DNA of 64,000 nt from Beijerinckiaceae bacterium. Its GTDB lineage: Bacteria > Pseudomonadota > Alphaproteobacteria > Rhizobiales > Beijerinckiaceae. Below are positions 1-64,000 of this stretch, one piece after another. The DNA lies in the NCBI GenBank assembly GCA_947454485.1, contig CANGJJ010000002.1, positions 372,001 to 436,000 on the forward strand. The letters are read 5' to 3'. Numbering within the stretch: the first letter of the stretch is position 1; each line of letters opens with the position of its first letter. Under the pieces are notes generated by a model. That model was not told the origin of the DNA, ran no database searches, and worked only from the letters and a program-made list of their open reading frames with translations. The position numbers were made by a program, and so were the translations under genes.

Positions 1-882
1 GATCGCCTGCGGATAATCGCTGGCGAACACACATTGGGAGAGGGCGACTTCGGACAGGCCATGGCGCACCCATTCCGCGCCCCAGGTCGCGGAGGGGTCC
101 GGCCCCGCCCAACCGGCGCAATCGTAATAGAGGCGCTCGTGAATATAGTGATCGATGCTTTTTTCGGGCATGCGATTGTGCCGGGGAATGTCGATCGTGC
201 CCCAGACGCCGCGTTGCTGGAAGCCACGAATGCGCGCCAGATAGCGACCAATACCGCCCGAAAAATGCGAGAACTGCACTTTGAGATGCGGCACTTTGTC
301 GAGCACGCCCGAATTGATGAGCCGCATGGTCGCGGTCATCAGCGAAAATTCCCACCCCAGAATGCGACCCAGATCATCCGCATACATCTGCGGCCAGTCG
401 ATGACATTGGGCAGGGGGTGAATGAACACATAGAGGCCAAGATCGGCCACCGTCTTCCAGAAAGGCAGCAGTGCCTCGCTGTCGAGCGCTTGGCCCTGCA
501 GCTCTGAGGCAATCACAACACCGGGGAAGCCAAGCTCCACCGCGCAGCGCTTCAACTCGGCGATCATCTCATCGGGATTGAGCGCGGGCACATGCGCCAG
601 ACCGATGAAGCGACCGGGATGCTGCAATTCGATCTCGCGCAACCGATCATTGATAAGCTTGCATTTGCCAATGTCCGGTTGATCGAAACCCGGGCCGCTG
701 GAGAGCACACAGGCATCAATGCCGGTGCGGTCCATCATGCGCATGAAAGCGGGCACATCGGTCAGCAGCGGATTGAGAAGGTAATTGGGATTGCCATTCT
801 CATCGAGCTGCACAGTCATGCGGGTGGGATCACCCTTCTGCAATTCTGGCGGCGTATAGTGCGTCTGAAAATCGACGATCAT
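1..882 (-). CDS. Amidohydrolase family protein, ACMSD-like (C terminus cut by window edge)
   Basis: Metal-dependent hydrolase of the amidohydrolase-2 family, which includes aminocarboxymuconate-semialdehyde decarboxylase and related decarboxylases. 294 codons are visible without a stop, so the end lies beyond base 1. I translated it by hand from the ATG at 882, which has a good GGAGGA ribosome site upstream. Visible family features are an N-terminal DFQTHYTPP segment, a central FIHPLPN histidine, a SHFSGG histidine and a FASDYP aspartate near the cut end. The usual first metal-binding HxH is QxH here, which weakens any prediction of metal content. The substrate is unknown. It lies downstream of the SDR/queG genes on the same strand, about 40 bases apart, and may be co-transcribed with them. 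Family assignment is fairly sure; the reaction is not. Confidence 0.8.
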   Translation of the reverse strand, partial: MIVDFQTHYTPPELQKGDPTRMTVQLDENGNPNYLLNPLLTDVPAFMRMMDRTGIDACVLSSGPGFDQPDIGKCKLINDRLREIELQHPGRFIGLAHVPALNPDEMIAELKRCAVELGFPGVVIASELQGQALDSEALLPFWKTVADLGLYVFIHPLPNVIDWPQMYADDLGRILGWEFSLMTATMRLINSGVLDKVPHLKVQFSHFSGGIGRYLARIRGFQQRGVWGTIDIPRHNRMPEKSIDHYIHERLYYDCAGWAGPDPSATWGAEWVRHGLSEVALSQCVFASDYPQAI

Positions 883-925
883 TCTTGCTGTCCTCCCGAG
901 CGCGTCATGCGCGCTTGAAAACAGA

Positions 926-1795
926 CTAGCGTCCTTCGCCCGCCGAATAAAGAGCACGCAATGCTTCGCGATAAGTGGGATAAGCGAGCCTCACACCCAG
1001 CCGTTCTTTGATGGCGCGGTTGGAGACGCGTTTGCATTCGGCATAAAAGCTGCGCGCCATGGGCGACAAATCAGCCGTGTTAAAATCAAGTTCGGGCGGT
1101 GGTGCAATGCCCATCAAATCGGCGGCGAAGGCAATCACATCTTGCGGGGGCGCTGGTTCATCATCGCTCACATTCCAGATGCCGCCTCGCGTTTTGCTTT
1201 GGAAACAGGCATCGATCGTGGCGGCGATATCCTCCACATGAATGCGGTTGAAGACTTGGCCGGGCTTGATTATGCGCCGCGCTGTGCCTGCTTTCAAATT
1301 GGCGAGCGCATTTTGCCCCGGACCATAGATGCCCGCCAAACGCAACACATGGACCGGCACATTCATGTCGCGCCCAAGAGCCAGCCATTCTTGTTCTGCG
1401 GCCAAGCGCCAGCGGCTTCGATCATTTGAGGGCTTGCACAAAGTGCCCTCATCAATCCAGTCGCCATGATGGTCGCCATAAACGCCCACAGTGGAGAGAT
1501 AGACAATCGCCTCAAGCGCTGGAGCCGCAGCAATCTGCTCGGCAATTTTTTCGAGCACAGGATCGCCGGAGGAATGCGGCGGCGTTGAGATGAGGAGATG
1601 AGTTGCTTTTTGCAGGGCAGGAAAAATTTGCTCGTCGACATCATCACCAAAAGCAACAGTGCTGCAGTCCGGCGATGACAAAGAGCGCGCGCGTTGCCGA
1701 ACGCGGACCGTCGCCAGAATGGGCCTGTAGCTCTCACCAAATTTTTGCACGAAATGCTGCGCAGAATAGCCATAGCCAAAAATGACAAGACTCAT
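926..1795 (-). CDS. NAD(P)-binding SDR/epimerase-like protein (YeeZ-like)
   Basis: Extended-SDR Rossmann protein of about 289 residues, similar in layout to the E. coli YeeZ group. The N terminus has the dinucleotide-binding pattern IFGYGYSA. Further in are STVGVYG, with the tyrosine region of the SDR active site, and RLAGIYGPG, typical of nucleotide-sugar epimerase-like folds. I chose the ATG at 1795 because it overlaps the queG stop as ATGA, which implies translational coupling; the six residues upstream of it look like read-through of queG. It probably acts in the cytoplasm as an oxidoreductase or epimerase, but neither substrate nor pathway can be told from sequence. Confidence 0.8.
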   Translation of the reverse strand: MSLVIFGYGYSAQHFVQKFGESYRPILATVRVRQRARSLSSPDCSTVAFGDDVDEQIFPALQKATHLLISTPPHSSGDPVLEKIAEQIAAAPALEAIVYLSTVGVYGDHHGDWIDEGTLCKPSNDRSRWRLAAEQEWLALGRDMNVPVHVLRLAGIYGPGQNALANLKAGTARRIIKPGQVFNRIHVEDIAATIDACFQSKTRGGIWNVSDDEPAPPQDVIAFAADLMGIAPPPELDFNTADLSPMARSFYAECKRVSNRAIKERLGVRLAYPTYREALRALYSAGEGR

Positions 1796-2916
1796 GGCAG
1801 TGCCCTTTCCCATTCTGTGAGCACATCAGGGTCAGCTTCGAGATGGCGGTGGTTTTGCGCGAGGGTCAAAAATTCTTCGCGTGGCATCAAGCGTTGCAAA
1901 GTCCAGACCGCCATGCCGCGCACCAGCGCAGCTTCATGGGCCAAAAATTCGCGTAGCCTTGGGATGAGTGAGACATCGCCGCTATTGCCAGCGGCAATGA
2001 GACAATTGCGCAGAAATCGCACATGGCCGATGCGCTTCACCGGACTGGCTGAGAAGAGCTGACGAAAACCTGCATCATCGAGCGCCAGAAGATCGCTGAG
2101 CTTGGGTTCTTTCAACTCAGTGCGCGCAATGAATTTGGCTTCGCGCGCCTCTTGCGCAAATTTATTCCATGGGCAGGCGGCCAGACAATCATCGCAACCA
2201 TAAATGCGATTGCCAATCGCGTTGCGAAACTCTTCCCCGATCTGCCCCTTATGTTCGATGGTCAGATAAGAAATGCAGCGCCGCGCATCGAGTTGATAGG
2301 GAGCGGGGAAAGCATGCGTCGGGCATGCCTCAAGACAGGCTGTGCAGGAACCGCAATGGTCGATATCAGCGTCATCCGATTCGAATGTGAGCGTTGTGAA
2401 AATGCTCGCCAGAAACATCCATGAGCCAAGCTCGCGCGAGACAAGATTGGTGTGTCGTCCCTGCCAGCCTAGACCCGCTGCTTGGGCGAGTGGCTTTTCC
2501 ATCACGGGAGCTGTGTCGACAAAGACTTTCACATCGCCATCGCCCGCCTGCGCAATGAGCCAGGAGGCGAGCATTTTGAGCTTGCCTTTGATGACATCGT
2601 GATAGTCGCGATGGCGTGCATAGACGGAAATATTGCCGCACTCTGGTTTGGCGAGGGTGGCGAGTGCGTCCTCTTGCGGCCCGTAATTCATACCCAGAAC
2701 GATGATGGAGCGCACCTCACTCCACAATTTACGCGGATCGCTGCGACGCTCTTGCGTCTCGCGCATCCATGTCATGTCGCCTTGCGCATCGCTGGCGAGC
2801 CAAGCGTCCAATCGCTGCGGCGCTTCAGGAATGGCATCGGGATGAGTGATACGGCAGACATCAAAGCCAAGCTCGCGGGCGCGAGCGATCAGGCCTTGTT
2901 TGAGGTCAGCGCTCAG
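1792..2916 (-). CDS. queG: Epoxyqueuosine reductase QueG
   Basis: Catalyses the last step of queuosine synthesis, reducing epoxyqueuosine to queuosine in the tRNA anticodon with a cobalamin cofactor and two [4Fe-4S] clusters. Two ferredoxin-type cysteine motifs are plain: CGSCTACLEACPTHA and CDDCLAACPW. A C-terminal HEAT-like stretch (RIGHVRFLRNC, then LIPRLREFL) is typical of the family. The frame has no ATG, GTG or TTG near the expected N terminus. A CTG at 2916 overlaps the upstream GST stop as CTGA and gives 374 residues, a normal QueG length. The upstream ATG at 3069 would bury 150 bases inside the GST gene and add unconserved sequence. The start is therefore inferred; the function is secure. 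Confidence 0.92.
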   Translation of the reverse strand: MSADLKQGLIARARELGFDVCRITHPDAIPEAPQRLDAWLASDAQGDMTWMRETQERRSDPRKLWSEVRSIIVLGMNYGPQEDALATLAKPECGNISVYARHRDYHDVIKGKLKMLASWLIAQAGDGDVKVFVDTAPVMEKPLAQAAGLGWQGRHTNLVSRELGSWMFLASIFTTLTFESDDADIDHCGSCTACLEACPTHAFPAPYQLDARRCISYLTIEHKGQIGEEFRNAIGNRIYGCDDCLAACPWNKFAQEAREAKFIARTELKEPKLSDLLALDDAGFRQLFSASPVKRIGHVRFLRNCLIAAGNSGDVSLIPRLREFLAHEAALVRGMAVWTLQRLMPREEFLTLAQNHRHLEADPDVLTEWERALP

Positions 2917-3596
2917 AAGTCGAGATCCGCATAGACCGCGTCCGGCGTCAGGCCCGGCATACGGTCTGCCAGAATCGTGCGGAAGGAGGGGCGTGACTTC
3001 ACCCGCGCATACCAAAGCTTTGCCGCTTCGTCCTCGCCCCATGGCACATCGCCCAGAAAGTCGACGCATGACAGATGCGCTGCTGCAGCCAGATCGGCAT
3101 AAGTCAGTCTGTCACCCGCCAGCCAGTTCCGCTGCCCAACCAGCCAGCCGATATAACGCAGATGGTAGCGAATATTCTGTCGCGCTGCACGCACCAGTTC
3201 CATATTCGGCGCACCTGCACCGGGCATATAGCGCTTGTAGATTTTCTCGGTGACAAGCCAGTCTGAGACTTCCGTGAAAAACTTGCCGTGAAACCACTCC
3301 ATCAAGCGGCGCACTTCAACACGGCCCAGCGGATCTTCCGGCATCAAGCGGCGATCACCCAAAGCCAGACCGCGCGTCTCGTCGAGATATTCTGCAATCG
3401 TCGCGGCCCCCGGCACAGCGGGCGCTTGTTCTTCGACAAGCAGCGGTGTCGTGCCTGCAGGATTGAGGGCTAGAAAATCACGGCGACGCTCAAAGGCGCG
3501 CTCTTCGATGAGTTGCGGCTCCATCCCGAATTCGGCCAGAACAATGCGCACGAAGCGCGAATGCGGGCAGAGAGGATGATGATAAAGCGTCGCCAT
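2913..3596 (-). CDS. Glutathione S-transferase family protein
   Basis: A 227-residue protein with the two-domain GST layout. The N-terminal thioredoxin-like part begins LYHHPLCPHSRFVRIVLAE and contains the conserved cis-proline region GTTPLLVEE followed by ATIAEYLDE. The C-terminal helical part includes WLAGDRLTYADLAAAAHLS, the usual GST N-capping region. I started it at the ATG at 3596 because the fold begins immediately there; the 29 residues upstream in frame have no family character. It probably conjugates glutathione to electrophiles, but the specific class is unresolved. It sits between nth and queG on the same strand, and the queG start overlaps its stop. Confidence 0.88.
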   Translation of the reverse strand: MATLYHHPLCPHSRFVRIVLAEFGMEPQLIEERAFERRRDFLALNPAGTTPLLVEEQAPAVPGAATIAEYLDETRGLALGDRRLMPEDPLGRVEVRRLMEWFHGKFFTEVSDWLVTEKIYKRYMPGAGAPNMELVRAARQNIRYHLRYIGWLVGQRNWLAGDRLTYADLAAAAHLSCVDFLGDVPWGEDEAAKLWYARVKSRPSFRTILADRMPGLTPDAVYADLDF

Positions 3597-3703
3597 GGGG
3601 CTGTCGCTGATCCATAAGAGAGCGTCGGGGGAAGTCGCGTTTCCTATAGGCGAGGTGAGCCGGTGCGACAACCCGTTGACCATGTCTCATGGTAAAGGTT
3701 TGG

Positions 3704-4471
3704 TTAAATCACCTTCTCCGGTGAGGTACACAGATCTGCAATGAGGCAGCGCTCACAGTCTGGACGGCGTGCTTTGCAGATATAGCGTCCATGCAAGATC
3801 AGCCAGTGATGCGCATGGCGTTTGAACTCAGCGGGAATGATTTTCTCCAAGCCAAGCTCGATCGCCAAAGGTGTTTTGCCGATGGCGAGCGGAATACGGT
3901 TGGATACACGGAAGAGATGCGTATCGACCGCAATGGTCTCCTGACCAAAAGCCATATTGAGAACGACATTCGCAGTCTTGCGACCAACGCCCGGCAGCGT
4001 CTCCAGCTCTTCGCGGCTTTGCGGCACTTGGCCTTGATAGTCGCGCAAGAGCTGCTCTGACAAAGCGATGACATTCTTTGCCTTGGTGCGAAACAGGCCA
4101 ATGGTCTTGATATAGTCGCGCACCTTGTCTTCACCCAAGGCCAACATTTTCTTCGGTGTGTCGGCGACTTTGAAAAGCGCGCGCGTGGCTTTGTTGACGC
4201 CCACATCGGTGGCCTGCGCGGAGAGCACCACCGCCACCAGCAGCGTATAGGCATTCACATGTTCGAGCTCGCCCTTGGGCTCGGGATTGGCGGCTGCAAA
4301 GCGCGCGAAAATTTCGTGAACGGCCGCCGCATCGACGACTTTGCGGCGCAGTCTTTTGCGAGGCGCGGCAGTTGTGCCCACAGCCTTGCTTGCGACCTTG
4401 CCCGACGGCTTTGCCGAGGGGCGTTTGGTCGCAGGTGATTTTCGTTGAGTTGTGCTCTTCAAAGCTGCCAT
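3704..4471 (-). CDS. nth: Endonuclease III (DNA glycosylase/AP lyase)
   Basis: Base-excision repair enzyme that removes oxidised pyrimidines and nicks the abasic site. The helix-hairpin-helix with catalytic lysine is visible as LPGVGRKTANVVLN, followed by the catalytic aspartate in VDTHLFRVSNRI. The C terminus carries the [4Fe-4S] loop with the exact endonuclease III spacing C-x6-C-x2-C-x5-C (CKARRPDCERCLIADLC). At 255 residues it is longer than the E. coli enzyme because of a lysine/serine/proline-rich N-terminal extension of about 40 residues, which may be an unstructured DNA-binding tail. It is divergent from the DUF2244 gene, with only a short shared upstream region. Confidence 0.96.
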   Translation of the reverse strand: MAALKSTTQRKSPATKRPSAKPSGKVASKAVGTTAAPRKRLRRKVVDAAAVHEIFARFAAANPEPKGELEHVNAYTLLVAVVLSAQATDVGVNKATRALFKVADTPKKMLALGEDKVRDYIKTIGLFRTKAKNVIALSEQLLRDYQGQVPQSREELETLPGVGRKTANVVLNMAFGQETIAVDTHLFRVSNRIPLAIGKTPLAIELGLEKIIPAEFKRHAHHWLILHGRYICKARRPDCERCLIADLCTSPEKVI

Positions 4472-4521
4472 GAGTGCTTTATAACCTGTCCAACAAGCGC
4501 GACCAACAGGCGGACACCCGC

Positions 4522-5019
4522 ATGGCTGATCCTTGTGACGAACTGATTTTTCGCCAGCGCATTACCCCCCATCGGTCCCTCGACCAAAGGGGTTTTCGCC
4601 TGTTGCTGATGATCTTCGCCGGCTGTTGTTTTGCCACCGGCATACCCTTTCTCATTCTGGGCGCCTGGCCGGTTGCCGGATTCATGGGCCTTGATGTGGT
4701 CCTCTTCTGGTGGGCCTTCCGTGCCAATTTTCGAGCCGCGCGGGCCTATGAAGATGTCGTCCTGACCCCGCTTGATCTCAATGTCGCCCGCGTCTCGCCA
4801 AAGGGCGCGCGGCAGGAGTGGCATTTCAGCCCGAGTTTCGTGAGGCTCGAGCGGCAGGAGATGGAAGATTTCGGCGTGACCCGTGTTGATCTTGTCTCGC
4901 GCGGCCAGAGGCTCGAACTTGGCAGCCAATTGGGGCCGCAGGCCAAGGCCGATTTTGCGCGCGACCTCAGCGGCGCTTTGGCGGTAGCTCGTCGCGGGCC
5001 ACGCTTCGACCCATCGTGA
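4522..5019 (+). CDS. DUF2244 family membrane protein
   Basis: Small inner-membrane protein of 165 residues assigned to DUF2244, a family common in alphaproteobacteria with no established function. Two adjacent hydrophobic stretches in the first third (LLLMIFAGCCFATGIPFLIL and the segment ending VVLFWWAF) form a hairpin. A soluble C-terminal domain follows that includes the family-typical block around WHFSPSFVRLER. The ATG at 4522 is preferred because family members start just before a DELIFRQRITPHRSL-like segment; an in-frame ATG at 4474 would add 16 residues. It is divergent from nth and lies upstream of the MGMT fusion gene on the same strand. Confidence 0.8.
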   Translation: MADPCDELIFRQRITPHRSLDQRGFRLLLMIFAGCCFATGIPFLILGAWPVAGFMGLDVVLFWWAFRANFRAARAYEDVVLTPLDLNVARVSPKGARQEWHFSPSFVRLERQEMEDFGVTRVDLVSRGQRLELGSQLGPQAKADFARDLSGALAVARRGPRFDPS

Positions 5020-5062
5020 TTTTCGGGTGGCTTGAAACGGCTAAGGAGCGCAAAATTGCCCC

Positions 5063-5962
5063 ATGTTCGAATTGCGCGATCAAGACCCTTCAGATGCGCC
5101 CGCCCAGCAGCCGGGTGATTACGCCTATGTGGAACGGGCCATCCAATTTCTGACGCTCCATGTGACAGCCCAGCCCTCCCTTGCTGAGATCGCTGAGGCA
5201 GTGGGCCTGTCTGAATCCCATTTAGGCGCGGTGTTCCAACGCTGGGCGGGGCTGTCGCCCAAAGCTTTGTTGCAGGCACTGACGCTGGGCTATGCGCGCT
5301 CCTTGTTGCGCGACAAAGCCTCCGTGCTCGAAGCCTCGCTCGAGGTCGGCCTGTCAGGACCGGGGCGTTTGCATGATCTCTTCGTGACCCATGAGGCCAT
5401 GTCGCCCGGCGAATATAAAGCGCGCGGCGAGGGCCTCGTCCTCACCTATGGCTATCACCCAACGCCTTTTGGCGAGGCGCTGATTGTCACAACGCCGCGC
5501 GGCCTTGCGGGTCTTGGCTGGGTTGAGACCGATGAGGATCATGCCCGCGCACAAGCCCACGCCTTAAATGATCTGCAACGCCGCTGGCCGCGCGCGCGCT
5601 TTGTCGAAAATGCCGCCACCACACAGGCCTATGCGAGCCGCGTCTTCGACCCCAAGCGCTGGAAGGCCGGTGAGCCACTGCGGGTCGTGCTGGTGGGTAG
5701 CGATTTTGAAGTTGGTGTCTGGCAGGCCCTGCTGCGCATCCCCTTTGGCGCAGCCACGACTTATGCCGATCTGGCTCGGGCCATCGACAAACCGCGCGCT
5801 GCGCGCGCGGTGGGGGCAGCGGTTGGGCGCAACCCCGTTTCTTTCGTCGTGCCCTGCCACAGGGTACTGGGCTCAGGCGGCAAACTCACGGGCTATCACT
5901 GGGGATTGACCCGCAAACAGGCGATTTTGGGCTGGGAGGCAGCTCATAATTACAAAACATAA
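5063..5962 (+). CDS. AraC-type HTH / methylated-DNA-protein cysteine methyltransferase fusion
   Basis: Repairs O6-alkylguanine by transferring the alkyl group to its own cysteine. Residues about 20-115 form an AraC-type helix-turn-helix domain (LTLHVTAQPSLAEIAEAVGLSESHL, shown in two parts: LTLHVTAQPS then LAEIAEAVGLSESHL). The C-terminal half is the MGMT domain, with the acceptor cysteine in VPCHRVLGSGG and the DNA-binding helix region ARAVGAAVGRNP before it. Compared with E. coli Ada it lacks the N-terminal zinc/phosphotriester domain with its extra cysteines. It may therefore act as a repair enzyme with a DNA-binding module, or as a regulator responding only to O6-alkyl damage. Its stop codon lies immediately before the leader of the ABC importer operon. 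Confidence 0.9.
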   Translation: MFELRDQDPSDAPAQQPGDYAYVERAIQFLTLHVTAQPSLAEIAEAVGLSESHLGAVFQRWAGLSPKALLQALTLGYARSLLRDKASVLEASLEVGLSGPGRLHDLFVTHEAMSPGEYKARGEGLVLTYGYHPTPFGEALIVTTPRGLAGLGWVETDEDHARAQAHALNDLQRRWPRARFVENAATTQAYASRVFDPKRWKAGEPLRVVLVGSDFEVGVWQALLRIPFGAATTYADLARAIDKPRAARAVGAAVGRNPVSFVVPCHRVLGSGGKLTGYHWGLTRKQAILGWEAAHNYKT

Positions 5963-5975
5963 ATGTGATACATTT
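5961..5975. repeat. Perfect inverted repeat AAATGT-GAT-ACATTT
   Basis: A 15-base palindrome with six-base arms and a three-base spacer begins within the stop codon of the MGMT fusion gene. It sits 18 bases upstream of the likely -35 element of the ABC importer promoter. The position suits an operator, but no regulator can be assigned. Confidence 0.4.
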
Positions 5976-5992
5976 GTTTAACCAGATTCCTC

Positions 5993-6021
5993 TTGTAACT
6001 TATTCGGAGCTTGGCTAGGCT
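5993..6021 (+). promoter_or_regulatory. Probable sigma-70 type promoter of the riboswitch-ABC importer operon
   Basis: TTGTAA at 5993-5998 and TAGGCT at 6016-6021 are separated by 17 bases, the ideal spacing. Transcription would then start near 6028, exactly at the first arm of the predicted SAM-II aptamer. The match of spacing and position is the support; the hexamers themselves are only moderate. Confidence 0.45.
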
Positions 6022-6026
6022 TTGTT

Positions 6027-6083
6027 GGCGCCGATTTGAGCTTGCAGCTTGCGGGCGCGAAACAAATGCAGCTAAAGCGCCGG
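6027..6083 (+). promoter_or_regulatory. Probable SAM-II riboswitch (SAM_alpha type)
   Basis: The leader RNA matches the conserved pattern of SAM-II riboswitches as I know it. A P1 arm GCGCC (6028-6032) is followed directly by GAUUUGA (6033-6039), then a GCUUGC-containing loop. The second P1 arm GGCGC lies at 6054-6058. The conserved 3' strand GAAACAAAUGCAGCUAAAG follows (6059-6077), ending in the hallmark GCUAAAG. SAM-II RNAs form an H-type pseudoknot that closes on S-adenosylmethionine and hides the ribosome site. Here the aptamer ends about 30 bases before an AGGAGG ribosome site, fitting translational control. I could not resolve the second pseudoknot helix by eye. A covariance search with Rfam RF00521 would decide. 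Confidence 0.8.
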
Positions 6084-6120
6084 ACCGCCCTGAGGCGTCA
6101 TCCGCGCACAGGAGGTTCTC

Positions 6121-7086
6121 ATGACGCTTTCCCGCCGTTTGCTCACCGCCTTGGCCGGCTCCTTCCTTTTGGCTAGCGCCCTTCCGGCCTCTGCCCAAAG
6201 CGAGATCCGTATCGACTGGGCGACCTATAATCCGCTCTCGCTGGTGCTGAAGGAGCGCAAGCTTCTGGAAAAGGAGTTTGAGGCAGACAAGATCTCTGTG
6301 CGCTGGGTCTTCTCGGCTGGCTCCAACAAAGCGCTCGAATTTCTCAATGCCGGTTCGCTCGACATTGGCTCGACCGCAGGTGCTGCGGCGCTGATCGCCA
6401 AGCTCAATGGCAATCCGGTGAAGGCGGTTGGCGTATTCTCCCAGCCTGAATGGACGGCTTTGGTCACACGGGGCGACACGACCATCAATTCACCCGCTGA
6501 TCTGAAGGGCAAAGCCATTGCTGTCACGCGCGGCACCGATCCGCATATCTTCCTTGTGCGTGCGCTCGATAGCGTCGGCCTCACCGAAAAAGATGTGAAG
6601 CTCGTTCTTCTGCAGCATGCCGATGGCAAGACCGCACTGGTGCGCAAGAATGTTGATGCTTGGGCGGGTCTTGATCCGATCATGGGCCAAGCTGAAGTGG
6701 AGGATGGCGCGCGCCTCTTTTACCGCAAGGCTGAGAACAACACGTGGGGCGTGCTGAATGTGCGCGAACAATATCTGCAGCAAAATCCGCAGATCGTGGC
6801 GCGCGTGCTGAAGGTCTATGAAGAGGCCCGCCAATGGGCGCTGAAAAATCCGGATGAGTTGAAGAAGCTGCTCGTCAGTGAAACCAAATTGCCCGAAGCT
6901 GTGATCGCCAAGCAGTTGGAGCGCACCAATCTGACGCATGCGTCAACTGCGATCGCGTCTACTGCCGACACAATCTTGGCAGCAGGCCTTGCGCTGCAAA
7001 AAGCCGGTGTCATCGAAGCCAATGTCGATGTGAAGGCGGGTGCCGCCAATCTCATTGATACGCGCTTTGCCGCTGCGCCCAAGTAA
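6121..7086 (+). CDS. ABC transporter substrate-binding protein, SsuA/NMT1-like
   Basis: Periplasmic binding protein of the family that serves aliphatic sulfonate, taurine and nitrate importers, 321 residues. Residues 1-26 are a Sec signal peptide ending ASALPASAQS. The mature part has the family pattern NAGSLDIGSTAGAAALIA, then ADLKGKAIAVTRGTDPH, and a C-terminal lobe with VREQYLQQNPQIVARVLKVYEEA. It heads an operon with a permease and an ATPase. The SAM-II type leader suggests that its ligand feeds sulfur or methionine metabolism, although no sulfonate monooxygenase (SsuD/SsuE) lies nearby. The family is clear; the ligand is inferred only from the regulation. Confidence 0.9.
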   Translation: MTLSRRLLTALAGSFLLASALPASAQSEIRIDWATYNPLSLVLKERKLLEKEFEADKISVRWVFSAGSNKALEFLNAGSLDIGSTAGAAALIAKLNGNPVKAVGVFSQPEWTALVTRGDTTINSPADLKGKAIAVTRGTDPHIFLVRALDSVGLTEKDVKLVLLQHADGKTALVRKNVDAWAGLDPIMGQAEVEDGARLFYRKAENNTWGVLNVREQYLQQNPQIVARVLKVYEEARQWALKNPDELKKLLVSETKLPEAVIAKQLERTNLTHASTAIASTADTILAAGLALQKAGVIEANVDVKAGAANLIDTRFAAAPK

Positions 7087-7126
7087 GATAGAAGCCGCAG
7101 CGATTTCCTCGTCGTCGGACGCTTTG

Positions 7127-7948
7127 ATGAGCGATACGCAGACCATCGCCGTTGCAACACAGGCCACGCCGCGCAAACAGCGCGGCGTGCCGTCATTTGT
7201 TTATGGGCTCATTCTACCCGTCACAGCGGCGGCACTCTATGAACTTGCCTTTCGCATGGGCATGGTAGAAGCGCGGCTTCTGCCTGCGCCTTCGCGCATT
7301 GCTGAGACTTTGTTGAAACTCGCGCGCTCAGGTGAGCTCAGTGTGCATATTGCTGCAACCTTGATGCGCATTGCTTTTGGCTTTGGTCTGGGCGCTGTCA
7401 CAGGTGTGTTGCTGGGCGTTCTCACCGGTTCTTCCATCACAGCACGTCGCTTGCTCGATCCTACCTTGCAAGCTCTACGCGCTATTCCTTCGCTGGCCTG
7501 GGTGCCATTGTTCATTCTGTGGCTCGGCATTTTCGAGCCGTCGAAAATAGCGCTCATCGCTGTTGGCTGTTTCTTCCCTGTCTATCTTGGTGTGATGGGT
7601 TCTATCGCCAATATTGATCGCAAGATTGTGGAAGTGGGCCGTGCCTTTCGCCTCTCTCGCACAGCTTTGGCGCGGCGCATTTTGCTGCCCGCGATTTTGC
7701 CTGACACGATTGTGGCGTTGCGCTCCGGTCTCGGTCTTGGTTTCATGTTTGTTGTGGCGGCCGAGATCATGGGTGCCTCTGAGGGGCTTGGCTATTTGCT
7801 GGTCGATGGTCAGCAACTGGGCAAGCCCGATCAGATTCTCGCCTCCATCCTGTGCTTCGCCGTGCTCGGTAAATTGAGCGATTGGATCATCGTCATTGCC
7901 ACTCGGCCCCTGCTAACTTGGCAGGACAGTTTTGCAAGGAGCGAGTGA
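7127..7948 (+). CDS. ABC transporter permease, SsuC-like
   Basis: Inner-membrane permease of 273 residues with about six membrane segments, matching the binding protein upstream. The EAA-type coupling loop that contacts the ATPase is visible as EVGRAFRLSRTALARRILLPAILP. The run RAIPSLAWVPLFILWLGIFE is characteristic of the SsuC/TauC/NrtB permease group. The ATG at 7127 follows the binding-protein stop by 40 bases. The stop overlaps the ATPase start as TGATG, so the two are probably translationally coupled. It should form a homodimeric channel together with the ATPase downstream. Confidence 0.92.
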   Translation: MSDTQTIAVATQATPRKQRGVPSFVYGLILPVTAAALYELAFRMGMVEARLLPAPSRIAETLLKLARSGELSVHIAATLMRIAFGFGLGAVTGVLLGVLTGSSITARRLLDPTLQALRAIPSLAWVPLFILWLGIFEPSKIALIAVGCFFPVYLGVMGSIANIDRKIVEVGRAFRLSRTALARRILLPAILPDTIVALRSGLGLGFMFVVAAEIMGASEGLGYLLVDGQQLGKPDQILASILCFAVLGKLSDWIIVIATRPLLTWQDSFARSE

Positions 7949-8730
7949 TGCTCCGTCTCGCTCACCTCAACAAAGTCTATGCCAATGGCGCTTGCGCGCT
8001 GGACGATGTCACGATCGACATCGAAGCTGGTGAGATCGTCACGCTTGTCGGTGGCTCTGGTTGCGGCAAGACAACCTTATTGCGCTTGGTCAGCGGCCTC
8101 GAACATCCAACCTCTGGCACTGTGAGTGTCGATGGTGAGGCGATCTTTGCGCCTCACCCTGCGATCGGCATGGTGTTTCAAGAAGCACGTTTGCTCCCGT
8201 GGCTAACCGTTGCACAGAACATTGGTTTTGGTTTGGCGCATTTGCCTGCGGGTGAGTGCAAAGACCTTGTCGAAGACGCATTGCTGAAAGTTGGCCTTGC
8301 TGGTTATGGCACCCGCTGGCCGCGTGAATTGTCAGGTGGGCAAGCACAACGTGTTTCCATCCTGCGCGCTTTGGTGACAAAGCCCAAAGTGTTGTTGATG
8401 GATGAACCCTTCTCAGCGCTCGATGCATTGACGCGTGGCTCGCTGCAAGATCATCTGCTCGCTCTGTGGGACGCACATCGCCCAACCCTGGTACTCGTCA
8501 CGCATGATGTCGAAGAAGCGGCTGCCTTGGCAGATCGCGCGATTGTCTTGCAGCCGCGTCCCGGCCGTGTCTTCGCAGATATTCGTGTTGAACTGCCACG
8601 CCCGCGCGATCGCCTGTCGCAAGACTTCGCCGAGACAAAGCGCATCATCATGAATGCGCTCGATGGATCTTTGTCGCAGCCTGCGTTGTCCAAGAATAAT
8701 GCCGGTGCGACGGCTGGGTCTTGGTGGTAA
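7948..8730 (+). CDS. ABC transporter ATP-binding protein, SsuB-like
   Basis: Cytoplasmic ATPase of the importer, 260 residues. Walker A is GGSGCGKTT, the ABC signature is LSGGQAQRV, Walker B with catalytic glutamate is VLLMDEPFSALD, and the switch histidine is in LVTHDVEEA. These place it in the nitrate/sulfonate/taurine ATPase group. The start at 7948 shares a base with the permease stop. No terminator is evident after the gene. Together with the two genes before it, it completes an importer presumed to be controlled by the SAM-sensing leader. Confidence 0.93.
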   Translation: MLRLAHLNKVYANGACALDDVTIDIEAGEIVTLVGGSGCGKTTLLRLVSGLEHPTSGTVSVDGEAIFAPHPAIGMVFQEARLLPWLTVAQNIGFGLAHLPAGECKDLVEDALLKVGLAGYGTRWPRELSGGQAQRVSILRALVTKPKVLLMDEPFSALDALTRGSLQDHLLALWDAHRPTLVLVTHDVEEAAALADRAIVLQPRPGRVFADIRVELPRPRDRLSQDFAETKRIIMNALDGSLSQPALSKNNAGATAGSWW

Positions 8731-8804
8731 CGCGAGCGCAGCCATAAAAATCTACAGACAAGCCCTCGCTTGAAACATTTTTAGTTACATTTGATACTTG
8801 GTGC

Positions 8805-9434
8805 ATGACGCACCAAGACAACCGTAGCTGCATTTACTGGGACGGGGCTCAGCTTGAGCTGAACGCGGCCTATAACGCAGATCCATCCATCAACTGGATC
8901 GATCCTGTCGCGCTGGCGCGCGGCCGGGAGATTAGCGGCGAACATATCTGGTTCGCGCCCTCTGCCTTTCAATCTCGCACAGCCAAGCTTGCCAGCGCGA
9001 CCTATGCCCATGCGCTGGAGACTTTGGGTGTCGAGATTAAAGCGGTGGGGCAGAGCGCGCGCGAAATCGAATGTACACGCTGTGGTCATGGCTGGAGCGA
9101 AGGTGCATCGACTACGGCTTTGACACTTGGCCTTCATGTTATGGTTGATGCGCTGCGCAATCGTTTCGACAGGGCCTATATCTTTACCGATGATGCGAGT
9201 TTCGCCACGCTCTCTCACCACATGCAACAGCTGTGGAGCGATAAGGAGCTTGTGCTGATTCGCACACGACCCGCACGTCGCCTTGAGCGCGCGGTGGTGC
9301 TCGACTTGGCGAGCTTTGAACATGCGCGTCTTCCCAAATCGATTCCCACGCCCGATGGCACACGCATCATGCGTCCGGGTGCTTGGTCACCATCCCGCTG
9401 GGCTCTTTCAACGTCAGCAGAAATTTCACAGTAA
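8805..9434 (+). CDS. NYN-domain-like protein with degenerate acidic site
   Basis: A 209-residue protein that resembles NYN (LabA/DUF88, PIN-like) RNA-nuclease domains. The first strand with its aspartate appears as CIYWDGAQLELN. The later core is DRAYIFTDDASFATLSHHMQQL, corresponding to the usual SGDGDF-type motif, of which only the first aspartate remains. The central motif that normally carries a lysine and an aspartate reads GASTTALTLGL, so at least one catalytic acid appears to be missing. A CxxC pair (CTRCGHGW) near residue 88 could bind metal. The domain assignment rests on pattern alone. The gene is followed after 13 bases by an OrfA-like gene and probably forms an operon with it. Function unknown. 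Confidence 0.6.
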   Translation: MTHQDNRSCIYWDGAQLELNAAYNADPSINWIDPVALARGREISGEHIWFAPSAFQSRTAKLASATYAHALETLGVEIKAVGQSAREIECTRCGHGWSEGASTTALTLGLHVMVDALRNRFDRAYIFTDDASFATLSHHMQQLWSDKELVLIRTRPARRLERAVVLDLASFEHARLPKSIPTPDGTRIMRPGAWSPSRWALSTSAEISQ

Positions 9435-9447
9435 GGGGGAGCGTCCC

Positions 9448-9759
9448 ATGTCCCATATCATGGATCCCAAACCAGACGAGATCCTGCGCATTCTCGACGA
9501 GACCCGTCGACTGCAGCGCGAAGGTTATACATTCGACGAGATCCTCGACATATTGAATGTCGATGAGCTGACATATTACCGCTACCAAACCGACTACGGT
9601 ACTTTGGCGACTGATCAGGTGCGCCGTTTGTGCAAGCTCGAATCAGAAAATCGACGCCTGCGACGAGCTCTTTCAGAACTCATGCTCGACAAGCTTGAGC
9701 TTGAGGAGCGCACATGGACCCTCAGCCAGAACTCTTCACAGATTGCAAACTCGCTGTAA
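9448..9759 (+). CDS. Solo IS3-family OrfA-like protein (HTH plus coiled coil)
   Basis: A 103-residue protein whose whole length follows the pattern of IS3/IS911 OrfA. An N-terminal helix-turn-helix (EGYTFDEILDILNVDELTYY, then RYQTDYG) is followed by a leucine-zipper-like helix, KLESENRRLRRALSELMLDK, matching the OrfA signature EN-RL-LDK. OrfA normally works with an OrfB integrase, but no OrfB remnant, frameshift signal or terminal inverted repeat is seen: the MarR gene begins to converge within 40 bases. A clear GGGGGAG ribosome site lies before the ATG at 9448, 13 bases after the NYN gene. This suggests a kept, possibly domesticated DNA-binding protein and not a live transposon. The role is unknown. 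Confidence 0.65.
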   Translation: MSHIMDPKPDEILRILDETRRLQREGYTFDEILDILNVDELTYYRYQTDYGTLATDQVRRLCKLESENRRLRRALSELMLDKLELEERTWTLSQNSSQIANSL

Positions 9760-10153
9760 GAGTTTCGTGCAGGCGCTCAAGGCTTTCCAGATGAGCAGCT
9801 GCAGCGCCATGCAATCTTTGCGCGCCCAAAGGTGTCAGCCGCAACAAGACGCGCCGCTTGTCTTGCTTGTCGGCAATGCGCTCGATCATTTTGGCCTGCG
9901 CCAATCGATCAGCAAGCTCGACGGCACTGTGATGTTTGAGGATGAGCTCGCTCGCCAGATCACCCACACTGATCGGCTCGCCTGCGGTTTCAATCGCCAG
10001 CAGAGCTTGAAAGCGTTGCGCGGTAAGCTCATGCGCGATGCAGATTTCTTCGCTCTGCGCGAGCACTTCGCGCAAGCTGCGACGCAATCGCGCGAATGCG
10101 CCAAGCTGCGCCTTGTCGACCGCTTTGAGCTTCGTACCCTTCTTCATGCTCAC
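9722..10153 (-). CDS. MarR-family transcriptional regulator
   Basis: A winged-helix regulator of 143 residues. The DNA-binding part runs from HELTAQRFQALLAIE through ISVGDLASELILKHHSAVEL to the wing motif DKQDKRRVLLRLTPLGAQ, which is diagnostic for MarR proteins. The GTG at 10153 has an AGGAG seven bases upstream; an in-frame ATG lies six bases further in. Its 3' end overlaps the convergent OrfA-like gene by 38 bases. Between it and the divergent porin gene are two tandem near-palindromes, the natural candidates for its operator. It may therefore repress itself and perhaps the porin; the inducer is unknown. Confidence 0.88.
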   Translation of the reverse strand: MSMKKGTKLKAVDKAQLGAFARLRRSLREVLAQSEEICIAHELTAQRFQALLAIETAGEPISVGDLASELILKHHSAVELADRLAQAKMIERIADKQDKRRVLLRLTPLGAQRLHGAAAAHLESLERLHETLTASLQSVKSSG

Positions 10154-10243
10154 TGAATGCTCCTGCTGAAGTCGCTGTGATCAGTGAGACACACCTCCTG
10201 ATTTTGCCGCAAAGCGCAAGGCGTCACCATTCCCAAAGCCCTC

Positions 10244-10284
10244 GATATATCGTACCACGATAAAAGATATATCGCACAACGATA
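10244..10284. promoter_or_regulatory. Two tandem 19-bp operator-like repeats
   Basis: The sequence GATATATCG(T/C)AC(C/A)ACGATA occurs at 10244-10262 and again at 10266-10284, differing at two positions. Each copy contains a palindrome, TATCGT-ACC-ACGATA in the first and TATCGC-ACA-ACGATA in the second. Their centres are 22 bases apart, close to two helical turns, so two dimers could bind on one face. The site lies between the marR and porin starts and so could control either. Confidence 0.65.
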
Positions 10285-10363
10285 CATCTCCCACCAGTTG
10301 CAGCTGGGGGGCTGCATGACGGGGCAACCGTCCGCTGCGGGTCTTTCACTTTGGAGGTATTTC

Positions 10364-11803
10364 ATGACGCTCACCAAGAGCCTTCTCCTCGGCACCGCTG
10401 CGACCATTGTCGCTGTGGCCGGAGCGCAGGCGGCCGACCTTCCCTCTAGGAAGGCCGCTCCCGCAACCTACGTCAAGATCTGCGACGCTTATGGCGCAGG
10501 CTTCTTCTATATTCCCGGCACGGATACCTGCGTGAAGCTCGGTGGCTATGTCCGTGCTGAATATCAGTACACCCCTGCTACCAATATCAACAGCTCGACA
10601 GGCGCTCTCGTTTCGTCACTGGCGTCAACCTCGGCCACTCCCAAGAACCTCCAAGATACGACCGGCTATGAAATTCGTGGCCGCATCGACGTTGACGCTC
10701 GTACCCCCACCGGAATGGGCGTTGCGCGCACCTTCGTGCGCCTGCGCGCTGCCAATACATCGGGTATTCGCAACACCTCAATCACGAACGTGGCCGGCTA
10801 TACGATGTCGTCAGCTGCCACCACGGGCATCACGATTGAGTCTGCGATGGTTCAATGGGCCGGCTTCACCTTCGGTGTCGCTCCAGAGAACTATGCGATG
10901 ATGCCGTCGCATTTCTACAATGGCAATCCGTGGGCCGGCTTCCCGAATGGTATGAAGCAGATCGCTTATACCGCGAATTTCGGCGGCGGTGTGTCGGCAA
11001 CGCTCGCTTTGGAAGATCGTCGCGACCATGGCTACGGCGGTAATACCGTCCATAACGCCGCGCAGGGCACCAATATCGTAGCCAATATGCGTCTCGACCA
11101 AGCGTGGGGCTTTGCTGCTATTCACGGTCTTGTGGGTAACAACAGCTACTACACAAATGCATCGGGTCAGGCCATCAACGGTGCTGCTGACTTCTCGGCG
11201 CTCGCCAGCAGCACGACAGCTGTCGATACCAAGACCAAGTCAGCCTATGCCATCGGTGCCACGGTTAACGTGAAGCTCCCGATGATTGCACCCGGTGATC
11301 AGTTGTGGTTGACAGCAAACTATGTTGACGGCGCACTCGGCATGCTGCTCTCGGACGGCGGCTTGTCGAATGTTAATACCGCGCAAAACAAGCGTATGCT
11401 TGGTGGTCTGGTTCGCGTCGATAGCAATATCGTTGCAACCAATGGCCTTTCGGCAGCGGTTGACAATGTGACGGGATGGAACGTGGCCGGTGCCTTCACT
11501 CATTACTGGACGCCGCAGTGGCGTTCAAATTTGAACGCCGGCTATATCGAGATCAACCCTCCGACACAGACTCAGACCACGATGCTCGCATGGGGCAAGG
11601 GTCAGTTGCAGGTCTATACGGGCAGCTTGATCTATTCGCCTGCCAAGGATCTCGATATTGGTCTTGAGCTACAATATGCCAATTTGAAGAACCATGTTCA
11701 GAATGCCTCGACGGCCACCAACACAGCGTTCAACACTGCTGGAAGGCCTGGCTTGAGCGAGTCAAACTGGACTTCGAAGCTGCGTGTCGAGCGCACCTTC
11801 TAA
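10364..11803 (+). CDS. Outer-membrane porin (Rhizobiales Porin_2 type)
   Basis: Trimeric beta-barrel porin of 479 residues. A cleavable signal peptide ends GAQAADLPSRKAAP. The mature N terminus, with ICDAYGAGFFYIPGTDTCVKLGGYVRAEY (as ICDAYGAGFFYIPGTDT then CVKLGGYVRAEY), is the hallmark of Hyphomicrobiales porins. Repeated amphipathic strands follow, and the last residues SKLRVERTF end in the C-terminal phenylalanine recognised by the BAM machinery. The ATG at 10364 has a GGAGGT ribosome site. A strong intrinsic terminator follows. The tandem repeats about 80 bases upstream suggest regulated expression. Confidence 0.96.
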   Translation: MTLTKSLLLGTAATIVAVAGAQAADLPSRKAAPATYVKICDAYGAGFFYIPGTDTCVKLGGYVRAEYQYTPATNINSSTGALVSSLASTSATPKNLQDTTGYEIRGRIDVDARTPTGMGVARTFVRLRAANTSGIRNTSITNVAGYTMSSAATTGITIESAMVQWAGFTFGVAPENYAMMPSHFYNGNPWAGFPNGMKQIAYTANFGGGVSATLALEDRRDHGYGGNTVHNAAQGTNIVANMRLDQAWGFAAIHGLVGNNSYYTNASGQAINGAADFSALASSTTAVDTKTKSAYAIGATVNVKLPMIAPGDQLWLTANYVDGALGMLLSDGGLSNVNTAQNKRMLGGLVRVDSNIVATNGLSAAVDNVTGWNVAGAFTHYWTPQWRSNLNAGYIEINPPTQTQTTMLAWGKGQLQVYTGSLIYSPAKDLDIGLELQYANLKNHVQNASTATNTAFNTAGRPGLSESNWTSKLRVERTF

Positions 11804-11823
11804 TTTGATCCAGAATGCAACTG

Positions 11824-11853
11824 AAAACCCCGGTGGGGACACCGGGGTTTTTT
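11824..11853 (+). terminator. Intrinsic terminator of the porin gene
   Basis: AAAACCCCGGTG pairs perfectly with CACCGGGGTTTT around a GGGA loop, followed by more T residues: a 12-bp stem starting 20 bases after the porin stop. The flanking A and T runs would also let it work on the minus strand, for the deacetylase gene that ends at 11861. Confidence 0.93.
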
Positions 11854-11860
11854 GGGCGCG

Positions 11861-12739
11861 TTAGTCTGGAACAGCGCCTGCACCGGCTTCGGCAATTTCG
11901 GCGCCTGTCGCCAGCCATACATCCTCATGGCGGCACATATATTCAAGCGCGCGGTCAAGTGCGCCGATGCGATGCGGCACGCCGGTGAGATAGGGATGCA
12001 GCGCCAATCCAATGACACGTGCCTGCGTTTCACCTTCGCGCCACAGCACATCAAATTGGCGGCGGATCATGGTTTCAAACTCATCTGCCGTACAATGATA
12101 TTTCTCATAGGCAGGCTTGTCATTGAGTTGCGTCGAATAAGGCACGGACATAATACTGCGACCATCTGCCAGCCTCATGCGATAGGGTTGGTCATCATTT
12201 ACCCAATCGGCGACATAAGAAATGCCATTGTCGACGAGATGATCCAGCGTGTTCCACGTCTCTTGCAGACCTGAACCCAACCAGCCTTTGGGCGCTTGGC
12301 CTGTATGGGCTTTGATTGTCTCCACGGTGCGGCGCACGATGGCGGCGTCTTCGCCCGGCGGCACTTCATTCAGACGATGTGTATTGGTCTCGTTGTGACC
12401 CATGAATTCCCAATTGAGCTTGCGGCAATCCTCGATGATTTCGGGATGATGTTTGCAAAGCTCGCTGTTGAGGGCCACGGTGCCGCGCATTCCATAACGC
12501 TTCATCACATCCATAATACGGAAAACACCGATGCGGTTGCCATAATCGCGCACCGACCAATTGGGGACATCCGGCACTTTGCCGCCACCGCCTGCCGACG
12601 CGGGGATCATGTCGCTGAGTGAGAAAAATTCGATATTGGGAATGACCCAGATCGCCACACGCGCCCCATTGGGAAACCGAAATTGTGGGCGTCGAGTGAT
12701 GGGCCGATAGGCGAAGGGGCCATAGGATGATGGCTGCAT
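11861..12739 (-). CDS. Polysaccharide deacetylase-family protein (PuuE-like carbon-nitrogen hydrolase)
   Basis: NodB-homology fold protein of 292 residues. The metal-binding HxxxH-like motif is visible as MGHNETNTHRL, and downstream are GWLGSGLQETWNTLDHL and the histidine segment VIGLALHPYL. The first NodB motif, normally with two aspartates, is WVIPNIEFF here. That resembles the PuuE/allantoinase-like branch acting on small C-N compounds more than chitin or peptidoglycan deacetylases. It sits 27 bases downstream of an isochorismatase-family amidase on the same strand, and the pair probably degrades one compound in successive steps. That pathway is inferred; the substrate is unknown. Confidence 0.8.
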   Translation of the reverse strand: MQPSSYGPFAYRPITRRPQFRFPNGARVAIWVIPNIEFFSLSDMIPASAGGGGKVPDVPNWSVRDYGNRIGVFRIMDVMKRYGMRGTVALNSELCKHHPEIIEDCRKLNWEFMGHNETNTHRLNEVPPGEDAAIVRRTVETIKAHTGQAPKGWLGSGLQETWNTLDHLVDNGISYVADWVNDDQPYRMRLADGRSIMSVPYSTQLNDKPAYEKYHCTADEFETMIRRQFDVLWREGETQARVIGLALHPYLTGVPHRIGALDRALEYMCRHEDVWLATGAEIAEAGAGAVPD

Positions 12740-12766
12740 GAGCGTCTCCTCCTGTTGATTTTGTTT

Positions 12767-13453
12767 TTATAAAGCTTCGATGGCTTTGATGATCTGATCG
12801 ACTTTCATCACATCAGCATATTTGTGATGGAGGTCGAACAAATTCACCTTGTGCGAAATTTCGCTACGATCGAAGCAGCACTCCTCAGCTAATGTCATGT
12901 GATAGCCAGAAGAGTAACCATCCACCGTGCTTGCGCGCACACAGCCCGACGTGCTCTCGCCAATCACAATCACGCTTTGCACGCCCAGTTGCGTCAGATG
13001 CGCGAGGAGCGGCGTTCCGTAAAAACCGCTGGCACGCTGTTTGGTGATCACAACATCGCCGGGCTGGGGTGCAAAGTCAGGGAAGATGTCTGAATCATCG
13101 GGCAAGGGTGGCGCATTGCGCCGATTGGTGGCTTTGATGATGCTGGGGCGGCTCGACCCGCGCGTATCGCTCGTCGTGTAGAAGATTGGCAGCTCGGCTT
13201 TGCGCGCGGCTGCAAACAAACGTTTGGTTGGCTCAATCGCAGTCCAAGCATGAATGCCGCAAGAGGAGGGATAGTCTTTGACGACCTCACTCACTGGTCG
13301 CGCGCCACCCCGATAGGCCATGTTGTAAAGATCGATGGCGAGCAAGGCTGGCTTGGGGCCAACTTTTACCTCGCGCTTGTAATGGGCGTAGATCTCCAGC
13401 ACATCGGCGGGAATGAGATCCTGCCAGCAATGATCTTCGAATGAATCAACCAT
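12767..13453 (-). CDS. Isochorismatase-family cysteine hydrolase (carbamoylsarcosine amidase-like)
   Basis: A 228-residue alpha/beta hydrolase of the isochorismatase superfamily. The catalytic triad can be read directly: aspartate in LLAIDLYNMAY, lysine in VVITKQRASGFYGTPL, and cysteine in ESTSGCVRASTVDG. The cysteine marks it as an amidase-type member, as in N-carbamoylsarcosine amidase and nicotinamidase, and not as isochorismatase itself. The N-terminal extension of about 35 residues (EDHCWQDLIPADVLEIYAHY) is found in amidases related to carbamoylsarcosine hydrolysis. Transcribed with the PuuE-like gene downstream. It is divergent from trmO. Confidence 0.85.
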   Translation of the reverse strand: MVDSFEDHCWQDLIPADVLEIYAHYKREVKVGPKPALLAIDLYNMAYRGGARPVSEVVKDYPSSCGIHAWTAIEPTKRLFAAARKAELPIFYTTSDTRGSSRPSIIKATNRRNAPPLPDDSDIFPDFAPQPGDVVITKQRASGFYGTPLLAHLTQLGVQSVIVIGESTSGCVRASTVDGYSSGYHMTLAEECCFDRSEISHKVNLFDLHHKYADVMKVDQIIKAIEAL

Positions 13454-13525
13454 CTTCGTCCCTCGGCTTTCCTTCGTTGGCGCTTATAGTAGGATGCGCC
13501 AAGAGGCTTGCAAGCGTGCTGAACC

Positions 13526-13984
13526 ATGACTGAAATACGTGCGGGTGAAGTCATCATCGATCTGCCTCAGCGGCAGGACGCGGCCCTTGTCTTCATCGGG
13601 CGCATCCGCACGCCGTGGGCGACTTCCAAAGACTGCCCGCGTCAGGGCGACCGCGAGACCGGCCCCCTCTGCCGCCTTGAGATCGACGCGCCCTTCCATG
13701 CGGCCCTCAAGGATCTCGACCGCCATAGCCATGCGCAGGTGCTCTACTGGATGCATCACGCGCGCCGCGACCTTGTCTTGCAAAGCCCCCGGTCTGATGG
13801 TCAGGCGACCGGCACTTTCGCTTTGCGCTCGCCCAACCGGCCCAATCCGGTGGCAAGCTCGCTTGTCACCATCGTGTCTGTCGGCGCGGATCATGTCCTG
13901 GTGCGCGGCCTTGACTGTATCGATGGCACGCCTTTGGTCGATTTGAAGCCCGAGCGCTGCCCGCAGGCCCCTCGTCCCAAATAG
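13526..13984 (+). CDS. trmO: tRNA (N6-threonylcarbamoyladenosine(37)-N6)-methyltransferase TrmO
   Basis: SAM-dependent enzyme that methylates t6A37 in threonine tRNA; formerly called TsaA/YaeB or UPF0066. The 152-residue protein shows the family blocks FIGRIRTPWATSKDCPRQ, DRHSHAQVLYWMHHARR, RSPNRPNPVASSLVTI and DGTPLVDLKPE, in the expected order. It is of the short form, lacking the C-terminal extension of the E. coli protein. The gene is divergent from the isochorismatase-family gene and 49 bases upstream of the MFS pump. Confidence 0.92.
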   Translation: MTEIRAGEVIIDLPQRQDAALVFIGRIRTPWATSKDCPRQGDRETGPLCRLEIDAPFHAALKDLDRHSHAQVLYWMHHARRDLVLQSPRSDGQATGTFALRSPNRPNPVASSLVTIVSVGADHVLVRGLDCIDGTPLVDLKPERCPQAPRPK

Positions 13985-14033
13985 GGGCTGCCGAAAGATG
14001 TGACTTGGCGCGGGCCGCACATAGGCCTAACTG

Positions 14034-15566
14034 ATGGCTCAGCCTCGCGCTTCCCCCATCAGGATTGTGACTTTGACAATCATTCCCAGCGGCTCGTTTG
14101 ATACGGCGCGCACACCTGCGCTCTTCCGGGCTGTCTTTCCTTCGGTCATGTTGCCGATGTTTCTGGCCGTCAGCGACCAGACCATTGTGGCCAGCGCTCT
14201 GCCCGCCATCGCCTCGACCTTGGGCGATGTGGAGCGCGTCTCCTGGGTGGTGATCTCTTATCTCGTCGCCGCAACCATTGCGGCGCCTGTTTATGGCTAT
14301 CTTGCCGATGTCTTTGGTCGCCGCAGACTGATGATCGTGGCTTTGGTGATTTACATCATCGCATCGCTGCTCTGCGCTCTGGCGCCTAGCGTGACCTTGC
14401 TGGCAGCCGCGCGCGCTTTGCAGGGGTTTGGCGGCGGCGGTTTGATGTCGCTGTCCCAAGCGTTGATCGGTGAAGTCGTGCCACCGCGCCAGCGTGGCCA
14501 CTACCAAAGCTATCTGGCTACCGTTGCGACTTTCTCCTCCGCCTTTGGCCCTGTGGCAGGTGGCTTTCTGACAGAGCATTTCGGCTGGAAGTCAATTTTC
14601 TATATCAATGTGCCACTCGGCCTCTTTGCGATTTTGATGGTGCTGCGTATTCAATCGCGCCCCGGCACACGTCATGAGCAATGGAGCTTCGACACGCCCG
14701 GCCTCTTCTTCTTTGTCGGCTTCATCGCGCCAGTCCTGATCGCGCTGGAGCAGATGCGCCGCTTTGATGATACGAGCACACCGATTGCAATTGGCCTTCT
14801 TGTTTTGGCGCTCGCGTCTTTGTGGCTCTTGCTGCGGCGTGAGCGCCGCGCCCATTCGCCCTTGCTGCCGCTTGATCTGCTGACACAACCCACCATTTGG
14901 CGCGCCAATTCTTTGGCGGCGTGCCATGGTGCGGCTTTGACCGGGCTCATCGCTTTTCTGCCGATCTATCTGCGCGCGGTCCATGGTCTGTCCGCCTCGC
15001 AAACAGGCATGATGTTGCTGCCCCTTAGTCTTGGCATTGGCGCAGGCGCGATTATCACCGGTCGCCTTGTGACGCGCACGGGCTATACGATGATCTTCCC
15101 CTCTTACGGAATGATTGTCTGCGCGATCGGCTTTCTCATCTTCGCGTTGTGGAATGCGCAGATGACGCAGTGGCAGATGGTGGTTGTGCTCAGTCTCTCA
15201 TCCGCTTTCATGGGCACTGTCATGACAGTCGTGCAGGTGACGATTCAATCTGCAGCGGGGCGTAAATCTTTGGGCGCGGCGGCAGCCTCTGTGCAATTCT
15301 CGCGCACGGTGGGGGCAGCCTTTGGCACAGCGCTGATGGGCTTTGCGCTCTTTGCGAGTCTTTCGCTCACAGATCCAGAAGCGCTGAAAGTCTTTGCGGC
15401 ACTGGTCAATCAGGGCACAAGTGCTTTGCTGGATGTGGCTGTTGAGCGCCGCCAGATCGTGGCCGACGAAATCGCCCATGCGTTTCGTCTGGCCTTTTTG
15501 CTGGTGCCTGTCTTCGCAGTCTTTGCGGTGATCTTGGCTTGGACCAATCCTTCGCGCCGGATCTGA
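14034..15566 (+). CDS. MDR-family MFS transporter (DHA2, 14-segment)
   Basis: Inner-membrane drug:proton antiporter of 510 residues with about 14 membrane segments. The MFS motif A is GYLADVFGRRRLM, and the antiporter motif C region with its glycine/proline spacing is TFSSAFGPVAGGFLTEHFGW. The first segment contains the DHA2-typical aspartate in LAVSDQTIVASALPAIA. No periplasmic adaptor or TetR regulator adjoins it, so the substrate range cannot be predicted. Its TGA stop abuts the stop of the convergent universal stress protein gene (TGA|TCA), leaving no room for a private terminator. Confidence 0.9.
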   Translation: MAQPRASPIRIVTLTIIPSGSFDTARTPALFRAVFPSVMLPMFLAVSDQTIVASALPAIASTLGDVERVSWVVISYLVAATIAAPVYGYLADVFGRRRLMIVALVIYIIASLLCALAPSVTLLAAARALQGFGGGGLMSLSQALIGEVVPPRQRGHYQSYLATVATFSSAFGPVAGGFLTEHFGWKSIFYINVPLGLFAILMVLRIQSRPGTRHEQWSFDTPGLFFFVGFIAPVLIALEQMRRFDDTSTPIAIGLLVLALASLWLLLRRERRAHSPLLPLDLLTQPTIWRANSLAACHGAALTGLIAFLPIYLRAVHGLSASQTGMMLLPLSLGIGAGAIITGRLVTRTGYTMIFPSYGMIVCAIGFLIFALWNAQMTQWQMVVVLSLSSAFMGTVMTVVQVTIQSAAGRKSLGAAAASVQFSRTVGAAFGTALMGFALFASLSLTDPEALKVFAALVNQGTSALLDVAVERRQIVADEIAHAFRLAFLLVPVFAVFAVILAWTNPSRRI

Positions 15567-16400
15567 TCAGTTCGACATAAAGACCGGAATTTCAGCCTTG
15601 CTCAGAATGAGGCTGGTGGCGCCGCCAAAGATCATTTGGCGCAGACGGCTCTGCGTATAAGCGCCCTTCACCAGAAGATCTGCGCCCAGCGAAGCGGCAT
15701 TCTCGAGAATGGCATCGCCATGGGATCGGCCTTTGGCGCTGCGCTCAATAGCTTCGGCTGCGACACCATCTGCGCGTAGATTATGCGCCAGCTGTTCGCC
15801 GGTCGGGCCTTCCACTTTATGTTCGCTGATCGTCAAGACGATCACGCGCTTGGCAGTCTTCAAGAGCGGCATTGCAAAAGCTGTGGCGCGTGTTGTCTCG
15901 ATGCTTTGGTTCCACGCAATCACTGTCGTGTCGGCCATGGCAACAGGTGTGCGGGGCGGCGCGAGCAAGACAGGGCGGCCACTTTCAAACAAGGCAGCTT
16001 CGGCCGTTGCCATGCGTGCATCACCACGCTCAGGGCCAGGACGACCCAGAACAGTCACATCGAAGATGCGGGCATAAGACGCGACTTGCGAGTCGCCAAA
16101 AGAACTGTCACCCGCCCAACCCCATGAGAGGCCACCGGGCGCGGTGTCATTGCCCGGCACTTTTTCGCCGACCATGAAATCAGTAAAGCGACGTTGTGAC
16201 TCGTCTGCCAATTCGCGCCAGGTGTTCTGGTCTGCGGCGGTCCAGCTGACCGGCATGTCAAAAGCAACGAGGTCCGGCAGATCAGGCCCGAGCGGCATGC
16301 CTTCGATATAGCTGCCAAAGCGGCGCGCGAAGAGCAGTGAGGTGACGAGAACGGAATCGATGGAGGAATGCAGTTCGACAGGAACGAGAACATTCTTCAT
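15567..16400 (-). CDS. Universal stress protein, tandem UspA domains
   Basis: A 277-residue cytoplasmic protein with two UspA folds. The first begins MKNVLVPVELHSSIDSV. The second, from about residue 155, begins TTVIAWNQSIETTRA and ends GAYTQSRLRQMIFGGATSLI, the nucleotide-binding loop in a form close to the ATP-binding consensus G-2x-G-9x-G(S/T). The ATG at 16400 was chosen because the first strand starts there; ten in-frame residues upstream have no family character. Such tandem proteins accompany stationary-phase or redox stress. The gene lies downstream of the MntR-like regulator on the same strand. Confidence 0.9.
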   Translation of the reverse strand: MKNVLVPVELHSSIDSVLVTSLLFARRFGSYIEGMPLGPDLPDLVAFDMPVSWTAADQNTWRELADESQRRFTDFMVGEKVPGNDTAPGGLSWGWAGDSSFGDSQVASYARIFDVTVLGRPGPERGDARMATAEAALFESGRPVLLAPPRTPVAMADTTVIAWNQSIETTRATAFAMPLLKTAKRVIVLTISEHKVEGPTGEQLAHNLRADGVAAEAIERSAKGRSHGDAILENAASLGADLLVKGAYTQSRLRQMIFGGATSLILSKAEIPVFMSN

Positions 16401-16463
16401 GGCCTGGCCACTCCGTGCAGCAGATGGCAACTCTATAGCATTGCTTGCAGGCCGCGTCAGTAG

Positions 16464-16922
16464 TCAGCGGTTCTGCAAAAACTGGGCGAAGGCGGCAAGA
16501 GTGAGATCGGACACATGATGTTCGATGCCTTCGGCATCTGACTCAGCTGCTTCACGCGGTACGCCAAGAGCGAGCAAAATATCGACAACAAGCCGGTGTC
16601 TGGCGCGTACACGGGAGGCAAGATCATGCCCTTCTTGCGTCAGAAAGACACCGCGATAGGGCTTGGACGTGGCCAGTCCTTCACGCTTCAATCGCGCGAT
16701 TGTTTTAATAGCGGTGGCATGGGAGACGCCAAGGCGGCGCGCAACATCGGTCGGGCGTGCTTCGCCATGGGTGGCGAGCAGATCCGCGATCAGCTCCACA
16801 TAATCTTCGAGCAGGGCGGTCGACTGCGCGGTGCGCGTTTTTCCAAAACGGCGCGCCTGCGTTGTCTCGGCCGGCAACTCTTTGGGGGGCGCGGAGCGGG
16901 GCTCCTTCGCCTGCGCCGTCAT
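16464..16922 (-). CDS. mntR: MntR-like manganese-responsive regulator (DtxR family)
   Basis: A 152-residue winged-helix repressor. The HTH is RPTDVARRLGVSHATAIKTI, followed by the wing RLKREGLATSKPYRGVFLT. The metal site appears as ESDAEGIEHHVSD, which carries the E/H ligands, with acidic residues in EDYVELIADLL before the HTH. It lacks the SH3-like C-terminal domain of iron-type DtxR, as MntR does. The GGGAGA ribosome site supports the ATG at 16922. About 40 residues of flexible N terminus precede the fold. No manganese transporter (mntH or sitABCD) lies in this window, so its targets must be elsewhere. Confidence 0.87.
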   Translation of the reverse strand: MTAQAKEPRSAPPKELPAETTQARRFGKTRTAQSTALLEDYVELIADLLATHGEARPTDVARRLGVSHATAIKTIARLKREGLATSKPYRGVFLTQEGHDLASRVRARHRLVVDILLALGVPREAAESDAEGIEHHVSDLTLAAFAQFLQNR

Positions 16923-16984
16923 GGTGATCTCCCGAACAGTCGTAGGAGGGGAGCCAAACGTCAGAACAGGGTCTGCGTCAACCC

Positions 16985-18211
16985 TTACAAACTGGGACGT
17001 TGCTTGACGGTCGCGGCCTGTACGCGGCCGCGCGCAGGCACACGCAGCACGATGGCCACTAGCAGCGCTGCGCAGGCGAGCTGCGTCGTCCACCACAATT
17101 GAGCGATGGAAAGGCCCGAAATACTCAAGGTCAGCACGGCACAGAGGCTCGCCAGCAGATAGGGCGCAAGGACGCTGGCCGAGCGGCCCGCAGCCACAGC
17201 GCTCAGCCACATGATGAGTGAACAGCCCGCCGCGCCAATCAGCCCCAGATCGTACCAGACTTCAAAGAGCAGGCCGCGCGGTGAATTGGAGGGCAGAAGG
17301 CCAACCGCAGTTGCGCGCACCGCCGTATCAAAGCCATGGCCAGTGATGAGCTTGATGCCTTCAGAGCGCAGCACCTCTGCCCAGCTATGCAGGACAGCCA
17401 TGGCGCCGGTCTGATAGGCGCTGAACAAACTGTCCAGCCCCATGACAATGGCGGGGGCGCCCAGCATCAAGATTGCGGCAACCGTACCCATAGCGCGGGC
17501 GGTTGTTTGCGGGGCGGCACGCGCTGCGAGGAAGACGCCAGCCGAGAGACCCAGCGCGATCAACGGCGTCGGCAGACTGGCGAGCAGGCAGGCCAAGGCA
17601 ATCAGGCCGCCCACGAGGCCCGCCAGAGGCAGGCGCTGGCGCAGGGCCAGAGCCGCGAGCGCCGGCCAGCCCATGACGAGCAGGCCAGCGACGGAGCGTT
17701 GCAACAAGCTGCCATCGGCATCGAGCGCGCGCATCGCATCGGGCCGCGCAATCGCGCCCAGCAAGGTTGCGAGAGCTGCGGCTGAGATGCCCATGGGCAG
17801 AAGATAACCATTGGAGGGCTTCATCCGCGCGGGCATGGCCGCGATGGCAAAAGCCGCGATGAGCACTGTGCCAACCGTTTTGGCGAAACGCTCAATGGCA
17901 AGGTCTGGCAGGGGGGTCCACAGGAAGGACAGGCCTGCCCAGATCATCACCACCACGCCGAGAGCCACGATGGGCCGCCACACAGATTGGCGCAGATGAC
18001 TCAAGAGCAAGCTGCCGCCGCCCGGCAAGAGCAAGCCGCCAACAACCACCAAGGCCGCAGCAACAGGCACCAAAACGAACAGCAAGCGGCGCGAAAAGAC
18101 AGCGCCAACTGGCACGACGATGGTGAGGAGTGCGATGCCCAGACGCAGCAGCACATCACCCGCCATTGTGGCAGGGTTTTGCAAGGCTGTCGGTCTGTCA
18201 CGATACATCAT
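16985..18211 (-). CDS. O-antigen ligase/polymerase-like membrane protein
   Basis: Polytopic protein of 408 residues with about ten or eleven hydrophobic segments. Near residues 290-325 there is a periplasmic stretch GHGFDTAVRATAVGLLPSNS followed by LFEVWYDLGLIGA. This matches the WaaL/Wzy pattern of a G-x-G-F motif, a basic loop and the ending L-x-x-x-x-x-G-x-x-G. Members ligate or polymerise surface polysaccharide from lipid-linked units. No glycosyltransferase, flippase or polysaccharide gene adjoins it, so it is an orphan in this neighbourhood, between arfB and mntR. Family assignment is by this motif and topology only. Confidence 0.65.
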   Translation of the reverse strand: MMYRDRPTALQNPATMAGDVLLRLGIALLTIVVPVGAVFSRRLLFVLVPVAAALVVVGGLLLPGGGSLLLSHLRQSVWRPIVALGVVVMIWAGLSFLWTPLPDLAIERFAKTVGTVLIAAFAIAAMPARMKPSNGYLLPMGISAAALATLLGAIARPDAMRALDADGSLLQRSVAGLLVMGWPALAALALRQRLPLAGLVGGLIALACLLASLPTPLIALGLSAGVFLAARAAPQTTARAMGTVAAILMLGAPAIVMGLDSLFSAYQTGAMAVLHSWAEVLRSEGIKLITGHGFDTAVRATAVGLLPSNSPRGLLFEVWYDLGLIGAAGCSLIMWLSAVAAGRSASVLAPYLLASLCAVLTLSISGLSIAQLWWTTQLACAALLVAIVLRVPARGRVQAATVKQRPSL

Positions 18212-18315
18212 GGACCCGGCGCGCGGCGGTGATCTTGAGTCGACCTTATAGAAACGAAATTTCCCGCGCTGTTGAGAACGTGCAACACAGGCGGCAAAAG
18301 TGGAGGTCGGGGTCG

Positions 18316-18735
18316 CTAGTCGTGACCGGGTCGCGCGCGCATAGCCTTGGTCAAGCCGCGCACTTTTTTGGACTCCAACCGTCGTTTCTTGGAACCCAGG
18401 GTCGGGCGGGTGGCGATACGTTTGACGGGTCGGTGGCAGGCGCTGCGCACCAAAGCCACCAAACGCTCCAGCGCATCCGCGCGGTTGCGCTCTTGTGTAC
18501 GAAAACGCTGCGCCAGAAGGACGATCTCGCCATTTTGGGTAAGGCGACTGCCTGCCAGCTTCATCAGCCGTTCGCGCACATCTTCGGGCAGGCCTGTGGC
18601 ATCGCGCGCATTAAAGCGCAGTTCAACAGCGGTTGCGACCTTGTTCACATTCTGACCGCCGGGGCCTGAGGCGCGAATGAAAGTCTCGCTCAGGTCGCCG
18701 GGGTCAATGGTGGTGCGGTGGTCGACGCGGATCAT
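18316..18735 (-). CDS. arfB: Alternative ribosome-rescue peptidyl-tRNA hydrolase ArfB
   Basis: Rescues ribosomes stalled on mRNAs without a stop codon by hydrolysing the peptidyl-tRNA, independent of tmRNA. The catalytic GGQ loop of class-I release factors is present in FIRASGPGGQNVNKVATAVELRF. The basic C-terminal tail needed to enter the empty mRNA channel is visible as GSKKRRLESKKVRGLTKAMR. The length of 139 residues is normal for ArfB and far shorter than a release factor. It stands upstream of the O-antigen-ligase-like gene and just after the TctC-type gene on the same strand. Confidence 0.95.
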   Translation of the reverse strand: MIRVDHRTTIDPGDLSETFIRASGPGGQNVNKVATAVELRFNARDATGLPEDVRERLMKLAGSRLTQNGEIVLLAQRFRTQERNRADALERLVALVRSACHRPVKRIATRPTLGSKKRRLESKKVRGLTKAMRARPGHD

Positions 18736-18757
18736 GGCGCCGAACCTGACGGAAAAC

Positions 18758-19780
18758 TCAGCCGCCCGCCAGCAGCTTCTTCACCCGTTCCACGACAGGC
18801 TTGGGGGTTGCATACATTTTCTCGACGATCTTTTGCGCCTCTTCTCCGCTGGTGGGTTCAACATCGAGCATCAGCTGCTGGGCTTCGGCGAGAAAGGCAG
18901 GGTCTTTCATCGTGGCATCAAAGGCGCGGCGCAAAGCACGTGCGCGACCTTCAGGAATGCCGGGCGGTGCCATGAAGGGCCGCGCAATGGCGGTGGTGGC
19001 GGACAGAAGATCGAGCATCTGGCGATCAGCTTCATTGGTCACAAATTCGGTGGCCAGTGGCACATCAGGAAGATCGCGCGCTTTCTCCAGACCAAATTGC
19101 ATAATGATGTTGATCTTCTTGTCGCGTACCCAATCGGGCTTGGCCATTTTGATGGCCGAATAAACGACGGAGCAGCGACCATGTGCTTCGCCATTCTCAA
19201 TCGCCATAATGGTTTCTTTGGTACCAAGATAACCGGTGATGAGTTTGATCTTCGTCTTCATCAGCTCATTCATGATCAGCGGATAAATATCTGAGTCAGA
19301 TCCTGCACCTGTGCCTGCGACGATCATCTCTTTGTTGCGCAAATCCTCGATCGTCTTGAAAGGCGTTGTGCCATAAGACAGGCAGATGCCGACATCTTTG
19401 CTGACCGTTCCAATCCAGGTGAATTTGCTCATGTCATAGCCTGGATTGCGCGCGCCGATGAGCGGCTCAATCACAGGCCCACCAGCAAAAGTACCAATGG
19501 CAGAGCCATCACGGGGAGCCGATTCTGCGATGAAATTGGCAGCGCGGATGCCACCAGCACCCGGCATGTCCTGCACAACGACAGAGGGAGTGCCGGGCAG
19601 ATGTTTGCCAAAGTGACGCGCGAGCGCGCGCGCCAGCAGATCAATACCGCCGCCCGCCGTGCCTGCGACATAGATGGTCACAGGTTTGTCGAAAGTTTCG
19701 CTTTGGGACCGCGCGCTCGTTGTAAGGGCAAGCACTGCCATCAGGCATGTTGAGACAAGGCGCGATGCGCGAATGGTCAT
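18758..19780 (-). CDS. Tripartite tricarboxylate transporter-type binding protein (TctC/Bug family)
   Basis: Periplasmic solute-binding protein of 340 residues with a signal peptide ending LALTTSARSQS. The family layout is clear: PVTIYVAGTAGGGIDLLARALA, written here as PVTIYVAGTAGGG plus IDLLARALA, then VVVQDMPGAGGIRAANFIAE and the segment GSAIGTFAGGPVIEP. Bug proteins bind carboxylates or related small acids and normally serve a TctAB permease. No tctA or tctB is nearby, so the partner must be encoded elsewhere, or the protein may serve as a sensor. Orphan tctC genes are common in proteobacteria. The ligand cannot be predicted. Confidence 0.9.
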   Translation of the reverse strand: MTIRASRLVSTCLMAVLALTTSARSQSETFDKPVTIYVAGTAGGGIDLLARALARHFGKHLPGTPSVVVQDMPGAGGIRAANFIAESAPRDGSAIGTFAGGPVIEPLIGARNPGYDMSKFTWIGTVSKDVGICLSYGTTPFKTIEDLRNKEMIVAGTGAGSDSDIYPLIMNELMKTKIKLITGYLGTKETIMAIENGEAHGRCSVVYSAIKMAKPDWVRDKKINIIMQFGLEKARDLPDVPLATEFVTNEADRQMLDLLSATTAIARPFMAPPGIPEGRARALRRAFDATMKDPAFLAEAQQLMLDVEPTSGEEAQKIVEKMYATPKPVVERVKKLLAGG

Positions 19781-19852
19781 TTCTTCCTCCCTTGGGCTGT
19801 CTCGCCCTTCTGAGAGAAATCTAACCCAGCATCAGGCGCAAAGCCAGATGGC

Positions 19853-22345
19853 TCATGTACCGCGTGGCTTGGCGCGTGTCGTGGCTGTGGCAGAGGCGGG
19901 ATCATCCGGCCAGACATGACGCGGATAGCGGCCCTTCATCTCGGTCTTCACGGCAGCCCATGATCCTTTCCAGAAGCCCGGCAGATCCCGCGTGATCTGG
20001 ATGGGCCGATGCGCGGGCGACAAGAGATGCAGCACCAGCGGCACGCGGCCTTGCGCCAAGGAAGGATGTGTCGACAGACCAAACAATTCTTGCACACGAA
20101 TGGCCAGAACGGGCCCGCCCTCTGCTTCATAATCCACCGCAACACGGCTGCCGGTGGGCGCTTCAAAATGCGTGGGCGCTTCAGCATCAAGACGGCGCTG
20201 CATATCCCATGGCAGTAAGGCTTGAAGAGCAGCGTGCAAATCATCAGGCTTGATGGATGACAGAGATGTGCGTCCTTCGATGAAAGGTGCGAGCCAATTC
20301 TCTGCATCACGCGCCAAAGCAGCATCCGACAGATCGGGCCATTCATCACCTTGCGCTGTGCGCAAAAATAAAACGCGATCACGCCATTGAATTTGTTCTT
20401 TCGTCCATGGCAGGCGGTCTATGCCGAGCATCGCAACACCACGCGCCAGTTCGACGGCGGAATCTGGCGTGGCAGGCGTTGGGAGTGTTTGCTCACTCAA
20501 GGTGATCGCATCAAGACGACGCAAACGTCGCGTGCGTAGAGCGCAAGCCTGTCGATCAAAGCTTGTGACATCTTGTGTCATCAAACGCGCACCGGCGATC
20601 TCTTCCACTTGTGCTTCGCTGATGGCAGCAGCTGCCAGAATACGTGCCGCCGCAGCGCGGCCCGTCACTTCGCCAATGGCAAGCCAAGGCTCGCGTGCCA
20701 AACGATCATGTGGCTCAACAAAAGCCGCGCGACCATTGGCCATCAGAAATTCGCCCGGCTTGCCACGCGCTTTGGCGATGCGATCAGGAAAGGCCAGCGC
20801 GAGTAACAAGCCGCAATCGCCAAGATCATCATCGCCTGTGTGCGTTGTGTGTGTGACGCGCCGCGCAGCATCAGCCCAATTGCGCGCGAGCCTGCGTCCA
20901 TCTTCAGCGCGCCGTCCCCGATCACGGCGCAATCGCTCGACACGTTCGGCCAGATCGCCGGTCTCACCACCAAGGCCGCGTTCAACCAGCACCAGTGCAA
21001 GATCTGCCGCGAGCATGGCTTCGCCTTTGCGCGCACCTTCAACAACCATTGTGGCGAGGCGCGGGGGCAGTGCCAAAGCGCGGATGGCTTTGCCCTGTTC
21101 TGTAATGGCGCCTTCTGTATCTAGCGCATCAAGTGAGCGCAGCAAGGCACGTGCTTCTTTGAGGGCGGGAGCGGGTGGTGCATCAAGCCAGTTCAAAGCG
21201 GCGGGCTCCCGCGCGCCCCAAGCGGCCAGATCGAGCACAAGGCCGGAGAGATCAGCGGAGAGAATTTCAGGCTGCGAGAAAGGCTCCAGCGCGCCGGTGC
21301 CAGCCTCCTCCCACATGCGATAGCAAACACCCGGCTCCATACGCCCCGCGCGGCCGCGTCGCTGATCGGCCGCTGCCCGCGAGACGCGCTGCGTCTCGAG
21401 CCGCGACAGACCAAGGTCAGGCTCATAGCGCTGCACACGGGTGAGACCGCAGTCGATCACGACTCGCACGCCCTCGATGGTCAGCGAGGTTTCGGCAATT
21501 GACGTCGCCAGCACCACTTTGCGGCGCGGCGACTTGGTCGGGGCGACCGCCAGATCCTGCGCTGCGCGGTCCATTGCCCCAAAAAGGGGCGCGACCTCTA
21601 TATTGGGGTCTCGCAGCTTTTCCTGCAGTTGGGCGGCGGTGCGCAGGATTTCGCCCTGCCCGGGCAGGAAGACGAGGATCGATCCGGCCTCTTGCGCCAG
21701 CACCTGCATGACAAGTTTTGTCACCTCATCTTCAAGCCGCGCGCGCGGATCACGCGGCACATGGCGCGTCTCGACCGGGAAGGCCCGGCCTTCAGATTCA
21801 ATAACGGGGCAATCGCCCATGAGCTTTGCGGTGCGCGCCCCATCAATTGTCGCGGACATGACGAGAATGCGCAGATCCTCCCGCAGCCCCGCCTGCGCGT
21901 CGAGCGCCAAGGCGAGCCCAAGGTCGGCATCCAGCGAGCGCTCGTGGAATTCGTCGAAAAGCACCGCTGCCACCCCCTCCAGCGAGGGGTCATCGAGGAT
22001 CATCCGGGCAAAAACGCCCTCGGTGACGACCTCAATCCGGGTGCGGGCCGAGATTTTGGATTGCAGGCGTATCCGCAGGCCTACGACCTCGCCCAGCGGC
22101 TCTCCCCGCAGCGAGGCCATGCGTTCGGCGGCGGCGCGGGCGGCCAGACGGCGGGGCTCCAGAACGATGATCTTGCCCCCCTGCGCCCAAGGCTCATCCA
22201 GCAGGACGAGCGGCACGCGGGTCGTTTTGCCTGCGCCGGGGGGCGCGACCAAAACGGCGCAAGCCACTTTGCGCAGGCTTGCGCAGAGGCTGCCGGTGAC
22301 CTCGTCGATAGGCAGGGCTTGGGGTGGAGCAAGGGGGCGGTCCAT
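19853..22345 (-). CDS. hrpB: ATP-dependent helicase HrpB
   Basis: DEAH-like RNA helicase of 830 residues. Walker A is APPGAGKTT at about residues 34-42, and motif II is the HrpB-typical DEFHERSLDADLGLAL. Motif III is VMSATIDG, motif V TSIAETSLTIEGV, and motif VI QRRGRAGR. The family-specific C-terminal domain includes LLSPAHRPIQITRDLPGFWKGS, given here in two parts (LLSPAHRPIQITRD, LPGFWKGS). I start it at the ATG at 22345, because the 48 residues upstream run into the kup leader and have no conservation. HrpB's cellular role is not firmly established. It is divergent from kup. Confidence 0.94.
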   Translation of the reverse strand: MDRPLAPPQALPIDEVTGSLCASLRKVACAVLVAPPGAGKTTRVPLVLLDEPWAQGGKIIVLEPRRLAARAAAERMASLRGEPLGEVVGLRIRLQSKISARTRIEVVTEGVFARMILDDPSLEGVAAVLFDEFHERSLDADLGLALALDAQAGLREDLRILVMSATIDGARTAKLMGDCPVIESEGRAFPVETRHVPRDPRARLEDEVTKLVMQVLAQEAGSILVFLPGQGEILRTAAQLQEKLRDPNIEVAPLFGAMDRAAQDLAVAPTKSPRRKVVLATSIAETSLTIEGVRVVIDCGLTRVQRYEPDLGLSRLETQRVSRAAADQRRGRAGRMEPGVCYRMWEEAGTGALEPFSQPEILSADLSGLVLDLAAWGAREPAALNWLDAPPAPALKEARALLRSLDALDTEGAITEQGKAIRALALPPRLATMVVEGARKGEAMLAADLALVLVERGLGGETGDLAERVERLRRDRGRRAEDGRRLARNWADAARRVTHTTHTGDDDLGDCGLLLALAFPDRIAKARGKPGEFLMANGRAAFVEPHDRLAREPWLAIGEVTGRAAAARILAAAAISEAQVEEIAGARLMTQDVTSFDRQACALRTRRLRRLDAITLSEQTLPTPATPDSAVELARGVAMLGIDRLPWTKEQIQWRDRVLFLRTAQGDEWPDLSDAALARDAENWLAPFIEGRTSLSSIKPDDLHAALQALLPWDMQRRLDAEAPTHFEAPTGSRVAVDYEAEGGPVLAIRVQELFGLSTHPSLAQGRVPLVLHLLSPAHRPIQITRDLPGFWKGSWAAVKTEMKGRYPRHVWPDDPASATATTRAKPRGT

Positions 22346-22440
22346 AGGCTGAGCGATGGCAGGAACTCGCCTTTTGGGCAATGGGCCCTGCGGCCGGGTG
22401 CGGCAGTGCGGCTCTTCTCGCCCAGCTATAGAAGGAGTAT

Positions 22441-22485
22441 ATGGCGGCGCTGCTCGCGAGTGGGCGAGGCAAGTCCGGGACATGA
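22441..22485 (+). CDS. Possible 14-codon upstream ORF coupled to kup
   Basis: A short reading frame with an AAGGAG just upstream (only three bases from the ATG, closer than ideal) encodes [14 protein letters not shown]. Its TGA at 22483-22485 overlaps the kup ATG at 22482 as ATGA. Such an arrangement would couple kup translation to the short ORF. It may equally be chance in GC-rich DNA, or the ribosome site may be a vestige; only the geometry supports it. Confidence 0.35.
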
Positions 22486-24416
22486 CCATGGCGCATGAGA
22501 GCCTGAACGATGCTGCAGTGTCTGCTGCAGATCACGGCAAGGATCACCAAGACGGCAATGCCCATGGAAGCCTCGCCGCCCTGACATTGGGCTCGATCGG
22601 CGTCGTTTATGGCGACATTGGAACCAGCCCGCTTTACGCGCTGCGCGAGTCGCTTGTGCACACAAGCCATGCCGGTGCGATTGCCGACACAGAGATCATC
22701 GGCATTGTGTCGCTTTTGCTCTGGGCTTTGTTTCTGACCGTCACAGTCAAATATGTTCTCTTCTTGATGCGCGCGGACAACAAGGGCGAAGGCGGTACGC
22801 TCGCTCTTATGGCTTTGGCGCGTAATGCCTATCCCAAAGCAGCCGGCCCGATCTTTCTGCTGGGCATTATCGGCGCCTCTTTGTTTTCAGGCGATGCGAT
22901 CATCACGCCAGCCATTTCCGTTCTGTCTGCGGTGGAAGGTCTGAAGATCGTTACGCCTTTCTTCGATCCCTATGTCATCCCGATCACTATGGCGATCTTG
23001 ATCACGCTCTTTGCCGTTCAAAGTCGTGGCACAGGCGATGTGGCCACTTTCTTTGGCCCGGTCATGTTGGTGTGGTTCGTCTCGCTTGGTGTGATGGGCG
23101 TCAGCCATATTGGTGATGCGCCGCGCATCTTTTATGCGTTCAATCCGCTGAATGGTCTGACCTTCCTCGCCAATCACGGCATGATCGGCTTTCTTGTTCT
23201 GGGCAGCGTGTTCCTTGCGGTGACGGGTGCTGAAGCGCTCTATGCGGATATGGGCCACTTCGGTCGTCGCCCGATTCAGATCGCTTGGTTCGTGCTTATT
23301 CTGCCATCGCTCGTTCTCAACTATCTGGGTCAAGGTGCGTTGCTGCTGAGCGATCCGTCGGCGATTGAAAATCCCTTCTTTTTGTCGGCACCGGATTGGG
23401 CGCGCCTGCCGCTCGTTCTGCTGGCAACGCTTGCTACCGTCATTGCCTCGCAAGCCACGATCACCGGCGCTTTCTCACTCGCCCGTCAGGCCATTCAGCT
23501 GGGCCTCTTGCCGCGTTTGGAAATCCAGCACACTTCGTCGACGCAAGAGGGTCAAATCTTCATTCCGCGCGTCAATCGCATCTTGTTGATCGGCGTCTTG
23601 TTGCTGGTTTTGATGTTCAAATCCTCCAGCGCGCTGGCCTCGGCCTATGGCATCGCTGTCACGGCCTCTTTGGTGGTGGATTCCTGTCTCGCCTTCGTGG
23701 TGGTGTGGAAGTTGTGGCGCTGGCCGCTCTGGGGCGCGCTGACTTTGACGGCAAGCTTTTTGTGTATCGAGCTTGCCTTCTTCTCGGCCAATCTCGTGAA
23801 ATTTTTTGAAGGTGGCTATGCGCCGGTCTTCGTCGGTGCTTCGGTCGTCATCATCATGTGGACCTGGACGCGCGGTACGCGCCTGCTCGAAGAAAAGACG
23901 CGGCGCGATTCTATCCCCGTGCGCGATCTCATCCGCATGCTCGAAAAATCAAAGCCGACCCGTGTCACGGGGACAGCGATCTTCCTGACCTCAGATCCAG
24001 AAGTCGCTCCCACCGCTTTGATGCACAATCTCAAGCATAATAAAGTTCTGCATGAGCGCGTTTTCGTCATCTCGGTGAAGACGGAGCCCGTGCCGCGCGT
24101 GGCGCCACAGAACCGTTATGAGCTTGAGCGCATCTCGGATGACTTCACCAAGGTGACGCTGCATTTTGGCTTCATGGAAAGCCCGCGCGTGCCGGTTGCT
24201 TTGGCGACCATGCGCAAAGAAGGTTTGAAATTCGACATTATGACGACCTCCTTCTTCCTCGGACGCCGCACGTTGAAGACTTCGGCCCATTCGGGCATGC
24301 CTTTGTGGCAGGACCGGCTCTTTGTGTCGCTCTCGAAACAGAGCGCCAATGCGACAGACTTCTTCTCGATCCCGTCTGATCGAGTGGTGGAGCTTGGCGC
24401 GCAGGTCGCGGTCTGA
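22482..24416 (+). CDS. kup: Low-affinity potassium uptake protein Kup
   Basis: Proton-coupled potassium importer of the KUP/HAK/KT family, 644 residues. The first membrane segment carries the diagnostic [21 protein letters not shown]. About 12 segments follow, with GVYGVVALFWG-like family blocks replaced here by [20 protein letters not shown], which is typical. The cytoplasmic C-terminal third contains [21 protein letters not shown], split as [13 protein letters not shown] and KHNKVLHE. The ATG at 22482 is followed by another at 22488; the first overlaps the stop of a short upstream ORF. The stop abuts that of the convergent ugd gene within a perfect palindrome. Confidence 0.96.
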
Positions 24417-24423
24417 TCAGACC
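24410..24423. repeat. Perfect palindrome across abutting kup and ugd stops
   Basis: GGTCTGATCAGACC is a perfect 14-base palindrome whose centre TGATCA holds both stop codons, TGA for kup and its mirror for ugd. No T run follows on either strand, so it is not a classical terminator. Confidence 0.5.
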
Positions 24424-25721
24424 CGGCCCACGCTCGCATAGGTAAAGCCAAGGCGGCGCATCTCGTCGGGCCTGTAAATATTGCGCAGGTCGACAAGGAC
24501 AGGGGCTGCGAGTGCAGCTTTGATGCGCTTCATGTCGAGCGCGCGGAAGGCATCCCATTCTGTCACGATCACCAAAGCGTCGGCGCCCTGCACGCAGTCA
24601 TAGGGCTCGTTGCAGAAGGTGACATGCGGCATCAGCGGGCGTGCTTGGTCGATACTCTCAGGATCAAAAGCGCGGATCTTCGCGCCCTTGGCCTCCAGCA
24701 CGGACACAATATCGATTGAGGGCGCATCGCGCATATCATCTGTATTGGGTTTGAAGGCGAGGCCGAGCAGAGCGATGGTCTTGCCAGCCACCGAGCCACC
24801 ACAAGCGGCAATCACCTTCTCGGCCATGGCGCGTTTGCGCGTCGCATTCACCTCGGCAACTGTTTCAACAATGCGGATGCGCGCACCGCTGTCTTGCGCG
24901 GTCTTGATGAGAGCGAGCGTGTCTTTGGGAAAGCAGGAGCCGCCATAGCCGGGGCCTGCATGCAGGAATTTGGCGCCAATGCGATTGTCGAGGCCGATCC
25001 CGCGCGCCACATCCTGCACATTCGCGCCGGTCTTTTCGCACAGATCCGCGATCTCATTGATGAAGGTGATCTTCGTCGCCAGAAAAGCATTGGCGGCATA
25101 TTTGGTGAGCTCAGATGTGCGGCGCGAAGTGAATAGAATCGGTGGTTGGTTGAGATAGAGCGGGCGATAGACTTCGCTCATCACGTCGCGCGCGCGCTGA
25201 TCTTCCGTGCCAACCACAATGCGGTCAGGCCGCTTGAAATCATTGATCGCTGCGCCTTCACGCAGAAATTCAGGATTGGATACAACGGCGAAATCAGCAG
25301 TGGGTGCTGTCTCGCGGATGATGCGCTCAACCTCATCGCCAGTGCCAACCGGCACGGTCGATTTTGTGACAATAACCGTGAAGCCATCCAGCGCAGCTGC
25401 GATCTCGCGCGAGGCCTCATAGACATAGGTCAAATCCGCATGCCCATCGCCGCGGCGCGAGGGCGTACCAACCGCGATGAAGACAGCGTCCGCTGCTTTG
25501 ACGGCGCTGGCGAGATCCGTGGTGAAGGACAAGCGATTCTGCCGTGCATTGGTGGCGATCAGGTCTCCAAGGCCGGGCTCGAAGATAGGCACTTCGCCGC
25601 GCTTCAAAGCCTCGATCTTGGCCTCGTCTTTATCGACGCAGGTCACCACATGGCCAAAATCCGCAAGGCAGGCCCCTGACACAAGGCCCACATAGCCTGA
25701 GCCAATCATGGCAATATGCAT
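24417..25721 (-). CDS. ugd: UDP-glucose 6-dehydrogenase
   Basis: Oxidises UDP-glucose to UDP-glucuronate, a precursor for surface polysaccharides, with two NAD. The 434-residue protein has the N-terminal Rossmann motif MIGSGYVGLVSGACLADFGH and the conserved proline/glutamate region FAVVSNPEFLREGAA. The catalytic cysteine lies in GPGYGGSCFPKDTLAL, and the C-terminal UDP-binding domain includes GLAFKPNTDDMRDAPS. All catalytic motifs are intact. It is convergent with kup and lies downstream of maeB on the same strand, 60 bases apart, with no obvious terminator between. Confidence 0.96.
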   Translation of the reverse strand: MHIAMIGSGYVGLVSGACLADFGHVVTCVDKDEAKIEALKRGEVPIFEPGLGDLIATNARQNRLSFTTDLASAVKAADAVFIAVGTPSRRGDGHADLTYVYEASREIAAALDGFTVIVTKSTVPVGTGDEVERIIRETAPTADFAVVSNPEFLREGAAINDFKRPDRIVVGTEDQRARDVMSEVYRPLYLNQPPILFTSRRTSELTKYAANAFLATKITFINEIADLCEKTGANVQDVARGIGLDNRIGAKFLHAGPGYGGSCFPKDTLALIKTAQDSGARIRIVETVAEVNATRKRAMAEKVIAACGGSVAGKTIALLGLAFKPNTDDMRDAPSIDIVSVLEAKGAKIRAFDPESIDQARPLMPHVTFCNEPYDCVQGADALVIVTEWDAFRALDMKRIKAALAAPVLVDLRNIYRPDEMRRLGFTYASVGRV

Positions 25722-25781
25722 GTCAGTTCGTCCTTGTGTTCAAAGGCTCAAGCAAAATCGCGATGTTGCATAAGACGTCGC

Positions 25782-28067
25782 TCAGCCGCCGACATTGAAG
25801 GCGGCCAAGGCAGCCATATTGACGATGTCGGTGTCTTTGGCACCCAGTGGCACAATCTGCACAGGCTTGTCGAGACCAACGATGATTGGACCGAGTACAG
25901 TTGCACCACCAAGCTCCTGCAGCATTTTCGTGCTGATTGAAGCTGAGTGGAACGCTGGCATGACAAGAACATTGGCTGTGTCAGACAAACGACAGAAGGG
26001 ATAGGCCGCCATCAGCTCTTTATTGAGCGCGACATCAGCCGACATCTCTCCGTCATATTCAAAGTCGACGCGCTGCGCATCGAGAATACGCACTGCCTCT
26101 TGCACGCGCGCCGCGCGCTCGCCGGTGGGATGGCCGAAGGTGGCAAAGGCGAGCATGGCAACACGCGGCTCATAACCAAGACGGCGCGCAACACCAGCAG
26201 CCTCAATCGCAATCTGCGCCAGCTCTTCTGCTGTGGGCATTTCAGTGATGGCCGTATCGGCGACAAGCACCGGGCGACCGCGCGCCAGAATGAGCGAGCA
26301 GCCAATCAAGCGATGACCGGGGCGCGGATCAATGACGCGGCGCACTTCTTCCAGTGCAATTGAGAAATTGCGCGTGACGCCCGTCACCATCGCATCGGCA
26401 TCGCCCATATTGACCATGGCGGCTGCGAATGAGTTGCGGTCATTGTTGATGAGGCGCTGGCAGTCGCGGAACAAATAGCCCTTGCGCTGCAGCCGTTCAT
26501 ACAAGAACTGTGCATAGACTGTGTTGCGATGCGACAGGCGCGCATTATGGATCTCGATATTTTTGTCGCTGAGATCAACGCCCGCAAAAGCTGCAGCTTC
26601 GGTGATGCGATCTTCGCGGCCAATCAGAATGGCAGTGCCCAGCCCCTGATTGACGAAGGACACAGCCGCGCGCATCACCTGCTCTTCTTCACCTTCAGCG
26701 AAGACGACGCGCTTGGGATAGCGCCTGACACGCTCGAAGATGCGCTGCAAGGCGCCTGCGACAGGGTCGCGGCGAGCAGAGAGCTGCGCCTGATAGGCCT
26801 CCATATCGACGATGGGCTTGCGTGCAACACCCGACTCCATCGCAGCTTTGGCAACGGCTGCGGGAATGACGCTGATGAGACGCGGATCAAAAGGTGCGGG
26901 GATGATGTAATCACGTCCAAAGCGCGGGCGCGGCCCTTCATAGGCAGCGGCGACCTCGTCAGGCACATCTTCACGCGCCAACATGGCAAGCGCATTGGCT
27001 GCTGCGATCTTCATTTCCATATTGATCGTGGAAGCGCGCACATCGAGCGCTCCCCGGAAAATATAGGGGAAGCCCAGAACATTGTTCACTTGGTTGGGAT
27101 AGTCCGAGCGACCTGTCGCCACGATGCAATCTTCGCGCACCTGATGCGCCTCTTCCGGCGTGATCTCGGGATCAGGATTGGCCATGGCGAAGATGATCGG
27201 ATTGGGGGCCATGCTTTTCACCATTTCAGATGTGAGCGCGCCCTTGACCGAAAGACCAAAGAACACATCCGCGCCGTCGCAAGCCTCACTCAATGTGCGC
27301 GCCTTGGTGACGCAGGCATGGGCGGACTTCCACTGGTTCATGCCCTCGGTGCGGCCTTTGTAGATGACGCCTTTGGTGTCGCACAGAATGACATTCTCAG
27401 GCGCAAAGCCCATGGCCTTGATGAGATCAAGGCAGGCGATGCCCGCCGCGCCCGCACCATTGCACACAAGCTTCGTCTTCTTGATGTCGCGGCCAGTGAG
27501 TTGAATCGCGTTTAAAATACCAGCCGCTGCGATGATCGCCGTGCCATGCTGGTCGTCATGGAAGACCGGAATATCCATCAATTCGCGCAGGCGTTGTTCG
27601 ATGATGAAACATTCAGGCGCGCGGATGTCTTCCAGATTGATGCCGCCGAAGGTCGGGCCGAGATAGCGCACAGCGCCAATGAATTCATCGGGATCTTCGG
27701 TATCAACTTCAAGATCAATGGAGTCGATATCAGCGAAGCGCTTGAAGAGGACGGATTTGCCCTCCATCACCGGCTTGGAGGCCAGCGCCCCCAGATTGCC
27801 GAGGCCCAAAATCGCCGTGCCATTGGTGATGACGGCGACCAGATTGCCCTTGGCCGTATAGTCATAGGCGGTTGAGGGATTTTCAGCGATCGCCAGCACC
27901 GGCACCGCCACGCCCGGCGAATAGGCCAGCGACAGGTCGCGCTGCGTCGCCATGGGCTTGGTGGGTATGATTTCCAGCTTTCCCGGCCGCCCGCGCGAGT
28001 GGAACAGCAACGCCTCTTGATCCGTAATGGTCGGGCGCTTCGGTTTCTGAGGTGTTTTGTCGGCCAT
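25782..28067 (-). CDS. maeB: NADP-dependent malic enzyme with phosphotransacetylase-like domain
   Basis: Decarboxylates malate to pyruvate, making NADPH. The 761-residue protein has two parts. The first, about residues 1-430, is the malic enzyme: [19 protein letters not shown] with the metal-binding aspartates, [16 protein letters not shown] for the dinucleotide, and [15 protein letters not shown]. The second resembles phosphate acetyltransferase ([31 protein letters not shown]). The second domain is usually regulatory, binding acetyl-CoA, and not catalytic. This large MaeB/Tme form is standard in rhizobia and related bacteria. The start at 28067 (MADKTPQ) fits the family better than the ATG at 28082. 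It is divergent from mutS. Confidence 0.95.
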
Positions 28068-28220
28068 GATGGGTCCAGTCACAAATGATTGGCTCGACCT
28101 TACTCACGGGGGCGGCTGCTTCCAATGGGCATTTTGCAGCAAGGTTACGAGACTTTGTCCCCAGCCTGTCATGCGTGGGCGGATGCATGGGCGCAGACAG
28201 CTTGCTAGGGTCCCCCCTGC

Positions 28221-30926
28221 ATGACCCATGAAACTCCCATAGCCAGCACCCAGACGGCGGAGGCCCAGCGCCTGACGCCGATGATGGCGCAATATGTGGA
28301 GATCAAGGCCGCCAATCCGGACTGCCTGCTCTTTTACCGCATGGGCGATTTCTACGAGCTCTTCTTTGGCGACGCCGAAATCGCCAGCCGGGCGCTGGGC
28401 ATTGTGCTGACCAAGCGTGGCAAGCATCTGGGTGAGGACATCCCCATGTGCGGTGTGCCGATTGAGCGCTCGGACGATTATCTGCAGCGCCTGATTGCGC
28501 TCGGCCACCGTGTGGCGGTCTGTGAGCAGGTCGAGGATCCGGCTGAGGCGCGCAAGAGGGGCCCCAAATCCGTCGTCCGCCGCGATGTGGTGCGCCTCGT
28601 CACCCCCGGCACGATCACAGAAGATCGCCTGCTCGAACCCTCCCGGGCCAATGTTCTGATGGCCCTGACAAGGGTACGCGGCAGCGGTGAGGAGTGGATC
28701 TATGGTCTGGCCGCCACTGATATCTCCACCGGCGCCTTCCAGCTGGTCGAGACCAATCAAGCCGGCCTCTCGGCCCAGATTGCCCGTTTTGATCCCCGGG
28801 AAATCGTCGCTTCCGACACTTTGTGCCGGGATGAGGTGATTGAGCGGATGATGAGCGACTGGCGGGTGCCGCTGACCCCTGTCGCCCGTGATGCCAGCGA
28901 TGCCGAGCGGGTGATCTGCGACTGGTATGGCGTTGCAACGCTTGATGGATTTGGCTCTTTCACCCGGGCCGAGATCGCCGCTGCTGCAGCTCTCATTCGC
29001 TATATCGAACGCACCCAGTTCGGCGCCCGCCCGCCGCTCGCAAGGCCCAGCCGTGCCCAGCAGGGTGCGATCATGGAGATTGATGCGGCAACCAGAGCCA
29101 ATCTCGAATTGGTGCGCACCCTGTCAGGTCAGCGCGAGGGCTCGCTTCTGGCCGCCATTGATATGAGCGTCACCTCTGCCGGTGGTCGCCTTCTGGCCGA
29201 GCGTCTCGCGGGTCCCTTGATGGATCCAGCCGCTATTGCTGCGCGGCAGGATGCAGTTGCCTTCTTCCTGGATGATCCGGCTCTGCGGGCAGATGTGCGC
29301 ACGGCCCTTGCCGCGGCACCTGATATTCCGCGCTCGCTCTCGCGCATTGCGATGCAGCGTGGTGGGCCGCGCGATCTGGCAGCACTCGGGCAGGGTGCCA
29401 AAGCCGCCTTGAGCGTTGCACATAGCCTGTCGCATCGCGATTTACCGCAAGAGCTGGCCGTGGCGATGGAGGCTGCGCGCGCGATTGATCCGCAACTCTG
29501 CGAAACTTTTGCAGCCGCTTTGTCCGATGAATTGCCGCTCAACAAACGCGATGGCGGTTTTGTGCGCGCGGGATTTGATGCCGGGCTTGATGAGACACGC
29601 GGCCTGCGTGATGAGAGCCGCCGTGTCATCGCCTCGCTACAAGCGCAATATTGCGAATTGGCTGAGACGAAACAGCTGCGTATCAAGCACAACAATTTCC
29701 TTGGCTGGTTCCTTGAAGTTCCGCAAATGCTCGGTGAGACATTTTTGCGCGAACCTTTGAATGCAACTTTCATTCACCGTCAGACCATGGCCGGTGCCAT
29801 GCGGTTTTCGACGGTGGAATTGTCCGAGCTTGAATCCAAAATAGCGTCAGCGGCAGATCGCGCTTTGGCGCGTGAATTGTCGATCTTTGAGGATCTGTGC
29901 CAAGCTGTTGCGGCGCAGAGTGCGCAACTGAAAGCAGCATCTGATGCGATTGCTGTGCTTGATGTTGCAGCTTCCTTGGCTGAATTGGCGAGCCGTCGTG
30001 CCTGGGCGCGCCCGCAAGTTGATGCCTCGCTTGCTTTCGATATTCAAGCGGGCCGCCACGCGGTGGTTGAGGCGGCTCTTGCTGCGCGCGGCGAGAGTTT
30101 TGTCGCCAATGATTGCAATCTCACAGCCCCCTCAAGCGATGAGGCAGGTCGGATTGCTGTGATCACTGGCCCGAATATGGCTGGTAAATCGACTTATCTG
30201 CGTCAGAACGCACTCATAGCCATTCTCGCGCAAATGGGCAGTTTCGTGCCTGCGCGCAGCGCCACCATTGGCGTGGTCGATCGCTTGTTCTCGCGCGTGG
30301 GCGCAGCTGATGATCTGGCGCGCGGCCGCTCAACCTTCATGGTTGAGATGGTGGAGACGGCAGCCATTCTCAATCAGGCCAGCCCGCGCTCTTTGGTTAT
30401 TCTTGATGAGATCGGGCGTGGCACAGCAACATACGATGGCCTGTCGATTGCGTGGGCCTGCGTTGAGCATCTCCATCAGGTCAATCGCTCGCGCGCTTTG
30501 TTCGCAACCCATTTTCATGAATTGACCCAGCTCACTCAAAAACTACCACGCCTCATCAATCTCACCATGCGCGTGTCGGATTGGCAGGGCGATGTTGTGT
30601 TCTTGCATGAGGTGATGGCAGGCGCGGCGGATCGCTCTTATGGCATCCAGGTTGCCAAACTGGCAGGCCTTCCCTTTGCGGTGGTGGAGCGTGCGCAAAT
30701 CATTTTGAGCGAGCTGGAAGCTTCAGATCGCGCCGCTCCTGTTCAGCAAATGATTGATGACCTTCCGCTTTTCGCGCTGACTCCGGCGCGTGTGGCGCCA
30801 GCAACACAAAGCCTTCGCCTCGATCCTGTTGCGCAAGCACTGGACCAAATAGACCCGGATGAATTATCACCACGGGACGCACTTGAAAAACTCTACGCTT
30901 TGAAAAGAATGCGGACGCAGAATTAG
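28221..30926 (+). CDS. mutS: DNA mismatch repair protein MutS
   Basis: Recognises mismatches and small loops and starts repair with MutL. At 901 residues it is full length. The mismatch-contacting F-x-E motif appears as GDFYELF at residues 42-48. Domains follow in order: connector, lever, clamp, then the ATPase with Walker [16 protein letters not shown], Walker [18 protein letters not shown] and the conserved FATHFHELT. The C-terminal tail ends [10 protein letters not shown], as in other MutS1 proteins. It is divergent from maeB across about 150 bases, in which I recognise no further element. Possibly transcribed with the protease-like gene after it. Confidence 0.97.
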
Positions 30927-30947
30927 TCCCTATTTCATTTTATTTTG

Positions 30948-30969
30948 AGAGGCGATACGCCTCTATTTT
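30948..30969 (+). terminator. Weak intrinsic terminator candidate after mutS
   Basis: AGAGGCG pairs with CGCCTCT around an ATA loop and is followed by ATTTTG. The stem has only seven pairs and the T run is short and interrupted. It sits between mutS and the next gene, so it may lower read-through and not stop it fully. Confidence 0.4.
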
Positions 30970-30978
30970 GAGGTTGCC

Positions 30979-31503
30979 ATGTTTCGTGGACCGGTCTTTT
31001 GGGCGGCCATATTGACGATTGCGACGGGCGTTTTGGGCGCGACTTTGAGTCAGCGCCTTGCGCAACTTACCCCGGCACCTCCCCCCACCCCCAAAATACA
31101 ATCTGCCATGAGCGGTGCCGCATTCTCATCGGCTGCAAGCCTTGAGCTGAAGGCCGATGGTGCTGGCCATTTTTACGCAACCCCCTCCATCAATGGCGTG
31201 CCGATTTCCATGGTGGTCGATACCGGGGCGACGGTGATTGCGCTCAGCTATGAGGATGCGCAGCGCGCCTTCCTGCCGGTGCGCGATATGGATTTCACGC
31301 GCCAGGTCGAGACCGCCTCGGGGACTTTACGGGTGGCCAGTGTCCGCATCCCCACCCTGACCCTTGGCCCCATCTATATGACGCAGGTCGATGCGCTGGT
31401 TTTGCCCCGCCAAGCTGGGCAAACCAATCTGCTGGGCATGAATTTTCTCAAGCGATTGTCCGGCTTTGAGGTCAAATCCGACAGATTGATAATGCGTCCT
31501 TAA
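30979..31503 (+). CDS. Membrane-anchored retropepsin-like aspartic protease
   Basis: A 174-residue protein with one N-terminal membrane anchor (residues 7-24), a proline-rich linker (APPPTPK) and a clan-AA aspartic protease domain. The active-site motif is DTGAT at residues 81-85 in ISMVVDTGATVIALSYEDA. The second conserved block is NLLGMNFLKRLSGFEV. A single-lobe domain must dimerise to form an active site, as in retroviral proteases. This TIGR02281-like family is widespread in alphaproteobacteria; a periplasmic proteolytic role is plausible but the substrate is unknown. It lies between mutS and the phosphohexomutase gene. Confidence 0.88.
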   Translation: MFRGPVFWAAILTIATGVLGATLSQRLAQLTPAPPPTPKIQSAMSGAAFSSAASLELKADGAGHFYATPSINGVPISMVVDTGATVIALSYEDAQRAFLPVRDMDFTRQVETASGTLRVASVRIPTLTLGPIYMTQVDALVLPRQAGQTNLLGMNFLKRLSGFEVKSDRLIMRP

Positions 31504-31586
31504 GGCTTTGCCGCTCTTTTGCCTTGGAGATCGCCTGATATAAGGCAGTTGGCCGCGCTGGCGGTCGCCTTGCAAGAGGACCATCC

Positions 31587-33086
31587 ATGTTTCCCACTCC
31601 CGTCCCGCAGCTGACCCCGAACACCTATGGCTATGAAGCTGGCCCCATGGTGAAGGCGACGGGTTTCCGCGAATATGATGCCCGCTGGCTCTTCGGCAAA
31701 GAAATCAACTTGATGGGCGTGCAGGCGCTGGGCATGGGCCTTGGCACATTGCTGCGCGAAATGGGTGTGAAGCCGGAGCTGGTCACGGGTCACGACTATC
31801 GCGCTTATTCGTCCTCGATCAAATATGCGCTCATCACGGGCCTCATGTCGGCGGGCGTGAAAGTGCATGACATCGGCTTGGCGCTTTCGCCCATGGCCTA
31901 TTTCGCGCAATTTGATCTTGATGTGCCCGCCGTTGCGATGGTCACGGCCTCGCATAATGACAATGGCTGGACCGGCGTGAAGATGGGTGCGCAGCGTCCC
32001 GTCACCTTTGGCCCCGATGAAATGGGCCGCCTGCGCGATATCGTGCTGGGCGGTAAATTTAGCTATGCCGAGGGTGGCTCCTATCGCTTCGTCGAGAATT
32101 TCCGCGAACGCTATATTGGCGATCTCACCAACCGCGCGAAAATCACCCGCAAGTTGAAAGTGGTTGCGGCCTGCGGCAATGGCACGGCGGGCGCCTTTGC
32201 CCCTGAAGTGCTGGAGCGTCTGGGCTGCGAAGTCGTGCCGCTTGATGTTGAGCTTGATCACACGTTCCCGCGCTACAATCCCAATCCCGAAGATATGAAG
32301 ATGCTGCATGCGATCGCGGACAAGGTTCGCGAAGTGGGCGCAGATGTCGGGCTTGGCTTTGATGGTGATGGCGACCGCTGCGGCGTCGTTGACAATCACG
32401 GCGAAGAAATTTTCGCCGACAAGATCGGCGTCATGCTGGCGCGCGATCTGTCCAAACTCTATCCCGCCGCGACCTTTGTGGTGGATGTGAAATCTACCGG
32501 CCTGTTTGCGACCGATCCTGAATTGATCGCGCAGAATGTGAAGGCAGATTATTGGAAGACCGGCCATTCTTATATCAAGCGCCGGGTGACGGAGCTCAAA
32601 GCGCTCGCAGGCTTTGAGAAATCTGGTCACTTCTTCTTCAACGCCCCCATTGGGCGGGGCTATGACGATGGTATTCTGACGGCAATCCATGTGATTGAAA
32701 TGTTGGATCGCAACCCCACCAAATCCATGGCCGATCTCTATACAGCTCTCCCTAAAACCTGGGGTTCGCCCACCATGGCGCCCCATTGCGATGACGAAGT
32801 GAAATACGGCATCGTCGATAAGGTCGTTCACCATTTCCAGCAGATGCAAGCCAAGGGCGAGACGATCATCGGTCAGCCGATTCGCGATCTCGTCACCGTC
32901 AATGGTGTGCGCATCACGGCGCAAGATGGCACTTGGGGTCTGGTGCGCGCATCGTCGAACAAGCCGGAACTCGTTGTTGTTGTTGAGAGCCCGGTGTCAG
33001 AAGCGCGGATGCGCGAGATGTTTGCAGCCGTGGATGGCGTGCTGCGTCAGCATCCTGAAGTCGGTGCTTATAACCAAACAATCTGA
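31587..33086 (+). CDS. Phosphomannomutase/phosphoglucomutase
   Basis: Interconverts hexose 1- and 6-phosphates, feeding GDP-mannose and UDP-glucose pools; 499 residues. The phosphoserine site is in TASHNDNGWTGVKMG, the magnesium loop is GFDGDGDRCGVVD, and sugar specificity comes from the EKSGHFFF segment. The C-terminal phosphate-binding part is WGLVRASSNKPELVVVVE, typical of AlgC-type enzymes with dual mannose/glucose specificity. ugd, which uses the same UDP-glucose route, is about 6 kb away. A good terminator follows before the pilin gene. Confidence 0.94.
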   Translation: MFPTPVPQLTPNTYGYEAGPMVKATGFREYDARWLFGKEINLMGVQALGMGLGTLLREMGVKPELVTGHDYRAYSSSIKYALITGLMSAGVKVHDIGLALSPMAYFAQFDLDVPAVAMVTASHNDNGWTGVKMGAQRPVTFGPDEMGRLRDIVLGGKFSYAEGGSYRFVENFRERYIGDLTNRAKITRKLKVVAACGNGTAGAFAPEVLERLGCEVVPLDVELDHTFPRYNPNPEDMKMLHAIADKVREVGADVGLGFDGDGDRCGVVDNHGEEIFADKIGVMLARDLSKLYPAATFVVDVKSTGLFATDPELIAQNVKADYWKTGHSYIKRRVTELKALAGFEKSGHFFFNAPIGRGYDDGILTAIHVIEMLDRNPTKSMADLYTALPKTWGSPTMAPHCDDEVKYGIVDKVVHHFQQMQAKGETIIGQPIRDLVTVNGVRITAQDGTWGLVRASSNKPELVVVVESPVSEARMREMFAAVDGVLRQHPEVGAYNQTI

Positions 33087-33123
33087 TTTTTGCAGCGAGC
33101 GCTGCTTGCAAAAATTCATGCGA

Positions 33124-33160
33124 ATGTCAGCTCCGAAGTGATTCGGGGCTGGCATTTTTT
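33124..33160 (+). terminator. Intrinsic terminator after the phosphohexomutase gene
   Basis: ATGTCAGCTCCGAA pairs with TTCGGGGCTGGCAT through 14 pairs including two G-U, around a GTGA loop, and ends in six T. It isolates the pilin gene transcriptionally from upstream. A second small inverted repeat (GCAGC/GCTGC) lies just before it, around 33094. Confidence 0.88.
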
Positions 33161-33171
33161 GTAAGCTATGC

Positions 33172-33207
33172 TAGTGTCAATTTTGGGTGCGCCCAATTTT
33201 GATGCTA
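33172..33207 (+). promoter_or_regulatory. Imperfect inverted repeat in the pilin leader
   Basis: TAGTGTCAATTTTGGG and CCCAATTTTGATGCTA face each other around TGCG. Fourteen of 16 positions can pair as RNA, two of them as G-U. The octamer CAATTTTG also occurs directly repeated at 33178 and 33194. It ends 30 bases before the flp start. It could be an operator or a structured 5' leader that stabilises an abundant pilin mRNA. Confidence 0.5.
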
Positions 33208-33237
33208 CCCATTTTCAAAACTGCTTAGGAGCTTATT

Positions 33238-33399
33238 ATGAAAGATCTTTTCACACGTTTTGCGTCTGACGAGTCCGGCGCAACGGCTATTGAATACGCA
33301 CTCATCGCCGCCCTCATCGGCGTGGTCGTGATCGGCGCAGTGACCGCCATCGGCACCAAGGCTTCCGCCAAGTTCCAGATGATCGCGAACAACCTCTAA
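33238..33399 (+). CDS. flp: Flp-type IVb pilin
   Basis: Major subunit of the tight-adherence (Tad) pilus, 53 residues. The leader is short and basic (MKDLFTRFASDESG). The prepilin peptidase site follows the glycine at position 14, giving a mature start ATAIEYALIAALIGVVVIG. The glutamate at +5 and the adjacent tyrosine are the signatures of Flp pilins. An AGGAG ribosome site lies six bases before the ATG. The gene has its own terminators on both sides, so it is a single-gene transcript separate from the cpa genes, as is usual for a subunit needed in excess. Confidence 0.96.
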   Translation: MKDLFTRFASDESGATAIEYALIAALIGVVVIGAVTAIGTKASAKFQMIANNL

Positions 33400-33418
33400 G
33401 GTTTTCGTCTTTCAACGG

Positions 33419-33450
33419 AAACGGCCCCGATCTCTCGGGGCCGTTTTTTA
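33419..33450 (+). terminator. Intrinsic terminator of the pilin gene
   Basis: ACGGCCCCGA pairs perfectly with TCGGGGCCGT around TCTC, extended by flanking A-T pairs and followed by TTTTTT. A strong terminator 20 bases after the flp stop. Confidence 0.95.
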
Positions 33451-33469
33451 TTGTCCGTCTTTCTGTCTG

Positions 33470-33937
33470 TCAGTTGTTGCGTGGGGCCGCTGTCGATGCG
33501 CCATTGCGCGTCGCCGCCTGACCCAAAGTCTCACTCATATGCCGTGCCGTATCGCCCAAGGCAGCTGTTGGCTCGCAACGCGGTGAGCAATGCCAGGATT
33601 CGCGTTCAAACCCACGCTGCAGTGTGAGATTCACACCTTGCAGCGTTGTCACTTTGATACGCGTTTCGCTAATGGCTGTGCCGCTTTGGTCGAGCGCTAT
33701 CAGGTTTGTTTCACCAAAACTTTTTCCTGTCAGCACCATCTTCTGGCCACCACGCAGGATGGTCGCGTCAAGCACAATGGGATTGCCGATGATGATCGTC
33801 GAGACATTCTCGGGCAGTTCGACAATTTTCGCCGTGTCGAGATGGACAACGATGGGCCCCTCGGCGCGGACATTGAGGGGGAGGCTTGTGAGCAGGGCGA
33901 CGGCTAAAATAGAAAGCCTGTTTGTTCTCAAAGACAT
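33470..33937 (-). CDS. Stand-alone pilus-assembly N-domain protein (secretin N-like)
   Basis: Secreted protein of 155 residues with a signal peptide ending SLPLNVRAEG. Residues about 30-105 match the N-terminal domain found before type II/IVb secretins (T2SS-T3SS_pil_N). Here it reads VELPENVSTIIIGNPIVLDA, then MVLTGKSFGETNLIALD, closely parallel to the N terminus of CpaC in this same locus. It lacks any secretin domain. The C-terminal tail holds two cysteines (WHCSPRCEP) that might form a disulfide, then low-complexity sequence. It lies between flp and cpaA on the opposite strand. A role in pilus biogenesis or in secretin assembly is plausible but not shown. Confidence 0.82.
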   Translation of the reverse strand: MSLRTNRLSILAVALLTSLPLNVRAEGPIVVHLDTAKIVELPENVSTIIIGNPIVLDATILRGGQKMVLTGKSFGETNLIALDQSGTAISETRIKVTTLQGVNLTLQRGFERESWHCSPRCEPTAALGDTARHMSETLGQAATRNGASTAAPRNN

Positions 33938-34094
33938 GGGTAAAATCCCTTTTTTAAAAACCAAACAGAGTGTTGCAGAGAATGGTGAATGATGGATGAA
34001 AAATCTGTCTCATGAAGCGCTAGCCTCATGCCAAGTCACGCGTTAAGCTGATCAAGTTGAACACGAAATCATTTTTGACCAAGGCCCTTTCGGA

Positions 34095-34598
34095 ATGCTC
34101 ACTCTTTTCGCTGTCTCGATTTTTCCCTTGCTGATGGTCTATGCCTCTTTGAGCGATGCTCTGACCATGTTGATCCCTAACAAGATTTCGATTTTGCTGG
34201 TGGGTGTTTTTCTGGCGCTGGCCATGGTGAGTGGCATGCCGATGCAAGATGTCGGGCGACATTTCTTGTGTGGATTTTTTATTCTTGCATGCACCTTCAC
34301 ATTATTTTTAATGCGCTTGATCGGTGGTGGTGATGCCAAACTTTGTGCCGCTGTCGCGCTATGGATGGGATTTGGGAATCTCGTCGAGTTTTTGTTTCTG
34401 ACAACATTGATCGGTGCGGGAATTGCCATCCTCTTGATCGCGTTGCGCAAAATTCCATTGCCCCCGAAGCTGCGCCTTGCACCGCTTCTGCAATGGGTTG
34501 GGGAGACAAGATCTGTTCCTTATGGAATCGCCATCGCTGCATCTGGTTTGTATTTTTATATGCAGACGCCAATCTGGTCCGCGCTGGTTGCAATGTGA
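34095..34598 (+). CDS. cpaA: Prepilin peptidase CpaA/TadV
   Basis: Inner-membrane aspartic protease that cleaves the Flp leader and may process pseudopilins; 167 residues with about five or six segments. The first catalytic aspartate is in SLSDALTMLIPNKISILL and the second in the GxGD motif of RLIGGGDAKLCAAVALWMG. The short form, without the N-methylation domain, is normal for Tad systems. It is the first plus-strand gene of the pilus machinery, separated from cpaB by about 80 AT-rich bases that may hold a separate promoter. Confidence 0.93.
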   Translation: MLTLFAVSIFPLLMVYASLSDALTMLIPNKISILLVGVFLALAMVSGMPMQDVGRHFLCGFFILACTFTLFLMRLIGGGDAKLCAAVALWMGFGNLVEFLFLTTLIGAGIAILLIALRKIPLPPKLRLAPLLQWVGETRSVPYGIAIAASGLYFYMQTPIWSALVAM

Positions 34599-34681
34599 TT
34601 TATAAAACTGCGTTAACCTTAATTTGACCCTTTGCCTTTAATGATGGGGATGCATTTTTAAAGCACGTGGATTTTTCCATC

Positions 34682-35473
34682 ATGAATAAGTCGAGGCTCA
34701 TTATCCTGGCGATTGCCATTGTGGCCGGCTTTCTCGCCTTCTTGCTGGCGACTCCGACACCTGAACCGGTCGTGGTTGCACCAACACAGCCGATCATTGA
34801 AACAGAAGATGTCTTGACGGCAGCGCGCGAATTGCAGCTGGGCACCGTTGTGACCGATGCTGATTTTAATTTTCTGCAATGGCCGCGCACAGCCGTTGGT
34901 CAAGGCATGATCACGCGAGCGCTCAATCCCACCATTTTGCAAGATCTGCGCGGTTCTGTTGTGCGCTCATCGCTGATGCAGAATGAGCCGGTGCGTCGCG
35001 AGAAACTGGTGAAGGGGACAAGCTCTGGCTTCTTGTCGGCTGTCTTGCCAACAGGTCGCCGTGCTGTGTCGGTGGGCATTGACCCGCAAGGCACGGCGAG
35101 CGCCGGTGGCTTTATCTTGCCAAATGATCGCGTCGATATTGTTCAGACGTCGCGCGCTGATGCCAAAGACACCGGCAAAGATGGCTATGTGACCGAGACC
35201 ATTTTGTCTGACATCCGCGTTCTGGCCATCGGGCAGGTCGTGCAAGAGACGGCTGGTCAGCGCACGGTGACTGGTGTGAATGCGACACTCGAAGTCTCTC
35301 CCGCACAGGCTGAGCAACTTGTTCTTGCGCAGCGTTTAGGGGGCCTGTCGCTGATTTTGCGCAGCATGCTCGATGCGGGACGACAGAGTGAGAAGCAGGA
35401 AGAAGATCAGCCGACCAAGCGCGAAGGAATGACGATCATCCGCTTCGGCGTGGTGAGCAATGTCGCCAAATAA
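34682..35473 (+). CDS. cpaB: Flp pilus assembly protein CpaB (RcpC)
   Basis: Periplasmic component of the Tad apparatus, 263 residues. One N-terminal membrane anchor (RLIILAIAIVAGFLAFLLA) is followed by a SAF domain with VLTAARELQLGTVVTDADF and then the RcpC/CpaB domain, including RAVSVGIDPQGTASAGGFI and DRVDIVQTS. CpaB is thought to modulate the secretin channel. The ATG at 34682 begins right before the anchor. It opens a closely spaced run cpaB-cpaC-cpaD-cpaE-cpaF-tadB-tadC. Confidence 0.93.
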   Translation: MNKSRLIILAIAIVAGFLAFLLATPTPEPVVVAPTQPIIETEDVLTAARELQLGTVVTDADFNFLQWPRTAVGQGMITRALNPTILQDLRGSVVRSSLMQNEPVRREKLVKGTSSGFLSAVLPTGRRAVSVGIDPQGTASAGGFILPNDRVDIVQTSRADAKDTGKDGYVTETILSDIRVLAIGQVVQETAGQRTVTGVNATLEVSPAQAEQLVLAQRLGGLSLILRSMLDAGRQSEKQEEDQPTKREGMTIIRFGVVSNVAK

Positions 35474-35504
35474 GCCATTCGTGCCGGCGCCAGGAGTTTT
35501 CAGC

Positions 35505-36965
35505 ATGGTGAAGCATTTCAACTCAATGGTCGGCCTGATCCTGCTGGCAGGCATCGCGACTGTGGCGGCTTTCCAGCCAGCCCAAGCGCAATCACGCAAA
35601 GAGAGCGCAGCCCATCGCGCTCTGTCAGCAGCCCCAGCAGCCGTGCGGAGCATCAATCTGGGGGAAGGCAAGTCGATCATCCTCGACCTGCCCGGTGATG
35701 CCTCGGAGATCTTTGTCGCAGACCCGAAAATCGCGAATGCGATTGTCCGCTCGGCGCGCAAACTTTACATCGTAGGCGTCGCAGGCGGCCAGACCTCGAT
35801 CTATGCGATAGATGCACAAGGCCACCGCATGCTTGAGGTGGAAATCTCTGTCGGTCGCGACATGGTGGAGCTGGAGCGCATCTTGCGCACGGCGATGCCC
35901 AAGGCTGAGATCGTTCTCAAGACCATCGACAAGACCATCATTCTGACCGGGACGGTCGAGAATGCGGGTGAAGCGCAAATGGCGATGGATATTGCGCGCG
36001 GCTTTGTGGGCTCTGGGGGCGGAGCAGCGCCTGCTGCAGGCGGCGCCAATACGGGCAATGTGATCAATTCGCTGATCATCCGTGGCCGCGATCAGGTCAT
36101 GCTCAAGGTCACGATTGCTGAAGTGCAGCGCCAGGTCATGAAGCAGCTGGGCATTACCAATGCTGTGGCGCAAGGCTCATGGGGCAGCTGGAATTATAGC
36201 AATCCTTTCCTGCAGTCGCTCTCCTCCGGTCGACTGTCATTGGGCCCCTATGGCGATATTTCCAACGGCAGTATCGCGGGCCTGTCCGCACAGCTGCAAG
36301 CCTATGAGAAGACGGGCGTGGGCCGTATTCTGGCGGAGCCCACCGTGACAGCTGTCTCGGGCGAGACGGCGCGGTTTAATGCGGGCGGCGAAATTCCGGT
36401 GCCTTCGTCTGAAAGCTGCTCCACCGCGACCAATGTCTGTACCGTCACCGTCACCTTCCGCCCCTATGGTGTCGTGCTCAATTTTACCCCGGTCGTTTTG
36501 GGTGATGGGCGTATTCAATTGAAGGTCGCCACCGAAGTGACCGAGATTGATCCCACGACTTCATTCAACCTGACCACGAGCTCTGTGTCGGGCTTTCGGA
36601 CCCGCAAGAATGACACGACAGTGGAACTGCCTTCGGGAGGCTCAATCGTCACTGCAGGTTTGCTGCAGTCGACAACACGCCAGACGATCAATGGTCTGCC
36701 CGGCTTGATGAATTTGCCGATCCTGGGGGCTCTCTTCCGGTCCAAAGATTATCAACGTCAGGAGACTGAATTGATGATCATCGTGACGCCCTTCATTGCC
36801 AAGCCTTCGCGGCCGCAAGAATTGGCGCGCCCAACCGACGGTTTGGTGCCGGCCAATGACGGACAATTCGTTTTGCTGGGTCGTATGAACCAGCTCTATT
36901 CCACCACCGATAATCCCCAGCTCATCCGAAATTTCAAAGGACGCGTGGGTTTCATTACTGATTGA
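35505..36965 (+). CDS. cpaC: Tad pilus secretin CpaC (RcpA)
   Basis: Forms the outer-membrane channel for the pilus; 486 residues. A signal peptide ends QPAQAQSRK. The N domain is GKSIILDLPGDASEIFVADP, followed by a BON-like part (IILTGTVENAGEAQMAMDIA). The secretin core contains VGRILAEPTVTAVSGETARF and the C-terminal LPILGALFRSKDYQRQETEL. The start at 35505 has a CAGGAG ribosome site eight bases upstream; the earlier in-frame ATG at 35460 would overlap cpaB by 14 bases. All secretin features are present. Confidence 0.95.
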   Translation: MVKHFNSMVGLILLAGIATVAAFQPAQAQSRKESAAHRALSAAPAAVRSINLGEGKSIILDLPGDASEIFVADPKIANAIVRSARKLYIVGVAGGQTSIYAIDAQGHRMLEVEISVGRDMVELERILRTAMPKAEIVLKTIDKTIILTGTVENAGEAQMAMDIARGFVGSGGGAAPAAGGANTGNVINSLIIRGRDQVMLKVTIAEVQRQVMKQLGITNAVAQGSWGSWNYSNPFLQSLSSGRLSLGPYGDISNGSIAGLSAQLQAYEKTGVGRILAEPTVTAVSGETARFNAGGEIPVPSSESCSTATNVCTVTVTFRPYGVVLNFTPVVLGDGRIQLKVATEVTEIDPTTSFNLTTSSVSGFRTRKNDTTVELPSGGSIVTAGLLQSTTRQTINGLPGLMNLPILGALFRSKDYQRQETELMIIVTPFIAKPSRPQELARPTDGLVPANDGQFVLLGRMNQLYSTTDNPQLIRNFKGRVGFITD

Positions 36966-36982
36966 GCCAGACAGGATTTCCG

Positions 36983-37693
36983 ATGACCTGCTCATTTTTA
37001 AAATTGGCGCCACAATCGAAATTTGCCGTTGCGGCCCTCTTGCTGACACTGCCCTTGGCGGCCTGCACAGATCGCGTCGTCACCGGTTCGACGATCAAGG
37101 ATGATTATCGCGAACGCCATCGCATCACCATGGCGGAGCGCCCGGTCAATCTCAATCTCTTCCCTATCGGGAGTGGATTAGATCAGATCAACGAGCGTCG
37201 CTTGGCCTATTTTGCCTCCGAATATCGCCGTGTGGGTGAAAGCCGATTGGAGATCTTGCTGCCTGTGGGCGGAGCGAATGAAGCGCGGATGAAATCTTTC
37301 GTTCCGCAAATTCAGGCCGCACTCGGCTTGCCCAATGATGGGCGTATCAGCATTGGCACTTATCCGGTGGCTGATCCTGATGCCAACTCGCCCATTCGTC
37401 TGTCCTATCGCACGACACGTGCGACCGTCATCAATCGCTGCGGTGAATGGCCAGCCGATCTTGGCCCGGCCAATGGAACGACTGATTCTGAGAACCGCCC
37501 TTGGTGGAACTTCGGCTGCAGCTATCAAACCATGTTAGCGAACCAGACGGATGATCCGCGCGACCTTGAGGCGCCGCGCGCCGAGACGCCAAGCGATACG
37601 ACCATGCGCATGCGCGGCATTGGTCGTGTACGCAACGGGTCTGATCCGGCTACGTCCTGGACTGTTGGCGTGACAAGCGCGGGAGGCCGTTGA
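36983..37693 (+). CDS. cpaD: Pilus assembly lipoprotein CpaD
   Basis: Outer-membrane lipoprotein that helps place or stabilise the CpaC secretin; 236 residues. The lipobox is LPLAAC with the lipidated cysteine at residue 28. The body has the CpaD family features: a peptidoglycan-binding-like segment (ESRLEILLPVGGANEARM) and a conserved tryptophan/cysteine block, CGEWPADLGPANGTTDSENR, followed by WWNFGCSYQTMLANQTDDPR. An AGGA-type ribosome site precedes the ATG at 36983. Its stop overlaps the cpaE start as TGATG. Confidence 0.93.
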   Translation: MTCSFLKLAPQSKFAVAALLLTLPLAACTDRVVTGSTIKDDYRERHRITMAERPVNLNLFPIGSGLDQINERRLAYFASEYRRVGESRLEILLPVGGANEARMKSFVPQIQAALGLPNDGRISIGTYPVADPDANSPIRLSYRTTRATVINRCGEWPADLGPANGTTDSENRPWWNFGCSYQTMLANQTDDPRDLEAPRAETPSDTTMRMRGIGRVRNGSDPATSWTVGVTSAGGR

Positions 37694-38928
37694 TGATCAT
37701 CAACAATCGAGCTGAAATCGCGCCCGTTCCGCGCATCACCATTCAGTCTTTTAGCGATGCGCCACAAATCAGCCTCTTGCTGAAAGACCTGATGCAAGAT
37801 CGGCGGATGTTCAAAGCCCATCTGACAACCAATTCGGGTGGCGTGCATCGGGCCGTGATGACCTATCAAAATGAGCCAACGCCCAATCTGATCATTCTGG
37901 AAGTCCCTGAGCATCGCGCAGACTTCCTGAGTGCCCTCGATCAGCTGGCTGATCTGTGTGATGCTTCGACCCGGGTTGTCGCGCTGGGACGTACGAATGA
38001 GATCCAGCTCTATCGCGCCTTGATGGCGCGCGGGGTGAGCGAATATCTGGTCGAGCCCTTTGATACAGTGGAATTGGTTCGCGCGATCTCCGGCATCTAT
38101 GCGCAAGACACAAGGCCCATGGGCCGCATCGTCTCTGTGATGGGGGCCAAGGGCGGCGTGGGCGCATCAACGGTGGCCCATAATCTGGCTTGGGCAGCGG
38201 CAACAGATTTTGGCCTCTCGACCTCGCTCCTTGATCTCGATCTGCCTTTTGGCACAGCGGGCCTTAACTACAATCAAGATCCGGTCCAAGGCATCGCCGA
38301 TGTGATCGCCATGCCCGATCGTGTCGACCCCAATATGCTCGACCGCTTGCTGACGCGGTGCCATGACCAGCTGACTTTGCTGGCCGCACCAACCACGCTC
38401 GAAAAGGCATGGGATTTGCCGGAGAATGCTTTCGACATGGTGCTCGACATCATGCGCAGCACGGTTCCCTTCACCGTCCTCGACCTGCCGCATGGTTGGC
38501 AGGGCTGGACCTTGCAAGCACTTTTAGCATCAGAGGAAATCGTCATTGTTGCGCAGCCCGATCTGGCGAATTTGCGCAATGCGAAATTGGTCTTTGATAA
38601 AATCATCCCTCTGAGACCAAATGACGACAAGCCCAAAATTGTCTTGAATATGGTGGGGGTTCCCAAGCGACCCGAAATCAGCGCCAATGATTTTGCGCGC
38701 GCGCTCAGCGTCGAGGTAAGCGAAATTATCCCATTTGATCCAAAGGCTTTTGGCTTTGCTGCCAACAATGGGCAGATGATGGCTCAAACGCCAGAAGGCA
38801 AATTGGCTGATCATTTCAAAGCCATTGCCCAAATGGTCAGCCGCCGCACTGTTGCCACCAAACGTGCAAAGACTGGCTTGCTCGATGTGTTGAAATCGGG
38901 GAAGATGAAACTACCATTTCAAAAGTAA
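37693..38928 (+). CDS. cpaE: Pilus assembly/localisation ATPase CpaE (TadZ)
   Basis: Cytoplasmic ParA/MinD-type ATPase that places the Tad machine, often at a cell pole; 411 residues. The first 130 residues form a receiver-like domain without clear phospho-acceptor features. The ATPase domain begins with the deviant Walker A SVMGAKGGVGASTVAHNLAW and continues with SLLDLDLPFGTAGLN. The family-typical VLDLPHGWQGWTLQALLASE follows. The start shares a base with the cpaD stop. Confidence 0.94.
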   Translation: MIINNRAEIAPVPRITIQSFSDAPQISLLLKDLMQDRRMFKAHLTTNSGGVHRAVMTYQNEPTPNLIILEVPEHRADFLSALDQLADLCDASTRVVALGRTNEIQLYRALMARGVSEYLVEPFDTVELVRAISGIYAQDTRPMGRIVSVMGAKGGVGASTVAHNLAWAAATDFGLSTSLLDLDLPFGTAGLNYNQDPVQGIADVIAMPDRVDPNMLDRLLTRCHDQLTLLAAPTTLEKAWDLPENAFDMVLDIMRSTVPFTVLDLPHGWQGWTLQALLASEEIVIVAQPDLANLRNAKLVFDKIIPLRPNDDKPKIVLNMVGVPKRPEISANDFARALSVEVSEIIPFDPKAFGFAANNGQMMAQTPEGKLADHFKAIAQMVSRRTVATKRAKTGLLDVLKSGKMKLPFQK

Positions 38929-38970
38929 TCTGATTTTTTCTGATGTTTGATCCAAAAGGATATTCGCCCC

Positions 38971-40404
38971 ATGTTTGGCAAGCGTTCAAGCACTGGTGAG
39001 GGTGCTCCTTCTGCGCGTAGCGCGCCGCCCGCACTCTCGACCGCAACGCCGCGACAAGCGACACCTTCTGCCTCTGCGCCTGCGCAGCCGCCCCCGGTTG
39101 TGGCAGAGACGGTGCGTCCTGAATCCTATTATTCAACCAAGGCGATGGTGTTTGGCGCCTTGATCGAAGCGCTGGATCTGTCCCAGCTCTCCAAGCTCGA
39201 CGCAGAACGGGCGCGCACGGAAATCCGTGATATCGTGAACGAAATTTTTGCGGTGAAGAATCTTGTTCTATCGATGAATGAACAAGAAGAGTTGCTCGAC
39301 GATATCTGCAACGATGTATTGGGATTTGGTCCGCTCGAAAAGCTTCTTATCCGTGATGATATCGCTGATATTATGGTGAATGGCGCAGACCGTACTTTTA
39401 TCGAAGTCAGCGGCAAGATTCAGCTGACCAATATCAAGTTCCGCGACAATGCGCAGTTGATGAATATCTGTCAGCGCATCGTCAGTCAGGTTGGTCGTCG
39501 TGTCGATGAAGCCTCGCCCATTTGCGACGCGCGCTTGATGGATGGCTCGCGCGTCAATGTCATCGCGCCCCCACTGGCCATTGATGGCCCCGCATTGACC
39601 ATTCGTAAATTTCGCAAAGACAAACTCACTCTCGATCAACTTGTGAAATTTGGCGCGATTTCGCCCGAAGGTGGCGAGATCCTCAAAATCATTGGCCGCG
39701 TTCGCTGCAATGTCCTGATCTCTGGCGGTACGGGCTCGGGCAAAACGACCCTGCTCAATTGCCTCACCAATTATATCGATGATGGTGAGCGCGTCATCAC
39801 CTGCGAAGACGCTGCCGAATTGCAGCTGCAGCAGCCGCATGTCGTACGTCTTGAAACGCGCCCGCCCAATCTGGAAGGCTCGGGCGCTGTGAGCATGCGC
39901 GAGCTTGTGAAGAACTGCCTGCGTATGCGCCCCGAACGTATCATCGTCGGTGAGGTGCGCGGACCTGAAGCATTCGATTTGCTCCAAGCCATGAACACGG
40001 GCCATGACGGCTCGATGGGAACATTGCACTCCAACTCACCTCGTGAAGCGCTTGGTCGTCTGGAAGCCATGATTACGATGGGCGGCTTTTCGCTGCCCGC
40101 GCGCACCATCCGCGAAATGATCGTCTCCTCTGTCGATGTGATTGTTCAGGCCGCGCGTCTGCGCGATGGTTCGCGCCGCATCACCTATATTACCGAAGTG
40201 CTCGGCCTCGAAGGCGATGTTATCATCACGCAGGATCTGTTTTTGTATGAGATCAACGGCGAAGATGCGGACGGCCGCTTGCGTGGTCGCCATCGCTCAA
40301 CTGGTATCGGTCGTCCCCGTTTCTGGGATCGCGCGCGCTATTTCGGCGAAGAAGCCCGTTTGGCTGCCGCCCTCGATGCCTCGGCCGATGAAAATCTGAT
40401 CTGA
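38971..40404 (+). CDS. cpaF: Tad pilus assembly ATPase CpaF (TadA)
   Basis: Hexameric secretion ATPase powering pilus extension and retraction, 477 residues. A disordered alanine/proline-rich N terminus of about 45 residues is followed by a helical N domain and then the motor. Walker A is ISGGTGSGKTTLLNCLTN, the Asp box is VITCEDAAELQLQQPHVVRL, Walker B is RPERIIVGEVRGPEAFDLLQ, and the His box is MGTLHSNSPREALGRLE. The ATG at 38971 begins MFGKRSS, as in other alphaproteobacterial CpaF proteins. It lies 42 bases after cpaE and 20 before tadB. Confidence 0.96.
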   Translation: MFGKRSSTGEGAPSARSAPPALSTATPRQATPSASAPAQPPPVVAETVRPESYYSTKAMVFGALIEALDLSQLSKLDAERARTEIRDIVNEIFAVKNLVLSMNEQEELLDDICNDVLGFGPLEKLLIRDDIADIMVNGADRTFIEVSGKIQLTNIKFRDNAQLMNICQRIVSQVGRRVDEASPICDARLMDGSRVNVIAPPLAIDGPALTIRKFRKDKLTLDQLVKFGAISPEGGEILKIIGRVRCNVLISGGTGSGKTTLLNCLTNYIDDGERVITCEDAAELQLQQPHVVRLETRPPNLEGSGAVSMRELVKNCLRMRPERIIVGEVRGPEAFDLLQAMNTGHDGSMGTLHSNSPREALGRLEAMITMGGFSLPARTIREMIVSSVDVIVQAARLRDGSRRITYITEVLGLEGDVIITQDLFLYEINGEDADGRLRGRHRSTGIGRPRFWDRARYFGEEARLAAALDASADENLI

Positions 40405-40424
40405 TCCATGAAAGGCAGATTGCC

Positions 40425-41399
40425 ATGAGCCTCAACTCAATTGCGGTTGCCATTTTGACCATGATCAGCATCGGCTGCTTTGCGCAGGTGCTTATCTATC
40501 CCTTCCTCTCGGGCGAAATGCGCGCGGCCAAGCGACAAAAGGTCATTTTGCAGCCCGGCTTCCGATCTGCTCAGCAGCAGGGTCAGGAGGCCGCCAAGCG
40601 TCGCAAGCAAATTCAAGACAGCCTTCGTGAGATGGAGGATCTGAGCAAGAAAAAATCCATCCCCATTGAAGCGCGCCTCATGCAGGCCGGGCTGGAAATT
40701 ACCAAGCAGAATTTCATCATCATCTGTTCGGTCTCTGGAGCCTTTGGCGGGTTGCTTGGCATCTTCATGACCGACAATGTTTTGCTCATTCCTGTATTCG
40801 CAGCAAAATGGGGAATCGTATTTCCCTTGCTGATTTTGAATTATCTCAAGAAGCGGCGCACTAAAAAATTCCTCGATGCTTTCCCCGAAGCGGTCGACAT
40901 GATCATTCGTGGTGTCAAATCTGGTCTGCCGCTGGGTGCATGTCTACAGACCGTCGCCAATCAAGCCGAAGATCCTGTCAAGGGTGAATTTCGCGGCATT
41001 GTGGAGGCGACTTTGGTGGGTCTGACCGTGCCCGAGGCAGTCGAGCGCATGGTCGAGCGCATGCCCATCCCTGAGACGAATTTCTTCGCCATTGTGATCA
41101 ATATTCAGCAGAAGGCCGGCGGTAATTTGACCGAAGCACTTGGCAATTTGTCGCGCGTTCTGCGTGACCGCAAGAAGATGGATATGAAGGTCAAGGCGAT
41201 GTCGAGCGAAAGCAAATCATCCGCCATCATCATTGGCGCCTTGCCTGTCGCTGTGAGCTTCGTCATCTATCTCATGAATCCGCGTTATCTTGATCCATTG
41301 TTTCAAGAGACGACCGGTCATTACATTCTCGCCTTTGCCGGCTTTTGGGCGAGTATGGGTGTGTTCATGATGAAGACGATGATCAATATCAAGCCTTGA
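40425..41399 (+). CDS. tadB: Tad pilus platform protein TadB
   Basis: Inner-membrane platform component of the type II secretion F family, 324 residues. Membrane segments flank a cytoplasmic domain with the conserved blocks RRTKKFLDAFPEAVDMIIRG and LPLGACLQTVANQAEDPVKG. The run NFFAIVINIQQKAGGNLTEA, then LGNLSRVLRDRKKM, is the TadB signature. It should pair with TadC to convert CpaF motion into pilin insertion. The tadC ATG lies nine bases after its stop. Confidence 0.94.
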   Translation: MSLNSIAVAILTMISIGCFAQVLIYPFLSGEMRAAKRQKVILQPGFRSAQQQGQEAAKRRKQIQDSLREMEDLSKKKSIPIEARLMQAGLEITKQNFIIICSVSGAFGGLLGIFMTDNVLLIPVFAAKWGIVFPLLILNYLKKRRTKKFLDAFPEAVDMIIRGVKSGLPLGACLQTVANQAEDPVKGEFRGIVEATLVGLTVPEAVERMVERMPIPETNFFAIVINIQQKAGGNLTEALGNLSRVLRDRKKMDMKVKAMSSESKSSAIIIGALPVAVSFVIYLMNPRYLDPLFQETTGHYILAFAGFWASMGVFMMKTMINIKP

Positions 41400-41408
41400 G
41401 GCTACATC

Positions 41409-42368
41409 ATGTCCTTCGATCTGTTTGCCTCAACCATCTCGGTCTATCAGGTCATCGTCGGGGTCGCGACGGTGATCGCCTTTATGGTTGGCGGTTCGAT
41501 CTATCTTGAGCGCATGTCGTTTGAAGATCGCATGAAGAGCGTTGTGACCGAGCGCAATCGTATGCGTGGCAAAGCTCGCGAAGAAATGGCGACATCGCGC
41601 AACAATGTGCGCCCGCAGGCCAAGCCATTCATGAAGCAGATTGTCGACAGCTTCAATCTCTCAACATGGTTGGGAACGCAGGATTCAAAGCTGCAACTGG
41701 CCCGCGCCGGCTATCGTGGCCCGCAGGCTGAAATCGGTTTTCTCTTCTTTCGTCTCTTGATGCCAGGCCTCTTGGGCGTGATTGCGATTCTTTATGTCTT
41801 TGTGCTGCAGGTTGTCGATGTTGAGACAATGACTGGTTTTGCCATCGTCTTTGGAGCGGCTTTCCTTGGGCTTAAAATTCCAGAGATCTATCTCAGCAAT
41901 ACAATCGCAAAGCGTCAGGCCTCATTGCGCTCGGCCTTCCCTGATGCGCTCGATCTTCTTTTGATCTGCGTGGAATCAGGCATGTCGATTGAAGCGGCGA
42001 TGCGCAAGGTTGCGCAGGAAATCGGTGTACAGTCTGTGGCGCTGGCTGAAGAGTTTGGCTTGACCATGGCCGAGTTGTCTTATTTGCCAGACCGCAAACA
42101 AGCCTATGAGAATTTTGCGGTCAGGACGGATATTGATGCGTCCAAGCAAATCGCCATGGTGTTGGTACAGGCTGAACAATTCGGTACGCCATTGGGCTCA
42201 GCTCTGCGCATCGTCTCTGGCGAAAGCCGTGAGAAGCGTTTGATGGAGGCTGAGCGTAAGGCAGCGGCTTTGCCGCCCAAGCTCACCGTGCCTTTGATCG
42301 TGTTCTTTCTGCCGGTTCTCTTCGTCGTGATTCTTGTGCCAGCCATGCTGAAGATCTTCGCCAAATAA
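41409..42368 (+). CDS. tadC: Tad pilus platform protein TadC
   Basis: Second F-family platform protein, 319 residues, with the same topology as TadB. Conserved blocks are ASLRSAFPDALDLLLICVES, then GMSIEAAMRKVAQEIG, and the later QAEQFGTPLGSALRIVSGES. It ends with a hydrophobic segment VPLIVFFLPVLFVVILVPAM. It closes the plus-strand cpa/tad run, and its TAA abuts the stop of the convergent tadD gene. Confidence 0.94.
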   Translation: MSFDLFASTISVYQVIVGVATVIAFMVGGSIYLERMSFEDRMKSVVTERNRMRGKAREEMATSRNNVRPQAKPFMKQIVDSFNLSTWLGTQDSKLQLARAGYRGPQAEIGFLFFRLLMPGLLGVIAILYVFVLQVVDVETMTGFAIVFGAAFLGLKIPEIYLSNTIAKRQASLRSAFPDALDLLLICVESGMSIEAAMRKVAQEIGVQSVALAEEFGLTMAELSYLPDRKQAYENFAVRTDIDASKQIAMVLVQAEQFGTPLGSALRIVSGESREKRLMEAERKAAALPPKLTVPLIVFFLPVLFVVILVPAMLKIFAK

Positions 42369-43211
42369 TCAGCGCACAGCCGCGACATTCTGCTGTGAGC
42401 CATTTTGGATATCGCGCCAGGTATTGGACTGGGTGATCATCTGACGAATCGTTGCAACATTGCTGGCTGCTTGCTCGGGCGGCAGATCGCGCCCTGCGAC
42501 AACTTCGGCCTCGGAGAACTTGCCCTGCAGGGACAGGACCAGTGCCAGATTCTGCCGCACGCGACTGTCAGCACGTGGATGCTCTGCTGCCTGACGCAAA
42601 GCCTCTTCGGCCTTGGGCAGCTGCTTGCTGAGGGCCAGTGACAATCCATAATTGGACAGCACACTGGGTTCGCCCGGATTGAGCCTCAAGGCCTCCTGAT
42701 AAAAGCCCTGTGCCGTTCCATGTTCGCCCAGCTGATCAGCAACCGATCCTTGCGCGGAATAGATCGACCAATTGGGCTGGTCGGCTGTGTGGGCTTGGCG
42801 CAGGACACCTGCCGCCTCATCAAGCCGCCCGCCATCAGCCAGCGCTTTGCCGTAATAGCCGAGCACTTCCATGTCATTTGGGTTGCGCAGGGCCATTTGT
42901 TGCAGAACCGCGATGGCCTGCGAATATTTGCCCTGCATCCGCAGGCCGCGCGCATAGGCGATCACGACGTCTTTGCGGGAGGGGTCGCGCTCATAGCGCT
43001 TGCCCCAGTCTTCCGTATATTTTTGCAAGGCGGCCGCCTCGGAGGGGGGGCCTGCGTCGCGATTGCCGCCAATCGAGCCGGTGATGTCGCTCAGTGCGGT
43101 GCTTTTGCAGCCCCCCAGCATCAGCGGGAGGGTGAGGCCCAATGTCAGCAAGACAAGAGAACGGGCGATGGAGCGAGGGGCGTGGCCCCGAAAAAAAGGC
43201 ACTGGCTGCAT
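42369..43211 (-). CDS. tadD: TPR lipoprotein TadD
   Basis: Tetratricopeptide-repeat lipoprotein of 280 residues, thought to act as a pilotin or assembly factor for the Tad secretin. The lipobox is LMLGGC with the cysteine at residue 35. TPR units are visible as YARGLRMQGKYSQAIAVLQQ, YGKALADGGRLDEAAGVLRQ and YGLSLALSKQLPKAEEALRQ. Unlike the rest of the machinery it is on the minus strand, convergent with tadC, and so is expressed from its own promoter next to the aminopeptidase gene. The first half of the signal sequence is unusually long before the hydrophobic core, so an internal start is possible. Confidence 0.9.
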   Translation of the reverse strand: MQPVPFFRGHAPRSIARSLVLLTLGLTLPLMLGGCKSTALSDITGSIGGNRDAGPPSEAAALQKYTEDWGKRYERDPSRKDVVIAYARGLRMQGKYSQAIAVLQQMALRNPNDMEVLGYYGKALADGGRLDEAAGVLRQAHTADQPNWSIYSAQGSVADQLGEHGTAQGFYQEALRLNPGEPSVLSNYGLSLALSKQLPKAEEALRQAAEHPRADSRVRQNLALVLSLQGKFSEAEVVAGRDLPPEQAASNVATIRQMITQSNTWRDIQNGSQQNVAAVR

Positions 43212-43240
43212 AATCGCATCCTGAAAAGTTATTTAAGCAA

Positions 43241-43258
43241 AAGACCATTGCTGGTCTT
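43241..43258. repeat. Inverted repeat between tadD and aminopeptidase genes
   Basis: AAGACCA and TGGTCTT face each other around TTGC in the 108-base divergent intergenic region, 30 bases before the tadD start. It may be a regulatory site for either gene; no T run follows, so it is not a terminator. Confidence 0.4.
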
Positions 43259-43319
43259 GGAATCAATAAAACGTTAACCCTAATGCATCGTTAATGCTGC
43301 CCGATTAAGGGAGCCCTCC

Positions 43320-44705
43320 ATGTCGTCGATCTTCGCGCCCGCGAGCGCCAAAGCTGTTCCGATCTGGTTTGTGGATGCTGCCAACTGGCCGCAGCTCAGC
43401 AAGCAATTGCCCAAAGCTGCCGTGGACTTTGCCGCCGCAGCAGGCTTCACGCCGGGCGGGAACAAACATCTACTCTTGCCGGGCGACAAAGGGCTCATGG
43501 GCATTTTGTTCGCGCCCGACCAAGGCCCCCGCGCTGAGCGTTTTGGCGCCGGTCGCCTTGTCTCTGCTTTGCCAAAGGGCATTTATTCATTCGTCAATGA
43601 GCCCGCTGGCGGCGCGCAGGCATTGGAAGATGCGGTGCTGGGCTTTGCGCTCTCTTCCTATCGCTTCGCGCGCTACAAGAAGGCGAGCGAGAGCCCCAAG
43701 CTCAGCCCGCCTAAGAGCATTGATGCCAAGCGCATTGAGCGCATGGTGAGCGCGATTGCGCGCGCGCGGGATCTCGTCAACACGCCCACCAATGATATGG
43801 GGCCTGATGCACTTGAGGCCTCTGCGCTCGATCTTGCGAAAATCTATGGTGCAAAATCGCGCGTCATTCGCGGCGCGCAATTACTCAAGCAAAATTTTCC
43901 GCTCATCCACGCTGTGGGTCGCGCGGGCGCACAAGAACCGCGTTTGGTAGATGTGACTTGGGGTAAGGTCTCTCATCCCAAGATCACGCTTGTGGGTAAA
44001 GGCGTGTGCTTTGATACAGGCGGTCTCGATATCAAGCCCTCTAGCGCCATGTTGCTGATGAAGAAAGATATGGCGGGCGCAGCAACAGCCCTCGCTCTGG
44101 CGCAGATGATCATGGATGCGAAACTACCTGTGCGTCTGCGCGTCCTCCTGCCGATTGTCGAAAATGCCATCGCGGGAAATGCATTTCGCCCTGGCGATAT
44201 TTATCCCAGTCGCAAAGGTGCAACGGTCGAGATTGGCAATACAGATGCAGAAGGTCGCCTCATTCTCGCCGATGCTTTGTCTCTGGCTGATGATGACACT
44301 CCCGACATGATGTTCGTCTTTGCGACTTTGACGGGCGCAGCGCGTGTCGCGCTTGGTCCCGATTTGCCGCCCTTCTATACGATGAGCGATGAGCTTGGTC
44401 TTGAGGTGCAGCAAGAGGGTATGAGGGTGCATGATCCCGTGTGGCGCCTACCGCTGTGGGAGCCCTATGACGCGCTGCTTGATGGCAAAATTTCAACCCT
44501 TGTGAATGTCTCAAACGGCCCCTTTGCAGGCTCGATCACTGCGGCGCTCTTCCTGCGTCGTTTCATCGAAAAAGCCAAGCAATGGGCCTATTTCGACATC
44601 TACGGCTGGAACCCATCCACCAAGCCCGGACGCCCGGAGGGCGGTGAAGTCCAAGCGGCACGCTTGCTCTATGGCTTGCTTGCACGACGCTTTGGCAAGG
44701 GCTAG
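43320..44705 (+). CDS. Leucyl aminopeptidase family protein (M17)
   Basis: Zinc or manganese aminopeptidase of 461 residues that trims N-terminal residues from peptides. The M17 signature NTDAEGRLILADAL is exact. The metal and catalytic lysine region is VGKGVCFDTGGLDIKPSSAM followed by LLMKKDMAGAA. The N-terminal domain is diverged from classical PepA, as in the second alphaproteobacterial M17 paralogue often found beside an NlpC/P60 gene. It heads a run with an MFS transporter, a MarR-like regulator and an NlpC/P60 hydrolase. A GGGAG ribosome site precedes the ATG. Confidence 0.94.
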   Translation: MSSIFAPASAKAVPIWFVDAANWPQLSKQLPKAAVDFAAAAGFTPGGNKHLLLPGDKGLMGILFAPDQGPRAERFGAGRLVSALPKGIYSFVNEPAGGAQALEDAVLGFALSSYRFARYKKASESPKLSPPKSIDAKRIERMVSAIARARDLVNTPTNDMGPDALEASALDLAKIYGAKSRVIRGAQLLKQNFPLIHAVGRAGAQEPRLVDVTWGKVSHPKITLVGKGVCFDTGGLDIKPSSAMLLMKKDMAGAATALALAQMIMDAKLPVRLRVLLPIVENAIAGNAFRPGDIYPSRKGATVEIGNTDAEGRLILADALSLADDDTPDMMFVFATLTGAARVALGPDLPPFYTMSDELGLEVQQEGMRVHDPVWRLPLWEPYDALLDGKISTLVNVSNGPFAGSITAALFLRRFIEKAKQWAYFDIYGWNPSTKPGRPEGGEVQAARLLYGLLARRFGKG

Positions 44706-44714
44706 TCGAGCGGC

Positions 44715-45902
44715 ATGACTGAGGTCCAGCGCAGCGTGAACTATCGCCTTCTTGTGCCGCTTATGGCGCATGGTCTGCTTGTGCAGGTCATGATTGGCAT
44801 GTTCCGCATCACAACATCTTATCGTGTGCTGGAGCTTGAGCTGCCGGTTGCTTGGGTTGGTTTGGTCGCAACCAGTTTTGCTATATTTCCGGTCTTTCTC
44901 GCTGTGAAGGTCGGACGCTATATCGACCGCAATCATGATGCTGATGCTGCGCGCATTGGTTCTGTGCTCTGCGTGATCGCCAGTGCTGGCTTGTTGTTTT
45001 TTGCCACGACACCCTTTGCCATCATGGGGTGGATGATCGCGCTTGGGATTGGTCATCTCTTCTTGATGGCGGCGCATCAAATGCTATGTGTGCGGGCAGC
45101 GGGCGAGCATCATCGCGATAAGGTCTTTGGCAATTTCTTGATGATGACGGGCTTTGGCCAAGGCCTCGGCCCTTTGATTGTGGCCTGGGTTGGCGGCGAT
45201 GCGCGCGTGCCTGATACATTCTTTCTCTACAGTATCGGCCTTGCAGCTGCGGTGGCTGTGGGTGTGATTGCAATCTTTCTGACCCCGGCCAAAGAGGCCA
45301 TGCATAAAGCGCAAGGCGCAGCGCAAATGTCTTTGAAAGAGCTGCTGCGCATCAACGGTCTTGTTACGGTCCTTATCGCCAGCGTGATCACCATGTCGGC
45401 GCAGGATCTCATCGTTGTCTATTTGCCTCTACTGGGCATTGAGCGCGGCATTGGCGTGGCCGATATCGGCATGATGCTCACCGTGCGATCCGCTGCCGCC
45501 GTCTTTTCGCGTATTGGTTATTCGCAGTTGATCCGCGCTGTGGGCCGGGTGCGACTTACCTTCCTGACCATGTGTCTGGCAGGCCTGTCCTTCGTTCTGA
45601 TCGTCCTGCCTCTTGCTTTGCCTTTGCTCTATGTCGCAGCTTTTTGTTTGGGTCTTGGGCTGGGCCTTGCCTCCGCGCTCAGCCTGACCAGTGTCGTCGA
45701 GCTTGCCCCTGCCTCTGCGCGGGCCACAGCGCTCTCTTTGCGCATCACGGGCAACCGTCTGGGTCAGGCCTCATTGCCCTTCATTGGCTCGGTTCTGGCC
45801 TCCGCTGCGGGTGCCGCTGGTGTGCTCGGCGTGATTGGCATTTGCCTGATCATTTCGGGCGCCAGCGTACAGGTCGTGCGCGGTCGACAAGGCGCCTCTT
45901 GA
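44715..45902 (+). CDS. MFS transporter
   Basis: Inner-membrane carrier of 395 residues with about 12 hydrophobic segments. A motif-A-like loop is VGRYIDRNHDADAARIGS, in a form lacking the usual GRR triplet. The centre has a cytoplasmic linker around TPAKEAMHKAQGAAQM. Segments such as GLGLGLASALSLTSVVELAP are typical of drug or metabolite efflux proteins, but the substrate is unknown. It begins nine bases after the aminopeptidase stop, which suggests co-transcription with it. Peptide or amino-acid export would fit that neighbour, but this is conjecture. Confidence 0.85.
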   Translation: MTEVQRSVNYRLLVPLMAHGLLVQVMIGMFRITTSYRVLELELPVAWVGLVATSFAIFPVFLAVKVGRYIDRNHDADAARIGSVLCVIASAGLLFFATTPFAIMGWMIALGIGHLFLMAAHQMLCVRAAGEHHRDKVFGNFLMMTGFGQGLGPLIVAWVGGDARVPDTFFLYSIGLAAAVAVGVIAIFLTPAKEAMHKAQGAAQMSLKELLRINGLVTVLIASVITMSAQDLIVVYLPLLGIERGIGVADIGMMLTVRSAAAVFSRIGYSQLIRAVGRVRLTFLTMCLAGLSFVLIVLPLALPLLYVAAFCLGLGLGLASALSLTSVVELAPASARATALSLRITGNRLGQASLPFIGSVLASAAGAAGVLGVIGICLIISGASVQVVRGRQGAS

Positions 45903-45944
45903 ATTTTTGCTGTAAAGGGGCGATGAGTTCGGAGCCGAAACAAG

Positions 45945-46316
45945 ATGGCCCCCATGGATCAGACCAACGGACTGAAGTTCCTGCATGATGTGTCGCTCGG
46001 TCTTGTGCATCACGCCAAGACGCAGGCCTCGCCAGACTTCACCTTGCGTCAGCTAGCGATCCTGCTGACCGTCTATCTCGAGCAACCGCCCCATACTGTG
46101 CGCGGCCTTGCCAAGAAGCTCGGCGTCACCAAGCCCGTCATCACGCGCGCGCTTGATTCCATGGGCAAGCTCGAAATCATCGCACGTCGCAGAGATGATA
46201 ATGACCGTCGCAATGTGATCATTCAGCGCACTGTTAAAGGCGCGCTCTATATCGAGAGCCTTGGCGATCTTGTTGTCGAGAAGGCGCAAGACTTGCCGCT
46301 GCAGGGAAACAAATGA
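45945..46316 (+). CDS. MarR-like winged-helix regulator
   Basis: A small protein of 123 residues with a MarR-type fold: DFTLRQLAILLTVYLEQPPH followed by TVRGLAKKLGVTKPVITRAL and the wing RRDDNDRRNVIIQRTVKGAL. The DxxDRR wing motif is diagnostic. It is shorter than most MarR proteins because the dimerising helices are trimmed. Its stop overlaps the NlpC/P60 start as ATGA, so the two are translated together. It may control the peptidase cluster; no operator was identified. Confidence 0.85.
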   Translation: MAPMDQTNGLKFLHDVSLGLVHHAKTQASPDFTLRQLAILLTVYLEQPPHTVRGLAKKLGVTKPVITRALDSMGKLEIIARRRDDNDRRNVIIQRTVKGALYIESLGDLVVEKAQDLPLQGNK

Positions 46317-47167
46317 GCCAGCATTTTGACCGCCGCCTGACGCCTGCGCGCCCCGATCTGGCTGCCGCCCATCTCACCGGCATCGTCACGGCAGAGCGCT
46401 ATGTGCAAGGCGAGGTGATGCGCTTTGGCGATGAAGTCACCGAACTCCTGCCCGAACCCCGCCGTGACCTATCGATTGATACACAGGCTCTCTATGGCGA
46501 AGAAGTTGTCGTCTATGACAGGGATGAAGAGGGCTGGTCCTGGGTGCAACTCAGTCGCGATGGCTATGTCGGCTATGTCTCGACCGACTCACTGCACAAA
46601 TTAGATCCGCCAACGCATCGCGTATCGGCTCTGCGCACATTGGTCTATCCGGGCCCCAGTATCAAAATTCCCCATTGGGCGGCGCTGCCTTTGGGGGCTT
46701 TGGTGCATGTGCATATGCAAAGCGGTGACTTCGCGCAGGTCGCAGGCCTTGGCTATATTTGGCGCGACCATCTGTGCGCGCTTGATCATTTTGAGAATGA
46801 CTTTGTGACAGTTGCCGAGCGATTTTTGCATGTGCCCTATTTATGGGGCGGCAAAACATCTTTGGGCATTGATTGTTCGGGTCTCGTGCAAGTGTCCTTG
46901 CAAGCCTGTGGCATCGAGGCCCCGCGCGACACTGATATGATGGAAGGCTCACTTGGATCAGCTTTGCCAATGGCGAGCGATTGCTCGGGCCTCAAGCGCG
47001 GTGATCTTGTGTTTTGGAAGGGCCATATCGGCATCATGCAAGATGGAACGCGCTTGCTCCATGCCAATGGCACATTCATGGAAGTGACGAGCGAACCGCT
47101 TGCTATTGCGCGTGAACGTATCCGCGCCAAAACAGGCGGCGACATCACATCGCTACGTCGTCTTTAA
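46313..47167 (+). CDS. NlpC/P60 family peptidase with SH3b domain
   Basis: Cell-wall type cysteine peptidase of 284 residues, likely acting on murein peptides containing D-amino acids. A bacterial SH3 domain spans about residues 60-105 (EEVVVYDRDEEGWSWVQLSR) and a second SH3-like segment follows. The C40 catalytic domain has the cysteine in SLGIDCSGLVQVSLQACGI and the histidine in VFWKGHIGIMQDGTRLLHAN. No signal peptide is evident, so it may act on recycled peptides in the cytoplasm, in line with the M17 aminopeptidase in its operon. The end overlaps that of the convergent deoA by four bases. Confidence 0.92.
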   Translation: MSQHFDRRLTPARPDLAAAHLTGIVTAERYVQGEVMRFGDEVTELLPEPRRDLSIDTQALYGEEVVVYDRDEEGWSWVQLSRDGYVGYVSTDSLHKLDPPTHRVSALRTLVYPGPSIKIPHWAALPLGALVHVHMQSGDFAQVAGLGYIWRDHLCALDHFENDFVTVAERFLHVPYLWGGKTSLGIDCSGLVQVSLQACGIEAPRDTDMMEGSLGSALPMASDCSGLKRGDLVFWKGHIGIMQDGTRLLHANGTFMEVTSEPLAIARERIRAKTGGDITSLRRL

Positions 47168-48474
47168 GCTGCAAAGATTTGCTTGACCATCTGTGTCGGT
47201 GCAGACGCTTCATCGCCCAGAGTGATAGCTGATTGAAGAGTGACGCAGGCCTCCTGCGCTTGGGACATGCTGCGTGCATGGACAAAGCAGAGCGGATCGC
47301 CTTTGTGCACGAAAGTGCCTGCCTCGACACATTTGCTCAACCCGACAGCGTGATCAATCTTGTCCTGCGGGCGCATACGCCCACCACCCAAAGCGACAAC
47401 CACCATGCCAAGTGCGCGCGTGTTGAAACCCGCAACATAGGCTGAGCGCGAGGCAGGGACGGGCATCATGACAGGCGCTGTCGGCAAGATCTGTTGCGCG
47501 CGCTCCATCAAATCAGCAGGCCCTCCCAAAGCTACCACCATCTGCGCAAAGCGCTCTGCCGCTGCGCCACTGGTCAACGCAGCCTCGATTTTGCTGCGCG
47601 CGCTGGTGAGATTTGGCGCGAGACGGCCCAGCAGCAACATCTGCGCTCCAAGCTCTACAACCACCTCCTGCACGCGGGGCTCGCAGGCCTCGCCGCGCAG
47701 ATGCGCAATGGCATGCAACACTTCCAGCGCATTGCCGGCCGAACTGGCGAGTGGCTGATCCATATCGGTCAGCACGGAGGTTGTGACCAGTCCGGCCTCG
47801 CGCGCGACAGTGGCAAGACTTTGCGCCAATGCTTGAGCCTCTGGCAGGGTTGGCATGAAAGCACCGGAGCCTGTCTTCACATCCATCACGAGCCCATCAA
47901 GACCAGCTGCGAGTTTTTTTGACAGGATAGAAGCTGTGATCAGCGGAATGGATTCGACTGTCGCGGTCACATCGCGAATGGCATAGAGCTTCCGATCAGC
48001 AGGGGCGAGATCGCTAGTCTGGCCAATGATCGCGCAGCCAATATCGCGCACGACCGATTGAAAGAGGTCCGTGCTCGGCTGTGTCTCGTAGCCGACAATA
48101 CTATCGAGCTTGTCGAGTGTGCCACCCGTATGGCCTAGACCACGACCTGAAATCATCGGCACAAAGCCACCACAGGCAGCGACCGCGGGAGCCAAAATGA
48201 GACTTATGTGATCGCCCACGCCGCCGGTGGAATGTTTGTCCAGCACAGGACCATTGAGCGACCATGACAGACGCAAGCCCGATTCCGACATGGCTGTTGT
48301 CAGTGCAGCCGTCTCGCGCGCGATCATTCCCCGAAAGAAAATGGCCATAGCAAAAGCCGCAGCTTGGCCTTCGCTCACAGCACCACTGACAAGGCCGCCA
48401 ATAAAGTCTTCGATCTGCGTTGCAGATAAAGTGCCACCATCTCTTTTGCAGCGAATGATGTCTTGCGGGATCAC
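47164..48474 (-). CDS. deoA: Thymidine phosphorylase
   Basis: Splits thymidine or deoxyuridine with phosphate into base and deoxyribose 1-phosphate; 436 residues. The phosphate-binding signature of the pyrimidine phosphorylases is VLDKHSTGGVGDHISLIL, and the catalytic part continues PMISGRGLGHTGGTLDKLDS. Further family blocks are GLVMDVKTGSGAFM and the C-terminal lobe. It starts at a GTG (48474) that overlaps the deoC stop as GTGA, showing translational coupling. It is the last gene of cdd-punA-deoC-deoA. Confidence 0.95.
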   Translation of the reverse strand: MIPQDIIRCKRDGGTLSATQIEDFIGGLVSGAVSEGQAAAFAMAIFFRGMIARETAALTTAMSESGLRLSWSLNGPVLDKHSTGGVGDHISLILAPAVAACGGFVPMISGRGLGHTGGTLDKLDSIVGYETQPSTDLFQSVVRDIGCAIIGQTSDLAPADRKLYAIRDVTATVESIPLITASILSKKLAAGLDGLVMDVKTGSGAFMPTLPEAQALAQSLATVAREAGLVTTSVLTDMDQPLASSAGNALEVLHAIAHLRGEACEPRVQEVVVELGAQMLLLGRLAPNLTSARSKIEAALTSGAAAERFAQMVVALGGPADLMERAQQILPTAPVMMPVPASRSAYVAGFNTRALGMVVVALGGGRMRPQDKIDHAVGLSKCVEAGTFVHKGDPLCFVHARSMSQAQEACVTLQSAITLGDEASAPTQMVKQIFAA

Positions 48475-49202
48475 GCGTTCAATCTTTCCAGCAAGGCGTC
48501 CATCAGGCCGCTCGCACCGATGCGAAAATGTTGAGGGCTCGCCCAGCCTGTGCCCATGATTTCATCGCACAAACCAAGATAGACGCCTGCATCTCGCAAG
48601 CTGCGAATACCGCCCGAGGCTTTAAAGCCGACATCTTTGCCGCTGTCGCGAATGGCATTCAGCATGATGCGTGCAGCCTGCGGCGTGGCGGAGATGGGCG
48701 TCTTTCCAGTTGAGGTTTTAATAAAATCCGCGCCGCTCTCAATGGCAATATGGCTGGCATATTCGATCAAGTGGTCGCTCTTAAGCTCGCCAGTCTCCAG
48801 AATAACTTTGAGTTTCGCCCTACCCTTTGTCTCGCGCGCCACGATTGTCAGCAAGTCGCGCGCGCGCGTTGTCTCGCCTTGCAAGATCAGTCGCCACGGG
48901 AGGACGATGTCGATCTCATCGGCGCCATCTGTCAAAGCCTGCCGTGTCATGCGCACACAATCGGCAGGGCTCTCATCCCCACCGGGAAAATTCACGACGC
49001 TTGCCAGATGTATACCGCTGCCTTTCAACGAGGCTGCTGCTAGCGCAACAAATCGCGGCCAGATACACAGAGCGGCGACTTTTCCAAAGGGCGTCGACGC
49101 CTTTGCGATCAAGGCGCGCACATCCTCTTCACTGCAGTCATCATTGAGATTGGTAAAATCGAGGCAGGCCAGTGCGAGCCGCGCCGTATCAAGATCAGAC
49201 AT
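48471..49202 (-). CDS. deoC: Deoxyribose-phosphate aldolase
   Basis: Cleaves deoxyribose 5-phosphate into acetaldehyde and glyceraldehyde 3-phosphate; 243 residues. The Schiff-base lysine is in ADFIKTSTGKTP and the second active-site lysine in VGFKASGGIRSLRDA. The phosphate-binding region FPGGDESPADC and the block ADEIDIVLPWRLIL are also as expected. The ATG at 49202 overlaps the end of punA by eight bases. Together with deoA and deoB it turns deoxynucleosides into central carbon. Confidence 0.95.
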   Translation of the reverse strand: MSDLDTARLALACLDFTNLNDDCSEEDVRALIAKASTPFGKVAALCIWPRFVALAAASLKGSGIHLASVVNFPGGDESPADCVRMTRQALTDGADEIDIVLPWRLILQGETTRARDLLTIVARETKGRAKLKVILETGELKSDHLIEYASHIAIESGADFIKTSTGKTPISATPQAARIMLNAIRDSGKDVGFKASGGIRSLRDAGVYLGLCDEIMGTGWASPQHFRIGASGLMDALLERLNA

Positions 49203-50004
49203 GGTTCAGGCCCCCCAAGAATTGATCAATGAGACGCTTCAACCCAACCGCACCTTGTGCGCCCACGCGACGCGTTTCTTCATGGGTCGGCGCGCCGCCA
49301 TCAAAGCCCGCTGCATAATTGGTCATCATGCCGACCGCAGCCATGCGCAGCCCATAATAGCGCGCGAGGATCACTTCAGGCACGACTGACATGCCAACCG
49401 CATCAGCCCCCAATATGCGTGCCATGCGAATTTCAGCCGGCGTTTCGAAAGACGGGCCACTGAACCACATATAGACGCCTTCATGCAGGGGCAGATTTCT
49501 GTCTTGTGCCGCTTTGCGCAACTGCTCGCACAAGCCATGGTCATAAGCATCCACGAGCGACACAAAACGCGCATCACCCTTAACGCCAATGAGGGGATTG
49601 GGTGCGCCCAGATTGATATGGTCGCGCAGCATCATCAAATCACCGGGGCGCATGTCGTGGCGCAACGAGCCACAGGCAGCGGTTAGCAGAAGCGCCTTGC
49701 AGCCGAGCAGAGACAAAGTCTCCAGCGGCACGGCCATGGCGCGCGCATCCCCATCTTCATAAAAATGTCCGCGGCCTTGCAGAAAGAGGATTGTGCGACC
49801 GTCAATCTTCACGCCAAGCAGGCGACCTGCGTGGCCTGATACGCTTGGTTTGGGAAATCCTAGCAGATCTTCATAAGACAGATCGAACATGACATCGCGG
49901 CCCTGCGCAATGTCATTGAGGCCCGTGCCGAGGACGACAGCGCCATCCACAGCTCCGCTCAGACCCGCTTGTTGGATGATGGTGCAGGCCGCTTGCGCGC
50001 TCAT
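49195..50004 (-). CDS. punA: Purine nucleoside phosphorylase
   Basis: Trimeric (class I) purine nucleoside phosphorylase of 269 residues, releasing hypoxanthine or guanine and (deoxy)ribose 1-phosphate. Family blocks are VVLGTGLNDIAQGRDV, QGRGHFYEDGDARAMAVPLE with the phosphate-binding histidine region, LTAACGSLRHDMRPGDLMML, and MWFSGPSFETPAEIRMARIL followed by GADAVGMSVVPEVI. Its ATG overlaps the cdd stop as ATGA. Assignment to the PunA/XapA side and not DeoD rests on these motifs; exact base preference is not certain. Confidence 0.94.
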   Translation of the reverse strand: MSAQAACTIIQQAGLSGAVDGAVVLGTGLNDIAQGRDVMFDLSYEDLLGFPKPSVSGHAGRLLGVKIDGRTILFLQGRGHFYEDGDARAMAVPLETLSLLGCKALLLTAACGSLRHDMRPGDLMMLRDHINLGAPNPLIGVKGDARFVSLVDAYDHGLCEQLRKAAQDRNLPLHEGVYMWFSGPSFETPAEIRMARILGADAVGMSVVPEVILARYYGLRMAAVGMMTNYAAGFDGGAPTHEETRRVGAQGAVGLKRLIDQFLGGLNHV

Positions 50005-50441
50005 GCCTGGCTCCGCAGACGACCTTCCGCAAGGCGATGGGCGGAGAAAGCATGCGGCAGAAGATCGCCCAGCAGATGGGGCGCACCAATGCCCTCACTC
50101 GTGCTGCAATAGATGCGCGTCTCCAGCGTGCCGAACTCTGCCAATCTTTGACGACAGGCGCCGCAAGGCGTCAGCGGCGTCACGCCATCGCCGATCACGA
50201 CCACATGGGTAATTATGCGCTCGCCAGCCGCGATCATGGCCGCGATGGCGCCTGTTTCCGCACAAATGCCTTCCGGATAGGCTGCATTCTCGACATTGCA
50301 GCCTGCAAAAATAGCTCCTGATGCCGTGCGCAGTGCCGCGCCTACAGCAAAGCGGGAATAGGGCGCATGGGCATGGGCCTGAACGCGGCGGGCAGCATCG
50401 AACAAAGCTGCAAGCTCAGCTGCTTCGCCTGCATCTGTCAT
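50001..50441 (-). CDS. cdd: Cytidine deaminase
   Basis: Deaminates cytidine and deoxycytidine to (deoxy)uridine; 146 residues, the homotetrameric form. The zinc site is plain: CNVENAAYPEGICAETGAI with the catalytic CAE, and TPCGACRQRLAEF with the PCxxC pair. The first domain has the substrate-binding HAPYSRFAVGAALRT. The ATG at 50441 fits family length; the frame is open further upstream without conservation. First gene of the coupled nucleoside-salvage operon, divergent from the DUF1194 gene. Confidence 0.95.
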   Translation of the reverse strand: MTDAGEAAELAALFDAARRVQAHAHAPYSRFAVGAALRTASGAIFAGCNVENAAYPEGICAETGAIAAMIAAGERIITHVVVIGDGVTPLTPCGACRQRLAEFGTLETRIYCSTSEGIGAPHLLGDLLPHAFSAHRLAEGRLRSQA

Positions 50442-50572
50442 CGGGTCTCTCCAACCGGTCATCGGCCCAACCAATCTGCCAGAAGGAGGCGCGCGTTGAA
50501 AGTCGGTCGGCTTGATTGCAGCAGAGCCAAGGCAGTGGCATGCTGGCCATCTGGACAGGCCGGGAGACCTGC

Positions 50573-51403
50573 ATGCGCTGCTCAAGACACGCCACCAGAG
50601 GCTCAGTTGCGCTGGCTTTTATAGCAGCGCTTATGTTGATTTGGCCTGCAGCAGCGCGCGATGGGGCAACCCCTGTGGATGCTGAGCTCGTTTTGGCAGT
50701 CGATATTTCTTACTCGATGGATCGTGAAGAGCAGGAGCTGCAGCGCGATGGCTATGTGCAGGCTCTCACCTCACCGCAATTTCTCAACGCGCTTCAATCG
50801 AACGAACATGGACGAATCGCCATCGCCTATCTGCAATGGGCCTCTTATTTCGATCAGGATGTTCTGATCGATTGGGCCATTATTGATGGACCCGCGAGTG
50901 CTGAGGCCTTTGCGCAGCGCTTGAAAAGCGCGCCCTATCGCCGGGCTCAGCGCACCTCGATCTCAGGTGCCATCGACCGCGCGGTGAAATTATTCGATGG
51001 CAATGGCTTTCGCAGTGATCGATTGGTGATTGATGTGTCGGGTGATGGACCCAACAACAATGGTCGCATTGTGACGCAAGCGCGTGATGAGGCTATCGCC
51101 AAAGGCATCACGATCAATGGTCTACCACTTGTTGCCATCCGACAATGGCTCAGCCCTGCTGATATCAAAGAGCTGGACATCTATTATGAGGATTGCGTCA
51201 TTGGTGGCCCTGATGCATTCATGATACCCATTCGCGACAGGCAGAGTTTTGTTGACGCGACGCGGACCAAATTGGTGCGCGAGATTGCACAAGCGCCAGA
51301 TCAAATTCTGATGCCAGATGTCATTCAACGAGCTGATGCGCGCGAGCCGCGTATCTCTTGTACAATTGGTGAAGCGCTGTGGCGCAACAGGTGGGGCAAT
51401 TGA
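50573..51403 (+). CDS. DUF1194 (VWA-like) secreted protein
   Basis: A 276-residue exported protein of DUF1194, which folds like a von Willebrand A domain. A signal peptide covers the first 28 residues (LAFIAALMLIWPAAARDG). The metal-ion-dependent adhesion site motif D-x-S-x-S is intact: ELVLAVDISYSMDREEQELQ. The later conserved aspartate is in RLVIDVSGDGPNNNGR. Such proteins may take part in metal-dependent binding or assembly at the periplasm; the function is not known. A GGGAG site supports the ATG at 50573. It overlaps the next gene, ggt, and probably forms an operon with it. Confidence 0.85.
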   Translation: MRCSRHATRGSVALAFIAALMLIWPAAARDGATPVDAELVLAVDISYSMDREEQELQRDGYVQALTSPQFLNALQSNEHGRIAIAYLQWASYFDQDVLIDWAIIDGPASAEAFAQRLKSAPYRRAQRTSISGAIDRAVKLFDGNGFRSDRLVIDVSGDGPNNNGRIVTQARDEAIAKGITINGLPLVAIRQWLSPADIKELDIYYEDCVIGGPDAFMIPIRDRQSFVDATRTKLVREIAQAPDQILMPDVIQRADAREPRISCTIGEALWRNRWGN

Positions 51404-53148
51404 TTACACGCATTTCACGGCGCCAATTCCTGTGCACCACATCTAGTCTTCTTGCAGCGCCTGCATGGGCGCAGGCCCCCCGTATCGCCGAAGACCCCAT
51501 CATCGCTGGCTATGCACGCCAGCTCCCGGTTCTGGCGCGCAACGGCATGGTCGCAAGCCAGGAGGCGCAGGCCTCGCGCATTGGCGTTGATATTTTGAAG
51601 CGCGGCGGCAATGCGGTTGACGCAGCGATTGCCACAGGCTTTGCACTCGCGGTCACTTTGCCGCGCGCGGGTAATATCGGTGGCGGCGGCTTTATGATGG
51701 TGCATCTGGCCGCGCAGAAAAAAACCATCGCGATTGATTATCGCGAAATGTCGGGTGCTGCAGCCCATCGCAATATGTTCCTCGATGAGCAAGGGCGCTT
51801 CATTCCTGCCAAATCGCAGGCCAATGGTTTGGGCGTTGGTGTGCCGGGAACAGTGGCGGGCTTTGCACTCGCCCACAAAAACTATGGGTCAGGTCGTTTT
51901 ACTTTATCAGATTTGCTGCAGCCCGCGATTGCCTTGGCGCGCGATGGGCTCATCATAGATGATGATCTGGCTGATAGTTTGCCATCTGGCATGCGCCGTA
52001 TGGGTCAATATCCGTCAAGCCGCGCGATTTTTTTGAAAGAAGACGGCACTGCTTTTGCGCGCGGGGACCGGCTTGTGCAGCGTGATCTGGCACGTTCTTT
52101 GGAGATGATTGCGCTGCAAGGCCCCAAAGCATTTTACGAGGGCGAGATCGCTGACCTCATCATCGCGGCTGTGCGCGTTCATGGCGGCAGTCTGACGCGT
52201 GATGATTTTACTGCCTATCGTGCCGTCGAGCGGGATGTTGTTCGCGGCACTTATCGCGGACGCGAGATCGCCTCCATGCCACCGCCATCGTCTGGTGGCG
52301 CGCATCTCATTCAGATTTTGAACATCCTCGAAGGCTTCCCTATCGGGGAGCTCGGGCATAATTCAGCCGCCACGATCCATGTCATGGCCGAGGCGATGAA
52401 GCTCGCTTATGCAGACCGCTCCAAATATTTAGGCGATCCTGATTTCGTCAAAGTCCCATTGAAGGGGCTCCTGTCGAAAGCCTATGCGGCCCAACAACGC
52501 CAAACCATCTCAATGGAACATGCGCGTCCCTCTGCGCAAATCTATCCCGGCCAGCCGCAAGATTTTGAAAGCGATCAGACAACGCATTTTTCTGTTGTCG
52601 ATGCGCAAGGCAATGCTGTCTCAAACACCTATACGCTCAACTTCTCTTACGGGCTTGGACTTGTGGCACCCGGGACTGGTATTTTGCTCAACAATGAGCT
52701 TGATGATTTTGCCGCGCGTGAAAATGCTCCCAATGCATTTGGTCTATTGGGCGGTGATGCCAATGCGCCGGGGCCGCGCAAGCGTCCGCTCTCGTCCATG
52801 AGTCCGACCTTCGTCTTCGAGAATGACGGCTTAAAATTGGTGACAGGCTCACCCGGCGGCTCTCGCATCATCACCATTGTGCTGCAGATCATCTTGAATG
52901 TGATCGACCATAAAATGAATGTCGCAGAAGCGACTGAGGCCGCGCGCATTCATCATCAATGGTATCCAGACCAGCTACGCCTTGAGCGCGGTATTTCGCC
53001 TGATACACAGCGCTTGCTGGAAAAGCTTGGCCATAGTCTCACTATCTCGCCGGTGATTGGATCGACGCAAACGATTGAGCGCGCACGCGGTCAATTGGCG
53101 GGCGCCTCAGACACGCGTCAACGCGGCACGGCAGTTGCGGGCTATTGA
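51379..53148 (+). CDS. ggt: Gamma-glutamyltransferase (glutathione hydrolase)
   Basis: Periplasmic N-terminal-nucleophile enzyme that cleaves gamma-glutamyl bonds, as in glutathione; 589 residues as drawn. The catalytic threonine is in SDQTTHFSVVDAQGNAVSNT, where the proenzyme cuts itself. The substrate-binding block SSMSPTFVFENDGLKLVTGS, followed by PGGSRIITIVLQ, is intact. A twin-arginine-type signal is visible as SRRQFLCTTSSLLAAPAWAQ, suggesting export in folded form. The start is unsettled: a GTG at 51379 overlaps the DUF1194 gene by 25 bases, while a TTG at 51400 overlaps its stop as TTGA. Either keeps the signal. Confidence 0.93.
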   Translation: MAQQVGQLITRISRRQFLCTTSSLLAAPAWAQAPRIAEDPIIAGYARQLPVLARNGMVASQEAQASRIGVDILKRGGNAVDAAIATGFALAVTLPRAGNIGGGGFMMVHLAAQKKTIAIDYREMSGAAAHRNMFLDEQGRFIPAKSQANGLGVGVPGTVAGFALAHKNYGSGRFTLSDLLQPAIALARDGLIIDDDLADSLPSGMRRMGQYPSSRAIFLKEDGTAFARGDRLVQRDLARSLEMIALQGPKAFYEGEIADLIIAAVRVHGGSLTRDDFTAYRAVERDVVRGTYRGREIASMPPPSSGGAHLIQILNILEGFPIGELGHNSAATIHVMAEAMKLAYADRSKYLGDPDFVKVPLKGLLSKAYAAQQRQTISMEHARPSAQIYPGQPQDFESDQTTHFSVVDAQGNAVSNTYTLNFSYGLGLVAPGTGILLNNELDDFAARENAPNAFGLLGGDANAPGPRKRPLSSMSPTFVFENDGLKLVTGSPGGSRIITIVLQIILNVIDHKMNVAEATEAARIHHQWYPDQLRLERGISPDTQRLLEKLGHSLTISPVIGSTQTIERARGQLAGASDTRQRGTAVAGY

Positions 53149-53778
53149 CTATTTGGTCCCATAGATCCGGTCGCCTGCATCGCCGAGACCCGGCACAATA
53201 TAGCCATGGTCATTCAAGTGATCATCAATGGCGGCCGTCCAGATGCGCACATGGGGATGAGTGGTGCGCAGCTTTTCGATTCCCTCAGGCGCAGCAAGCA
53301 GGCTCACGAAACGAATTTCTTTTGCGCCCTTCTCTTTGACGAGCTGCACGGCGGCACAGGCTGAATTGCCGGTCGCCAGCATGGGATCGACGATGATGAC
53401 AAGGCGGCCCGATAGATCATCGGGCGCTTTGAAAAAATATTCGACAGCCTGCAAAGTGTCGGGATTGCGATAAAGCCCGATATGCGCGACGCGCGCTGAG
53501 GGAACTAGCGTCAATAATCCATCGAGAAAGCCAAGACCCGCGCGCAGAACGGGCGCGAAGACAAGTTTTTTGCCCTCGATAAAGGGCGCTTCCATTTTGG
53601 CGAGAGGGGTCTCAATCTCGCGTGTGACAAGATTGAGATCGCGCGTGACTTCATAGCCCAGAAAAAGGCTGATCTCGCTCAACAGCTCTCGAAACTCTTT
53701 GGTCGAACAGGCCTTGTCGCGCATGAGCGAAAGTTTGTGCTGAACGAGTGGGTGACGCACCAGAGTCACGGCATCCAT
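53149..53778 (-). CDS. upp: Uracil phosphoribosyltransferase
   Basis: Salvages uracil to UMP with PRPP; 209 residues, the normal length. The PRPP-binding loop is [20 protein letters not shown], and the uracil-specific C-terminal motif is [21 protein letters not shown]-terminal [20 protein letters not shown] is typical, so the ATG at 53778 is chosen over earlier in-frame codons. It follows deoB by 59 bases on the same strand and is convergent with ggt at zero distance. Confidence 0.95.
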
Positions 53779-53837
53779 CAACCACTCCTCATAATCATAA
53801 AAACCATCACGGCAGCAGGGGCAGCCTGTATCAAATC

Positions 53838-55055
53838 TCACAGCCACGACCTCCCCTGCAAGGTTGGTGGCAAATGTAGATGCTGAGCAATGGTGGCGCC
53901 GATGTCAGCAAAGCTGCTGCGCGCACCAAGCGCCACGGCAGCAACATCTGGACCGAAGGCAAGGACGGGCACATGTTCGCGCGTGTGATCGGTACCCGGC
54001 CAGGTTGGGTCATTGCCATGGTCGCCCGTGAAGATGACAAGATCGCCAGGCTTTAACAAGGCGCGCAAGGCTGGCAGCCGTGCATCAAAATCTTCGAGAC
54101 AGAAAGCTGCGCCCGCAATGTCGCGACGATGACCATATTCGGTATCAAGATCGAGATAATTGGCAAAGAGCAGTCCGCCATCACGCAGGCGCTGCAAAGC
54201 GGCCAGTGTCTTGTCAAAGAGATCGCCATTGCCAGCGCCTTTGATTTCTTCGCCCGTATGGCGATGCGCAAAAATATCGCCAATCTTGCCGATGCTGATG
54301 ACGCTACGACCGGCCTCAGCTGCGCGGTCGAATAGATTGCCGTGGGGTGGCGGCATAGCAAAATCTTTGCGGCGCGACGTGCGCTTGAAGTCGCCGGGAC
54401 GTTCGCCGACAAAGGGCCGCGCAATAATGCGCCCGATCTTCAGTGGATCGCACAATTTGCGCGCTACAGCACACAGATCATAGAGTCGATGCAGGCCAAA
54501 ATGCTCTTCATGCGCGGCAATCTGCAACACTGAATCAACCGACGAATAGAGAATGGGCCGCAGGCTCGCTATATGTTCTGCGCCCAAGTCCTCGATGATC
54601 TGCGTTCCCGAGGCATGACAATTCCCCAATATGCCGGGGAGATTCGCAGCCTTGCTCAAAGCCTCGATGAGATCTGCAGGAAAGCAGGGTTGCGTATTAG
54701 GGAAATAGCCCCAAGCAAAATCAACCGGCGCCCCTGCAATCTCCCAATGGCCTGAGGGCGTGTCTTTGCCCTTGGAGGTCTCGCGTGCAAAGCCCCATGC
54801 GCCTTGCAACTGCGTTGGCTGCGGCAAAGGCAGGGCCGCGCCGCGTGAGGCAACTGCGGCGAGACCAAGACCGTGGTCGATTAGAAAGGGAATGCGGAGC
54901 GGTCCTTGCCGAAGCCCTGCGCGATCTGCACGTCCTGCTGCGCAGGCTTCCACAATATGCCCAAATGTGTCCGCGCCCTCATCGCCAAACAGGGACGCAT
55001 CAGCTGCGCCGCCGCAGCCAAAAGAATCCAAAACGAGGAGGATGGCGCGTCCCAT
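53838..55055 (-). CDS. deoB: Phosphopentomutase
   Basis: Moves phosphate between C1 and C5 of ribose or deoxyribose, linking the nucleoside phosphorylases to DeoC and ribose metabolism; 405 residues. It belongs to the alkaline-phosphatase superfamily: the first metal aspartate is in [15 protein letters not shown], the phosphothreonine site in [15 protein letters not shown], and the remaining metal ligands in [20 protein letters not shown]. Its ATG shares one base with the yejF stop (TGATG), so it is coupled to the peptide ABC importer upstream. The other deo genes form a separate operon about 4 kb away. Confidence 0.95.
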
Positions 55056-56689
55056 CAGTTGCTCACGACGCCAGTGTGATCAGATTCAATATCAAAAGCG
55101 GCCGCAAAGAGCGCGCGCGTATAGTCGCTCTTGGGCGCTGCAAAGATGTCTGCGGCTCTCCCACTCTCCACCACTTTGCCATGACGCATCACGATGAGAT
55201 CAGTGGCGAGTGCGCGCACGACTTTCAGATCATGGCTGATAAACAGATAGGCCAGATTGCGTCTTTGTTGCAGATCGCGCAGCAGATCGACGATCTGCGC
55301 CTGTACTGACATATCAAGCGCGGAAGTTGGCTCATCGAGAACGACAAAGCGTGGATCGAGTGCCATAGCGCGCGCAATAGCGATGCGCTGACGCTGACCG
55401 CCTGAGAATTCATGCGGATATCGGTCCATAGCGGATGGATCAAGACCAGTGTCTGCTAAAGCGCGCGCGACAATCTCGCGCCGTTCACGCCAACCCAGCT
55501 GCGGATTTTGAATGACGAGGCCTTCTTCCACAATCTCCGCAACAGACATGCGCGGCGAAAGAGAGCCATAGGGATCTTGAAAGACGATCTGCAAATCGCG
55601 GCGCAAAGGCCGCATCTCTTTCACGCTCAAACCATCGATACGTTGGCCAAGATAGGCGATCGGCCCTTCTGAGCGAATGAGTCGCAGCAAAGCCAAGCCC
55701 AATGTTGTTTTTCCGGAGCCCGATTCTCCAACCACGCCGACCGTCTGCCCTTCGCGCACGCTGAGCGAAATGCCATCAACAGCTTTGACATGGCCGATGG
55801 TGCGCCGAAAGAAGCCGCGCTTGATAGGAAACCACACACGAATATTTTCGCCCGTCACAATGGGCTTTGCATCTGCGCGCGCTTGCGTGGGCTGGCCTTT
55901 GGGTTCAGCGGCCAGAAGAGCGCGTGTATAATCATGTTGGGGATGGCTGAACACGCTCTCGGTCGGGCCTTGCTCAACAATTCGGCCCTTCTGCATGACA
56001 GCGACATCATCGGCAATCTTGCGCACAATGCCCAGATCATGCGTGATGAACAACATGGCCATGCCATGTTTGGCTTGCAGTTCTTTCAAGAGCTGCAAGA
56101 TCTGCGCTTGCACTGTCACATCAAGCGCCGTTGTTGGCTCATCCGCGATGAAAAGATCTGGCCGATTGGCAAGCGCCATGGCAATCATGACACGCTGGCG
56201 CTGACCCCCCGACAATTGATGCGGATAGGCACCAAGCCGGGTACCCGGATCAGGAATGCCGACCTCTTCGAGCAATTCAATGATGCGCGCGCGGCGCTTC
56301 TTGGCATCGACCATCCCATGCAGTTCGAGGATTTCGCCGATCTGCTGCTCAATCACATGGAGGGGATTGAGCGAAGTCATAGGCTCCTGAAACACCATGG
56401 TGATGTCGTTACCGCGCACTCTGCGCAGTGCCTCGTCACTCGCGTGAAGCAGATCCTCGCCTTTGTAAAAGACTTGGCCAGTTGGATAGGTCGCGGAGGT
56501 TGCGCCGAGCAATTTCACAATCGACAAAGCGGTAATGGATTTGCCCGAGCCAGATTCACCCACCAGCGCTAAAGTGCGCCCGCGCTCGAGCGAGAAACTG
56601 ACGCAATCCACCGCAAGCGAGACCTTGCCGCCTTGTCGAAAGGCGATGGAGAGGTCGCGAATGTCGAGAAGAAGGGACGAGGCGCTCAC
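55055..56689 (-). CDS. yejF: Peptide/microcin C-type ABC importer, double ATPase YejF
   Basis: Fused ATP-binding protein of 544 residues containing both ATPase halves. The first has Walker [14 protein letters not shown] and signature [15 protein letters not shown]; the second, from about residue 275, has [17 protein letters not shown] and [15 protein letters not shown]. Each is followed by the oligopeptide-type C-terminal segment. One fused protein replacing the usual Dpp/Opp pair is characteristic of YejF. It overlaps yejE (ATGA) and couples into deoB. Confidence 0.94.
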
Positions 56690-57855
56690 GCGTAAGTCTT
56701 TCTGGGATCGAAGGCGTCGCGCACAGCTTCACCGATAAAGACGAGCAGCGAGAGCATGACGGCGATGACGAAGAAGCCTGTGAGGCCGAGCCAGGGCGCT
56801 TGCAGATTGGCTTTGCCTTGCAGCAACATTTCACCCAGCGAGGGCGAGCCCGGCGGCAGACCAAGACCAAGGAAGTCAAGCGAGGTGAGTGTGATGACGG
56901 AGGCATTCACGACGAAGGGCAGGAAGGTCAGTGTCGCCACCATCGCATTGGGCAGAACATGGCGGAACATGATCTTGCCATCCGAGAGGCCCAGTGCACG
57001 CGCGGCATTCACATATTCAAAATTTCGCGCGCGCAGAAATTCCGCGCGTACCACATGGACCAAAGAGACCCATGAGAAGAGCAGCAGAATGCCAAGCAGC
57101 ACAAAGAAGCTTGGCGTGATGATGCTGGAGACGATGATGAGAATATAAAGATGCGGCAGAGAGGACCAGATCTCGATGAAGCGCTGGAAGACAAGATCAA
57201 TCCAGCCACCAAAATAGCCCTGCACAGCGCCTGCCAGAATACCGATCACTGATGAGATCGCCGCAAGGACAAGGCCAAACAGGATCGAGATGCGAAAGCC
57301 ATAGATGAGACGCGCAGCGACATCGCGCGCCGTGTCATCTGTGCCAAGCCAGTTCATTTCCAAATCAGCGCAAGTGGCATTGGGCTTGTCGGGAAATTTC
57401 TTGGCCAGAACAGGCGCACATTGCTCCTGGCTCAAAGCCCAAGTGGGCGGCGAGGGCGCGGGCGTCGGCACATCGAGATTTTGTGTGCGATAGGAGAAAC
57501 GCACGGGCGGCCAGATCATCCAACCATGAGTATTGATCTCATCAGCTGTGACAGGGTCGCGATAATCGGTCTCGGCATAGAAGCCGCCAAATTTTTCTTC
57601 TGGATAGGTCTTCACAATCGGAAAGAGCAACTCGCCTTTGTAAGAAACAAGGATCGGTCGATCATTGGCGATGAACTCTGCAAAGAGCGACAGAGTGAAG
57701 AGAGTCACAAAGAGCCAGAAAGACCATGCACCGCGCCTGTTGCGCTTGAAATTATCAAGCCGCCGTCGATTGACCGGCGTCAGACGAAAATAGCCCTTTG
57801 CCTCTGGCACTGGCGCTGAAACCGCTGTGGGTGTGGGAGTATCGATCACGCTCAC
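56686..57855 (-). CDS. yejE: ABC importer permease YejE
   Basis: Inner-membrane permease of 389 residues in the DppC class. It carries the large N-terminal extension typical of YejE: a first segment FWLFVTLFTLSLFAEFIAND and a periplasmic region with GGFYAETDYRDPVTADEINT. The coupling loop is ARALGLSDGKIMFRHVLPNA. The conserved block DFLGLGLPPGSPSLGEMLLQ near the C terminus is standard for this permease group. It begins directly after yejB and overlaps yejF. Confidence 0.94.
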   Translation of the reverse strand: MSVIDTPTPTAVSAPVPEAKGYFRLTPVNRRRLDNFKRNRRGAWSFWLFVTLFTLSLFAEFIANDRPILVSYKGELLFPIVKTYPEEKFGGFYAETDYRDPVTADEINTHGWMIWPPVRFSYRTQNLDVPTPAPSPPTWALSQEQCAPVLAKKFPDKPNATCADLEMNWLGTDDTARDVAARLIYGFRISILFGLVLAAISSVIGILAGAVQGYFGGWIDLVFQRFIEIWSSLPHLYILIIVSSIITPSFFVLLGILLLFSWVSLVHVVRAEFLRARNFEYVNAARALGLSDGKIMFRHVLPNAMVATLTFLPFVVNASVITLTSLDFLGLGLPPGSPSLGEMLLQGKANLQAPWLGLTGFFVIAVMLSLLVFIGEAVRDAFDPRKTYA

Positions 57856-58950
57856 TCAGACCTCCCGCGTCTCAAAATCGATCCGGGGATCAATCCATGT
57901 GTAAGTGAGATCAGAGAGCAGATTCACAACAAGGCCGAGCAGAGCGAGAATGTAGATATTGGCGAAGACGACGGGATAGTCGCGGTTCATCACGCTTTCA
58001 TAGGTGAGTAGGCCAAGACCATCGAGCGAGAAAATATTTTCAATCAGCAGAGAGCCTGTGAAAAAGGCATGGACGAAAGCGCCAGGAAAGCCCGCGACAA
58101 CGATCATCATCGCATTGCGGAACACATGGCCATAGAGCACCTGATTGTCGTTGAGCCCCTTCATCCGCGCGGTCAGCACATATTGTTTGCGGATCTCATC
58201 GAGGAAGGAGTTCTTGGTCAGGAAGGTGGAGGTGGCAAAAGAGCCGAGCACCAAGGCGCTCACCGGCAAAACAATGTGCCACAGATAGTCGAGCACTTTG
58301 CCCGCAAGAGAGAGGTCGTTGAAATTATCTGAGACGAGCCCGCGCGAGGGGAAGATCTGCCAGAAGGAGCCACCCGCAAATAGAATGACGAGCAACACGG
58401 CAAAGAGAAAGCCGGGGATCGCATAGCCGATGATGACAATACTCGACGTCCAAGTGTCAAAACGTGTGCCATCTTTCACCGCTTTGGAAATGCCAAGCGG
58501 GATCGAGATGGCGTAAGACAGAAGCGTCATCCAAAGGCCGAGCGTCACTGAGACGGGCAGTTTCTCTTTGATCAATTGCAGAACGGACATGTCGCGGAAA
58601 TAGCTGCGGCCAAAATCAAAGCTCGCATAGTTTTTCAACATCAGCACAAAGCGCTCGACGGGCGGTTTATCGAAACCAAATTGCCGCTCGAGTTCGGCGA
58701 TGAATTTGGGATCGAGGCCCTGCGAGCCACGATAGGTCGAATCGGCGCTTTGCGCTTGCATCGTGGAGGATAGATCATTCGCGCCTGCGCCAATGCGGCC
58801 CGATGTGCTTTGATCAAGCCCCTGCAATTGCGCGAGCACACGCTCTACAGGCCCGCCCGGTGCAAATTGCACGATGACGAAAGAGATCAGCAAAATGCCC
58901 AGAATGGTTGGGATCATCAGCAGCAAACGACGGGCGATATAGGCGGCCAT
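57856..58950 (-). CDS. yejB: ABC importer permease YejB
   Basis: DppB-class permease of 364 residues. The N-terminal segment MAAYIARRLLLMIPTILGIL, followed by the conserved FAPGGPVERVLAQ, is typical. Later come the membrane core and the coupling region YVLTARMKGLNDNQVLYGHV. YejB is longer than DppB because of a periplasmic insert after the first segment (here about residues 45-75). It starts three bases after the yejA stop. Confidence 0.94.
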   Translation of the reverse strand: MAAYIARRLLLMIPTILGILLISFVIVQFAPGGPVERVLAQLQGLDQSTSGRIGAGANDLSSTMQAQSADSTYRGSQGLDPKFIAELERQFGFDKPPVERFVLMLKNYASFDFGRSYFRDMSVLQLIKEKLPVSVTLGLWMTLLSYAISIPLGISKAVKDGTRFDTWTSSIVIIGYAIPGFLFAVLLVILFAGGSFWQIFPSRGLVSDNFNDLSLAGKVLDYLWHIVLPVSALVLGSFATSTFLTKNSFLDEIRKQYVLTARMKGLNDNQVLYGHVFRNAMMIVVAGFPGAFVHAFFTGSLLIENIFSLDGLGLLTYESVMNRDYPVVFANIYILALLGLVVNLLSDLTYTWIDPRIDFETREV

Positions 58951-58953
58951 GAT

Positions 58954-60831
58954 TTATCCCTGATAACCGATGCGGCGAGCCTTCTGCGCATCGAACCACC
59001 ATGTGGCGGGCGCGCCCGTACCAAATTTTGGCGTTTGCTGCGGCCGGTCGAAAATATCCCAATAAGCGATACGGGCCTTGTCGGAATACCACATCGGCAC
59101 CCAGTAACGTCCCGCCCGCAACACGCGGTCGAGCGCGCGGCAGGCGATGGTGAGATCGGCGCGATTGTCGGCACGCGCAATCACATCAAGCAGCGCATCA
59201 ACAACGGGGAGCGCAATGCCCGCCACATTGCGCGATCCGGGTGTTTTGGCGGCTTGCGATGAATAGATATTTTTCATCTCAATGCCCGGTGTACGCGAAC
59301 CACCCAGAGCCATGGTCACCATATCGAAATCAAAACTGTCGAAGCGGCGCTTGAATTGCACCGTATCAACAGTGCGCAAGCGCGCATCAATACCAAGCCG
59401 CTTCAGATTGTTGATGAAGGGATTGGTGTGGGGATGCATGACGGTTGATGAGTCGAGAAATTCAATGCTGAAGGGCTGCCCATTAGGAAGATGCAGCTGA
59501 TTGTTCTCGCGCTTGCATCCAGCTGCGCGCAGCAATTCATCGGCGCGGCGCAGCAGATTGCGATCAGCACCTGAACCATCGGAGACCGGCGGCACCCATG
59601 GCTCCTGGAAGACTTCAGCTGGCAGATCCACGCGGAAAGGTTCGAGCAAGGCGAGCTCTTGCGGGCCCGGCGTGCCTTTGGCCTGCATGTCTGAATTTTC
59701 GAAATAGGACGAGAGCCGCTTATAGGCAGAATACATGATGTTCTTATTCGTCCATTCGAAATCGAAGCAATAATTGATCGCCTCCCGGATCCGCACATCC
59801 TGAAATTGAGGACGGCGCAGATTGAAATGCCAGCCTTGCGTGCCGGTGGAATTGCCGCTTGGCAGCTCTTCGCGCTTCACGCGGTTTTCTTTCACGGCGG
59901 GGAAGTCATACTGTGTCGCCCAAAAACGCGCCGTATATTCTTCGTGATAATTGAGCTTGCCTGATTTGAAATCCTCAAAAGCGATTTGCCGTTCGCGATA
60001 ATATTCCCAGCGAATGCGATCAAAATTATTGGTGCCAATATTCACCGGCAGATTGGCCGCCCAATAATCTTTCACGCGCTCATATTCGACATAGCGCCCC
60101 TGTTCGAAGCGCGAGACTTTGTAGGGGCCAGAGCCCAGGGGCGGCTCAAGGCTCGCTGATTCAAAATCGCGCGTTGCATAATAGGCCTGCGAGAAGATTG
60201 GCATGCCCGCGACAACCAGATGCAGATCGCGGCTGCGCGTGGGTGCAAAGCGAATGAGCGCGATATGATCGCTCTCAGCGTCGGCGCTCACAAGATCGCC
60301 TAAAATGCTGCGATAGATGGGATGGCCCTTGGTCTTCAGCGCCATCAAGGAAAAGGCGACATCTTTGGCGGTGAGCCGCGATCCATCATGAAAGCGCGCT
60401 TCAGGGCGCAGCATGAAACGATAGGTGAGTTTGTCGGCGCTGATGCGCACCGATTTGGCGACAAGGCCATAAAGCGCATTGGGCTCATCCGCAGAGCCTG
60501 CCATCAGCGAGTCAAAAGTTGCGTCGACGCCGGCGGCGCCATCGCCTTTGAACACATAGATATTGAATGTGTCGAAAGTTTCGAAGTTCTGATTGCCGGA
60601 TGTGTTCTTGATTTGCAGAACCAGCGCGCCGCCTTTGGGCGCTTGCGGATTCACATAGGCAAAATGTTTGAAATCGGCGGGCTGTTCCAATTCGCCGAAT
60701 GTAGACAGACCATGTGTCTCAATTTCATCGGCGGCAAAGCTGCGACGCGGTGAGACGCCAAGGCCGGCCAGCAGAGCGCTGCTGGCACCAAGCAAGTGAC
60801 GACGTGTGATGGACCAGCGCAGGTCGGACAT
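58954..60831 (-). CDS. yejA: Extracellular substrate-binding protein YejA
   Basis: Solute-binding protein of the SBP-5 (DppA/OppA) family, 625 residues. The leader has a twin-arginine motif, SITRRHLLGASSALLAGLG. Conserved parts are GLSTFGELEQPADFKHFAYV, GTQGWHFNLRRPQFQDVRIR and the C-terminal YWDIFDRPQQTPKFG. In enterobacteria YejABEF imports microcin C, a peptide-nucleotide, and also peptides; the natural ligand here is not known. It lies where trpA would be expected, 102 bases after trpB. Confidence 0.93.
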   Translation of the reverse strand: MSDLRWSITRRHLLGASSALLAGLGVSPRRSFAADEIETHGLSTFGELEQPADFKHFAYVNPQAPKGGALVLQIKNTSGNQNFETFDTFNIYVFKGDGAAGVDATFDSLMAGSADEPNALYGLVAKSVRISADKLTYRFMLRPEARFHDGSRLTAKDVAFSLMALKTKGHPIYRSILGDLVSADAESDHIALIRFAPTRSRDLHLVVAGMPIFSQAYYATRDFESASLEPPLGSGPYKVSRFEQGRYVEYERVKDYWAANLPVNIGTNNFDRIRWEYYRERQIAFEDFKSGKLNYHEEYTARFWATQYDFPAVKENRVKREELPSGNSTGTQGWHFNLRRPQFQDVRIREAINYCFDFEWTNKNIMYSAYKRLSSYFENSDMQAKGTPGPQELALLEPFRVDLPAEVFQEPWVPPVSDGSGADRNLLRRADELLRAAGCKRENNQLHLPNGQPFSIEFLDSSTVMHPHTNPFINNLKRLGIDARLRTVDTVQFKRRFDSFDFDMVTMALGGSRTPGIEMKNIYSSQAAKTPGSRNVAGIALPVVDALLDVIARADNRADLTIACRALDRVLRAGRYWVPMWYSDKARIAYWDIFDRPQQTPKFGTGAPATWWFDAQKARRIGYQG

Positions 60832-60933
60832 GAATGCTCTCGTTCCCAGCCTGATGCGCGAAAGCCGCGCTCAGGCCCAGTGATTCGGGAGGATTATGTC
60901 GCTTTTTTGGATCACCGCCACCTCTGGCGCGGC

Positions 60934-62151
60934 TTACATGCCGCCCAGATGTTCAGCCACCGCGAAGATGTCCTTGTCGCCGCGTCCGCACAGATTCATC
61001 ACCATCAGGTGATCCTTGGGCTTGGTCGGCGCAATGTCGATGACTTTGGCGAGGGCATGAGCAGGCTCAAGCGCGGGGATGATGCCCTCAAGCTGGCTGC
61101 AGAGCTGGAAGGCGTTGAGCGCTTCTTTGTCCGTGGCCGAAATATAGGTCACGCGGCCGGTGTCGCGCAGCCAGGCATGTTCAGGGCCAATGCCCGGATA
61201 ATCGAGGCCCGCCGAGATCGAATGGCCCTCGAGGATCTGGCCATCATCATCCATCAAAAGATAGGTGCGGTTGCCATGCAAAACGCCAGGCTTGCCGCCG
61301 GCCAGCGAGGCCGCATGGCCGTTGGGCTCTGCGAGGCCATGGCCTGCTGCCTCAACGCCGAAGATTTCAATCCCCCGATCATCGAGGAAGGGATGGAAAA
61401 GGCCGATGGCATTGGAGCCGCCGCCGATGGCAGCAATGAGCGAGTCAGGCAGACGGCCTTCAGCGGCCATCATCTGCTCGCGCACTTCATTGCCAATCAC
61501 GCATTGAAAATCGCGCACCATGCCGGGATAGGGATGGGGACCGGCGGCGGTGCCGATGCAATAGAAAGTGTCATGCACATTTGTGACCCAGTCACGCAAT
61601 GCTTCATTCATCGCATCTTTCAGCGTGCGCGCGCCTGACTGAACAGGCACAACAGTCGCACCGAGCATTTTCATGCGGAAGACATTGGGCTTCTGACGTT
61701 CGACGTCCACAGCGCCCATATAAACGATACATTCGAGGCCATATTTGGCGCAGGCGGTTGCGGTGGCAACGCCATGCTGACCAGCACCTGTTTCAGCGAT
61801 GATGCGCTTCTTGCCCATGCGCATGGCGAGCAGAATCTGCCCCAGCACATTGTTGATCTTATGCGCGCCGGTATGGTTCAGCTCGTCGCGCTTGAAATAG
61901 ATCTTCGCGCCACCAAGCTTCTGCGTCATGCGCTCGGCATAATAGAGCGGCGAAGGACGACCGACATAATGGGTGGCCAGATGCGCCAGCTCAGCATGGA
62001 AGGCAGGATCAGCCTTGGCATCCGCATAGGCTTTCTCAAGTTCGAGCACCAAAGGCATCAGCGTTTCGGCGACAAAGCGCCCGCCGAAAATACCAAAATG
62101 GCCCGTCTCATCGGGGCCGGTGCGGAATGAGTTGGGATTATCCTGCAGCAC
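60934..62151 (-). CDS. trpB: Tryptophan synthase beta chain
   Basis: Joins indole and serine to form tryptophan with pyridoxal phosphate; 405 residues. The cofactor lysine is in [20 protein letters not shown] and the phosphate-binding loop is [13 protein letters not shown]. The N-terminal [19 protein letters not shown] and [12 protein letters not shown], and the C-terminal [12 protein letters not shown], are all typical. It follows trpF by 27 bases. The alpha chain gene, normally immediately downstream in related genomes, is not here; the enzyme needs TrpA from elsewhere. Confidence 0.96.
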
Positions 62152-62178
62152 GGTGCGAACTCCTGAATGAGTGCCCTT

Positions 62179-62871
62179 TTAGGCGCTCTTGGCCTGCGAA
62201 CCAAGCGGTTCTGCAAGCTTGCCCGCCGCAGCGCGCGCGCGGGACATGAAGGTGGTGATGAGGGCCGGGTCTTTGACGCCGGGCGCGCTTTCAACGCCGG
62301 AGGACACATCAATGCCCGGTGCGCGCGTTGCCAGTACGGCTTCTTCAACACTGTCGATGGTCAGACCACCCGACAGCATCCAAGGCTTGTTGAATTGCCG
62401 ACCGGCCAGCAGGCTCCAGTCAAAGGCAAGGCCATTGCCGCCGGGGCGGGTCGCGTCTTTGGGGGGCTTGGCATCGAAGAGGAGCCGGTCGCAAACCGCC
62501 TCATAGGCGGCGACGGTGGCAAAATCCTCCGGCCCGCTGACACCCAGCGCCTTCATGACCGGCAGTCCGAAGCGGGCGCGGATTTCAGCGACGCGCTGGG
62601 GACTCTCCTTGCCGTGAAGTTGCAGAATTTTCGGGCGAAGGGCCTGCGTGACGCTCGTCAGAAAGGCATCATCCGCATCCACCACAAGCGCCACAGTTTG
62701 CGCTCTTTCAGCTGCAATTTCAGATAGTTGGCGCGCCAGATCTAGGTCGATATTGCGCGGGCTGGGCGGGAAAAAGACAAAGCCGACCATATCCGCGCCA
62801 GCCTCAAGGGCGGCGTTGAGCGTGGCTGGGGTGGAGAGCCCGCAGATCTTGATGAGAAACCGGTCGGCCAT
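62179..62871 (-). CDS. trpF: Phosphoribosylanthranilate isomerase
   Basis: Third step of tryptophan synthesis, an Amadori rearrangement; 230 residues, a TIM barrel. The catalytic cysteine is in FLIKICGLSTPATL, and substrate-binding blocks are MVGFVFFPPSPRNI, MLSGGLTIDSVEEAV and IDVSSGVESAPGVKDPALI. The ATG at 62871 (MADRFLIK) fits the family; 12 residues upstream in frame have no conservation. It lies between lapA and trpB. Confidence 0.95.
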   Translation of the reverse strand: MADRFLIKICGLSTPATLNAALEAGADMVGFVFFPPSPRNIDLDLARQLSEIAAERAQTVALVVDADDAFLTSVTQALRPKILQLHGKESPQRVAEIRARFGLPVMKALGVSGPEDFATVAAYEAVCDRLLFDAKPPKDATRPGGNGLAFDWSLLAGRQFNKPWMLSGGLTIDSVEEAVLATRAPGIDVSSGVESAPGVKDPALITTFMSRARAAAGKLAEPLGSQAKSA

Positions 62872-62921
62872 AGACTCTATATAGGGCGCAAGCGCGTCTC
62901 CTGCCACCGCTGAGCTGAGCT

Positions 62922-63251
62922 TTATAGGGGCGGGTGGCGGGAGCCGGGCAGAGCCGCAAAACTGCGAGCGCGGTCAGCCTCTTCGCGCAGATGGGCAAGA
63001 TCGGAGCGGGCATCGCGCAAAGCGCGGCGATGGCGACCTTGAGCGGCCCAGGTGGCGAGCGAGCCCGCCACCACGCCGATCATGGCGCAGCCAAACATGA
63101 CGATGAACAGCGGCAGATCAATGGACATGCCGGAGAGCGTCGAGCCGAAAGGATCGAAACTCACCGACACGATCTGGCGGTTGACGATAGCAAAGGTGAC
63201 GATGATGACCGCAATCGGCGTCAGGATCAGCCATTTCAAAAGAGTCTTCAT
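62922..63251 (-). CDS. lapA: LapA-domain (DUF1049) membrane protein
   Basis: Small inner-membrane protein of 109 residues with two hydrophobic segments (LILTPIAVIIVTFAIVN and LFIVMFGCAMIGVVAGSLAT) and a charged helix after the second (RRALRDARSDLAHLREEADR). This is the LipopolysaccharideAssembly A (LapA) pattern. In E. coli LapA works with LapB in control of LpxC; whether that applies in this group is not known. Its place between ihfB and trpF is conserved in Rhizobiales. Confidence 0.88.
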   Translation of the reverse strand: MKTLLKWLILTPIAVIIVTFAIVNRQIVSVSFDPFGSTLSGMSIDLPLFIVMFGCAMIGVVAGSLATWAAQGRHRRALRDARSDLAHLREEADRARSFAALPGSRHPPL

Positions 63252-63279
63252 CGCGCCCTCCAGCCGGGCGTCCTGCGCG

Positions 63280-63570
63280 TCAGGACTGCGGCTGCTCGTT
63301 CAGTCGCTCGCGCAACTCTTTGCCGGTCTTGAAGAAGGGAACGGCCTTTTCATCAACGGACACATGCGCGCCCGTGCGTGGATTGCGGCCGACGCGCGCT
63401 TCGCGATGCTTGACGGCGAAGGCGCCAAAACCGCGCAGCTCCACACGGTCGCCACGTTCCAGCGCGTCAGTCATTTCATCAAGAATCGCATTCACGATAT
63501 TTTCGACGTCGCGCAAATAAAGATGCGGGTTACGTTCTGCGATGCGCTGAACGAGTTCAGATTTAATCAT
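63280..63570 (-). CDS. ihfB: Integration host factor subunit beta
   Basis: DNA-bending HU/IHF-family protein of 96 residues, half of the IHF heterodimer. The start [17 protein letters not shown] and the arm region [20 protein letters not shown], followed by [19 protein letters not shown], are as expected for the beta chain. The prolines that intercalate into DNA lie in the RNPRTG tip. It sits between sppA and lapA, the usual context. Confidence 0.96.
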
Positions 63571-63613
63571 TGTTCAAGATCCGGTTTTGGGGGCAAAAAG
63601 CCGTGAGAAACAA

Positions 63614-64000
63614 TCAATTGACGGGCGAAGCATGCCAAATGCTCATCAGACCGTCAAGAACGGCGCTCTGATGCATTTGCTCGGCACGCGCCAGACCCTG
63701 CGCAATCTCATGGAAGCCAAGTGCTTGAGCGCCAAGACTTGCCATGCCCAGAAGACCCAGATTGTCGATCCCGCGTCGGCGACGCCAGTCACGCACGGGC
63801 AAATCTTTTGCGATATTTTTCTCAGCTTCCAGCCAGGCAATGGCCTCTTTTTCTGAGCCCAATTCGTCGATCAGCTTGAGGCCAATGGCTTGGCGGCCGG
63901 TGAAGACGCGCCCATCAACGACTGCAGCAAGTGCGCTCCCATCAAGCTGGCGGCGCTCGCGCACGAGGGTTTTGAACCAGTCATAGGAATCTCTCACAAG
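63614..64000 (-). CDS. sppA: Signal peptide peptidase SppA (C-terminal part; start beyond window)
   Basis: The last 128 residues of an S49 family membrane protease that degrades cleaved signal peptides. The frame is open to the window edge. The visible part has the conserved VVDGRVFTGRQAIGLKLIDE motif, which closes the protease domain, and the LGSEKEAIAWLEAEK helix after it. The catalytic serine and lysine lie outside the window. It is the first of the sppA-ihfB-lapA-trpF-trpB run. Confidence 0.92.
   Translation of the reverse strand, partial: LVRDSYDWFKTLVRERRQLDGSALAAVVDGRVFTGRQAIGLKLIDELGSEKEAIAWLEAEKNIAKDLPVRDWRRRRGIDNLGLLGMASLGAQALGFHEIAQGLARAEQMHQSAVLDGLMSIWHASPVN

Follow-up and report, generated by a model that had tools for sequence, protein, structure and literature searches.

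A divergent SAM-II-class leader RNA ahead of an SsuA-like importer operon in Beijerinckiaceae

Introduction

The substrates of SsuA-like transporters have mostly been assigned by homology. A ligand-sensing RNA ahead of such an operon provides evidence on its pathway that is independent of homology, and the locus considered here raises the question of what that evidence says about one such importer. Within a 64-kb stretch of Beijerinckiaceae DNA, analyzed as a whole and called the window below, a preliminary description proposed that a SAM-II riboswitch precedes a sulfonate/nitrate-type ABC importer, and that the importer may carry methionine, a methionine precursor or a degradation product. 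SAM-II RNAs were first described from metA-type leaders as a P1 helix and a pseudoknot, both well supported by covariation, in the available text of PMC1273637; the SAM_alpha targets given in the available part of Leyn et al. 2014 are metY, metA, metX, metW, metC and hom (PMC4239095). A search of open-licence papers found no SsuABC-type importer described as being under SAM-II control.

Results

A SAM-II-like element in the leader of the operon

The ordered hallmarks of a SAM-II RNA that the preliminary description had read in the leader at 6027-6083 were all found there, letter by letter. The parts of the element are as follows.

6018-6095, + strand: match to the SAM-II (SAM_alpha, RF00521) covariance model, 26.3 bits
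6028-6032, + strand: 5' arm of P1, GCGCC, from the letters and from P1 covariation across leader types
6033-6039, + strand: GAUUUGA, from the letters; the GAUUUG part (6033-6038) is the expected third strand of the SAM pocket
6044-6052, + strand: 5' strand of the P2 pseudoknot, GCAGCUUGC, a proposed pairing
6047-6052, + strand: GCUUGC loop, from the letters
6054-6058, + strand: 3' arm of P1, GGCGC, from the letters and from P1 covariation across leader types
6066-6077, + strand: AUGCAGCUAAAG, from the letters
6071-6080, + strand: 3' strand of P2, GCUAAAGCGC, with GCUAAAGCG invariant in alignment A2

The proposed P2 comprises the pairs G6044-C6080, C6045-G6079, G6047-C6078, C6048-G6077, U6049-A6075, U6050-A6074, G6051-C6072 and C6052-G6071. 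When 201 bases around the leader were compared with all Rfam families, RF00521 was the best match (E 2.6e-4), although its score lies below the gathering score of 36 bits, the curators' threshold for this family; a standard scan therefore returns nothing, and the whole window gave 0 matches at the gathering score. The covariance search is nevertheless significant genome-wide: across the 20 contigs of the genome (98.6% complete), the window site is the top of nine matches at E<=10, with an E of 9.9e-4 against 0.31 for the second. All 14 control genomes had RF00521 matches at E<=10, two of them at E<=0.05 and none above the gathering score. The ordered pattern GATTTGAGCNNGCAGCTTGC-N10..24-GCTAAAGCG, derived from the window's own sequence, has a single occurrence in the 64 kb; none of 100 dinucleotide shuffles contains it. 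Matches to Mu-gpT-DE and Bp2_287 at the leader were rejected, as they fall far under their cut-offs.

Leader types and orthologous loci

Searching 149 genomes of the same family with RF00521 yielded matches at E<=0.05 in 77 genomes, 47 of them above the cut-off, and 97 match sequences were sorted by pattern into type A (46), type B (16) and type C (28), with seven fitting none. Type A leaders carry a CGUGG/CCACG P1 and mostly precede one gene cluster, the largest among the clusters of first genes (42 loci), to which we give the name metZ; the name is our own reading, backed in the window genome (G000) by TIGR01325. In the window genome, metZ itself (L291, 1100-1500; TIGR01325 above cut-off) is without a SAM-II leader, and five other genomes of the genus have one at metZ-cluster genes. 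Type B, the type of the window, has a GCGCC/GGCGC P1. It lies ahead of ssuA at 13 loci, the window and 12 others whose ssuA genes are orthologs of the window's (63-80% identity). Each of the remaining three copies is followed by a short ATPase gene, right behind an ssuACB operon in G052 and G132 and without the operon in G011. Type C leaders (28, e.g. L047, L057, L089) have a CGCGG/CCGCG P1, are nearly always under the Rfam cut-off, and in 18 of 28 cases are followed on the same strand, within 6 kb, by a MetQ-family gene (PF03180). At L092 and L093 a type-C SAM-II-like leader precedes a rhodanese-type sulfurtransferase, identified by eye only.

Orthologs of the window's SsuA were found at E<=1e-60 in 66 of the 149 genomes, one in each. 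A type-B leader (GATTTG-N4..14-CTTGC) lies within 400 nt upstream of ssuA in 28 of them and is absent from the other 38. Sixteen type-B leaders were used to construct a covariance model (R2). In the 66 loci it matched, at E<=3.2e-6, every one of the 28 leaders and two second copies besides, 30 sites in all, and its next match stood at 0.019; 13 of the 28 are themselves rows of the model, so that the independent gain is limited to the other 15. On the window, R2 scores 81.7 bits at 6025-6087, the window leader itself being among its contributors. Three type-B leaders exceed the RF00521 gathering score (39.4, 38.4 and 37.3 bits); since the window leader falls below it, we describe the element as a divergent variant rather than as a member at the level of Rfam.

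Among named loci (the best 80 of at least 583, a set that partly overlaps the genomes of the 66 orthologs), 27 had an R2 match ahead of ssuA with E<1e-5. These include all 12 Microvirga loci, Bosea sp. WAO, a Boseaceae strain, Methylobacterium sp. DS1.3.43, Alsobacter metallidurans and a Pseudorhodoplanes MAG, and none of the 32 Bradyrhizobium loci in the same best 80. When 397 genomes of the order were searched with R2, 104 gave a match at E<=0.001. The top match outside the family (G435) again stands before an ssuA ortholog of 65% identity; L181 is a locus of this kind, with the leader ahead of an ortholog in a different family of the order. Within the 26 loci L181-L206, the metZ reference lies downstream in 17 and the metN or metQ reference in five.

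Second type-B copies were seen behind ssuB at L050 (5783-5844), L082 (6008-6069, - strand), L235 (9227-9288), L244 (9216-9277) and L260 (8645-8706). Behind each copy come a short ATPase gene that has diverged (PF00005 in L260) and, after it, osmC. A type-B-like leader at L182 (1120-1600, - strand; R2 60.8 bits) precedes a protein of about 109 residues with no Pfam match to E 0.1.

The chance that the element is a fortuitous resemblance within a GC-rich leader is negligible. Its score below the gathering score and an unremarkable fold energy would fit such an accident, which is contradicted because orthologous leaders carry the element (28 of 66, with 12 of 12 in the Microvirga loci) and by the genome-wide E value. 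The covariance match and the orthologous leaders together bear out the first reading of a probable SAM-II riboswitch.

Conservation and covariation of the aptamer

GATTTG, TTGC and GCTAAA are invariant in the 16 leaders of alignment A2, and TTTG, TTGC and GCTAAA remain invariant in A6, which spans the leader types. We take GAUUUG, UUGC and GCUAAA to be the blocks that form the SAM pocket, and on this assignment the conserved pocket nucleotides of SAM-II are present in type-B leaders in both alignments. A third-strand role of GAUUUG in the pocket is given by published SAM-II/SAM-V structures (PMC6061858, in the available text). Could the aptamer be a relict, or one altered to bind another ligand such as the importer's own substrate? 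P1 and P2 are divergent, the Rfam score is low, the register of the 3' flank differs, and variant SAM-II RNAs are in print (RF01726; PMC2864571, available part), but the presumed pocket blocks are unchanged in all 16 A2 leaders, with the caveat that the C before UUGC is A in three Microvirga loci. We regard such a change of ligand as very improbable.

Over 35 leaders that we chose from types A, B and C, four of the six P1 pairs show changes on both sides; none of 500 shuffles attained the observed numbers of paired cells and of both-sided cells or the observed covariation score, whereas the number of pairs with a both-sided change was reached by 67 and that of further pair types by 318 of the 500. 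Within type B (14 distinct leaders) the five inner P1 pairs do not vary. The outermost pair, over 34 distinct leaders, is C-G in 21, A-U in three, U-A in two and a mismatch or wobble in eight; it is C-G in most type-B relatives, and a G-G mismatch (6027/6059) in the window. For P2, seven of the eight pairs are complementary but invariant in type B, and the outermost pairs form in 7 of 12. An energy test detected no P2 covariation in type B, mismatched pairs of loop and 3' flank being as good in 1775 of 5000 permutations, against 0 of 5000 for type A (metZ-type) and 906 of 5000 for type C; a contiguous-helix test likewise found none in type B. Conservation of P1, the pseudoknot and the GCUAAAG strand in orthologous leaders, on which the preliminary description had staked its reading, thus holds for P1, with compensatory changes across types, and for the strand; the pseudoknot pairing is kept too, but without covariation.

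Thirteen of the 28 type-B family leaders carry a hairpin inserted before GCUAAA, which lengthens the spacing from UUGC to GCUAAA to 33 to 51 nt from 18 to 20 nt. All 13 inserts (minus their last 8 nt) fold as hairpins of differing sequence, with z scores of -2.1 to -4.0 against mononucleotide shuffles. RF01726 gave no match up to E 1 on two of these 13 leaders and none up to E 10 on the window.

Promoter, fold and the mode of switching

Two further features of the leader bear on expression.

5993-6021, + strand: possible promoter, weak and placed by eye relative to P1, with -35 TTGTAA (5993-5998), a 17-nt spacer and -10 TAGGCT (6016-6021)
6082-6118, + strand: hairpin predicted in the minimum-free-energy fold, pairing most of the Shine-Dalgarno sequence AGGAGG (6110-6115)

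A consensus promoter scan of the window leader returned no promoter. In type-B relatives, TTTGACA...CCTATAAA-like promoters end directly before P1, the position described for SAM-II in the available text of PMC1273637; most relatives have a TTGACA..TATAAA-like promoter where the weak one of the window lies. Upstream of the window leader, an inverted repeat AAATGT-GAT-ACATTT lies at 5961-5975, at the end of an ada-like gene. Recurring GAAC/GTTC-type repeats, possibly a transcription-factor operator, occur in the promoter before ssuA with or without the riboswitch (e.g. L171, L172, L169, L170).

An intrinsic terminator was rejected as the expression platform of the window, as a terminator search of the leader found none. 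Folded without pseudoknots, the window leader is not more stable than its shuffles (z -0.43), and its best fold lacks P1, the 5' arm pairing instead with a GCGCC 3' of the aptamer. Across 46 leaders, the Shine-Dalgarno sequence is less open (mean 0.35) than when the upstream part is shuffled (0.47), lower in 33 of 46 and with a Wilcoxon p of 0.001, a value that ignores the relatedness of the leaders and refers to mononucleotide shuffles; in the window itself it is no less open than in the shuffled controls (0.41 vs 0.42). Forcing the aptamer to form lowers the openness in 18 of the 46 leaders, raises it in six and changes it by <=0.02 in 22; the window again shows no difference (0.17 vs 0.17). 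In several of these leaders the Shine-Dalgarno sequence chosen by the script is a poor one (3 of 6 matches). Both transcriptional and translational cases of SAM-II control are known (PMC9373788, available part), and most SAM-II RNAs are transcriptional according to the available text of PMC6061858. Because the 46 leaders show reduced openness and a terminator is missing, translational OFF control is our best guess, one supported by the leader set and not by the window.

The importer and its substrate

The element stands ahead of three genes.

6121-7086, + strand: SsuA-family substrate-binding protein, 321 aa (TIGR01728; PF09084; model pLDDT 89; best fold SsuA 3ksx)
7127-7948, + strand: ABC permease, SsuC/TauC-like (PF00528; below the cut-offs of all six NCBIfam models listed; start codon chosen by us)
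7945-8730, + strand: ABC ATPase, SsuB-like (PF00005; under the cut-off in each of the 25 NCBIfam models shown out of 187; start codon chosen by us)

The binding protein exceeds the TIGR01728 (SsuA family) cut-off, with 223.4 against 163.5 bits, which agrees with the earlier assignment to the sulfonate/nitrate-type importers. Its structural model (pLDDT 89, from 70 sequences) matches SsuA first (3ksx, 2x26) and then TauA, at 24-28% identity; a prediction from eight sequences (pLDDT 48.5) was dropped. In X. citri SsuA, Q36, G68, G86 and S141 hold the sulfonate, and W185 sits at the alkane chain (PMC3839906, available text). In a sequence alignment at this low identity, four of the five contact positions are replaced in the window protein (Q36 by A34, G86 by A86, S141 by D140 and W185 by L184) and one is kept (G68 as G67). 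A34, G67, A86, D140 and L184 are identical in 69 of 69 aligned orthologs (alignment A5, with rows chosen from the 66 and the 80 loci; its 70th row, a distant relative from L056, is excluded from the count). The Ala in place of G86 is a mild change, since that contact is made via the backbone. An invariant Asp where SsuA has its sulfonate-bonding Ser would speak for a ligand group that carries donors or a positive charge, rather than for a sulfonate. The pocket would then seem better suited to a positively charged or amino compound, for example a relative of methionine, and the replaced contacts lend some support to an importer of a methionine-related compound.

The main alternative is an ordinary SsuABC system that imports alkanesulfonates for sulfur, its SAM-II leader merely coupling scavenging to methionine supply. 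It draws on the TIGR01728 score, on best folds that include SsuA structures with alkanesulfonates bound (3ksx, 3ksj) ahead of TauA, and on a type-C SAM-II leader before an organosulfur operon in L056, with a similar set in L052. Against it, Gln, Ser and Trp contacts have become Ala, Asp and Leu in all 69 orthologs; 25 of the 28 leader-bearing genomes have no SsuD above cut-off (three do), seven of the 25 with a weaker relative; and no oxygenase was noted among the three genes of the window operon. In the window genome the top SsuD match reaches 135.2 bits, below the cut-off of 518.2. We consider the alternative unlikely. An importer that is SsuA-like in fold but whose cargo is probably not an alkanesulfonate is the reading that we carry forward.

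The idea that the importer substitutes for a missing MetNIQ system was rejected: MetQ (PF03180) is found in 0 of 6 genomes of the window's genus but in 17 of the 28 leader-bearing genomes. Downstream on the same strand, osmC follows in 67 of the 80 named loci (the best 80 of at least 583) and in 38 of the 66 ortholog loci, about 15 of which do not extend far enough to include it; no osmC was found in the window, L039 or L207-L210. The gene adds a sulfur context that favours our reading: in sulfur-limited Pelagibacter, one of the most upregulated transcripts is that of osmC, which has a SAM-V riboswitch ahead of it (PMC5069961, available part).

SAM-II leaders beyond methionine synthesis

The rule that SAM-II controls methionine synthesis genes, from which the preliminary description set out, proved incomplete: besides the 18 of 28 type-C leaders before a MetQ-family gene, one precedes an MsuE/monooxygenase operon. 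At this locus (L056, 1059-5694, - strand), a type-C leader is followed by MsuE, an SsuA-like protein, a permease, an ATPase and an NtaA/DmoA-family monooxygenase. Two of these, MsuE and NtaA/DmoA, exceed NCBIfam cut-offs; the permease and ATPase were assigned by similarity. A type-C leader at L052 (3000-8003, + strand) stands before a similar set, its monooxygenase above the NCBIfam cut-off and its permease and ATPase placed by similarity only. The L056 operon implies that, in the same family, organosulfur use does come under SAM-II control.

Discussion

What, then, does the leader say about the importer? Taking aptamer, operon and orthologs together, we consider it highly probable that the element is a divergent SAM-II-class riboswitch through which plentiful SAM lowers the expression of ssuA, permease and ATPase, and that the operon encodes an importer of an organosulfur compound, probably not an alkanesulfonate. 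The element is present and conserved ahead of this operon in its relatives, and its P1 covaries across leader types. When SAM is plentiful, the aptamer would fold around it and expression of the operon would drop, most likely through a Shine-Dalgarno sequence kept within the downstream hairpin. When SAM runs short, the operon would be made, and the importer would take up an organosulfur compound for conversion into methionine and SAM. A probable SAM sensor ahead of the operon suggests that the importer feeds methionine supply, and here points away from the sulfonate label.

We advance more tentatively, as a possibility somewhat short of even, that the importers behind these leaders, filed as sulfonate type, carry a methionine-type or sulfonium compound, and that this SAM-II subtype controls uptake rather than synthesis, with SAM being balanced by import. 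The cargo may in that case be S-methylmethionine, methionine sulfoxide or a breakdown product of SAM. If true, the subtype would mark a family of importers labelled sulfonate-type, and the bacteria that have them would balance SAM in this way. The uptake systems behind SAM-II leaders below threshold also suggest that the SAM-II regulon in the order is wider than in the available text of PMC4239095. Standard Rfam cut-offs hide part of this regulon, and the type-B subtype is largely missed by them.

The SAM-II kind of riboswitch is already known; the present element is a divergent variant that recurs across genera and whose target is absent from the literature examined. Like RF00521, the window leader has the same order of blocks, the same place of P1, an alphaproteobacterial host and a gene behind it that is compatible with sulfur metabolism, and its relatives share the promoter directly before P1. 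Unlike the CGUGG/CCACG of SAM-II RF00521, its P1 is GCGCC/GGCGC; its outer P2, compared by eye, is a shorter GC/GC instead of the CCGGYC/GRCCGG helix of the metZ-type RNAs, and it precedes an importer, unlike the RF00521 targets in the available text of PMC4239095. The extra loop sequence, with an inserted hairpin in 13 of the 28 type-B leaders, recalls the SAM-II long loops RNAs (RF01726), which the available part of PMC2864571 lists for Bacteroidetes and marine sequences, unlike the host here. A proposed pseudoknot and ligand pocket similar to those of SAM-V, for which translational OFF control has been proposed (PMC6061858, available text), go together with the lack of any Rfam SAM-V match in the window up to E 10. 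The binding protein, finally, is like those of SsuABC/TauABC alkanesulfonate importers in fold and family; it differs from them at four of the five SsuA ligand-contact positions, and its permease and ATPase partners score under the NCBIfam cut-offs shown.
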